Below, one piece after another: positions 1-37,492 of a stretch of DNA of 37,492 bases. Position 1 is the stretch's first letter. The number at the start of each line of letters is the position of its first letter. Origin of the DNA: Prochloraceae cyanobacterium (GTDB taxonomy: Bacteria; Cyanobacteriota; Cyanobacteriia; Cyanobacteriales; JASJDA01); NCBI GenBank assembly GCA_030065755.1, contig JASJDA010000036.1, forward strand, positions 1 to 37,492. Direction: 5' to 3'. Position numbers and translations under genes: made by a program. The notes beneath the pieces were generated by a model, which was not told the origin of the DNA, searched no databases, and saw nothing but the letters and a program-made list of their open reading frames with translations.

Positions 1-9
1 GGAAGTCTT
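1..9. repeat. Left arm of leader inverted repeat (partner 54-62)
   Basis: GGAAGTCTT at 1-9 is exactly complementary to AAGACTTCC at 54-62. The pair could form a 9-bp stem ahead of the first permease gene. The window starts here, so the true extent to the left is unknown. It may belong to the 3' end or terminator of the gene upstream, or to the permease leader. Confidence 0.4.
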
Positions 10-90
10 TTAACGATAACTTTATTGCTTCGTATATAACTGAACTGCTGATGAAGACTTCCCTAATAAAAATGAACTTTTTGTACTTCA

Positions 91-108
91 CCCTATTTAA
101 AAATAGGG
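91..108. promoter_or_regulatory. Perfect palindrome in the leader of the first permease gene
   Basis: CCCTATTTAAAAATAGGG is an 8-bp inverted repeat with a two-base centre, 25 bases before the ATG at 134. It is symmetric enough to be an operator for a dimeric repressor or a short hairpin. No U-tract follows, so an intrinsic terminator is unlikely. The role is inferred only from symmetry and position. Confidence 0.35.
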
Positions 109-133
109 GTTTCCAAACTCCCGTGAGGTCTTC

Positions 134-1030
134 ATGAAAAAAGACATAATTGCTCAAAGAGAACAACAAACTGGTTGGCTGCTAGTCATACCAGCATTAC
201 TAGTTTTAGGATTAGTATTTATCTACCCTATTGGACGTGCTTTTTGGCTGAGTCTATTTACTCAAAATCTCGGTACTCAACTGCAGCCAGTTTTTGGGGG
301 ATTTGCTAATTACGGACGGATGGTTGGTGACGGACGTTTTTGGCAGAGTATACAGAATACGGGTATTTTTACTGGCTTCAGCGTAGCGATCGAACTGGTG
401 TTAGGAATGGGAATTGCTTTAGTACTAAATCAGTCTTTTCGAGGACGGGGTACAGTAAGAACGATTACTATTATTCCGTGGGCTTTACCCACTGCTATCA
501 TGGGGCTGGCTTGGGCTTGGATATTTAACGATCAGTACGGGGTGGTTAACGATATTTTGCAACGCTTGGGGCTTATAGAAACTGGTATTAATTGGCTGGG
601 CGATCCAACTCTAGCAATGATAGCCCTGGTTGTGGCAGATGTCTGGAAAACAACCCCTTTTATTAGCATAATTCTGCTAGCAGGTTTGCAATCAATTCCT
701 GCCGATCTCTACGAAGCCCATGCAATTGATGGTGCTAATCCTTGGCAAAGTTTCCGCCAGATTACCTTACCTTTGATTATGCCTCAAATCCTGATTGCTC
801 TGTTATTTAGATTTGCCCAGGCGTTTGGCATTTTCGATTTAGTAAGGGTGATGACTGGGGGAGGGCCGGCAGGAGCAACAGAAACAGTTTCTATATACAT
901 CTACTCTACCGTAATGCGTTACCTCGATTTTGGTTATGGATCGGCTTTAGTGGTTGTTACCTTTTTATTATTGATTGCAGCCGTGGCAATTACCAGTTTC
1001 TTTTTGGTGAAAACAAGATACAATTCTTAG
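134..1030 (+). CDS. ggtC: Sugar/osmolyte ABC transporter permease, MalF/UgpA type (GgtC-like)
   Basis: This inner-membrane permease of a carbohydrate-type ABC importer would form the membrane channel with the product of the next gene. The 298 residues give about six hydrophobic segments. The cytoplasmic EAA loop that docks the ATPase lies near residues 193-213 (EAHAIDGANPWQSFRQITLP). A conserved GGGPAGATE segment follows near 250. The length suits MalF/UgpA-family proteins without the MalF N-terminal extension. The N-terminal wording (FIYPIGRAFWLSLFTQN) resembles what I recall of cyanobacterial GgtC, which imports glucosylglycerol, sucrose and trehalose for salt acclimation. A maltose/trehalose system remains possible. 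Neither the binding protein nor the ATPase is in the window; they may lie upstream. Confidence 0.85.
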   Translation: MKKDIIAQREQQTGWLLVIPALLVLGLVFIYPIGRAFWLSLFTQNLGTQLQPVFGGFANYGRMVGDGRFWQSIQNTGIFTGFSVAIELVLGMGIALVLNQSFRGRGTVRTITIIPWALPTAIMGLAWAWIFNDQYGVVNDILQRLGLIETGINWLGDPTLAMIALVVADVWKTTPFISIILLAGLQSIPADLYEAHAIDGANPWQSFRQITLPLIMPQILIALLFRFAQAFGIFDLVRVMTGGGPAGATETVSIYIYSTVMRYLDFGYGSALVVVTFLLLIAAVAITSFFLVKTRYNS

Positions 1031-1277
1031 GTAAAGATTTCATTTGTCAATCCCCCCTACGGTAAGCGAGCGGTTATAATTGTTTGACTTTGCGATCGTT
1101 AGATATTTTTCTTTTTTATGCTTGAAGTAGATAGCTAGATAGCAATTAAACTCAAAATATCAAATTACACTCCATAAAGATTTTGTTTACGGAAAAGAAA
1201 AAATCTGTATTGCGAATATTTTAATGCTTTAAAAAAGCCGTATATTTATTCTATTTGCCTAAACTAAAGACCGAATA
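1031..1277. other. AT-rich spacer between the two permease genes
   Basis: This 247-base spacer is unusually long for a permease pair. I see no gene in either strand and no clear terminator. It is rich in A/T runs and could hold a promoter for the second permease, but no convincing -35/-10 pair stands out. Confidence 0.5.
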
Positions 1278-2150
1278 ATGAACGCGAACATTACCGAGAA
1301 AAAAACAAAACAAAAATCTAGAATAGAAAAAAAGGGAATTTTTCTTTGGTTGAGTATATTCTCGATCGTCATATTTTTTTTAATGCCAATTTTATGGCAA
1401 TTACTGACTTCTTTAAAAGTAAATGCAGATATTTCTGCCGTTCCTAACGTTTATTTGCCTAGCAAAATTACCTTAAAACATTATATAGAATTATTTTCTC
1501 GACGCCCTTTTATTGCCTATATCTTTAATAGTGCTTTCGTTTCGATCGCTTCAACAGTTTTGTGTTTGACAATAGGTTCTCCTGCTGCTTATGCCTTAGC
1601 AAGATTGCGACTGCCAGGAGAGCAAATTATCATTGCCAGTGTCTTAATTGTCACTCTATTTCCATACGTACTCCTATTTTTAGGACTATTAGAAATAATT
1701 AGGGCTGTTGGTTTAGGGAATAATTATCTAGCTTTGATTATTCCTTATACAGCTATTAACCTACCCCTAACAATTTTAGTGATGCGCAGTTTTTTCCAAA
1801 AATTACCCAAAGATTTAGAAGATGCTGCCAAGATAGATGGCTATAAAACTATTTCTATGCTTTTGAATATTGTCTTGCCAATGACTATTCCTGCACTAGT
1901 AACTACGGGAATTCTTGCTTTTATTTTTGCGTGGAATGAATATATTTTTGCCTTAACTTTTATTACAGAAGAAACAATGAAAACTATACCAGTAGCAACT
2001 TCACAATTAGGAGGAGCTACAGTATTTGAAATTCCCTACGGACCGATCGCAGCAGCAACAGTGTTAGGTACATTACCTTTGGTTTTACTGGTGCTGTTTT
2101 TCCAGCGCAGAATTGTACAAGGTCTAACTGCTGGTGCGGTTAAAGGTTAA
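1278..2150 (+). CDS. ggtD: Sugar/osmolyte ABC transporter permease, MalG/UgpE type (GgtD-like)
   Basis: This is the second membrane subunit, partner of the preceding permease. The 290 residues start with a very basic N-terminus (KKTKQKSRIEKKG), followed by six membrane segments. The EAA loop is near residues 180-200 (EDAAKIDGYKTISMLLNIVLP). The C-terminal FFQRRIVQGLTAGAVKG is a hallmark of MalG-type permeases, in which the tail interacts with the ATPase. Partner permease genes usually touch or overlap, but here 247 bases of AT-rich DNA separate them, so this gene may have its own promoter. The GgtD identity is inferred from the partner; the permease family itself is clear. Confidence 0.85.
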   Translation: MNANITEKKTKQKSRIEKKGIFLWLSIFSIVIFFLMPILWQLLTSLKVNADISAVPNVYLPSKITLKHYIELFSRRPFIAYIFNSAFVSIASTVLCLTIGSPAAYALARLRLPGEQIIIASVLIVTLFPYVLLFLGLLEIIRAVGLGNNYLALIIPYTAINLPLTILVMRSFFQKLPKDLEDAAKIDGYKTISMLLNIVLPMTIPALVTTGILAFIFAWNEYIFALTFITEETMKTIPVATSQLGGATVFEIPYGPIAAATVLGTLPLVLLVLFFQRRIVQGLTAGAVKG

Positions 2151-2167
2151 AAGGATATATGTTTGAG

Positions 2168-2208
2168 ATTCTCAATTAGGATAAAGTGGTAAGATGAATA
2201 TTGAGAAT
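2168..2208. promoter_or_regulatory. Inverted repeat upstream of the rbp gene
   Basis: ATTCTCAAT at 2168-2176 and ATTGAGAAT at 2200-2208 are perfect 9-bp complements separated by 23 bases, 107 bases before the chosen rbp start. They could form a hairpin in the long 5' leader, or an operator. Cyanobacterial rbp genes are often cold-induced through their leaders, so a regulatory role is plausible but unproven. Confidence 0.4.
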
Positions 2209-2314
2209 TAAAGATCGGTGACAGCATTTGTTTTCAGTATTTAATGTATTGGCAAGCTTTATCTCCGAAATCTTTACTCTCTCTACACTTCTGATTGAGG
2301 AGAAAAATCAATCC

Positions 2315-2617
2315 ATGTCAATATATGTAGGTAATATCTCCTACTCAGTTACCCAAGAAGACATCACAGAGGTTTTTGCCGAGTATGGAACCGTTAAGCG
2401 GGTTCATCTCCCCACCGATCGTGAAACAGGTCGCGTACGCGGCTTTGCTTTTGTTGAAATGGAAACAGAAGCAGAAGAAGAGGCAGCAATCTCAGCTCTC
2501 GACGGTGCAGAATGGATGGATCGAGAGTTAAAGGTTAATAAAGCTAAACCTCGGGAAGAAAGAGGCTCATTTGGCGGCGGTCGTAGAAACAATCGCTTTT
2601 CTTCTCGACGCTTCTAA
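2315..2617 (+). CDS. RRM-type RNA-binding protein (Rbp family)
   Basis: This single-RRM RNA-binding protein of 100 residues is of the glycine-tailed cyanobacterial Rbp type. RNP2 is IYVGNI at residues 3-8 and RNP1 is RGFAFVEM near 42-49. A short Gly/Arg tail ends GGGRRNNRFSSRRF. The start at 2315 is chosen because the RRM begins there and GAGGAG lies 12 bases before it. A longer reading from 2228 would add 29 residues of leader-like sequence and is rejected. Family members bind RNA, are often cold-induced, and have been linked to mRNA placement near thylakoids. A strong symmetric hairpin downstream (2701-2729) should end the transcript. Confidence 0.93.
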   Translation: MSIYVGNISYSVTQEDITEVFAEYGTVKRVHLPTDRETGRVRGFAFVEMETEAEEEAAISALDGAEWMDRELKVNKAKPREERGSFGGGRRNNRFSSRRF

Positions 2618-2700
2618 TCTTTAACTTGCAAGATCTCAAACTACCCTGTCAGATCTCTTCGCTCTAACTCTAAAATGTCAAAGTCAAGGCGGATAAAACA

Positions 2701-2729
2701 AAAAATTCACAACAAACTTGTGAATTTTT
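2701..2729. terminator. Symmetric intrinsic terminator after rbp
   Basis: A 12-bp perfect stem (AAAAATTCACAA / TTGTGAATTTTT) with a five-base loop CAAAC. The A-tract and T-tract form the base of the stem, so it can end transcription from either side. It separates rbp from the small gene at 2914. Confidence 0.7.
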
Positions 2730-2756
2730 AACAGGTTAAAAATAAAAAAAAACTTG

Positions 2757-2776
2757 GCGCTCCGCAAAGCGGTGCC
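2757..2776. repeat. Short GC-rich palindromic repeat
   Basis: GCGCTCCGCAAAGCGGTGCC is a GC-rich imperfect palindrome in AT-rich surroundings. Similar CCGC..GCGG elements lie near 3311 and 23163, as is common in repeat-rich cyanobacterial genomes. Confidence 0.35.
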
Positions 2777-2913
2777 ATCGAGCAATAGCGCTGTGAGGTG
2801 ATTAATTAACACCACTCCATTTTCGGAATCATTTTACGCTTCTGGGAACTGTTAGAGTTCAAGAAACCGCACCTTTCCCAGAGGTATTTTGCTGTCTTTA
2901 TAAGGTAAAAATA

Positions 2914-3090
2914 ATGGCTAAACGTCGCAATTTGAAAAAAGAGAAAGCTGAGCGTAACAAAGCGTATGCTCGGCAGTTTCGGAAAAAAACTTCTCGATAT
3001 GGTTCGAGAAATAAGCGTTTTGGCGGGGGACGTAATGATAAGAAAAAAGATGACGAACAGTTAGCTAGTGACAACGACAATAATAATTAA
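2914..3090 (+). CDS. Small basic protein, 58 residues, conserved-looking
   Basis: ATG at 2914 opens 58 codons. The protein begins MAKRRNLKKEKAERNKAYAR, then passes through an Arg/Lys/Gly stretch (RKKTSRYGSRNKRFGGGR) to an acidic/Asn tail (DDEQLASDNDNNN). The composition is that of an RNA- or ribosome-associated protein. I recall near-identical starts in other cyanobacterial small proteins, but I know no function. AAGGT at 2902-2906 is a possible ribosome-binding site. It lies just downstream of the rbp terminator, the place where cyanobacteria often carry rpsU or similar small basic genes. It is too short for many gene finders. Confidence 0.75.
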   Translation: MAKRRNLKKEKAERNKAYARQFRKKTSRYGSRNKRFGGGRNDKKKDDEQLASDNDNNN

Positions 3091-3105
3091 GATATAACTT
3101 TTTGA

Positions 3106-3133
3106 TGGACTTAACTTGCTTAAAGTTAGTCCA
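3106..3133. repeat. Hairpin after the 58-residue gene
   Basis: TGGACT-t-AACTT pairs with AAGTT-AGTCCA across a short loop. There is no T-tract on either side, so it is weak as a terminator. It overlaps the tail of the TnpB-like remnant. Confidence 0.4.
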
Positions 3134-3246
3134 ACCACTAATATCTTTTTGACATTTTCTAAAACGTGATTGCATTCAGAACAAGTTTTAGAGCTTGGAC
3201 ACCATTGGTCAATATAACTAATAGAAGTTTGGCATTGACACAAAAC
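3110..3246 (-). pseudogene. TnpB (IS200/IS605 family) zinc-finger remnant
   Basis: The minus-strand reading contains CQCQTSISYIDQWCPSSKTC followed by SECNHVLENV. This matches the part of TnpB/OrfB leading into its zinc finger (typically ..DRWFPSSKTCS.CGH..). Only this fragment of about 45 residues survives. The RuvC motifs and the second Cys pair are missing, and the downstream residues do not resemble TnpB. It is a decayed copy, not closely matching the intact tnpB at 19105-20280, so it came from a different element. Confidence 0.6.
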
Positions 3247-3390
3247 AGGAAATATGCATAAAGCGATCGCTGATTAAAGAGTATAAAACTAGGTTCGATC
3301 TGGCTAGCCAGATCCGCGTAGCGGCGCGCAAATGAGAATATTTATTATTTGCGATCGAGTCCAAGGGGATCGATCGATTACCCCGTATAT

Positions 3391-6300
3391 TTATGATTCG
3401 ATCGCCACTCCTTCAATATCTTCTTCTGTTAACTGATACAACTGGCGTAACTTCTCTATTTTCTCTTCATCAGCATCCCAGAAACCGCGTCCGTGTGCTT
3501 CTATCGCCCTCCCGACAATATTGCGAAAGGCTTCTGGGTTAGCTTCCCTTAACTTGTTCGCCATTTCTGCATCTAGCATATAAGTATCAGCAGCTTGGTC
3601 GTATACCCAAGAATCGGTAAATTTAGCCGTACCCCCCCAACCTATTAATGCGGTCATCCTTTGGGATATTTCATAAGCACCACCAGATCCTTGATTTGCC
3701 ATTGCTTCCGCCCATTTCGGGTTTAGCAACTTGGTACGATATTCTAAACGCAACAAATCTTCTAACTTCCTAGGAGTAGTATCCTTAGAGAAACTTTCGA
3801 CAAAACTAGCCCCAACTCTCTTACCACTTTGTTTTTCTGCGGCTAGTTTTAGTCCTCCCGTGTTGGCATAATATTCCTGAATGTCGGTCAAACCGTATTC
3901 AACCGAGTCTATTTCTTGAACGACGCGATCGCTTGTTTGCAACAACTTAGTCAACACTTCTGGTCTTGCTTGTCCCTTATCTTTCTTTCCATAACTAAAC
4001 ACGTTCCGATTCTTCCAAGTATTAGCCAACTCGTCCCCAGATTCCCAATTACCGTCAACAACTTGGTCGTTAACTAAAGAACCAAAATCACCAGCAGGAT
4101 TAGAAAATAAACGGGCCGAAGCGTTATCTATTCCTTGCGCCTTCAATTCTAAAGCGTGTTTGCGAATGTAATTATCCTCTTGTGACTCTTCAACTTCAGC
4201 CGCACGTTTAAATAGATCGTCCAGCAATTCAATAATATTGACAAAAGTATCGCGGAAAATACCCGAAAGATTCCCCAAAACATCGATGCGGGGGTGTCCT
4301 ACTTCTTCTATGGGTCTCAACTCGTATCTAACTATCCTTCCCGTCCCTTCTTTTACAGGTGCAGCACCTACTAACTCTAAAAGAATACCCAGAGACTCTC
4401 CTTTAGTTTTAATAGCATCCAAACCCCACAATAAAACTGCCACAGTTTCGGGATATTTCCCATGTTCCTCCAAATGCTGGGAGATAATTTTCTTACCTAT
4501 TTCCCGTCCCCTTTCATAAGCAGCAGGAGAAGGCATCCGATAGGGGTCTAAAGCGTGTATATTTCTGCCAGTAGGTAATACTCCAACACCATCTCGTAAA
4601 AGATCGCCTCCAGGTGCAGGAGGAATATATTCTCCATTCAACCCCCGCAATAGATTAGTCATCTCCTCATCTGTTTGCAGCAATAAGTCTCGAATATGTT
4701 GCGCTTCTCGATATTTAGATTCTTCTTCTGGTGTAATGGAAATTTGAGTACTACCAGGGGAAACAACTACTTTCATGGCATTTTCTGACAATTCTTCGCC
4801 AAAATATGCTTCCAGATACGATCGCATTCCTTCTTCATCTGGCGCTTGACCCAAAGTATGTAACCCCGAAGAAAACAATCTTTGTTCGACTACTTGCAAG
4901 TATTCGTATACCTTGACAAAATAGCAACCTAGTGCATTGCTACTAAACAACCTGGAATTTTCTAAAGTAAAATCGATGCCCAGTTTTTCCCCTTCTTCAA
5001 AGCGACAGTCAGACTCCAAACCCGTATCGACAATTTTCTGACAAATAGGCTCCCTCAAAGCAGAATTTTTTTCTGGATCTTCTCGATATTCACCAATTAA
5101 ATCCCTTAACGCCATCAATTCTTTATACAAACCAGCGCGACCGTAAGGAGGAACATTGTGAGAAATTAGTACGCCATAACCCCTGCGTTTAGCGAGAATA
5201 GATTCAGAGGGATTATTAGCAGCATAGATGTATAAATTAGGTAGATTTCCTAATAGAATATCCGACCAAGAATAGCCTGTATTTCCTAATGGAGAACCTG
5301 GCAACCATTCTACAGTGCCGTGCATTCCGAAATGGACGATCGCGTGGGCTTGAAACTCATTTTGCAACCATTTATAGTAAGCTGCATATTGTGGATGTGG
5401 TGTCAAGTCCTTTTCAAACATCAACCGCATTGGATCGCCAGAAATACCCAAAGGAGGTTGTACCCCAATCCAAACATTACCTAGTTGGACCCCACCCACG
5501 TGAAAGTCGTCGCCGTAGGTTTTAATACCAGTCGAAGTGAGAGACTTCCATTGCTTTTCGATACGAGTAGTGAAGAGATAACCCAGCCATTTTTCTAGAG
5601 TTTTGACGTTGACTTTTGTATATCCGTTATTAATTGTTTCGTCTGCTTCTTTTACGAGTTTTATTAACTCTTCTCCATCTTCAGGTAATTCGCCAACGTC
5701 GTAACCTTCTTCTTTAAGTGCGTGGAGAAAATTTATGAGACTGCGGGGGACATTTAATAAAGCTGCCGTCCCCGTCGCGCCATAACCTGGAGGGAAACCG
5801 TATAAAATAACAGCAATTTTTCTTTCTTGCGGGGGAGTTTTTCGCAGCTTAATCCAATTTTTGATTCTACCAGTGAGGCGATTGATTCGTTCGGGAATTA
5901 CGTAAATATCTTCTCCAACTAAACCACCCAGAGGTACAGTATCGATCGCCCCATCTAATTCGGGTAGAGAATACAACACCACACTTTGTAACCCGCCAAT
6001 ACCTTGTCTCGTCCAAGAATGAATATCTTGTATCAGAAGAGGTGCAGCGATAATATAAGGTATATTTTTAGCCTTGAGGATGCGCTTAGCAACTTCTACC
6101 TGCCTGCCAGCTTCCATAGATCCAGCAGGACCCCCAACCAGAGGAAAACCAATCGTAGAGACGATCGCGTCTACCTCTACCGCATCTTTAGATAGGGATT
6201 TAGTTTCTATATTTCCTTGCTGTCGTTGAGAAGTTTCATAGGAAGTTGTCATCCAGTCTCTAACAGCTACGTGACCTTCTACCCCATTGATAAATATAGG

Positions 6301-7104
6301 CACGGGTAACAACCCCGCATCTTCAAATTTGCGAATTAATTTAGGAATATAAGGCTGCTTAGTAATAACGTGCTTGCGATATAACAATATACCGATAATT
6401 GGGTGTTGGCTGTTTGTTGTTGGCTGTTGGCTGTTTTGATACCAATCTAGATAATCAGATGGAGAAGTAAAATAACCTTCGTAGTCGGGATGAAGTAAAC
6501 CCATGTTAGGAGTTTCTAATGGGGGAGGAATTTCCCCAACTTCCAACCCCAAATATTTCTCGGCGATCGTCCAAAACATAGAAGAGACATTTTCCGTCCC
6601 CCCAGCATTCCAATAACCGTAAATAATCAACCAGTTGCGTAAGTCCTGGACTTTTTTAGCAGGGATGAATTTTAATAATTTCGGACCTGTTTTGAGGAAG
6701 CTAATATAACCTGCGAGTTTATCTTCTTCTCTACCACCGCCAAATTTGCTGAGAATAAATTGAATTGGCTTGGGCATTCCTTTGGGTTTGTCGCCGATCG
6801 CAAATTTTCCCAACTTAGTCAGACTCATTAATTCTAAGGCTGACTCAAAAACGAGGCGAATGGGAATATTTTGCGCTCTTTCTCGCAGCCACATTACTTG
6901 GTCGTAGTCGAATATTAGACTGCTAAAGAATACATCGGCATTTTTGAGGGCTGTTTCTACTACTTCTGGTTTCGCAGCTATTTCACGATCGCTAAATACC
7001 TCTATTTCCAACTCCGGACAGCGAGAAGTTGCTATGCGTGCTGCTTTGCGATACAACTCAGCGTTAAAAGATTCAAACCCAGCAATCAAGACGATGCGTT
7101 TCAT
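3391..7104 (-). CDS. bchH: Mg-chelatase H subunit paralogue (ChlH/BchH family)
   Basis: This 1237-residue member of the CobN/ChlH family is the large porphyrin-binding subunit that works with ChlI/ChlD ATPases to insert Mg2+ into protoporphyrin IX. Family signatures include FGMHGTVEWLPGSPLGNTG near residue 590, IYAANNPSESILAKRRGYG soon after, and a C-terminal EAHGRGFWDADEE...EDIEGV segment. The main cyanobacterial ChlH is about 1330 residues and starts differently, so this is probably the second, shorter H-type paralogue. Its substrate (Mg versus Co) is not provable here. Near residue 225 the reading NSQQPTTNSQHP is encoded by a dispersed CAACAG-type repeat inserted in frame. No chlI, chlD or cobalamin gene adjoins. 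Confidence 0.85.
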   Translation of the reverse strand: MKRIVLIAGFESFNAELYRKAARIATSRCPELEIEVFSDREIAAKPEVVETALKNADVFFSSLIFDYDQVMWLRERAQNIPIRLVFESALELMSLTKLGKFAIGDKPKGMPKPIQFILSKFGGGREEDKLAGYISFLKTGPKLLKFIPAKKVQDLRNWLIIYGYWNAGGTENVSSMFWTIAEKYLGLEVGEIPPPLETPNMGLLHPDYEGYFTSPSDYLDWYQNSQQPTTNSQHPIIGILLYRKHVITKQPYIPKLIRKFEDAGLLPVPIFINGVEGHVAVRDWMTTSYETSQRQQGNIETKSLSKDAVEVDAIVSTIGFPLVGGPAGSMEAGRQVEVAKRILKAKNIPYIIAAPLLIQDIHSWTRQGIGGLQSVVLYSLPELDGAIDTVPLGGLVGEDIYVIPERINRLTGRIKNWIKLRKTPPQERKIAVILYGFPPGYGATGTAALLNVPRSLINFLHALKEEGYDVGELPEDGEELIKLVKEADETINNGYTKVNVKTLEKWLGYLFTTRIEKQWKSLTSTGIKTYGDDFHVGGVQLGNVWIGVQPPLGISGDPMRLMFEKDLTPHPQYAAYYKWLQNEFQAHAIVHFGMHGTVEWLPGSPLGNTGYSWSDILLGNLPNLYIYAANNPSESILAKRRGYGVLISHNVPPYGRAGLYKELMALRDLIGEYREDPEKNSALREPICQKIVDTGLESDCRFEEGEKLGIDFTLENSRLFSSNALGCYFVKVYEYLQVVEQRLFSSGLHTLGQAPDEEGMRSYLEAYFGEELSENAMKVVVSPGSTQISITPEEESKYREAQHIRDLLLQTDEEMTNLLRGLNGEYIPPAPGGDLLRDGVGVLPTGRNIHALDPYRMPSPAAYERGREIGKKIISQHLEEHGKYPETVAVLLWGLDAIKTKGESLGILLELVGAAPVKEGTGRIVRYELRPIEEVGHPRIDVLGNLSGIFRDTFVNIIELLDDLFKRAAEVEESQEDNYIRKHALELKAQGIDNASARLFSNPAGDFGSLVNDQVVDGNWESGDELANTWKNRNVFSYGKKDKGQARPEVLTKLLQTSDRVVQEIDSVEYGLTDIQEYYANTGGLKLAAEKQSGKRVGASFVESFSKDTTPRKLEDLLRLEYRTKLLNPKWAEAMANQGSGGAYEISQRMTALIGWGGTAKFTDSWVYDQAADTYMLDAEMANKLREANPEAFRNIVGRAIEAHGRGFWDADEEKIEKLRQLYQLTEEDIEGVAIES
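6409..6435 (-). repeat. Dispersed 27-bp repeat copy inside the H-subunit gene
   Basis: On the minus strand this 27-base stretch is identical to 31263-31289 on the plus strand. It is built from AACAGCCAACAGCC plus AACAACAAACAGC. Here it keeps the reading frame and encodes a Gln/Asn/Pro/Thr-rich insert between a conserved WYQ and a conserved IIGILLYRKH. Confidence 0.8.
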
Positions 7105-7158
7105 TATGCCCCAAAATCGAAATTATACATTTCTTCACTTCGATCTTAAAGAAAATTT

Positions 7159-7386
7159 TTGGTTTTCGCTCGCTCGTACTTTTATATTAATACCGACCGA
7201 CTTCACCCCGAATGTTGTCTGACGATTGTATCTAGCAATAATAAGCGAAAACTATTACGAAAACCAGTGACTCCCCTAGATGTAGCACAATGGATACGAC
7301 AGGGCGTTGAGGCCGGATGGCAGCCCCAAAAATCGGGAAAACCTTTTCAGGTGAGAGTTACAGGAGAAGATATCGAAAGAATTTAA
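7159..7386 (+). CDS. Small protein or C-terminal gene remnant, 75 residues
   Basis: The segment from about residue 20 on (LTIVSSNNKRKLLRKPVTPL, then DVAQWIRQGVEAGWQPQKSG and KPFQVRVTGEDIERI) reads like a genuine conserved soluble domain, rich in W/P/G. The first 20 residues look like translated leader. No good ribosome-binding site precedes the ATG at 7159. It may be a small gene with a later non-ATG start, or the surviving C-terminus of a longer gene. It lies divergent from the H-subunit gene, 54 bases away. No function assigned. Confidence 0.5.
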   Translation: MVFARSYFYINTDRLHPECCLTIVSSNNKRKLLRKPVTPLDVAQWIRQGVEAGWQPQKSGKPFQVRVTGEDIERI

Positions 7387-7413
7387 AAGCGATAAAACCC
7401 AATCGAGTAGTGA

Positions 7414-7965
7414 TTATAGTTCGAGAATAGACATTATTCCTGTTAAAGTTTTTTTCCACAATCGTCGAGGAAAAACGCCAAACATACTAGAGCTTTCTAC
7501 TATATCGACAGTTTCTGTGTCAATTAATTTTTCTAGGGCTTGTATTGCTTTTTTTGGTATTTCAGGTCTTTCTTGACTTAGCTTTTCAACTAGTTTTATA
7601 GCACCTATCTGTGGATATTTTGTTATGGTCTCGTTGAGTACTAACTCAGCTATTGGGCCTATATGAAAAGTTAGTTCTTCATGATAGCGAGCCCTAATAT
7701 ATGAGTTGAGAGGTAGATCGTCTTCTACAGCATCTTGACTATTTTGTGCAACTTCGAGCAATTCGTAAGTTGAGATAACAGAATCTTTTTCCTGTGCTGC
7801 TTTTAGATCGACCTCACTTTTGTCCGTCGCTTCCAACTGGGTTGTTTGAGGAACTGATTTATTTATTTCTCGATCGACTTGCGCCCAAATTTCCTTAAAC
7901 TCAAGAGAGTTGATTTTTTCAATTAAATTTAGGTCTTCCGATAATTCTTGAGATGATAAAAACAT
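7414..7965 (-). CDS. Hypothetical soluble protein, 183 residues
   Basis: The N-terminal half is acidic and low in structure (SQELSEDLNLIEKINSLEFK...). The C-terminal half has a helical segment, HIGPIAELVLNETITKYPQI, followed by ERPEIPKKAIQALEKLID. An IGPIA motif of this kind occurs at the C-termini of some cyanobacterial kinases and regulators (DUF8082-like, from memory). This is a weak resemblance. The gene stands alone, with a converging small gene 27 bases from its stop. No function assigned. Confidence 0.65.
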   Translation of the reverse strand: MFLSSQELSEDLNLIEKINSLEFKEIWAQVDREINKSVPQTTQLEATDKSEVDLKAAQEKDSVISTYELLEVAQNSQDAVEDDLPLNSYIRARYHEELTFHIGPIAELVLNETITKYPQIGAIKLVEKLSQERPEIPKKAIQALEKLIDTETVDIVESSSMFGVFPRRLWKKTLTGIMSILEL

Positions 7966-8068
7966 TAAATTTTCATATAGCTTTTGATTATTATTACTAA
8001 GATTATATTTTTATTATTAATGTCAAGCAAGCGATCGCGATCGTTTTTAAATAGCGATCTCCTTTTTA

Positions 8069-9604
8069 CTACAACCAAGTAGAACATAAGTATTGAGACA
8101 GGGTATGAGCGTCTACTCCTAACTCAGTGCGATCGTTTGCTGCTAAAATTCCTGCCCGTGCGTGCCACCAAGTAGCAGTAGCAACAATAGCTTCTAATGG
8201 AGTCTCAGAGGCGTTTTTTTGAGCCATTAACCCCCCTATTAACCCCGTCAGCACATCTCCACTACCGCCCCTAGCCAAAGCTGGCGTACTGCTACCAATC
8301 AGCCATAGAGAACCTGCAGGATGAGCGATCGCAGTTCTTGCCCCTTTTAATAAAATAATGGCTCCACTGTGTTTAGCGGCTTGTCGCGCTGCCTTTAGTG
8401 AATCTCGGTTAGAGATGTCGGGGAATAAGCGTTTAAATTCTCCCAGATGAGGAGTTAAAACTGTGGGAGCAACTCTTGAAGATAAACTAGAAATAGTTCC
8501 TAACTGGGCAACTATATTTAAAGCGTCAGCATCTAAAACGAGGAGAGATTGAGCTTTTAATACTTTTTCTACTACTGCTGTAGCATTAAGAGTTAAACCT
8601 GGTCCGCAGGCGATCGCGCTAAAGTTACTAAAATCCGATGCTAGAGGAGGTAATTCGGCGATCGCCCCCGTGTCTGTTTGAGGACAACCGATAATTAATG
8701 CTTCTGGTAGATTGCTGACTAGTATGGATTTGAGAGACTCTGGTACTGCTATAGAAAGCATTCCTACTCCAGATCCCCTCGCACCCAGTCCAGTTAAAAT
8801 TGCACCTCCTGCATAGCGAAGAGATCCGCAAATTAGTAGCAAATGACCCTGTTTGTATTTATGAGTCACTAAAGGACGAGGTAAAGGCAAGCATTTTTTA
8901 GCAACAGTTTCAGTCATCTGCTGAATGGGAGGAGGTTGGGAGATAATCGACCAAACATCCATTGGTGGAATGCCAAAATCTATTCTTTCGGCTTTACCTA
9001 CATATTCCAAAGCCGAATCTTGAAAAAATGCTAGTTTCCACAAACCCAAACACAAGGTATAGGTAGCCCGTACAGCAGTACCTAAAATCTCTCCCGTATC
9101 TGTATGTATTCCAGAAGGAATGTCGATACTTACTACAGGTTTGTGCCATAGATTTAGTTTATTAACAGCAACAGCAAGATTACCAGAGATCGATCGTTCT
9201 AAACCAAAACCAAACAACCCGTCAATAATTAACTCGCAATTATTGAGGCGATCGATTTCTTCGTAAACAGGAATTCCTAGATATGAAGCGTATTTAGCGT
9301 GTCGTGCGGTTAATTCTTTGAGTTTAGATAGGGGAAGATAAATAGATACTTGATAGCCCTGTAAGTGTAACTCCCTAGCTACTACTAAAGCATCTCCACC
9401 GTTGTGACCTGGACCGACTAAAATTCCTACTCGCTTGACCTCAGCGATCGGATATAGTTGTTGGATTACTGTCGCGGTAAGACTTGCTGCCTTTTCCATC
9501 AATGCCGCCACTGGCATTCCAGCCTCAAAAATTCGTCCTTCTATTTGACGCATTTGTTCGGCAGTTACCACCACAGATTCTAGTTGTTTTCTTTCCTGTT
9601 TCAC
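8069..9604 (-). CDS. nnrD: Bifunctional NAD(P)H-hydrate epimerase / ADP-dependent dehydratase
   Basis: This metabolite-repair enzyme (511 residues) converts damaged NAD(P)H hydrates back to NAD(P)H. The N-terminal YjeF_N/NnrE epimerase domain spans about residues 10-220, with VGPGHNGGDALV at 63-74. The C-terminal NnrD dehydratase domain is ribokinase-like and starts near 240 (THKYKQGHLLLICGS). It carries the ATP/ADP-site motif GGSGDVLTGLIGG near 446. The fused order and length are normal for bacteria. The SPOR-like gene lies 69 bases upstream on the same strand, so the two may be co-transcribed. Confidence 0.95.
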   Translation of the reverse strand: MKQERKQLESVVVTAEQMRQIEGRIFEAGMPVAALMEKAASLTATVIQQLYPIAEVKRVGILVGPGHNGGDALVVARELHLQGYQVSIYLPLSKLKELTARHAKYASYLGIPVYEEIDRLNNCELIIDGLFGFGLERSISGNLAVAVNKLNLWHKPVVSIDIPSGIHTDTGEILGTAVRATYTLCLGLWKLAFFQDSALEYVGKAERIDFGIPPMDVWSIISQPPPIQQMTETVAKKCLPLPRPLVTHKYKQGHLLLICGSLRYAGGAILTGLGARGSGVGMLSIAVPESLKSILVSNLPEALIIGCPQTDTGAIAELPPLASDFSNFSAIACGPGLTLNATAVVEKVLKAQSLLVLDADALNIVAQLGTISSLSSRVAPTVLTPHLGEFKRLFPDISNRDSLKAARQAAKHSGAIILLKGARTAIAHPAGSLWLIGSSTPALARGGSGDVLTGLIGGLMAQKNASETPLEAIVATATWWHARAGILAANDRTELGVDAHTLSQYLCSTWL

Positions 9605-9613
9605 TTACCCTTT

Positions 9614-9673
9614 GCTGTTAGCTGTTGGCTGTTTGCATCTCCCCCTATTCCCTATTCCCTATTCCCTATTCCC
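9614..9673. repeat. CAACAG-type repeat plus CCCTATT heptamer tandem
   Basis: GCTGTTAGCTGTTGGCTGTT (a member of the CAACAG-type family) is followed by about four and a half copies of CCCTATT that run up to the stop codon of the SPOR-like gene. The same heptamer (as GGGAATA) recurs near 11671 and 25546. This is a short tandemly repeated repetitive element of the kind known from cyanobacteria. Confidence 0.8.
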
Positions 9674-10162
9674 TCACCTGCGATCGACAGCGACAATTCG
9701 CGTCCACAAACCTCGACTTGTTAGTTCTAGAACTAGATCTTGAGCATTTTGTGAGTGTTGAAAAATTCCTGCTTGAATGACACCTCCTTTGCGAAATGCT
9801 TTAGGAGCTACTCTTCTGACTTGAGTCAATATTCTTGAACTACTTCCATAGACCTCAACTCGATATCTTTGATTCGAGCGAGTGGTATTTGGGGCTTGAA
9901 AATTGTATTCGCGATCGATCCTTGAGTTTTGTTTGGTCTTTTCTGGAGTCCTAATTAAATTGTTACTTTCAGGTATGAGAGGAGGAGGTGGGGGTAAAAC
10001 CTCAACCACTAAAGGTATTTCTTGCGCTAACGTTACATTAGAGCTAAAAATTGCCAAACAAATTCCTAATGCGACTGACGAGCAATTTTTTATTTGCCTA
10101 GAGAATACGGGCGATCTAATCGATCGATATTGTAATTTGCTTGTCATTTTGACGATTACCAA
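9674..10162 (-). CDS. Secreted SPOR-like domain protein
   Basis: The 162 residues carry a signal peptide (basic start, hydrophobic core SVALGICLAIFSSNVTLA, cleavage probably before QEIP, near residue 47). A proline-rich stretch (VEVLPPPPPLIPES) and a C-terminal domain follow. The C-terminal domain (RYRVEVYGSSSRILTQVRRV, then KAFRKGGVIQAGIFQHSQNA) has the repeat-like layout of SPOR peptidoglycan-binding domains: a residue run, then GVIQAGIF, then a helix and TRIVAV. An envelope or periplasmic role is likely. The start could also be Met6. The terminal heptamer repeat begins immediately after the stop. Confidence 0.75.
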   Translation of the reverse strand: MVIVKMTSKLQYRSIRSPVFSRQIKNCSSVALGICLAIFSSNVTLAQEIPLVVEVLPPPPPLIPESNNLIRTPEKTKQNSRIDREYNFQAPNTTRSNQRYRVEVYGSSSRILTQVRRVAPKAFRKGGVIQAGIFQHSQNAQDLVLELTSRGLWTRIVAVDRR

Positions 10163-10217
10163 TATACTATAGAAAAAAATACTAATTCTAAGAATTAATT
10201 ACCATAGTTTTAGTTCC

Positions 10218-11270
10218 ATGAATAAAGTTGTAGTCGGCTTGTCAGGTGGAGTTGATAGTTCAGTTGCTGCCGCTACATTACACCATAAAGGATACGAAGT
10301 AATCGGTCTTACCCTTTGGTTAATGAAGGGTAAAGGACAGTGCTGTTCGGAAGGAATGGTTGATGCAGCGGCAATCTGCGAACAATTAGATATTCCCCAT
10401 CATATCGTGGATAGTCGCGAAGTTTTTCAAGCGAACATAGTAGATTATTTAGTATCTGGTTATGAAGCAGGGGTGACTCCTTTACCCTGTTCTCAATGTA
10501 ATAAAGCGGTCAAATTCGGCCCGATGTTGCAATATGCTAGAGAAAAGTTGGGAGTCGATCGCATTGCTACAGGTCATTATGCTCGCATTAGTTACGATCG
10601 AGCAACATCCCGTTACCAATTGTTACGGGCAGTCGATCGCAATAAAGACCAGTCTTACTTTTTATACGATCTGACTCAAGAATTACTGGCAGGATCTCTG
10701 TTTCCCTTGGGCGATCGAACCAAAGAAGAAACCAGACGCATAGCTGCTGAATTTGGATTGCTTACCGCAGAAAAGCCAGAAAGTCAAGATTTATGTTTGA
10801 TCGAATCTCACGGTTCGATGAAGGACTTTTTGGATAAATACATTAACCGCAAGGAAGGGGAAATAGTCGATCTAGAAGGGAAAGTTTTGGGATATCACCA
10901 AGGTATCCATCACTACACCATAGGTCAAAGAAAAGGGCTGGGAATTGCTGCTGCTGAACCGTTATATGTGGTTAAATTAGATCCAGTGATGAATCGGGTA
11001 GTAGTCGGCAATCGGGCTAGTGCTGGTCTTCCAGAATGCACCATAGGACGCATCAATTGGGTCTCCATACCAGAACCCACCGCACCTATTCGCACCTTAG
11101 TACAAGTTCGCTATCGTTCTAAAGCAGTCCCAGTAAATGCCATTCCGTTGGGAGATTCTCGCTTTAAATTGGTATTCGACGAACCCCAATTTGGCATTAC
11201 TCCAGGTCAAGCAGCTGTTTTATACGATGGAGAATTGCTGCTTGGAGGTGGCATTATCGAAAGACATTGA
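10218..11270 (+). CDS. mnmA: tRNA-specific 2-thiouridylase MnmA
   Basis: MnmA makes 2-thiouridine at position 34 of tRNA-Glu, -Gln and -Lys, using ATP and a sulfur relay. The 350 residues show the PP-loop SGGVDSS at 9-15. The nucleophile Cys is in CNKAVKF (Cys94) and the persulfide Cys in SQDLC (Cys193). A GHYARI motif lies near 119, and the C-terminal barrel ends GGGIIERH. The length and motifs are normal. Downstream, the stop codon TGA is embedded in an IS200/IS605-type end motif (TTGACATACTC), so mobile DNA abuts the gene directly. Confidence 0.97.
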
Positions 11271-11311
11271 CATACTCTCGCCGTTAACCGCTAGCGCGGT
11301 TTAACGGGAGA
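11267..11311 (-). mobile_element. IS200/IS605-like terminal hairpin remnant after mnmA
   Basis: TTGACATACTC leads into a hairpin (CCGTTAA-CCGC, loop TAGC, GCGG-TTTAACGG) and GGGAGATT. This has the same plan as the right end of the intact tnpB element at 19054-19085 (TTGACACTCCC, hairpin, GGGATTC). TTTAACGGGAG recurs at 11641-11651. No transposase is left, so this is an end relic; it could also act as the mnmA terminator. Orientation is inferred from the comparison. Confidence 0.5.
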
Positions 11312-11396
11312 TTATAACACCTTGCGCGTTGCTAGCTTTCTGCTTCTTACTGTGCCAACTAGAGTAATGTAACCAATACTCCCCGTCGCATCCAGT

Positions 11397-11471
11397 ATTA
11401 AAGTCAGTGAAGAGGTCGCCCTCTCCACTGCTCTCCAAAACCGTGCTTGATAGTTTCCCATCACACGGCTC
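11397..11471 (-). mobile_element. Group II intron 3' end (domains V and VI), truncated
   Basis: On the minus strand 11471-11438 folds as a canonical 34-nt domain V. GAGCCGTG pairs with CACGGTTT, TGATGG pairs with CTATCA, the tetraloop is GAAA and the 3'-side bulge is the two bases AG. Domain VI follows with an 11-bp stem (CAGTGGAGAGG / CCTCTTCACTG), loop GCGA and an unpaired A at 11404, seven bases before a possible 3' splice site ending in AT at 11397. Only about 320 bases remain before hisF, too short for the rest of an intron, and no reverse transcriptase is present. Confidence 0.75.
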
Positions 11472-11576
11472 CTCAATGAAATAGCGTTTGTCATGCGCAC
11501 GTCAATCAAGGAACTTGTGAATAATATTATGTGTTATCCCTGGGATCAAAAGTCCCCTACCTCTATAGGTAGAACG

Positions 11577-11640
11577 TCTCTCTCGTGGTTTAAATCCATG
11601 AGGGAGACCTGATAACTGATAACTGATAACTGGTAACTGT
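11577..11640. repeat. Long imperfect hairpin and ACTGATA-type repeats before hisF
   Basis: GTCTCTCTCGTGG and CCATGAGGGAGAC pair around TTTAAAT with G-T wobbles. Then come tandem units of ACTGATA ending in ACTGTTTTAAC. The same ACTGATAACTG...TGTTTTAA pattern occurs at 26750-26790. The hairpin may be a further intron or IS fragment. Confidence 0.5.
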
Positions 11641-11795
11641 TTTAACGGGAGTCCTCTCGCGACATTTAAGATAGGGAATAGGGAAAAGTGACCTTCCCGC
11701 GACGGCGGATTTGTAACTTTAGGATTCGATAGAAGCTTTTCGGGTATGATATTACATCAGCGATTGAGAAATATTTAATCAGTTTAAGCTCGACT

Positions 11796-12581
11796 ATGTT
11801 AGCTAAACGAATCTTACCCTGTCTGGATGTTAAAGCTGGACGAGTTGTTAAAGGAGTAAATTTTGTTAATCTTCAAGATGCTGGCGATCCAGTAGAATTG
11901 GCACGAGCTTATAACGAAGCGGGTGCAGATGAGTTGGTGTTTCTCGACATCACTGCTACCCACGAAGACCGCGATATTATTATCGACGTTGTTTACCGTA
12001 CAGCCGAACAAGTATTTATCCCTCTTACTGTTGGCGGTGGCATCAGTTCCTTAGAAAGTATTAAGAGTTTGTTAAGAGCTGGAGCTGATAAAGTGAGCAT
12101 AAATTCTGCGGCAGTAAGAGACCCCAATTTTATTAATCGAGCCAGCGATCGCTTTGGATCTCAGTGCATAGTTGTGGCGATAGATGCAAGACAGCGCAAG
12201 GATCCTAACAATCCTGGTTGGGACGTTTACGTTCGAGGAGGAAGGGAAAATACTGGTCTTGATGCTATTGAATGGGCATCTGAAGTCGCACGAAGAGGGG
12301 CAGGAGAGCTACTCGTCACCAGTATGGATGCAGATGGAACCCAGGCAGGATATGACTTAGAGCTTACTAGAACTATTGCCGATCGGGTAGAAATACCAGC
12401 GATCGCCTCTGGTGGTGCGGGAAATTGCCAACACATTTACCAAGCCCTAACGGAAGGGAGAGCAGAAGCCGCGTTATTGGCTTCCCTACTGCATTACGGG
12501 CAATTGAGTATCAAAGAAATTAAGGCTTATTTAGGCGATCGTCAGGTACCAGTGCGCCCCCTGAAAACAGAAAATTTTTAG
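11796..12581 (+). CDS. hisF: Imidazole glycerol phosphate synthase subunit HisF
   Basis: HisF is the cyclase half of the HisF-HisH glutamine amidotransferase. It turns PRFAR plus ammonia into IGP and AICAR in histidine biosynthesis. The 261-residue (beta-alpha)8 barrel carries the catalytic Asp11 in [12 protein letters not shown]. The second catalytic Asp lies in VVAIDARQ near residue 130, and phosphate-binding loops GGGISS and SGGAGN are present. Length is normal. As in most cyanobacteria, the his genes are scattered and no his neighbour is present. Confidence 0.97.
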
Positions 12582-12660
12582 ATTATTAAATTTCAGGAAA
12601 TACTCATTTATTAATAAATATTGTGTATTAAAATGGGTGTAAATTAACATTTCTTAAAAA

Positions 12661-12867
12661 ATGTTGGCGTTCATTCTCATTTTTGACGTAGCCTTAGTGG
12701 CTTGGTCTCTACATCTAATGCAGGAAGCTGTTACTAAGCGAGAGTTTTCCTTAATGTTTGCTGGTACTTTAGTCGCCCTATCAGCAGCAGCAATGTTAGT
12801 GGTATATTTTCTCATGGTACATTGCATGAGCTATCTAACTAGCTCTAGCTACTCGTACTATTACTAA
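12661..12867 (+). CDS. Small two-helix membrane protein, 68 residues
   Basis: Two hydrophobic helices (AFILIFDVALVAWSLHLM and LMFAGTLVALSAAAMLVVYF) are joined by a short charged loop (QEAVTKRE). The protein ends in a Ser/Tyr tail. The pattern looks like a conserved small cyanobacterial membrane protein; I know no function. It lies between hisF and tRNA-Ala, 79 bases after hisF. The upstream gap holds a TTTATTAATAAA palindrome and TATTAAAAT that could be a promoter -10 region. Confidence 0.75.
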   Translation: MLAFILIFDVALVAWSLHLMQEAVTKREFSLMFAGTLVALSAAAMLVVYFLMVHCMSYLTSSSYSYYY

Positions 12868-12933
12868 AATAAATCCTATATCAATTTCTTGACTAGAGAA
12901 AAAATTTAGGTTAAGGTAAAAAGCAGTCTTTTA

Positions 12934-13006
12934 GGGGTTATAGCTCAGCTGGTAGAGCACCTCAATGGCATTGAGGGGGTCAGCGGTTCGAGTCCGCTTA
13001 GCTCCA
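12934..13006 (+). tRNA. tRNA-Ala (anticodon GGC)
   Basis: The 73 nt fold as a complete cloverleaf. The acceptor stem GGGGTTA/TAGCTCC contains the G3-U70 wobble that is the alanine identity element. The D arm is GCTC..GAGC, the anticodon stem CCTCA/TGAGG has loop ATGGCAT (GGC), and the T arm is GCGGTTCGAGTCCGC. The discriminator is A. CCA is not encoded. Confidence 0.97.
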
Positions 13007-13126
13007 TAATTGGCCTTGGCTCAGTACGTAAAGCGTGATTTTTCATATTCGCGATCTCTCCCCTAAAGTCCAGTTATTAGGACTGCTAGGACTAAAATTG
13101 GAGTTTAAACACTGGTTTGGGGGTGA

Positions 13127-13693
13127 TTAAATTTGGTTTGTAACCGTTTGTTCCAAATATTTTTGTATTCCTTCCCTCGTTTGTATGAAGTTCGCTACTA
13201 TCTTTTGTCCCAGGAACTTTTCGAGTGTACTGGCAATTTGCTTCTTCAGAAACTGAGGAACCCCCTCAATCGACTCTGGATTGATTCTCAACTCAGTCCG
13301 ATTCTCAATTACAGTAGTGCCATTTTTTGACAAAAAGCGGTTCTGACCCGCGCAAAATACTGCTTTAGTGAAAGCCTGAGTCTCAATTTGCCACTCAAGA
13401 GTAAAGTTGGATTCGTCCCAAGTTTGGTACTCAGTCCAAGAAAGCATGGCTTCACTTAGTATAGCTCTAAGTGCTAGAGGAATCTGGCCGCCACCACGCC
13501 AAAAGTTAATGCAGTAAATCCGTTCATTTTCACAGCGACGGGATTTTAATTCGATATCGCGGACATTAGGCATATAAGGAACCAGTTCCCTCAGCTTATC
13601 TCGGTAAGTAATATAGACTAGAGAGCGAGGAAAGGGAATGGAGAGATTGGCATTAATAAGCATTGCCAATTGTTGAATAAGAACCGAGGACAT
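13127..13693 (-). CDS. Hypothetical protein, possible SRPBCC/START-like fold
   Basis: The 188 residues are soluble with alternating beta-type stretches: RDIELKSRR, RIYCINFWRGGG, TLEWQIETQAF and TTVIENRTELRIN. A C-terminal helix follows (KKQIASTLEKFLGQKIVANF). This layout suits the SRPBCC/polyketide-cyclase-like lipid-binding fold, and I recall similar cyanobacterial hypothetical proteins. No catalytic motif is visible. A 40-base hairpin (13701-13740) sits directly in front of the start codon, in the leader of this gene. Function unassigned. Confidence 0.75.
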   Translation of the reverse strand: MSSVLIQQLAMLINANLSIPFPRSLVYITYRDKLRELVPYMPNVRDIELKSRRCENERIYCINFWRGGGQIPLALRAILSEAMLSWTEYQTWDESNFTLEWQIETQAFTKAVFCAGQNRFLSKNGTTVIENRTELRINPESIEGVPQFLKKQIASTLEKFLGQKIVANFIQTREGIQKYLEQTVTNQI

Positions 13694-14014
13694 TCATAAG
13701 TTGAATGGGCGCTCTGCCATCGCAGAATCCGCCCATTCAAGGAAAGACATATTTCATTTGCCAAGGTTTCCTCTTTAACCTATTTTTATGGGAACCGCTC
13801 TTATAGTTTCTCTTTTGCTCCTTTCATAGTCGCCTCTTCCTAGAGCCTAGTTTGGTATTTGTTTCCTCTCTGGAAACTTAACCACTTATTCTATGGCAAA
13901 GGTAGATTAACTTAGAGCTCAATTCCATAATAACATTTATTCAAAGTAAGAGTTGGAAGCGATCGCGATATTCTCTAAGATCGACTTAAGAGAATTCTAC
14001 TAAAAGGCTCGATT
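13694..14014. other. Intergenic region between the hypothetical gene and the VOC gene
   Basis: It holds the 40-base hairpin at 13701-13740 and otherwise AT-rich, pyrimidine-biased sequence. HIP1-type GCGATCGC occurs near 13958. No additional gene is seen. It should carry divergent promoters for both neighbours. Confidence 0.5.
13701..13740. promoter_or_regulatory. Strong hairpin just upstream of a start codon
   Basis: TTGAATGGGC at 13701-13710 pairs perfectly with GCCCATTCAA at 13731-13740. Inside it, TCTGC pairs with GCAGA around CATC. On the minus strand it ends 7 bases before the ATG of the 188-residue protein, where a Shine-Dalgarno would be expected. It could hinder translation or be a small mobile palindrome. 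Confidence 0.6.
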
Positions 14015-14383
14015 ATGCAGGTAACAAAGTGTCTTCACACCGCTATTCTCGTTTCTGACCTCGAAAAAGCAGAAGAATTCTACAGTAATGTCATAGGTCT
14101 ATCAAAAGTAGACAGAATTCTTAAATATCCAGGTGTTTGGTATCAAGTAGGAGAATATCAGATTCACTTGATAGTTCATCCCAATCTGAAAAGGGAACTA
14201 CAAAATCAGGAAAAATGGGGTCGCAACCCCCACATAGCTTTTGCTGTTGCTAATTTGGGAGAAGCCATAGCATGCTTGCAATCTAGCGGACATCAAGTGC
14301 AAATGAGTTCGTCTGGTCGTCCAGCTTTCTTTACCCACGACCCCGATGGCAATATTATCGAAATAAGCCAAGTAAATTCTTAA
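14015..14383 (+). CDS. VOC-superfamily (glyoxalase/dioxygenase-like) protein
   Basis: A single vicinal-oxygen-chelate domain of 122 residues. It begins with KCLHTAILVSDLEKAEEFYS, followed by a YQIHLIVH strand, a HIAFAV strand and the C-terminal GRPAFFTHDPDGNIIEI. The likely metal ligands are His in LHTA, His in HLIVH or HIAF, and Glu in IIEI, as in glyoxalase I and related enzymes. The substrate cannot be deduced. The recombinase-like gene begins right after its stop, so the two are probably one transcript. Confidence 0.88.
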   Translation: MQVTKCLHTAILVSDLEKAEEFYSNVIGLSKVDRILKYPGVWYQVGEYQIHLIVHPNLKRELQNQEKWGRNPHIAFAVANLGEAIACLQSSGHQVQMSSSGRPAFFTHDPDGNIIEISQVNS

Positions 14384-14404
14384 TTGCCTATCTTTTTTCG
14401 AGGC

Positions 14405-15697
14405 GTGGAAATAATTGCCTATCTCTACAGCGATCCTCTGCTAGACTCTCTACCCAGTCCAGAAATTTGGGGTCAAGAAGTCGATCGCGTATATCAAGAC
14501 TTGGGAAAGCGACAGCAACTTTTGCAACTAATAGAAGATTGCCAAACTAAACCCCCCAATTATCTTTTAATTCGCCGTTTAGAGGAACTTGGAGATACTT
14601 TAGAAGAAGTCGGCGATCGCCTCACTCAATTAGAATCTTTGGGAGTAGAAATAGTAGCCACAGAACAAGATTACACTTCTTCTGAACTTAAAAAAGCAAA
14701 TTTAGCCAAAATACTGGAAGAAATTGCCAATAATCAGCGCTGCCGTCGTCTAAAACAAGGACACGCCCGCAATCGGCTAAAAACCCTCCCACCACCAGGT
14801 AAAGCTCCCTACGGATATCGTAGAGGGAAAGATAGATATATTATCGATCGCTCTACCGCCCCAGTAGTAAAAGATTTTTGCGATCGCTTTTTGCTATTTG
14901 GTTCTTTGCGAGGTGCGGTGCGCTACTTAGAAAAAAGGTACGGGAAAAAGATTTCTGTCTCCACAGGTCGTCGCTGGCTGACTAGCCCAGTTTATCGCGG
15001 TAACTTAATCTATCAAAACAGCGAGATTATTTCTAATACCCACGCAGCGATTATTTCTAGGGAAGAAGCAGCACAGATCGATCGCTTGTTGCGTCGCAAT
15101 AGTCGTTTACCCTCGCGCACTGCTAGCGCACCCCGATCGCTTGCTGGTTTAGTGGTTTGTCAGCAGTGTAACTCGCACATGACCGTTACCCGCGTTACCA
15201 CCAGAGACAAAAAACGAGAATATCTTTATTTACGCGCCCTAGATTGCCCTATAAGCCCTAAATGCGGTGCTATTAGCTACGATCGAGTCCTAGAAAAAAC
15301 TATCGAGAAAATTTGCCAAGATTTACCTGTTGCAGTAGCGCAGATGAACTTACCTAGTGCAGAGGGTATTAAGGGAATGTTGGGGGCTGAAATTGCTAAG
15401 AGAGAAGAGATTATAGCTAAATTGCCCACTTTACAACAGCAGGGGATTTTAGACGAAGAGACTGCCCAATTACGCAATTATAAACTACGCGCGGAAATCT
15501 CTTCCTACCAAATCAAATTAGCTGGTTTACCTCCAGTAAATTTACAAGAATTAGCGCAAACCGTTTCTATTGCTCAATTTTGGCAAGATTTATCGGAAGC
15601 TGAAAGGCGATTTTATTTTCGGGAATTTATTAAACAAGTAGAAATTGTTCGTCAACAAGAAAATTGCTGGAAGCTAGAAATAGTATTTATTTTTTAG
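14405..15697 (+). CDS. Serine-recombinase-family protein (XisF-like) with degenerate catalytic site
   Basis: About 430 residues arranged as a shortened N-terminal resolvase-like domain, a recombinase domain (PPPGKAPYGYRRG, then FGSLRGAVRYLEKRYGKKIS and SPVYRGNLIYQN) and a zinc ribbon (CQQC..CPISPKC). A C-terminal helical region follows, as in large serine recombinases such as XisF. The Ser of the active site may persist (AYLYSDP). The Arg of the usual R-V-S is Leu, and the usual LDRLGRS reads LEELGDT, so three expected arginines are gone. Translation can start at GTG 14405 or TTG 14384; neither has a clear ribosome-binding site. I favour 14405, which gives MEIIAYLYS. It may be a DNA-binding protein rather than an active recombinase. 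Confidence 0.85.
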   Translation: MEIIAYLYSDPLLDSLPSPEIWGQEVDRVYQDLGKRQQLLQLIEDCQTKPPNYLLIRRLEELGDTLEEVGDRLTQLESLGVEIVATEQDYTSSELKKANLAKILEEIANNQRCRRLKQGHARNRLKTLPPPGKAPYGYRRGKDRYIIDRSTAPVVKDFCDRFLLFGSLRGAVRYLEKRYGKKISVSTGRRWLTSPVYRGNLIYQNSEIISNTHAAIISREEAAQIDRLLRRNSRLPSRTASAPRSLAGLVVCQQCNSHMTVTRVTTRDKKREYLYLRALDCPISPKCGAISYDRVLEKTIEKICQDLPVAVAQMNLPSAEGIKGMLGAEIAKREEIIAKLPTLQQQGILDEETAQLRNYKLRAEISSYQIKLAGLPPVNLQELAQTVSIAQFWQDLSEAERRFYFREFIKQVEIVRQQENCWKLEIVFIF

Positions 15698-15780
15698 AGA
15701 CAATCTCAGTAAATCGGATAATCTCTTCTTATCACCTTTGTTAAGGCGAGCGAAATTTTTTTTTGAGTTTTGACGCAAAT

Positions 15781-16203
15781 ATGGCTCCTCTACCTAACTA
15801 CCGCCCCAAACAACTCTCTTTAGGCCCTTTGGAGACAGAAATCTTAAATATTGTCTGGGAATTAGGATCTGTAACTGTTAAAGACGTACACGATCGTATT
15901 TTGGCAGATCCAGACCGAGAATTAGCCTATACTTCAGTCACCACCGTACTTAAACGCTTGACTAACAAAGGGTGGCTCGCTTGTAATAGAAAAGGACGTG
16001 CTTATAGATGGGAACCGCTAGTTTCTGCCCAACAAGCACGAGCAATTAAAGCTTACGATCGACTCCATCACTTTCTGGCTATTAGTAACCCCGACGTAGT
16101 TGCCTCTTTTGCTGATAGTTTGGATACTGCTAGTTTAGAAAAAATAGAAGAGATCGCCTCCCGTATAGAAGCAGTGCGCCGTCAACGCCAGGAGGAAGAA
16201 TAA
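15781..16203 (+). CDS. BlaI/MecI-family winged-helix repressor
   Basis: A 140-residue regulator starting MAPLPNYRPKQLSLGPLETE. The winged-helix region includes ILNIVWELGSVTVKDVHDRI and YTSVTTVLKRLTNKGWL, the typical BlaI/MecI/CopY recognition helix. The C-terminal helix would dimerise. BlaI repressors are inactivated by proteolysis after a membrane sensor is triggered. The stop codon TAA shares its last A with the ATG of the M56 peptidase gene, so the pair is translationally coupled. ATG 15781 is preferred to a TTG at 15763 because the conserved region starts after it. Confidence 0.92.
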   Translation: MAPLPNYRPKQLSLGPLETEILNIVWELGSVTVKDVHDRILADPDRELAYTSVTTVLKRLTNKGWLACNRKGRAYRWEPLVSAQQARAIKAYDRLHHFLAISNPDVVASFADSLDTASLEKIEEIASRIEAVRRQRQEEE

Positions 16204-17063
16204 TGCATTTTTTTATGATTCTCACTGCTTTAGCACTAGCTGTTATTCTGAGATTGCTAAAATTGCCAATAGGTAAAAATTGGCGACAGCGGTGGCATCG
16301 ATCGCTGTTTGTGTTCCTTTTACCTCCCCTACTCCTGTTAATGACTGTTTCGAGCATACTTTGTATGGGGCCTCAAGGACATATGTTAGGCTTACAGGCA
16401 AGTTGGTTGAGTTATTTATTAGCTGGATTTTTTGTTGGTATTGCTATTATATTGCTCCTCAAATTGACATATCTCGGATATCTTTGCGAGCGACAGGTTA
16501 GGGAATATTCTCAGCAGTTAGTAGCAGGAAAAATGGCGCGTATTTTAGAAATAGATTTTCCCTACAGCGCCCAAATCGGCTTTTGGCATTCCGAACTAGT
16601 AGTGAGTAGAGGTTTATTAAATAGTCTCGATAGAGAACACTTAAAGGCAGTTTTAGCCCACGAACAAGCCCATTATTATTATCGGGATACTTTCTATTTT
16701 TTCTGGTTGAGTTGGTTGCGCTCTTTGACTGCGTGGTTGCCCAATACCGACACTCTCTGGCAAGAGCTTTTATTATTAAGAGAAATGCGTGCCGATGCTT
16801 GGGCGGCTGAAAGAATTGATGCTTTGCTTTTAGCAGAATCATTGGTAATAGTAGCTAAAAATGCGATCGAGTCAGATGACTTGAATTTTTCTGATGATTT
16901 TTGTGCTGCACTAAGTTGTAGCGTCCCTCGCGATCGACTTGCAGAAAGAATTGATGCTTTATTATCTCAACCAAACTTATTGCCCTCTTCTAGTTATTAT
17001 TGGTATTTAAGTTCGATATTTTTCGCACTTCTTCCCCTGACAATGGTGCCGTTTCATTATTGA
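16203..17063 (+). CDS. M56 (BlaR1-like) membrane metallopeptidase
   Basis: The 286 residues start with two or three membrane helices (ILTALALAVILRLLKLP, FVFLLPPLLLLMTVSSIL and YLLAGFFVGIAIILLLKLTY). A zinc protease domain follows, with HEQAH at residues 153-157 and the third-ligand motif EMRADAWAAE near 198, then a C-terminal helix. It lacks the beta-lactam sensor domain of BlaR1, so the signal it senses is unknown. It should cleave, directly or indirectly, the BlaI-type repressor encoded immediately upstream (1-base overlap). Confidence 0.9.
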   Translation: MHFFMILTALALAVILRLLKLPIGKNWRQRWHRSLFVFLLPPLLLLMTVSSILCMGPQGHMLGLQASWLSYLLAGFFVGIAIILLLKLTYLGYLCERQVREYSQQLVAGKMARILEIDFPYSAQIGFWHSELVVSRGLLNSLDREHLKAVLAHEQAHYYYRDTFYFFWLSWLRSLTAWLPNTDTLWQELLLLREMRADAWAAERIDALLLAESLVIVAKNAIESDDLNFSDDFCAALSCSVPRDRLAERIDALLSQPNLLPSSSYYWYLSSIFFALLPLTMVPFHY

Positions 17064-17086
17064 CTTATCTTGAAATTATTAAATAA

Positions 17087-17701
17087 ATGAACATTTTTTT
17101 AAAAAACACTGATATTATAGATTGGGAACACGTAGAAGTTCTTAATTTAGCCAAAAAACTTGCAGCAGAAACAGAAGAAGAAATTGTCAAAAATTGTTTT
17201 GAGTTTGTTAGAGATAAAATCAGTCACAGTTCCGATTATCAAATGAATCCTGTTACTTGTAAGGCTTCTGAAGTGCTAACAAAAAAAACAGGTTATTGTT
17301 ACGCTAAAAGTCATTTACTAGGAGCCTTATTAAGAGCCAATGGAATTCCAGTAGGTTTTTGCTATCAAAGATTGAGCGTTTACGAAAACGGCGAACCTTA
17401 TTGCTTACACGGCTTTAATGCTGTCTATTTGACTGGAATTGGTTGGTATCGTATCGATGCTAGAGGCAATAAAAAAGGCGTAAACGCTCAATTTACACCG
17501 CCAAAAGAACAGTTGGCTTATAGTATTAATTTTCCTGAAGAAGTAGACTGCAAGAGAGTATTTTCAGAACCTTTACCAATAGTAGTAAAAGCATTGCAAA
17601 CTTATAAAAGTTGGAATGAATTATTAAATAATCTCCCAGATCTTCCAGCAACAAAATTAAGAGAATTTGATTCTAGAATAGAGCCAAAATATGTTTTTTA
17701 A
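17087..17701 (+). CDS. Transglutaminase-like cysteine peptidase family protein
   Basis: The 204-residue protein has a transglutaminase core. Cys71 in GYCYAKSHLLGALLRANGIP, His in PYCLHGFNAVY near residue 107 and Asp in GWYRIDARG near 125 form the expected Cys-His-Asp triad. Such domains act as peptidases, amidases or cross-linking enzymes. There is no signal peptide, so it is likely cytoplasmic. It starts 23 bases after the M56 peptidase stop, which suggests a three-gene run with blaI and M56, although co-regulation is an inference. Confidence 0.88.
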   Translation: MNIFLKNTDIIDWEHVEVLNLAKKLAAETEEEIVKNCFEFVRDKISHSSDYQMNPVTCKASEVLTKKTGYCYAKSHLLGALLRANGIPVGFCYQRLSVYENGEPYCLHGFNAVYLTGIGWYRIDARGNKKGVNAQFTPPKEQLAYSINFPEEVDCKRVFSEPLPIVVKALQTYKSWNELLNNLPDLPATKLREFDSRIEPKYVF

Positions 17702-17978
17702 TTAGTTGTTGATTTAGTAGCGATCGCTAGCGATCGACGTTTTAAATGCATAATTGTTGTATTTTGTCAAGATAGCAAGGCAAATATTTTTGGCGACAAA
17801 ACTATTATTATTAACTTTTGTAAATTAACTGAAATACCTGTTAAACTAGGAAAGTTGTTAAATATAAAGAAAAAATAAACTTAGATCTACTCACCCATAA
17901 TCGGCTAATCATTTGTAGCTGACCTAGTTTCCATGCGCCAAAATTCCTGTTATTTGCCTAATAATTAATTGAGAATAC
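17702..17978. other. AT-rich leader region of desA
   Basis: 277 bases with no gene. A GCGATCGC site lies near 17721. Long leaders are common for cold-induced cyanobacterial desaturase genes, but no specific motif can be assigned here. Confidence 0.4.
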
Positions 17979-19049
17979 ATGAAAGCATCAATAATTAGAC
18001 CAAAAGAAAATTCACAACTACCAACCATTCCTTCGCAATTAACTCTAAGAGATATTATCAAAACTCTTCCTAGTGAAGTCTTTACTAAAAATATGACCCA
18101 AGCTTGGCTGACAGTCATAGTGAGCGTTTTATGCGCAGCAGTAGGCTATTTGGGATTAATCTTATCTCCTTGGTGGTTACTACCACCATTATGGGTATTT
18201 ACTGGTACTACTTTAGCTGGTTGGTTTGTCATTGGACATGATTGCGGTCATCGTAGTTTTGCTAAGCGAAACTGGGTTAATAACCTAGTCGGACAATTGC
18301 TAATGTTGCCTTTAATGTATCCTTTCCATAGTTGGCGAATTTTACACAACCATCACCACAAACATACAAATAAATTAGGTGTCGATAATGCTTGGGATCC
18401 TTTAACTGTAGAAGTTTACGAGACTATGCCAGGTTGGGTAAAGTGGTGGTACCAAAGAATTCGAGGCAACTTTTGGTGGATTGGTTCAATTGTTCATAAG
18501 GTACAGCTACACTTTAATTGGAGCAAATTTGAGGGCAAAGAACGGCAACAAATTAAATTTTCTGCCATCTTAGTTTTAGTTACTGGAACTATCTTTTTTC
18601 CTACTCTCCTTCTAACTACAGGAATTTGGGGATTTGTCAAGTTTTGGCTACTTCCTTGGCTGATATATCACTTTTGGACTAGTACTTTTACCCTAGTCCA
18701 TCACACCATGTCAGAAATTACTTTTAAACCCCCTGCACAATGGAACGAAGCAGAAGCACAGTTAACAGGTACTGTTCACTGCGATTATCCCTTTTGGGTA
18801 GAGTTTCTCTGCCATCATATTAATGTCCACATCCCACACCATGTCTCTACTGGAATTCCTTCTTACAACCTCCGTAAAGCTCATGAAAGTCTGAAGCAAA
18901 ATTGGGGTGAATATATCTACGAGTGTAAGTTCTCATGGGATTTAATGCAGAAAATTACCACTCAGTGTCATCTTTATGATGCGGAAGCAAATTATATTAG
19001 TTTTACTCAACACGATCGAGCTAAAAGCCTGAAAGCAAATATCATCTAG
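17979..19049 (+). CDS. desA: Acyl-lipid Delta12 fatty-acid desaturase DesA
   Basis: DesA introduces the Delta12 double bond into oleoyl chains of membrane glycerolipids, using ferredoxin, in thylakoid and plasma membranes. It is a key factor in cold tolerance. The 356 residues have the three His boxes of the di-iron site: HDCGH at 87-91, HNHHH at 123-127 and HIPHH near 290. Hydrophobic membrane spans lie between them. The N-terminal LRDIIKTLPSEVF and the C-terminal QCHLYDAEANYISF match what I recall of cyanobacterial DesA. Length is normal. A tnpB element begins within a few bases of the stop codon. Confidence 0.95.
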   Translation: MKASIIRPKENSQLPTIPSQLTLRDIIKTLPSEVFTKNMTQAWLTVIVSVLCAAVGYLGLILSPWWLLPPLWVFTGTTLAGWFVIGHDCGHRSFAKRNWVNNLVGQLLMLPLMYPFHSWRILHNHHHKHTNKLGVDNAWDPLTVEVYETMPGWVKWWYQRIRGNFWWIGSIVHKVQLHFNWSKFEGKERQQIKFSAILVLVTGTIFFPTLLLTTGIWGFVKFWLLPWLIYHFWTSTFTLVHHTMSEITFKPPAQWNEAEAQLTGTVHCDYPFWVEFLCHHINVHIPHHVSTGIPSYNLRKAHESLKQNWGEYIYECKFSWDLMQKITTQCHLYDAEANYISFTQHDRAKSLKANII

Positions 19050-19060
19050 CTTTTGACACT

Positions 19061-19082
19061 CCCACGGCTGAAAGCGCGTGGG
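19061..19082. repeat. Right-end hairpin of the tnpB element
   Basis: CCCACG and CGTGGG pair with GCT/AGC inside. On the minus strand this lies 23 bases after the tnpB stop. In TnpB systems the right end, together with the 3' part of tnpB, yields the guide RNA, and the guide would read outward into the end of desA. Confidence 0.6.
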
Positions 19083-19104
19083 ATTCTTGGTTCAAAGACA
19101 AAAC

Positions 19105-20280
19105 TTACTCTAACAGGTTCTCACCAGCTAAAATAGCGGTTTCATCTCCCCAAGCTTGAAATCCCGTATGCCCTACGGTACTCAATCCAATAGAGAGTAT
19201 GTTCCTAGCTGCGTTTTCATCTCTATCTAAGACGCAGCCACACTTGCATTGATGTGTTCGGGTACTGAGTGTCTTAGTTACTTTTGCTCCACACTCCGAA
19301 CAGTTGACCGATGTATATTGTGGTGGCACAGCAACGGTTATTTTGCCAAACTTATACCCAAAATACTCTATCCATACTCTAAATTGATACCACCCCGCGT
19401 CAGTTATTGACTTGGCCAGATTATGATTTTTGACCATGTTCGCTACTCTCAAGTCTTCATAGGCGACTACATCATTAGATGTGATTACGCACCGTGCCAA
19501 CTTTATGGCATGGTCTTTACGCTGCCTGCTTATCTTGAGGTGCTTGATGGCGTATCTTTTTCTAGCCTTATGGTAGTTGCTAGACTGAGGCTTTTTACCT
19601 AAAACATACTTCTTAGACTTACGACGATTGCATCGATTGAGAGCTTTTTCCCCTTTTCGATAAAATCTAGGGTTCTCAATTTGATTCCCCTTATCGTCAG
19701 TATAGAAGTGATTCAGTCCTACATCTAAGCCAATTTCCGAGTAGGATGGTTCTACTTTTTCTCTAGTGTCTACATCGACCAAAAACTGACAATAGTAGCC
19801 ATCAGCACGTCTAACTATCCTGACTCGCTTAATCTGTTTCTCCCTGTACCAGAGTAGATTGCGAGTACCTTTTAGCTTAACCTTGCCAATGGCTTTTTTG
19901 TCAGAAAAAGTGATGTATTTCCTATCATCCGATAACTTCCAGCCAGTAGTTTTGTATTCTACCGAACGAGAATGTCTGCGGAACTTAGGAAAACCTTTCT
20001 TACCAGGAATATTTTTCTTGCAGTTGTTGTAGAAACGAGATATGGCTGCCCAGGCTCTATCGGCACTAGATTGTCTCGCCATTGAGTTGAGTTGGGCAGC
20101 AAAGGAAAATTCAGCAGCCAGAACTTTGCAGTAAGCACTCAAGTCATATTTGCCGACTCCTTTATTGTCCATCCAATAGCGCAAAGCTTTATTACGGATA
20201 AACTGAGCTGTTCTGATTGCTTCATCTATTGCCAAACACTGTTTATGCTTGGCGTATATCTTCATTTCTAAAACTAGCAT
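19105..20280 (-). CDS. tnpB: TnpB, RNA-guided nuclease of IS200/IS605 type
   Basis: The 391-residue OrfB/TnpB looks intact. The RuvC residues are Asp in IGLDVGLNHF, Glu in VAYEDLRVANM and Asp in LDRDENAARNI. The zinc ribbon is CSEC..CKCGC. The N-terminal helix-rich region (IRTAQFIRNKALRYWMDN) and the conserved GKKGFPKFRRHSRSVEYKT are present. TnpB proteins are ancestors of Cas12 and cut DNA next to a short motif under guidance of an RNA made from the element's right end. The N-terminus (MLVLEMKIYAKHKQ) is normal. Nothing is truncated or frameshifted. Confidence 0.95.
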   Translation of the reverse strand: MLVLEMKIYAKHKQCLAIDEAIRTAQFIRNKALRYWMDNKGVGKYDLSAYCKVLAAEFSFAAQLNSMARQSSADRAWAAISRFYNNCKKNIPGKKGFPKFRRHSRSVEYKTTGWKLSDDRKYITFSDKKAIGKVKLKGTRNLLWYREKQIKRVRIVRRADGYYCQFLVDVDTREKVEPSYSEIGLDVGLNHFYTDDKGNQIENPRFYRKGEKALNRCNRRKSKKYVLGKKPQSSNYHKARKRYAIKHLKISRQRKDHAIKLARCVITSNDVVAYEDLRVANMVKNHNLAKSITDAGWYQFRVWIEYFGYKFGKITVAVPPQYTSVNCSECGAKVTKTLSTRTHQCKCGCVLDRDENAARNILSIGLSTVGHTGFQAWGDETAILAGENLLE

Positions 20281-20411
20281 ACTATTATGCTAGCATATCA
20301 GCGTAACTTTTTCGACTAAAATATCATTAACGCTGACTGCGGATAAATCCGCTATTAGTTTTCATCCCAGGTCTAAAGACACTGGGCTTTCAACTGCGTC
20401 GATTACTGTAA

Positions 20412-21620
20412 TTAGCCGATCGCCTTTTCGAGATGAACTGGAATTACGCCAAAAGCAATTAATTTTGCGGGAATATCTCGCAACAATGGCCACCGCAAGA
20501 AAAATGGTGGTTGTTTAAAGGATTGGTTTGAATCTAAAGCACGAGCAATAATTTGTTTTTGTATTAAAACCTGAAAAGCTTGAATGACTCGCGTGGGTAA
20601 TTCTCGCTGACGCTGTATTTGAGCTAAATCTGGCAACCAAACTCTACCTGCTTTTAGAGAAGGACTGAGAATATTCGCTGCCACGACAGCATCTTGAATG
20701 GCATAATTAATACCAACTCCACCCACGGGAGACATTGTGTGTGCGGCATCTCCGATCGCTAAGAAACCAGGTCGATACCAGCGAGTGAGTCGATCGGAGT
20801 TAACCGATAAAAAAGCAATTTGACTCCATTCTTGCAAACAATCTACTCTGTCTTTTAACTCTGGTACGAGATCGGCGATCGAGTTTCTTAGTGCTTCTAT
20901 TCCTTCACTACGGACTCGATGGTAACTTCCTTTGAAGATAATATAACCGACTTGTAAAGTATCTTTGCGATCGATAATTACTGCCATATGGCCCCTTTGG
21001 ATGCGCCCTTTCAATCCTTCTAACCAGCTATCGTCACTGGGAATGCGGGGAAGAGAAAACCACAAAACATCCATTGGTGGAGACGTGGAGACACTTTGCA
21101 AACCTGCTTTTTCTCGTAAATGGGAACAGCGTCCGTTTGCTCCTACTGTTAATGTTGCCCTGATTTCGTGCCAGCCACCATCTCCTTTGTAACGCACTCC
21201 TAAAATCTCGCCATTTTCTTCTACTAACTCGCGAACGTTCGCTCCCATAATCAGTTTAAAGTTAGGGTAGGTTTTCGCTTCTTCTACCACTGTTTCTAAA
21301 AAGCGAACTTGAGGCAATATCGTAATATAAGGATATTTTGTTTTTAACAGGCTCAAATCGACAAATTTTATCGAACTTTCAGTAGTCTCGAATACTCCTT
21401 GACTTACTTTAGAATGGGCCATTGCTAGCAAGCGATCGGCTAAACCCAATTCCTCCATTATTTCCATTATTGATGGGTGCAGGGTATCGCCGCGAAAACT
21501 GCGATCGAAGTCTTTATGGGCTTCTAATAAGGTTACATCTATTCCTTGACGGGCTAATAACAAGGCTAATACCGTTCCAGCAGGTCCGCCACCGACGATC
21601 GCGCAAGTTGAGTACTCCAT
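20412..21620 (-). CDS. FAD-dependent aromatic-ring-type monooxygenase (UbiH/PHBH superfamily)
   Basis: The 402-residue flavoprotein has the dinucleotide-binding GGGPAG at the N-terminus (CAIVGGGPAGTVLALLLARQ). It has a Glu that binds ribose (LLEAH) and the second FAD motif GDAAHTMSPVGGVGINYAIQ near residue 293. This is the PHBH/UbiH group, which hydroxylates aromatic or quinone substrates with NAD(P)H and O2. The substrate here is unknown. The C-terminal hydrophobic stretch is typical of membrane-peripheral members. The tnpB element lies directly downstream of its stop. Confidence 0.87.
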   Translation of the reverse strand: MEYSTCAIVGGGPAGTVLALLLARQGIDVTLLEAHKDFDRSFRGDTLHPSIMEIMEELGLADRLLAMAHSKVSQGVFETTESSIKFVDLSLLKTKYPYITILPQVRFLETVVEEAKTYPNFKLIMGANVRELVEENGEILGVRYKGDGGWHEIRATLTVGANGRCSHLREKAGLQSVSTSPPMDVLWFSLPRIPSDDSWLEGLKGRIQRGHMAVIIDRKDTLQVGYIIFKGSYHRVRSEGIEALRNSIADLVPELKDRVDCLQEWSQIAFLSVNSDRLTRWYRPGFLAIGDAAHTMSPVGGVGINYAIQDAVVAANILSPSLKAGRVWLPDLAQIQRQRELPTRVIQAFQVLIQKQIIARALDSNQSFKQPPFFLRWPLLRDIPAKLIAFGVIPVHLEKAIG

Positions 21621-21835
21621 AATTTTATCTCTCTTTTATATAAAAAACTGAACCGTATAGTTTCATAATACTCAAAAAAAATAGGGATTTTCTGGAGCTT
21701 TAAAAAAAGTTAACGTGGCGCGCTTATTTTTTAGTCCGAAGCGCGATCGAACCTGCTCTTTCCTAGGCAAAAATATCTAATGATATCTACTATTAAGCTA
21801 TAAATAACATTAGGTTTTTCTTAAAATAATTGTAC
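21621..21835. other. AT-rich region upstream of the FAD monooxygenase
   Basis: No gene is seen. It holds the likely promoter for the minus-strand monooxygenase and, at its right edge, the -10 box of the candidate RNA on the plus strand. Confidence 0.45.
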
Positions 21836-21841
21836 TATAAT
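21836..21841 (+). promoter_or_regulatory. TATAAT -10 box of the candidate RNA
   Basis: A perfect TATAAT lies 7 bases before ATTCCCT, the first arm of the closing stem. No good -35 is seen 16-18 bases upstream, where the sequence is T-rich. The position fits a start near 21848. Confidence 0.5.
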
Positions 21842-21847
21842 AATTGT

Positions 21848-22128
21848 ATTCCCTTAGGATTTACCAGAGGATAACCCTAAGCCACGTGGTGCTTGCCGTA
21901 AGCAACACGGACTATTCAACCGAAGAAAGCCCCAGAGGGAATTCTTTTATCAGAGATGGTAACAAGATAGGTTTAAAACCTCCTTCAAAGTGAGTAACGC
22001 TTGAATAGTAAGTTTAGCTCAGTCACCGATGGAGCGAAACTATTAATAATACTGCTATTAGTAGTTATTGATAGGTTTTTAGTAGGTGCCAATAAAATTA
22101 ACCCCCCGCATAAATAAGGGGGTGTTTT
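21848..22128 (+). ncRNA. Candidate structured RNA, class unknown
   Basis: This gene-free stretch is rich in consistent helices. ATTCCCT (21848-21854) pairs with AGGGAAT. TTAGG pairs with CCTAA. CGTG-TGCTT pairs with AAGCA-CACG around GCCGT. ACTATTCAA (21911-21919) pairs with TTGAATAGT (22001-22009), crossing the first helix as a possible pseudoknot. GTTT-GCTC pairs with GAGC-AAAC, and a long AT stem-loop lies at about 22039-22074. A TATAAT box precedes it and a terminator ends it. No open reading frame is credible. A 6S-type RNA was considered, but I cannot confirm it. A shorter RNA ending near 21948 (TTCTTTTAT after the first helix) is also possible. Confidence 0.5.
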
Positions 22129-22130
22129 AA
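22102..22130. terminator. Bidirectional terminator between the candidate RNA and vipp1
   Basis: ACCCCC pairs with GGGGGT around an AT loop (GCATAAATAA). TGTTTTAATTT follows on the plus strand and TTAATTTTATT on the minus strand. It lies just past the vipp1 stop codon, so it can end both transcripts. Confidence 0.75.
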
Positions 22131-22131
22131 T

Positions 22132-22899
22132 TTAGAGATTTTTGAATTGATTTTCAAGATCTTCTAATTCTGCATCAACTGCTGAATCTGAGCCAGATTT
22201 TTCTTTTTTTGCTGATGGTAATTCTCCTGCGGGTTTAGAAGTACCAGCTAGCTGAGCCTTCATTGCTGCTAATTCATCTTCTACCCCACTACCCCCTTCT
22301 AACTGAGCAAACTGTTGTTCCAAACTAGAACCTTGAAGCTCTGATGCTGACTGAGATTCAGCTTCTAGTGCTAAGACCTTTTCTTCCATGCGCTCGAAGG
22401 CTGCCATAGCGCCACTAGTTCCTATATTATTCAAGGTACTTTGTAGCTCTTTGTTGGCTTTAGCAGCTTTAGCTCTTGCTTGGAGTATATTTTTCTTGCT
22501 CTTAGCTTCAGCAATTTTACCCTCTAAGTTTTTGAGGGTACCTTTAAGGGTTTGCACTTGATTACTTTGTGCGTCGAGCTGTAATTTTAAACTATTAGCA
22601 GTGTCGGCATAATTTTTTTTGCGTACTAAAGCTTGACGAGCGAGGTTTTCATCTCCTTTGCTTAGAGCTAATTGCGCTCGCTGTTGCCATTTTTTGGTTT
22701 CTGCTGAGCTATTGTTGTATTGCTGCTCGGTTCGTTTTTGTTCTGCAATTGCCCTGGCTACCGCTTGACGCAATTGTACCAGTTGCTCTTGCATGTCTAT
22801 TAATGCTTGCTCTAGTATTTTTTCTGGGTCTTCAGCTTTGCTAATTAGATCGTTAGTATTAGCTCTAATAACTCTGCCTAGACGATCGAATAATCCCAT
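22132..22899 (-). CDS. vipp1: Vipp1/IM30, PspA-family membrane-remodelling protein
   Basis: Vipp1 forms large ESCRT-III-like rings and rods on the inner face of plasma and thylakoid membranes. It is needed for thylakoid biogenesis and membrane stress repair. The 255 residues start with the amphipathic helix MGLFDRLGRVIRANTNDLIS and continue as the long PspA coiled coil, with A-L-rich heptads to about 185. The extra C-terminal helix typical of Vipp1 ends in AELEDLENQFKNL. That extension separates Vipp1 from plain PspA. No psp operon partner is present, which is normal for cyanobacteria. Confidence 0.95.
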   Translation of the reverse strand: MGLFDRLGRVIRANTNDLISKAEDPEKILEQALIDMQEQLVQLRQAVARAIAEQKRTEQQYNNSSAETKKWQQRAQLALSKGDENLARQALVRKKNYADTANSLKLQLDAQSNQVQTLKGTLKNLEGKIAEAKSKKNILQARAKAAKANKELQSTLNNIGTSGAMAAFERMEEKVLALEAESQSASELQGSSLEQQFAQLEGGSGVEDELAAMKAQLAGTSKPAGELPSAKKEKSGSDSAVDAELEDLENQFKNL

Positions 22900-22966
22900 G
22901 ATGCTATTCTTATTTTATTCAGGATGGTTATTTTTACCCAAAATTTATTTGGTTTTATAGCCTTGA

Positions 22967-22997
22967 GTTAAAAGGGCGGCTTTGCAAGCCCTTTAAC
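22967..22997. repeat. Hairpin upstream of vipp1
   Basis: GTTAAAAGGGC and GCCCTTTAAC pair with one bulged A around GGCTTTGCAA. It could terminate the minus-strand transcript coming from the 265-residue gene or serve as a vipp1 leader element. TTTTTG follows on the plus strand a few bases on. Confidence 0.5.
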
Positions 22998-23162
22998 CCG
23001 ATCGTTTTTGATATCTCCGTTGAGTAAGGTTAAATTTATTTTTTTAGGTTTTGATATATTATTCTAGATACTTTAGCATAAAGTCTGACAGTAAAGGTAT
23101 TGAAAAGTCCCGCATTCGAGCATTCGACCATTCAAAAGTAATAAGCCCGATCTCGCAGAGAG

Positions 23163-23181
23163 CCGCTCCGCAGCGCGGGGA
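23163..23181. repeat. GC-rich palindromic repeat
   Basis: CCGCTCCGCAGCGCGGGG is an imperfect GC-rich palindrome like those near 2757 and 3311, in an otherwise AT-rich spacer. Confidence 0.35.
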
Positions 23182-23308
23182 TTCAAACCACCGTACGTCG
23201 CCAATCCGACGTTACCTTAATACTACCTACTTTGTTGGCTTTGAGTTTAGATATTTTGGTATGTAACATTTGCAAATCTTGGTTTAGCCAAAGCGATCGA
23301 CTTATAAT

Positions 23309-24106
23309 TTATCGCTCGGTAGAAAATGGAGGGATATTCACTCCCTCTCTTGCAGGCTGAACTATATAAGATTTAGTCAGATGTGGACGCATAGAAGGAG
23401 GTAATAAAGCTGAAGCTAAATCAGAATATGCTCCTGGTATAACTTGAGGGCTATTAGTTACAACAGCTGCAGAGTTAGGTTGGTTAGCAGCTGAGGACTT
23501 ATTGCTATTGGCTTGCAGAGTTGCGATCGTATCTAAATCTAAGTTAACAAATTCTTTAACTGCTAAATTAGGAACGTTGGCAACAGTTGGCTCTGATGAA
23601 GTTTCTAATTGAATTGCTGTAGTTTGAGTTTTAAAGAATTTCTCTTTTGGGATCGATGCTAAACCCAAGAGAATATTAGCGCCTAGGAAAATCAATATTG
23701 AACTTATTCCTAGGGGAGTTAGTAGCCTAGGTGTCTTACTCTTACTTTTGGCGGAGGGGATGGGGCAAATTAGATCCGATCGAGATTCTAAATAAGGCTC
23801 GAGGGATTGATTATCGGTTAGGGTCTGTAAAGGAGCTTTATCTTTTAGAGGTACTATCTTAAAAAATAGAAGCACTGACTGACCCAGCAAGGAAAAATGT
23901 TCTGTAGCAAGAGAAAAGCTTCTTTGTTCTCGGGTTGAGTCAGCTTCGCTACGATTATAAGATTGCAACTCTATATTATGTTGGTTAGGAACTGACAATC
24001 CCTCGACCTGGCTTATTTCTGTTTGTTGATGGCTATGGCAGTTTAATTTTTCTTCTGGGTGCGAGCAATTTTCGTTTTGAGTCTCAGTCGCAGGATATTT
24101 TGTCAT
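23309..24106 (-). CDS. Hypothetical single-pass membrane protein
   Basis: The 265 residues have a polar, Ser/Gln/His-rich N-terminal half. One transmembrane helix lies near residues 150-168 (LGISSILIFLGANILLGLAS). A Thr/Asn/Pro-rich region outside the membrane follows, ending ..SALLPPSMRPHLTKSYIVQP..FSTER. The last part looks like the conserved tail of a cyanobacterial envelope or septal hypothetical protein; I recall the style but no function. It is divergent from the DUF721 gene, 158 bases away. Confidence 0.7.
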   Translation of the reverse strand: MTKYPATETQNENCSHPEEKLNCHSHQQTEISQVEGLSVPNQHNIELQSYNRSEADSTREQRSFSLATEHFSLLGQSVLLFFKIVPLKDKAPLQTLTDNQSLEPYLESRSDLICPIPSAKSKSKTPRLLTPLGISSILIFLGANILLGLASIPKEKFFKTQTTAIQLETSSEPTVANVPNLAVKEFVNLDLDTIATLQANSNKSSAANQPNSAAVVTNSPQVIPGAYSDLASALLPPSMRPHLTKSYIVQPAREGVNIPPFSTER

Positions 24107-24264
24107 TAGCCTATTTACAACAATGAGTTTTTTAGATTTTGTTGTGGAAGTTGATTTTTTTCTCGTCTTCGCTGTAGTTTATTACAACTACTTGTAAAAA
24201 TCAATTTATAGGTTAATTTGTTGAGCTAATTTAATTTTAAATACTTATATTTTTTTTGCAATTT

Positions 24265-24849
24265 ATGTCTTTTAATTCTATCTCTAAGTTATTAGAAGCA
24301 CTTGAAAAACAGCCTGGCTGGGAACAACAGCGCCAGTATCGCCGCTTAGTTCAATTGTGGCAGGGGATAGTAGGAGAAAAAATTGTGCCCCACACTCGTC
24401 CTCTATACATTTCTCGCCAGGTTTTGTGGGTGGCAACCTCTAGCTCAGTTATAGCTCAGGAGCTTTCTCTCAAAAGATACAGCTTGTTAAAAAAGTTGAA
24501 CGATCGGTTGTCAGATCCCCTAGTTGACGTTCGTTTTTCTCCAGCTAGATGGCACGATCGCAATACTCGCAAGGCTGATAGTTTAAATCTTTGTGCTTCC
24601 AACGAACGAGAACATCCGAGTCAGTGGGCGATCGACGAAGAGCTATCTTCCTCAAAACATTTACCAGAGGGAAACGATCCTAAAACGGCTTTCGCTCGCT
24701 GGGCAAAATTTATTCAAGATCGATCGCATTCTCTGTCTGTTTGCCCTGTGTGTCAATCTCCCACTCCTAAAGGAGAACTTCAACGCTGGGATATGTGTGC
24801 TTATTGCGTCTCGAAGCAGTGGGCGCAAAGCGATCTAGATAAGACTTAA
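24265..24849 (+). CDS. DUF721 (DciA-like) protein with C-terminal zinc finger
   Basis: The 194 residues begin MSFNSISKLLEALEKQPGWE and include QLWQGIVGEKIVPHTRPLYI and VLWVATSSSVIAQELSLKRY. This is the DUF721 fold that DciA uses to load the replicative helicase DnaB in bacteria lacking DnaC. A C-terminal CPVC..CAYC finger is added, as in cyanobacterial members. A helicase-loading role is inferred from the family. ATG 24265 is chosen over a TTG at 24256 because the conserved start follows it. Confidence 0.85.
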   Translation: MSFNSISKLLEALEKQPGWEQQRQYRRLVQLWQGIVGEKIVPHTRPLYISRQVLWVATSSSVIAQELSLKRYSLLKKLNDRLSDPLVDVRFSPARWHDRNTRKADSLNLCASNEREHPSQWAIDEELSSSKHLPEGNDPKTAFARWAKFIQDRSHSLSVCPVCQSPTPKGELQRWDMCAYCVSKQWAQSDLDKT

Positions 24850-25097
24850 ACAATTTATCGTTAATACTACTCTAATTCCAATTTTTTTGCCAATAAAATG
24901 AATCTTTTATCTAATTTTGTATCCGAACGTTAAACAATAATAAAAACAAAATAAATACTAAATCAAGGTCTGGGATCGCTAAAACCTATATCAGATCGTG
25001 TCTTTACAAAGGCTGAACTCGTTTAAATAATGAACTATAAAACTTAAAAGAATCCTGCATCTGGCCAACATATACAGCTTTATTTAAGAGAAACGCA
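24850..25097. other. AT-rich gap before the Cys-rich small gene
   Basis: 248 bases with no gene or clear structured element. It presumably holds the promoter of the gene at 25098. Confidence 0.4.
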
Positions 25098-25418
25098 ATG
25101 AAAGTACAAAATTTTTTCATATCTACTTGTCGCTACTGCCGTTACTATAAGCACGAAGGTCGCAGGGGCGGTATGTGCCACAGGCTAGAGGTGCCAGTTG
25201 AATCTCAATGGAAAACTTGTAGTTTAGCCATTCCTCCTTTTGGATCTGCTTGGAAGACTATTAGACCTATTGGAGAAATTAATAATCTCGTAGAAACAGC
25301 AGGAGCAGACACAGTAGTCAAATCCACCTTTAATTTGAATAAAACTACTTCCTCAGCTTCCCGATCGAATCAAAAAACTGATTTTTCTCAAAAGTCTATT
25401 AAACAATTATTCGTTTAA
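25098..25418 (+). CDS. Conserved Cys-rich small protein
   Basis: The 106 residues have an N-terminal Cys cluster (STCRYCRYYKHEGRRGGMCH, then WKTC) and a conserved LAIPPFGSAW. A polar, probably disordered tail follows. The four Cys (CxxC...C...C) could bind zinc or a cluster. I recall cyanobacterial proteins with the GRRGGxC...VPV...W..CSLA..PF pattern, but I know no function. AGAGAAACGC precedes the ATG. Confidence 0.8.
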   Translation: MKVQNFFISTCRYCRYYKHEGRRGGMCHRLEVPVESQWKTCSLAIPPFGSAWKTIRPIGEINNLVETAGADTVVKSTFNLNKTTSSASRSNQKTDFSQKSIKQLFV

Positions 25419-25539
25419 AAAATTCTTTTTTTTTGCTAAGCTAGCCCAATCGATCGCCCGCTCGCTTCGATATCTAATCAAAAAAGCGCGTTTATAAAAA
25501 TACAAACATCTCTAATCTCAAATGTTAAAAAATTAAAGG

Positions 25540-25600
25540 GAATAGGGAATAGGGAACAAGAAATAACTTTTCCCCGTTCCCTTTTCCCTCTAAGGCAACA
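25540..25600. repeat. GGGAATA heptamer repeats and their inverse
   Basis: AGGGAATAGGGAATAGGGAA on the plus strand is followed about 15 bases later by CCCCGTTCCCTTTTCCCT, the rough complement. This can form a hairpin downstream of trxA, and the heptamers belong to the same family as those at 9643-9673. Confidence 0.7.
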
Positions 25601-25621
25601 GCCTTGGTGAGATTCTCATGA

Positions 25622-25981
25622 TTAAGCAGCCTTATGTTGCTTAATTTTCTCGACTAAAGCCTTAACTTTTTCAAATAGTGATTTCTGGGAAATAAGACCA
25701 GGGATGCGATCGATTACTTCCCCTTTCTGAAAAAATAAAATAGTTGGTATTGCTTCAATGCGATATTTAGTCGCTAAAGCTTCGTAATCCTCCACATTTA
25801 ACTTACCGACTTTAACAACCTCTTGATACTCTGCTGCCAAGTCTGAAATAATAGGATTCATTACTCGACAAGGCCCGCACCAGGGTGCCCAAAAATCTAC
25901 TACTACAGGAATATTGCTCTCGATTACTTCGGCTTCAAAGTTCTCTTCGGTTAGAGTAATATATTTAGCAGTCTCAGACAT
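25622..25981 (-). CDS. trxA: Thioredoxin (TrxA, m-type)
   Basis: A small dithiol/disulfide oxidoreductase of 119 residues with active site WCGPC at 34-38 and the cis-Pro motif AIPTILFF. Strand KVGKLNVEDY is conserved. It reduces peroxiredoxins and metabolic enzymes in the cytoplasm. It lies 67 bases after the peroxiredoxin-like gene on the same strand, so the two may work together. Confidence 0.97.
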   Translation of the reverse strand: MSETAKYITLTEENFEAEVIESNIPVVVDFWAPWCGPCRVMNPIISDLAAEYQEVVKVGKLNVEDYEALATKYRIEAIPTILFFQKGEVIDRIPGLISQKSLFEKVKALVEKIKQHKAA

Positions 25982-26048
25982 CTTTTTTTTTCCTTTTGAT
26001 TCTTAGTTATTAGTTGGCACGCCAACCGCGCCTTTTCACACCCTACTT

Positions 26049-26624
26049 CTAACTTTGAATTTCTCCAAGTGCTGCTACAATCTCTTCGGGTTCGAGACGC
26101 TTGGTATAATCTGGATCGACAAAGGCACTAATTACTTTTCCATCGGCAGCGACTACGTAAGTAGCAGGGAGCGGTAATTCAAAGGTTTTATCTCCGTTAT
26201 GTGCGAGTAGATCCACGCCAAATCCTTCGTAAATGGGGCGCAATTCTTCGGGTAAAGTAAACACTAAACCAAATTCTCTAGCTACTTTATTACCTACGTC
26301 CCTCAACACCTCAAAGGTCAACTCATTTTTCTCGGCGGTAGAAAGGGAATTATCGGGTGTCTGAGGAGAAATAGCAACTAAACTCGCACCATTAGCTATA
26401 ATCTCCGGTAATGCTTTTTGCAAGGCCCGTAACTCTAGATTGCAGTAAGGACACCATTGACCTCGATAGAAAGAAATTACTACTGGCCCCTCAGCTAGAA
26501 GCGATCGCAGCGTTATTTCTTTGCCTATTGCGTTAGTCAAGGTAAATTCAGACACTCGATCGCCAACTTTTAAACTGCGGTCTGCGATACCAGATTTGAC
26601 TAAATCCTCCGTCGCTTTGTCCAT
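26049..26624 (-). CDS. Peroxiredoxin-like AhpC/TSA-family protein
   Basis: The 191-residue redoxin domain has the active-site region VVISFYRGQWCPYCNLELRA (Cys58, Cys61), the CPYC variant found in peroxiredoxin-like proteins. It also has the conserved LVAISPQTPDNS and REFGLVFTLPEE segments. It would reduce peroxides with electrons from thioredoxin. The TetR regulator lies upstream and trxA downstream, all on the minus strand, suggesting an oxidative-stress group. The spacings (162 and 67 bases) and the repeat-filled gap leave room for separate promoters. Confidence 0.9.
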   Translation of the reverse strand: MDKATEDLVKSGIADRSLKVGDRVSEFTLTNAIGKEITLRSLLAEGPVVISFYRGQWCPYCNLELRALQKALPEIIANGASLVAISPQTPDNSLSTAEKNELTFEVLRDVGNKVAREFGLVFTLPEELRPIYEGFGVDLLAHNGDKTFELPLPATYVVAADGKVISAFVDPDYTKRLEPEEIVAALGEIQS

Positions 26625-26786
26625 TGTTTGTTCGTATTAGGAGCAAAAAAAACAACTAAATTAACAGTTGTCAGCGAACAGCGAACAGTTATTAGTTGTC
26701 AGCTAGCAATTATCAACGATCGATTGATTCAAAAATGAATTCACAACTGTTTACTGATAACTGTTCACTGATAACTGATAACTGTT
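26625..26786. repeat. Repeat-filled gap between TetR and peroxiredoxin genes
   Basis: AACAGTTATTAGT on one side and ACTGATAACTGTT on the other are nearly perfect inverses. They enclose further ACTG(A/T)TAACTG units. The units also occur before hisF (11610-11640). The hairpin could affect the peroxiredoxin leader, or end the TetR transcript. Confidence 0.65.
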
Positions 26787-27368
26787 TTAATCTAGAGCCG
26801 AAAGTGCGACCTTGGCGATATCTCTCAAGAATTTAGGATCGGGATTTACTTTTGAAATCACGCGCAAACCTTGTAAATTACAGGTGAGGTAACGAGCTAA
26901 TGCCGTTACGTCCCGATCGCCACCGAGTTCGCCTTTTTCCTGGGCTCTTGATAAGGCTTTTTTAAAGGCATTTTCAATTCGTTTGAAATCAGCAGCAATT
27001 TGACTGGCGGTATCCGCGTCGTGGGGACATACTTCTACTGCAGTGTTGACGAGCAAGCAACCTTTTCGGTCTTTATCTGCTACCGCTCGATCGATGAGGT
27101 TGTAAAAGCGATCGATAATAACTTGTTTGGAAGCACCAGGAGCTTCTAAAGCAACAATCAATTTCTTAACTACCGCCTCGTTATAGTGTTGGATTGCTGC
27201 TAAAAACAGGGACCTTTTATCGCCAAAGGTATCGTAAATGCTGCCTCGGTTAATACCCATGTTTTCGACCAAAGTTTGCACTGAGGTTCCTTCGTAGCCG
27301 TAGCGCCAAAAGGTTGCCATGGCTTTCTCTAGTACAACTTCGCGATCGAACTCCTTGTGTCTTGCCAC
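26787..27368 (-). CDS. TetR-family regulator with NemR-like cysteines
   Basis: About 193 residues from a GTG at 27368, which gives the family-typical start MARHKEFDRE; an ATG at 27419 would add 17 atypical residues. The helix-turn-helix is GYEGTSVQTLVENMGINRGS, followed by IYDTFGDKRSLFLAAI. In the C-terminal domain GCLLVNTAVEVCPHD carries Cys104 and Cys114. This matches the GCL..V...EVC segment of the NemR group, whose Cys senses electrophiles and hypochlorite. Peroxiredoxin and thioredoxin genes lie directly downstream, so it is probably a redox-responsive repressor of them; that is inference. Confidence 0.88.
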   Translation of the reverse strand: MARHKEFDREVVLEKAMATFWRYGYEGTSVQTLVENMGINRGSIYDTFGDKRSLFLAAIQHYNEAVVKKLIVALEAPGASKQVIIDRFYNLIDRAVADKDRKGCLLVNTAVEVCPHDADTASQIAADFKRIENAFKKALSRAQEKGELGGDRDVTALARYLTCNLQGLRVISKVNPDPKFLRDIAKVALSALD

Positions 27369-27437
27369 AATCTTTTTTATCAACTCTAAACTTACTTTAA
27401 CAAATTCTGTACTTATCATTCCAGAATTATTTCAGAA

Positions 27438-28367
27438 TTAAGATTTTTCTCCAGCATGATAGGAACTGCGGACTAAAGGACCAGAACGAACGTGAGAAAA
27501 CCCCAGAGAACGAGCAATAGCTCCTAATTTTTCAAATTCTTCGGGTCTCCAATATTTTTGTACGGGTAAATGAGCCAGGGAGGGACGCATATATTGACCG
27601 ATGGTAATGCGATCGCAACGGCTCCCGCGCAAATCTTCGAGGGTTTCTACGATTTCTGCTTCTGTTTCCCCCAGTCCCAACATCAAACCAGATTTAGTAG
27701 GAGTACTGGGGTCTAGTTCTTTGACCCAGCGAAGGACATTGAGAGAGCGATCGTACTTAGCACCCCGTCTAACAGATCCTTGTAGCCGCCTTACCGTTTC
27801 TATATTGTGATTGTAACAAGCGGGTTTAGCTGCTACCACCGTGCCGACTCGTTCTTTCTGGGTTTTTTCCCTTCCCAGACCAGAAAAAAAGTCTGGTGTC
27901 AAGACTTCTATTTGAGTTTCGCCACATAAAGAGCGAATAGTTTCCATAACTTTAACGAACCAACCAGCGCCGCCATCTATGAGGTCGTCTCTAGCAACAG
28001 AAGTTAGAACTACATAGCGCAGACCTAATAATTTTACTGCCTGGGCTACTTTTTGAGGTTCTTCGGGGTCTAGAGTCATCGGAGATCGACCTTTATCGAC
28101 TTGGCAAAAAGCACAGGAGCGGGTGCAAATTTGACCCATCAATAAAAAAGTAGCAGTTTTTTGAGAATAACATTCAGCTCTATTTGGGCAGCGTCCTTCT
28201 TCACAAATGGTGTGGATTTGACGCTGTTTGACGATACGCTGTACAGTTGATAGTTGGCTAGCTTTGCCTATAGGACGTTTCAACCAAGGGGGAAGGGAGG
28301 TAATTTCGTTGCGCCACTGAGTAGAAACAGAGCCAATTCGATCGTAGTGATTAATTTCTGTAGGCAT
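27438..28367 (-). CDS. lipA: Lipoyl synthase LipA (radical SAM)
   Basis: LipA inserts two sulfurs into octanoyl groups on lipoyl-domain proteins. The 309 residues carry the auxiliary [4Fe-4S] ligands [12 protein letters not shown] and the radical-SAM motif [22 protein letters not shown] and the C-terminal RSSYHAGE are also conserved; the Ser of RSSYHAGE contacts the auxiliary cluster. Cyanobacteria often have two lipA copies; this may be either. Length and motifs are normal. It is divergent from the response regulator gene. Confidence 0.97.
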
Positions 28368-28473
28368 TTATATAGCTAGGATTGAAGGTTTTTCTATCTT
28401 CAGAATACCTAATCTAGTCTCATAAAATGAATTAAAGGACACAGCCTTAAATTGTCTTTTCAAGGAGTCAGTA

Positions 28474-29022
28474 GTGGCAAATCAAAAAGTCGTAGTTATT
28501 GATGATAGTAGAGTTATTAGGATGCGTGTCAGAGACATGTTACCCGAAGGCAACTTTGAAATTATCGAAGCCAAAGATGGTTTAGAAGGACTTAATAAAA
28601 TCCGCAGCGAAAATCCCAATCTAATTATGCTCGATTTTCTCTTACCCAAAATGAGTGGGTGGGAAGTTTTTCAAGAAATTCAAAAAAATCAACAACTCCA
28701 GACAATACCCTTATTGCTCATGTCTGGACGAAAAGAAGAGGTAACTGAGAAAATATCGGAACCTTTCGAGCATTTTGCTTTTGTAGAAAAGCCTTTTGAA
28801 AAAGAGCAGCTAATTGAAGGCATTAGAGATGCGATGGCTAAGGCGAAAAAACGTCCGACTGCAGCATCTCCAACTCCTGCAGCAACCGCATCTGATTCGT
28901 CGGCTATGGCTGCAGAGATCGAGCAACTCAATGCTAAAATTGCCAAAATGCAAGCAGAAATGGAGACTCTCAAGAAACAGTTAGCTCAGGTTGTGACTTT
29001 TATCCGACAGAAACTGCGCTAA
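28474..29022 (+). CDS. CheY-like response regulator with C-terminal coiled coil
   Basis: The 182 residues comprise a receiver domain (acidic pocket Asp10-Asp11, phospho-acceptor Asp54 in IMLDFLLPKMSG, Thr/Ser MSG near 88, Lys in EKPFE near 104). An Ala/Pro-rich linker and a predicted coiled coil (EQLNAKIAKMQAEMETLKKQ) follow. It has no DNA-binding domain, so it signals by protein contact. The GTG start at 28474 has AAGGAG 6 bases before it. I recall close homologues in many cyanobacteria without a firm function. No histidine kinase is nearby. Confidence 0.9.
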   Translation: MANQKVVVIDDSRVIRMRVRDMLPEGNFEIIEAKDGLEGLNKIRSENPNLIMLDFLLPKMSGWEVFQEIQKNQQLQTIPLLLMSGRKEEVTEKISEPFEHFAFVEKPFEKEQLIEGIRDAMAKAKKRPTAASPTPAATASDSSAMAAEIEQLNAKIAKMQAEMETLKKQLAQVVTFIRQKLR

Positions 29023-29036
29023 AAAATGTTTGGATT

Positions 29037-29097
29037 ACTGAGGGGGACGATCGGATCGCGAATTTCTTTCTAGTACCCCTGGCAATTTCCCCTCAGT
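29037..29097. terminator. Inverted repeat between the response regulator and PsiE-like genes
   Basis: ACTGAGGGG (29037-29045) and CCCCTCAGT (29089-29097) are perfect 9-bp complements, with AGGGGG/CCCCT alternatives inside. It sits between two converging genes and probably ends both transcripts, although the U-tract is poor. Confidence 0.55.
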
Positions 29098-29121
29098 GAC
29101 CTTTAATTAATGCTTGTGTGG

Positions 29122-29574
29122 CTAATGATGACCGCCGCCGTGACCGTGACCGCCTGACTTGGAGTCGAGATACAACAATATCCCTGCCATCATCATAAAT
29201 GAACCAATGGCTATAATTTGCTCCCATTTGTATATGTGCAAAATACCTATAACAATCACTTCCCTGAGGACTGAGATCAAAGCCACCTCAATACCTTCCC
29301 TGAGAGGAATGTGGTGCGATTCTAAATAGACTGCCATAAGTCGAAAGATTTCAACCAAAATTAAGACTTGGAGCATTTCGTCTGCAATCTGCTTAAATTC
29401 GGGATTATCCCGTAAGTGCAGAAAAATTTCAAATAACAGCAATGCCATATGAACGAGCAGAGCTAACATTAAGATTATGACAAGTATGTCCTGAAAGGCA
29501 TCTAGGTTAACTAAAAGCCTGCGTCGGCTAAATAAACCCTCAGCTTGACTTGATTTAGATTTGCTCTCAATCAT
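29122..29574 (-). CDS. PsiE-like membrane protein with His-rich tail
   Basis: The 150 residues have four hydrophobic helices (DILVIILMLALLVHMALLLF, MLQVLILVEIFRLMAVYL, VALISVLREVIVIGIL and IIAIGSFMMMAGILLYL). The pattern is that of the phosphate-starvation-inducible PsiE family (HHIPLREGIEVALISVLREV). The C-terminus is GGHGHGGGHH, a potential metal-binding tail not typical of E. coli PsiE. Function is unknown in the family. Confidence 0.82.
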   Translation of the reverse strand: MIESKSKSSQAEGLFSRRRLLVNLDAFQDILVIILMLALLVHMALLLFEIFLHLRDNPEFKQIADEMLQVLILVEIFRLMAVYLESHHIPLREGIEVALISVLREVIVIGILHIYKWEQIIAIGSFMMMAGILLYLDSKSGGHGHGGGHH

Positions 29575-29862
29575 GGAATTTATTAAATAAAAAAACTTAC
29601 TTTAGTCTATGTTACATCTATTGTCGATCCAAATACTGTCGTAGTACTTCTTTAATCTCCGTACATTCAAGAGGGACAGAGAAAAACTGGGAGTTTATCT
29701 AAATAATCAGAGCTTTTAGGAATGAAACTTAGTATGAGAAAAAAAGAGTCAATTGAGGGAGCAAAATTATTTAATAGGCCGAACCTAGTTGGTGCCGATT
29801 TCTAAATTAGCCTTTAAAACTAAAAAAGAGTAATAAAAGCAATAGCTTTAGGAAATATTTTA
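29575..29862. other. Gap before the small membrane protein gene
   Basis: 288 bases of AT-rich DNA with no gene. It includes the PsiE-like promoter region on the left and presumably the promoter of the gene at 29863 on the right. No structured element was seen. Confidence 0.4.
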
Positions 29863-30093
29863 ATGTTATACACCCAAGCGATATTTATATTGAAAGTTTT
29901 ATTAATTTCGGCTATGGTTTCAGCTTTAATTAAGTACGGTGGCCCGAGTTTGGCAATTTTACCTACCCAGACTAATGTTCTAATTGGGATATGTTTGCCA
30001 ACAGTGTTAATGGCATTAGCACTTAGCTGGCGTTGGAAAAAAACTCGACAGGTAAAATCAATTAGCAACTCAAAAGAAATTTATCCCAGCTAA
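29863..30093 (+). CDS. Small two-helix membrane protein next to AI-2E transporter
   Basis: The 76 residues have two hydrophobic helices (IFILKVLLISAMVSALIKY and LIGICLPTVLMALALSW) and a basic C-terminus (WRWKKTRQVKSISNSKEIYP). It ends 8 bases before the AI-2E family transporter start, so the genes are co-transcribed. Small proteins of this size often accompany that transporter in cyanobacteria, to my recollection. The role is unknown. Confidence 0.75.
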   Translation: MLYTQAIFILKVLLISAMVSALIKYGGPSLAILPTQTNVLIGICLPTVLMALALSWRWKKTRQVKSISNSKEIYPS

Positions 30094-30101
30094 TAGGGGA
30101 G

Positions 30102-31162
30102 ATGAGAAGCGTGAATTTTGGAGTCTCGATCGGTTTTGTAGCTGTAGTTATTTCTCTATATATTCTCTGGACAATTCGCCAGCTATTACTTCTTTTATTT
30201 ACGGCTGTTGTCTTAGCTAATACATTGAATTTATTAGTAAAATTATTCAATCGCTGGAGAATCAATCGCTTTTTGGCTGTCCCCCTATCCGTCAGCCTTT
30301 TGTTGAGTGTTTTAGTAGGTTTTTTTTGGAGGCTAGCCCCAGCTTTTGTCGGACAGGTTGAAGACCTATTTAAGTTAGTTCCACTGGGGATACAACAGCT
30401 CAATATTTGGAAACGATGGCTAGTGGCTCGTCTAGATCCCGAACTGATAGAGTCTTTTCCCGATACTAACGAATTGATATCACAACTAAAACCAATAGTC
30501 AATCAAATTTTAGAAGAAGGTTTGAGTTTTTTTTTGGCTCCCTTGGGGCTATTTTCAGCCTGCTATTGCTATTAGTTTTAACTTTGATGTTTCTTGCCAA
30601 TCCGGAGCCTTATCGTCAGGGATTTAAACGCTTATTTCCTTCATTTTATCGGCAGCGAGTCCAGGAAATTATCGATCGCTGCGAAAATTCTTTACAATCG
30701 TGGCTAACTGCTATTCTCTTGAAAATGAGCTCGATCGGCTTTTTTTGTTTTATCGGGCTGTCAATCTTAGAAATACCTTTAGCTCTTTCTCAAGCTATTT
30801 TAGCTGGTCTATTGAGTTTTATTCCCTATATTGGGCCAGTATTGAGCGTAATTCCGCCAATATCCCTCGCTTTGTTAGACGAACCCCAAAAAGCATGGAA
30901 CATAATATTTTTGTATTTGATCCTGCACTGGCTAATTAATTATTTGCTATCTAATTGGTTAATTAAAAAGGGAATATTTTTACTTCCAGGAGTAATTTTA
31001 CTAGCTCAATTATTTTTTACGATATCTTTGGGCGTTTTCGGGCTGGTTTTGGCTCTACCCTTGACAATTGTCGGTAAAATATGTTTTCAAGAAGTTTTGC
31101 TCGAAGATATTCTCGATCGCTGGCAGCTTCAAAATTCCGACTCAATGGGGAGTAGGGAGTAG
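30102..31162 (+). pseudogene. AI-2E family (PerM-like) transporter, frameshifted at a T9 run
   Basis: Two reading frames together encode one protein of about 353 residues with eight or so hydrophobic segments, the usual layout of AI-2E/PerM exporters. The first part (30102-30575) ends in the wrong frame after EEGLSFF. The second continues as GSLGAIFSLLLLLVLTLMFL, FIPYIGPVLSVIPP and so on to 31162. The switch is at the T-run 30527-30535. Nine T's are present, and a tenth would restore LSFFFGSLG and one continuous frame. This may be a real mutation, a sequencing slip, or a site of RNA-polymerase slippage. The C-terminus runs into GGGAGTA repeat DNA (NSDSMGSRE). Confidence 0.85.
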
Positions 31163-31240
31163 GGAGTGGGGAGTGTGGGGAGTGGGGGAAGAGGGGGAGA
31201 GGGGGGAGATGAGGGAGATGAGGAAGATGAGGGAGAGAGT
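31142..31240. repeat. G/A-rich GGGAGT-type low-complexity repeat
   Basis: A run of GGGGAGTAGGGAGTAGGGAG units followed by GGGGGAGAGG and GATGAGGGA units. It overlaps the last codons of the AI-2E transporter and the gap to the next gene. A similar tract lies at 37300-37350. Confidence 0.8.
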
Positions 31241-31262
31241 TATAAAAAAAGAGCCAACAGCT

Positions 31263-31289
31263 AACAGCCAACAGCCAACAACAAACAGC
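31263..31289 (+). repeat. Dispersed 27-bp repeat, intergenic copy
   Basis: Identical over 27 bases to the reverse complement of 6409-6435 inside the Mg-chelatase H-like gene. It lies in a longer CAACAG/ACAAACAGC tract that runs to within a few bases of the HcyBio start codon. Confidence 0.85.
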
Positions 31290-31310
31290 AAACAACAAAC
31301 AGCAATACAA

Positions 31311-32513
31311 ATGCGTTCGATCGCCGAAATAAATGACAAAATTCGTCGCCGCAGTGCGGTGGTCTGGACAGTAGAAGAATTGAAAGCGAAAGTAGCAGAA
31401 ATAGGCGTGAGCCAGGCTTACAAACAAGTAGACGCGATCGCAACTGGTACTTTTGAACCCATGGAGTCTTCGGGAGCAATAATTAATCTCGGACATACAG
31501 ATCCGCCGATCAAAATTCGTCACTGCTGGCTAGATGGAGTTCCTGCTTACCCTGGTTTTGGAGCGGTAGATTTATATATAGGGGCAACAGCCAGCGCAGA
31601 TTACCTAGCAGGTAGCAGCGAAGCAAGCGACATCTCCCCCGCAGGATTATTGCCCAGCAGGGAGAGGGGAGGCGGTCACGTAATTGAAGATCTCATAGCT
31701 GGCAAACAAGTACACCTCAGAGCGATCGGGCAGGTGAATGATTGCTATCCTAGATCCTCTTTTGAAACTACTATCTCTAAGGAAAAAATTAATCAGTTTT
31801 ATTTATTTAACCCGCGCAATCTATATCAAAATTTTATTGTAGGAGTCAACGGAGGCGATCGCCCTCTTTTTACCTATCTCGGTCCCTTACTGCCGAGACT
31901 GGGCAATGCTGTCTATTCTAACCCTGGAGCTATTTCTCCTCTGCTCAACGATCCAGACTTGGAACTGATTGGTATTGGCAGTAGGATTTTTCTCGGCGGT
32001 ACTATAGGCTATGTAGCTTGGGAAGGAACCCAACACTTCCCGCTGCAAAAACGCCTGCCCAATCAGACTCCCATAGGTCCTGCAGCTACTCTTGCCTTAA
32101 TTGGAGATGCTAAACAAATGAGCCTTCCTTGGGTCAGGGGTTGCTATTTTAAAAATTACGGCCCTTCTTTGATGCTCGGTGTTGGCGTAGCACTACCCGT
32201 GTTGCGAGAAGATGTGGTTCTTCGCTGTGCTGTAAAAGATAAAGATATAGTCGCTCCGACGATCGATTTCGCCATTCCTCGACGGGTTCGTCCTACCTTC
32301 GGTCTAGTAACTTACGAACAACTCAAAAGCGGTCGAATTACTATCGATGGCAAAAGTGTGAGGGTTGCTTCCCTTGCCAGTATTTATCTATCGCGACAGG
32401 TAGCCGAGGAATTAAAACATTGGATCGAAGCAGGTAAGTTTACTTTCACCGAACCCGTTGCACCTATTCCCGTCGATCGCACTTTTTTACCCCAAGATCG
32501 CTCTTGGTTTTAA
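31311..32513 (+). CDS. Homocysteine-biosynthesis (HcyBio, DUF39) sulfur-incorporation enzyme
   Basis: The 400 residues begin MRSIAEINDKIRRRSAVVWT and include the conserved GTFEPMESSGAIINLGHTDP and WLDGVPAYPGFGAVDLYIGA. This is the HcyBio family, which in archaea makes homocysteine from aspartate semialdehyde plus sulfide, and is present in cyanobacteria. The usual partner (a NIL/ferredoxin-domain protein) is not adjacent. Starting upstream at 31068 would translate GGGAGT and CAACAG repeats and overlap the transporter gene, so 31311 is preferred. No Shine-Dalgarno is visible. Residues 151-166 (ASDISPAGLLPSRERG) look like a lineage-specific insertion. Confidence 0.87.
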   Translation: MRSIAEINDKIRRRSAVVWTVEELKAKVAEIGVSQAYKQVDAIATGTFEPMESSGAIINLGHTDPPIKIRHCWLDGVPAYPGFGAVDLYIGATASADYLAGSSEASDISPAGLLPSRERGGGHVIEDLIAGKQVHLRAIGQVNDCYPRSSFETTISKEKINQFYLFNPRNLYQNFIVGVNGGDRPLFTYLGPLLPRLGNAVYSNPGAISPLLNDPDLELIGIGSRIFLGGTIGYVAWEGTQHFPLQKRLPNQTPIGPAATLALIGDAKQMSLPWVRGCYFKNYGPSLMLGVGVALPVLREDVVLRCAVKDKDIVAPTIDFAIPRRVRPTFGLVTYEQLKSGRITIDGKSVRVASLASIYLSRQVAEELKHWIEAGKFTFTEPVAPIPVDRTFLPQDRSWF

Positions 32514-32560
32514 TTCCCATACCGTACTTTTATTACAGTATGGGGCTTTTGCCGATCGAG

Positions 32561-33508
32561 CTAAGTGTTATTTTTTTTATTCGGTCGCTTAATCGCTTTG
32601 GAAATTGGTCTGCTGGGAGATGGTTTACTTACATCTGCTTTTTTGGGTTTAGGAATGGGACGGGAATTAGCAGGAGATTTTCTAGGAGTATCACTGTCTC
32701 CTCGTTTGATAGGAGGTCTTTTCTTTCCTGGCTTCTTGCGAAATGGTTTTTTCTTACTTCGCAACAGACCTATATCGGTCGCTTCATCGATCGTCAGGGC
32801 GTTACCCTGCAATTTCACCTGAAGATCCCAAAAATGTCCCAAAGGTTTTTCAGGAAAATCCCCTTGAAGTTTCAATTTGAAAAATTTTGGTTTTTCTGAT
32901 TCTTTTTTAGCAGACTGTCTAATTTTCACGATCGCGACCTTACTATCTTGGGAATAAAAAACCACTTCACCTCGAATCGAAAAATAACCGTGTTGATTGT
33001 CGCGATCGCTGGCGAGTTGGGAATCGTTTGATTCAGTTTGATTATTTCGATCGAGAGTTTCTGGCTCCCAAACACCCACAATTTGAACGTGTAAGTGGTC
33101 GTCTTTCTGTCTGGTGCGAGGATAAACAACCCAAAGATGGGGTTTTTCTAAATCCAAGTGATTTTTTACCAAGCTGATCGTTCGACCTAACAAGACTGCT
33201 TCAATAGTTGTTCCATCCTCAGTTAATAACGCCCCTTGTGTTAGTTGTTCTTGTGAGGGTTTGTATTGACCTTTGATGAGACCGATCGCTCGATACTGTC
33301 GGGGATCGCTAGGATGAGGAATGGGTTGTTTTCGCCCAGCAGGTTGTTCGCTCGGACTAGCTTTATTGACAGCGGTTGGATTTAACTGAGTATTGTTTTG
33401 AGAATCATCATTTTGTCTGCTGTCCGATCTAGTTGGCAGATCGGGTTTTAGCGGCTGATTGTCAGAAGAAGGGGGTAATTCGGAAGACCGATTTACAGCG
33501 GGATTCAT
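32561..33508 (-). CDS. Hypothetical protein with basic disordered tail
   Basis: The 315 residues have a disordered polar start (Pro/Ser/Asn/Gln). A central conserved region follows (RAIGLIKGQYKPSQEQLTQG, LLTEDGTTIEAVLLGRTISL, HLWVVYPRT and FKLKLQGDFP). The C-terminus is a very Lys/Arg/Pro-rich tail (KKKPFRKKPGKKRPPIKRGD, then further basic repeats). The middle looks like beta-rich, perhaps OB-like. The tail suggests binding to nucleic acid or acidic partners. I recall similar cyanobacterial proteins without function. It converges on HcyBio. Confidence 0.75.
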   Translation of the reverse strand: MNPAVNRSSELPPSSDNQPLKPDLPTRSDSRQNDDSQNNTQLNPTAVNKASPSEQPAGRKQPIPHPSDPRQYRAIGLIKGQYKPSQEQLTQGALLTEDGTTIEAVLLGRTISLVKNHLDLEKPHLWVVYPRTRQKDDHLHVQIVGVWEPETLDRNNQTESNDSQLASDRDNQHGYFSIRGEVVFYSQDSKVAIVKIRQSAKKESEKPKFFKLKLQGDFPEKPLGHFWDLQVKLQGNALTIDEATDIGLLRSKKKPFRKKPGKKRPPIKRGDSDTPRKSPANSRPIPKPKKADVSKPSPSRPISKAIKRPNKKNNT

Positions 33509-33790
33509 ACTTTACTCCTAGCGGCGGAGACAAATGTCTATTAACAGGTTTTGGATAAAACCATTACAGGTGATTTCCACTAGCCTGAATTAATTACTTA
33601 AAGTTTAACGATCGTGCTTTGACGTTTAAGATAGGATATCTTCAACTTAGCAAACAAAATGAGGTTAGCAATGCGATCGTCTGCTCATTTTACTCAATAT
33701 TCTTCCTGACGATCGAAAACAATAAATATTACGATCGAATCGCTATTCCAGCCTTAGTAAATTCTGGTAACTCAATGGGAGTTCAAAACC
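33509..33790. other. Divergent promoter region
   Basis: 282 bases between the basic-tail gene (minus) and the TPR gene (plus). No reliable gene is seen. HIP1-core GATCG sites recur. GGGAG at 33777-33781 is the likely ribosome-binding site of the TPR gene. Confidence 0.45.
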
Positions 33791-34636
33791 GTGAAAGCCT
33801 CTCAAAAAAAGCGCAATCCTTGGTTATACTTAGTCTTAGTGGTAATGGTGCTAGCATTGCTCGGATTTACCACCGTTCCCATAATCGGCAGTTTTATTGG
33901 TGAAAAAGCTTCTGCTAATACTGGGGATATCTCTTCAGACAACCAGCAAGAGCTAGAATTACAAGCTAAGGGATATCAGTTAGTATTGGAAAGAGAGCCA
34001 GACAACCAGACTGCCCTGCGAGGACTTATAGATATCCGTCTCCAGCAACAAGATATCGAAGGGACGATCGAACCTCTAGAAAAATTAACCGAGCTCAACC
34101 CCAATCTCGCCGAATACGGTATCTTACTAGCACAAACAAAACAGCAACTTAAGGATTATGAAGGAGCTGCCGCAGCTTATAACTCTATTTTAGACAACAA
34201 TCCTGGCAATATTCTGGCTTTGCAAGGAATGGTAGAGCTATTTTTGGAACGGGATCTGCCAGAAAAAGCTATTAGCTTTTTGAAAGATACTTTAAAAAAT
34301 GCCAAAGAAGCTAATTTAGCTCGACCCGATACTGTAGATATTACTGGGGTAGAGTTGCTTTTGGCAAGAATTTATACCGAGCGACAGCGTTACGACGAAG
34401 CGATCGCGATTTACGACGAAGCGATACGAGCAGATGAAAATGATTTTCGTCCCGTACTCTCTAAAGCTTTAGTACTGCAACAGCAAGGGTTAGACGAAGA
34501 AGCAAAACCCCTATTTATTCAAGCTGTTTCCCTCGCTCCAGAATACAAGGACCAAATTGTCAAAATGGCAGGTCAACCCCTTGAAGAAAGTCAAAAACCA
34601 CAACCAGAAGAAAAGGAAACAGCAACAGAAGACTAA
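33791..34636 (+). CDS. Membrane-anchored TPR protein
   Basis: The 281 residues start at GTG 33791, with GGGAG 9 bases upstream. There is a single N-terminal membrane anchor (PWLYLVLVVMVLALLGFTTV, about 10-30). Tetratricopeptide repeats follow, e.g. GYQLVLEREPDNQTALRGLI, YNSILDNNPGNILALQGMVE and RQRYDEAIAIYDEAIRADEN. The tail is acidic. It serves as a scaffold on the membrane, probably with repeats facing one compartment. Similar TPR proteins assist photosystem assembly, but this one is not identified. It overlaps the next gene by four bases at converging ends. Confidence 0.88.
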   Translation: MKASQKKRNPWLYLVLVVMVLALLGFTTVPIIGSFIGEKASANTGDISSDNQQELELQAKGYQLVLEREPDNQTALRGLIDIRLQQQDIEGTIEPLEKLTELNPNLAEYGILLAQTKQQLKDYEGAAAAYNSILDNNPGNILALQGMVELFLERDLPEKAISFLKDTLKNAKEANLARPDTVDITGVELLLARIYTERQRYDEAIAIYDEAIRADENDFRPVLSKALVLQQQGLDEEAKPLFIQAVSLAPEYKDQIVKMAGQPLEESQKPQPEEKETATED

Positions 34637-35880
34637 CTCTCAACAATCTGATACAGTGTCGTCAACAGGCGATTAATTTCCTCTGCACTGTTGTAGTGTA
34701 CTAGTCCAATCCGCAGCAAGCCCCCAACGGATTCAACTCCCAATCTTTCGGTGAGATTGAGAGCGTAAAAATTACCGTCCCAGGTGAAAATACCCCGATC
34801 GCCCAATTCTTTAGCAATTAAATTGGGGTTTTTTCCCTCTATTCTTATTGACACAGTAGGGGTTCTCGCGGTGAAGCGATCGAAATCTTTTATACCGTAG
34901 AAAGTTAAACCTGGAATTTGCAACAACCCAGAAACTAATTTCTCGCACGCGTCTCTTTCGTAATTTTGAGTTGCTTCCATTGCCGCTAAAATCGACTCGC
35001 GGCGGCTTTTTACTTGGGGAGAAACGCGACGACCCAGCTCGGAGATATAATCTATTGTGGCTATTACTCCTGCCAGTCCTTCGTGGTTTTTAGTGCCACT
35101 TTCCCAGCGATCGGGGACTCGAGCGCTAGCAGGTCTGACTTTATAGGGATGCAGGGCTTCGAGATGTTGCCTCTTGCCATACAATACACCCACGTGGGGA
35201 CCGAAGAATTTATAGGCAGAACAGGCGAGAAAATCGCAGTCTAAAGTGCTGACGTCAATAGGACAATGGGGTGCGTAGTGAACCGCATCTACAAATACCC
35301 GCGCGCCAACAGCACGGGCCAATTTTACCACTGTTGCTACGTCATTGATACTTCCTACCGCATTAGAAGCATAACCCACCGCTATTAGCTTTGTTTTGGC
35401 ATTAATTTTCTTCTCCAAATCGGTCATATCCAGAGTGCAGTCTTCTGGTTTGATATCTGCGACTCGAATAACAGCACCTTTTTCCTCTAAAGTTAGCCAG
35501 GGAGCAACATTCGCATCGTGATCCAGTCTGGTAACAACTACCTCGTCTCCAGGTTGTATTTCCCGCGCGATCGAGCGACTGAAAGCAAAAGTGAGCGAAG
35601 TCATGTTAGCGCCAAAAACGATCTCGTCGCGATCGCACCCTAAAAAATCTGCCATCGCTTCTCGTGCTTTCTCAATTATCTCGTCTGTCCTCATACTGGT
35701 AGCAAAAGCACCGTGGGAATTAGCGTTAGACGTTTTGAGATACTCGCTTATTGCTTCTATTACCCTTATTGGCACTTGTGTCCCTCCAGGCCCGTCAAAG
35801 AATATAATAGGTTTTCCCTCAATTTCTTGTTTCAGTGCGGGAAATTGGTTGCGTATCCAGTTGATGTCTAAAGAAACCAT
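34633..35880 (-). CDS. Cysteine-desulfurase-like PLP enzyme (class V aminotransferase)
   Basis: The 415-residue PLP-dependent enzyme has the PLP-Lys motif CSAYKFFGPHVGVLYGK near residues 219-235 and the Asp/His motif VFVDAVHYAPHCPIDVS. The N-terminus is IRNQFPALKQEIEGKPIIFF. It fits the VC1184-type cysteine-desulfurase-like family rather than IscS or SufS. No clear catalytic Cys loop can be assigned, so desulfurase activity is not certain. It is divergent from the P450 with only 49 bases between starts, so both share a promoter region. Confidence 0.9.
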   Translation of the reverse strand: MVSLDINWIRNQFPALKQEIEGKPIIFFDGPGGTQVPIRVIEAISEYLKTSNANSHGAFATSMRTDEIIEKAREAMADFLGCDRDEIVFGANMTSLTFAFSRSIAREIQPGDEVVVTRLDHDANVAPWLTLEEKGAVIRVADIKPEDCTLDMTDLEKKINAKTKLIAVGYASNAVGSINDVATVVKLARAVGARVFVDAVHYAPHCPIDVSTLDCDFLACSAYKFFGPHVGVLYGKRQHLEALHPYKVRPASARVPDRWESGTKNHEGLAGVIATIDYISELGRRVSPQVKSRRESILAAMEATQNYERDACEKLVSGLLQIPGLTFYGIKDFDRFTARTPTVSIRIEGKNPNLIAKELGDRGIFTWDGNFYALNLTERLGVESVGGLLRIGLVHYNSAEEINRLLTTLYQIVES

Positions 35881-35929
35881 AAGTTGCGCGAGCAGTTAAA
35901 AATAACTTATTGAAAGATTACATAATATT
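35881..35929. promoter_or_regulatory. Short divergent promoter region
   Basis: 49 bases between the starts of the desulfurase-like gene and the P450 gene. ACATAATATTATG near the P450 ATG could include a -10 box. The space is tight, so a joint regulator is plausible but no operator is seen. Confidence 0.35.
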
Positions 35930-37282
35930 ATGGCCGTGAAATATTTAAAATCTGCAGAAGAAATTCCAGGTAGTTATGGTTTGCCATATTTCGGAGAAGC
36001 GATCGAGCTATTTAAAGAGCAACAGTGTTTTCACTTGCGACGTTTTAATCGTTATGGTCCAGTTTATAAAACCAAGATTTTCAACACTAAAATTGCCTGT
36101 TTTGTAAGTCCCGAAGCCAATCAACGCATACTTAAAGATGAAGCAGATAAATTTTCTTCGAGACAAGTTTGGAAATTTATAGAACCACTTTTAGGAAACG
36201 GAATTATTTTTCAAGATGGAGTTAAACACGAGCGATCTCGAAAAATAATGTATCCGGCATTTCACGGTCAAGCAATTGCAGTGTATTTTGAGATAGTTAG
36301 AAACACTGTTGAAAATTTTTTAGCAAAATGGCAGCATAAGAAAAATATTTTTCTCTTCAACGATCTGCGTCAATTAAATTTAATTATTGGTTGCCAACTA
36401 TTTTTTGGAGCTCAAGCAGAATCAGAGGTAGAAAAGTTAAATCAATGGTTTTCAGATTTGGTTGAAGGAATAAGAACAGTTGTTAGATGGGATATTCCCC
36501 TAACAAAATTCGGACGCGCTCGTATAGCTAGAGGTAAAATCGAAGAATTTTTAAGTTCTATTATTGCAAGGAGAAGAAAAGAGAATAACTCTGAGAAGCT
36601 CGAAGACGTTTTAGATTTATTAATAAATTCTACTGATGAAGAAGGCGATATTTTAAGTGATTCAGAAATAATTAATGAGGCGATCGGTCTTTTGTATTTA
36701 GCTCACGAAAACATAGCCAAAATGTTATGTTGGGTCTTATTCGAGCTTGCTGGAAATCCAGATTGGCTGAGTAAACTTCGACAGGAACAAAGTGAAATTA
36801 TTAGCAAAGATCGCCTACAATTTTTGCATCTAAAAAATCTGACAAAAATCGAATGGTTTCTTAAAGAAGTAGAGCGAATATATCCATCTTTGTATACCAT
36901 ACCTCGTGCTGTTGTAGAAGATTTTGAGTGTGAAGGATATGTAATTCCTAAAAACTGGTTTGTTATTGTTTCACCTCTGCTAACTCATAGATCGCCCTTA
37001 ATTTATAAAAATCCAGATAAATTCGATCCTCTTCGTTTTGCACCTCCTCGCCAAGAAGATAAAAAACATCCATTTGCTCTCATTGGTTTTGGTGGTGGAA
37101 TTCATCAATGTCTTGGTTTTGAGCTAGCTCAAATGGAGATAAAAATTATTCTCTCGATGATTTTAAAACACTATAACTGGGAAATTAGCCCTAAATATGG
37201 AGAAATTGCGCCAGCGCTACAAGCAACCAAGAAGATAGAAGAACAAATGACGATCGACGTTTTTCCTCATAGCTTAACGTGA
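35930..37282 (+). CDS. Cytochrome P450 (CYP120-like) with unusual I-helix
   Basis: The 450-residue heme monooxygenase starts with SAEEIPGSYGLPYFGEAIEL, typical of soluble CYP120-like enzymes. ExxR is E313-V-E-R316, and the heme motif FGGGIHQCLGF puts the axial ligand at Cys394. The I-helix reads LAHENIAK: the Ala/Gly-Gly-x-Asp/Glu-Thr pattern is changed so that the conserved Thr is Asn261, as in P450cin. CYP120A1 from Synechocystis hydroxylates retinoids, but this protein is only a distant relative, so its substrate is open. No redox partner is adjacent. Confidence 0.9.
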   Translation: MAVKYLKSAEEIPGSYGLPYFGEAIELFKEQQCFHLRRFNRYGPVYKTKIFNTKIACFVSPEANQRILKDEADKFSSRQVWKFIEPLLGNGIIFQDGVKHERSRKIMYPAFHGQAIAVYFEIVRNTVENFLAKWQHKKNIFLFNDLRQLNLIIGCQLFFGAQAESEVEKLNQWFSDLVEGIRTVVRWDIPLTKFGRARIARGKIEEFLSSIIARRRKENNSEKLEDVLDLLINSTDEEGDILSDSEIINEAIGLLYLAHENIAKMLCWVLFELAGNPDWLSKLRQEQSEIISKDRLQFLHLKNLTKIEWFLKEVERIYPSLYTIPRAVVEDFECEGYVIPKNWFVIVSPLLTHRSPLIYKNPDKFDPLRFAPPRQEDKKHPFALIGFGGGIHQCLGFELAQMEIKIILSMILKHYNWEISPKYGEIAPALQATKKIEEQMTIDVFPHSLT

Positions 37283-37400
37283 AGAGCTTGGAAACAAGAG
37301 GGGGAGAGGGGGGAGCAGAGGAGCAAGGGAGCAGGGGATCGGGGAGATAATTAACAGCCAACAGCCAATAGCAAATAGCCAATACCCAACAGCACTTAGT
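37283..37400. repeat. G/A-rich and CAACAG-type repeats at the window end
   Basis: AGGGGGAGAGGGGGGAGCAG is followed by AACAGCCAACAGCCAA (37353-37368) and degenerate AATAGCCAATACCC units. This is the same combination of tracts seen before the HcyBio gene. The remaining DNA to 37492 holds no recognisable gene; a transcript may start beyond the window. Confidence 0.75.
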
Positions 37401-37492
37401 ACTAATTTTTAAGCAATTTAACGGATGTCTGTGGAATTGTCAGTGAGCTTTACTTAGATTAAGAAGGTAATTTTATGTCCATTTAGTTGGAA

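What the first reader, a model, noticed from the sequence alone, without database searches (positions are those of the whole stretch)
21836..22130. Candidate structured RNA with promoter, possible pseudoknot and terminator
Seen: a perfect TATAAT 7 bases before ATTCCCT; helix ATTCCCT/AGGGAAT; a crossing 9-bp perfect pair ACTATTCAA/TTGAATAGT; several further stem-loops; and a GC-rich bidirectional terminator, with no credible reading frame. Inference: an independently transcribed RNA of up to about 280 nt (or about 100 nt if it ends at the TTCTTTTAT after the first helix). I cannot place it in a known class. 6S was considered, but the closing stem spans only about 92 nt.
Basis: partly seen in the sequence, partly recalled or inferred. 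Interest (0 to 1): 0.72.

Follow-up and report, generated by a model that had tools for sequence, protein, structure and literature searches.

The report
TnpB-less transposon carrying only guide RNA
The 'unknown structured RNA' is the guide-RNA end of a tiny (about 335-base) jumping element in a cyanobacterium that has lost the protein genes of its parent transposon but kept the RNA that would guide the TnpB protein to DNA; similar RNA-only elements recur, and one has demonstrably moved, in related genomes.

Summary
In detail: the helices, the TATAAT and the GC-rich inverted repeat are present and no reading frame is credible. The RNA matches nothing in Rfam. BLASTN, a motif scan and covariance models place it as the omega-RNA (reRNA, the transposon-end guide RNA) of a cyanobacterial IS607-type TnpB family. 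A model trained without the window finds 21910-22088 at 80 bits (E=3e-18) and stops exactly at the transposon right end (...AGGTG|). On 63 distinct homologues 89% of helix cells pair (65% in shuffles) and 16 of 19 pairs change on both sides. In relatives this RNA overlaps the 3' end of tnpB. Here the gene is gone, and a left end lies at 21753, making a mini-element of about 335 bp whose flank (22089 on) is the would-be guide. At least 11 other RNA-only elements of 310-351 bp occur in the order. One is present in two genomes and absent from three sisters, which shows insertion at a CTG site with the TG dinucleotide repeated. The partner TnpB clade lacks the RuvC-III aspartate, so it is predicted to bind rather than cut. 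Transcription and function are untested. This is a new variant of a known kind.

The parts
21753..22088 (+). mini-element (IS607-type, no protein gene): left end + omega-RNA/right end; inferred core dinucleotide TG at 21754-21755 and 22087-22088
   Evidence: Left-end match to Crocosphaera elements starts exactly at 21753 and is the best place in the whole window for 3 of 5 left ends; right end fixed by abrupt loss of conservation in 17+ relatives; CTG/TG insertion chemistry taken from the empty-site comparison of a sister mini-element
21753..21816 (+). left end (CTGCTCTTTCCTAGGCAAAAATATCTAATGATATCT...); CTG 21753-21755 = inferred target/TAM bases
   Evidence: shuffles reaching the score: 4/1000 (L068), 8/1000 (L067), 75/1000 (L054), weaker for L055 and L056
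21836..21841 (+). TATAAT, possible -10 box; no good -35
   Evidence: sequence; 4% of shuffles have it at this spacing; scanner reported no sigma-70 site here
21848..21942 (+). helix A ATTCCCT 21848-21854 / AGGGAAT 21936-21942, crosses helix D
   Evidence: 8 bp here with neighbours; only 3-6 bp at matching places in some relatives: inconclusive
21853..21881 (+). helix B hairpin CTTAGG/CCTAAG with conserved loop ACCAGAGGAT (21863-21872)
   Evidence: loop conserved 226-358 nt before the right end in relatives; stem in the same register with different sequences in all
21885..21909 (+). helix C hairpin CGTGgTGCTT-gccgt-AAGCAaCACG
   Evidence: sequence; relatives have longer hairpins at this place (L096, L100), no sequence similarity
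   Evidence: same register in 22 of 23 relatives with different sequences (UUUCAAUG/CAUUGAAA, UUUGAUUG/CAAUCAAA, UUCGAUUG/CAAUCGAA, CUACUUGCUUG/CAAGUAAGUAG, UGUUUGAA/UUCAAACA); 8 of 8 modelled pairs change on both sides
22011..22041 (+). helix F hairpin, GCTC 22017-22020 / GAGC 22032-22035 (extended by AGTTT/AAACT), loop AGTCACCGATG
   Evidence: loop CACC kept throughout the family, stem covaries
22040..22074 (+). helix G CTATTAATAAT 22040-22050 / GTTATTGATAG 22064-22074
22024..22088 (+). pseudoknot candidate: loop CACC 22024-22027 x guide-flanking GGTG 22085-22088
   Evidence: both strands near-invariant in the family, so covariation cannot test it; same place as the pseudoknot described for ISDra2/IS607 reRNAs (PMC10711439)
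22089..22104 (+). flanking DNA that would be the ~16-nt guide (CCAATAAAATTAACCC)
   Evidence: starts right after the right end; guide length from PMC8612924; no other exact site in the genome, one with 1 mismatch, counts no higher than reversed control
22102..22122 (.). GC-rich hairpin outside the element; terminator of vipp1/pspA (22132-22899, minus); weak as + strand terminator

Best explanation
Window 21753-22088 is a non-autonomous (protein-less) mini-element of an IS607-type transposon family of this cyanobacterial order. It consists of a left end, a short leader with a possible promoter, and a complete omega-RNA (reRNA) scaffold that doubles as the right end. It most likely works in trans. 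A serine-recombinase TnpA from another copy moves it into CTG sites at the TG dinucleotide. The RNA reads out into the flank, so the first ~16 nt after the end become the guide, and the scaffold loads onto a TnpB-family protein encoded elsewhere, which then recognises the empty donor site (CTG + guide). Shown here: family membership, structure, element ends, absence of tnpB, recurrence of RNA-only elements, and one insertion event in a sister element. Inferred: transcription, TnpB binding, guide use, mobilisation in trans, and whether this copy is still active.
For: BLASTN homologues at 73-81% identity end at the same base, with unrelated flanks. L068 is a full element: serine recombinase + 566-aa TnpB-like protein + this RNA at its right end. 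The protein carries TnpB-family signatures (TIGR01766) and a Cas12f/TnpB-like fold. The leave-one-out model hits at 80.1 bits, E=3e-18, next best in window 7.1 bits. Covariation is strong against both controls. The left end matches. At least 11 further elements have left end, omega-RNA and right end but no TnpB similarity within 2.3 kb. Filled versus empty sites in one genus show insertion CCTTTAA-C-TG[...]TG-TGTC. The same genome holds another RNA-only element (C369), one omega-RNA joined to a tnpB (C325) and several tnpA relatives.
Against: No transcript data. The closest tnpB in this genome (C325) has a frameshift near its N-terminus. The window copy is unique in its genome, and no empty site was found for it. 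Left-end similarity is modest for some comparisons. The guide run includes part of the vipp1 terminator hairpin, which could hinder its use.
Confidence: 0.87

Rival explanations
1. Passive relic: the element arose by internal deletion of an IS607/TnpB transposon; the RNA survives only because it overlaps the right end needed for transposition, and it no longer guides anything.
For: Deletion intermediates exist (L054 and L067); the genome's nearest tnpB is frameshifted; some copies in sister genomes have partly lost helix D.
Against: In the window the coding sequence has gone (stops in all frames) while helices B, D, F and G stay paired in new sequence and hairpin C has been rebuilt; RNA-only elements recur in several lineages.
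Confidence: 0.4
2. Domesticated guide: the RNA serves a nuclease-dead TnpB-like protein as an RNA-guided DNA binder or repressor, as in TldR systems.
For: All 26 TnpB-like loci of the clade lack the RuvC-III Asp (YGLNSGTAAA against YGLASDEAAA in outgroups); TldRs are known nuclease-dead TnpBs, and trans-supplied guide RNAs have been suggested for them (PMC13418256).
Against: The guide has no convincing second target in the genome; elements are still mobile and scattered rather than fixed beside host genes.
Confidence: 0.15
3. Free-standing regulatory small RNA of the vipp1 region (3' UTR, antisense or 6S-like) unrelated to transposons.
For: It lies between vipp1 and a monooxygenase gene and has a TATAAT.
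Against: Not found downstream of vipp1 in 29 relatives; no Rfam match; homologues end at transposon right ends.
Confidence: 0.02

Closest known systems
TnpB omega-RNA / reRNA of IS200/IS605 and IS607 elements (ISDra2, PMC8612924; ISXfa1, PMC10711439)
   Same: RNA from the transposon right end, 3' run-on into flank as guide, guide-flanking bases complementary to a stem-loop apex, overlaps the 3' end of tnpB in the parents
   Different: here tnpB is absent; larger scaffold (about 240 nt) with helices B and D; family not in Rfam; TnpB clade lacks the RuvC-III Asp; inferred target/TAM is CTG
RAGATH-18 reRNA of IS607 TnpB (PMC11061315)
   Same: IS607 association, structured reRNA separate from coding sequence; that paper places 64% of RAGATH-18 RNAs next to IS607 TnpBs
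   Different: different RNA family (RAGATH-18 not hit by Rfam scan); there tnpB normally accompanies it
Non-autonomous IS derivatives (MITEs, PATEs; from general knowledge)
   Same: short protein-less elements moved in trans
   Different: these keep a whole guide-RNA scaffold under structural constraint
TldR-gRNA systems (PMC13418256)
   Same: nuclease-dead TnpB relatives with guide RNAs
   Different: no adjacent tldR or host gene, no identified target, still transposon-like

Membership tests
TnpB-associated omega-RNA (reRNA) | homologues lie at the 3'/right end of tnpB-bearing transposons | tested here: met
TnpB-associated omega-RNA (reRNA) | scaffold ends at the element boundary and flank follows as guide | tested here: met
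   identity stops at AGGTG| (window 22088); boundary shown by filled/empty sites of a sister element
TnpB-associated omega-RNA (reRNA) | conserved secondary structure | tested here: met
TnpB-associated omega-RNA (reRNA) | pseudoknot between guide-flanking bases and apical loop | tested here: inconclusive
   CACC x GGUG present but near-invariant
TnpB-associated omega-RNA (reRNA) | RNA binds TnpB and guides it | not testable with these tools
   needs RIP-seq or biochemistry
IS607 family element | serine-recombinase TnpA in autonomous members | tested here: met
   TnpA ORF in L068; similar ORFs in L103 and L105
IS607 family element | insertion at a dinucleotide without longer target duplication | tested here: met
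   shown for the sister mini-element L205 in G306/G315 against G298/G251/G327; not testable for the window copy
IS607 family element | window copy has a matching left end | tested here: met
   21753, best place in window for 3 of 5 left ends; 4-75 per 1000 shuffles for those
RNA-guided nuclease TnpB (protein partner) | RuvC D-E-D triad | tested here: not met
   D and E of motifs I and II kept, RuvC-III Asp absent in all 26 clade loci
6S and other Rfam families | covariance-model match | tested here: not met

The most novel reading that the evidence does not exclude
Cyanobacteria harbour mobile elements whose only product is a guide RNA. Scattered copies with different guides supply in trans a clade of cleavage-dead TnpB proteins, giving RNA-guided DNA binding (donor-site marking, silencing or homing help) rather than cutting.
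Probability: 0.2. Interest if true: 0.85.

Novelty: new variant of a known kind. Interest (0 to 1): 0.62.

Why it matters
It turns an unplaced RNA into a member of a new omega-RNA family with a defined structure, ends and insertion site. It shows that guide-RNA-only mini-elements recur and move within one bacterial order, and it ties them to a TnpB clade that has lost a catalytic residue. That makes two open questions testable: what transposons gain from a TnpB that cannot cut, and whether guide RNAs are shared between elements in trans, a step on the way from transposon guides to CRISPR-like arrays and RNA-guided regulators.

Tried and rejected
Rfam at gathering and loose thresholds: only chance matches. 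tRNA/tmRNA scan: nothing at the locus. Synteny with vipp1: RNA absent at that place in 29 relatives. Plasmid and phage BLASTN: chance AT-rich matches. Viral-contig pattern scan: none. The IS200/IS605 tnpB at 19105-20280 in the window was considered as the source; it belongs to another TnpB family (NF040570) and lies 1.5 kb away behind another gene. The idea that the partner protein is a sequence relative of Cas12k was not supported: sequence and profile searches of PDB found no Cas12, and the fold search puts Cas12f first (model only pLDDT 64). Model R1 has no structure, and R3 had helices F and G entered out of register; R3 therefore tests sequence plus helix D. A second empty-site test (L202) was not clean: other genomes have ~72 nt between the flanks. 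A scan of 290 other genomes of the class found no member.

Full report
Observation. The + strand folds better than shuffles (z about -2.8) and the - strand less so (z = -1.3). On their own these are modest: 14% of shuffles contain some perfect 9-bp helix and 44% of shuffles of the AT-rich leader contain TATAAT, 4% at the right spacing. Rfam has no match.

Placing it. BLASTN of 391 genomes of the order found true homologues of the 3' part: 81% over 99 nt in G277, and 73-77% over about 77 nt in Crocosphaera genomes, some at contig ends. A motif scan of 85,000 genomes, GTCACCGATG...AGGTTTTTAGNAGGTG, gave 17 stretches, all Crocosphaera or Xenococcaceae. Identity stops abruptly after AGGTG (window 22088) and flanks are unrelated: a transposon right end. 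L068 is a complete element with a serine-recombinase TnpA and a 566-aa TnpB-like protein whose ORF ends 46 nt before that end. The protein matches TIGR01766 and, below cut-off, NF040570; its predicted fold is Cas12f-like (best E 5e-9; modest model, pLDDT 64).

Structure by comparison. With tnpB-linked relatives from several families, an alignment of the region shows a constant loop ACCAGAGGAT, a constant loop AGTCACCGATG-like motif and the end AGGTG. Helices B, F and G behave likewise, helix C is structurally present but variable, and helix A is only partly supported. On 63 distinct matches, 89.2% of cells pair against 65.2% in shuffles; 16 of 19 pairs have changes on both sides; covariation 0.377 against 0.125, and at most 0.085 when slid. 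That alignment was fitted to the model, so it leans towards the structure; one search used an unfitted alignment. A model built without the window finds it at 80.1 bits, E=3e-18, ending at 22088. The guide-flanking GGTG is complementary to the CACC of loop F, the place of the known reRNA pseudoknot (PMC10711439), but both are near-invariant, so covariation cannot test it.

A protein-less element. In relatives the RNA overlaps tnpB coding sequence; here the sequence has stops in every frame and no tnpB of this family is near. The left ends of the Crocosphaera elements begin CTGYT...CTAGG and match window 21753 exactly at their start; this is the best place in the whole window for three of five left ends, and 4 to 75 of 1000 shuffles score as high for those. 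So the element is 21753-22088. A scan with the covariance model found members in 36 of 391 genomes of the order and none in 290 other genomes of the class. Of 60 matches inspected, 15 had no TnpB similarity within 2.3 kb upstream, and 11 of these have left end, loop B and right end, 310-351 bp long. One of them (C369) is in the window's own genome, which also has a tnpB-linked copy (C325, frameshifted) and tnpA relatives.

Mobility. One RNA-only element, L205, is present at the same place in G306 and G315 and absent in G298, G251 and G327. Empty: CCTTTAACTG|TGTC. Filled: CCTTTAA C TG [element] TG TGTC. Insertion is at a TG dinucleotide with no longer duplication, as expected of IS607 (PMC10711439), and the preceding C, kept at nearly all left ends, suggests CTG as target and TAM. 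By analogy the window's guide starts at 22089 (CCAATAAAATTAACCC). It has no exact second site in the genome.

The protein partner. All 26 loci of the clade have YGLNS(G/A)xAAA where outgroup relatives have YGLASDEAAA: the RuvC-III aspartate is gone, while the Asp of motif I and Glu of motif II remain. I predict RNA-guided binding without cleavage, but this is inference; other residues might substitute.

What is shown and what is not. Shown: membership, structure, ends, absence of tnpB, recurrence, one past insertion of a sister element. Inferred: promoter use, RNA production, TnpB loading in trans, present activity. A passive relic is the main rival; the maintained helices in a non-coding context argue for selection on the RNA at least until recently. 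The GC-rich hairpin belongs to vipp1, passes the terminator scan only on its strand, and lies beyond the element.

Novelty. Omega-RNAs are known, and trans supply of guide RNAs has been suggested (PMC13418256). In the RAGATH-18 study 64% of the RNAs lay beside an IS607 tnpB (PMC11061315). I found no description of this RNA family, of omega-RNA-only IS607 mini-elements in cyanobacteria, or of this catalytically incomplete clade in the papers I could search; subscription literature was not searchable. I rate it a new variant of a known kind.

Noticed in passing
TnpB-like proteins in L096-L124 and L068: A clade of 26 IS607-type TnpB-like loci in cyanobacteria lacks the RuvC-III aspartate although many copies are intact and multi-copy; related outgroup proteins keep it.
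   Followed up: partly
G306:C687 (L203, L116): An RNA-only mini-element sits about 100 bp upstream of a tnpB element of the same family, as if one inserted next to or into the other.
   Followed up: no
window 19105-20280 (-): A canonical IS200/IS605-type tnpB (391 aa, RNA-guided TnpB family) of a different family from the one that owns this RNA.
   Followed up: partly
window 11397-11473 (-): Rfam match to group II intron RNA (56.9 bits) downstream of an mnmA-like gene; intron extent and any encoded protein were not examined.
   Followed up: no
window 14384-15697 (+): 437-aa ORF that looks by eye like a large serine recombinase next to a glyoxalase-like gene; possible excision element.
   Followed up: no
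G000:C325:4110-5694: tnpB-linked copy in the same genome with a frameshift about 80 codons in; sequencing error or pseudogene not resolved.
   Followed up: partly
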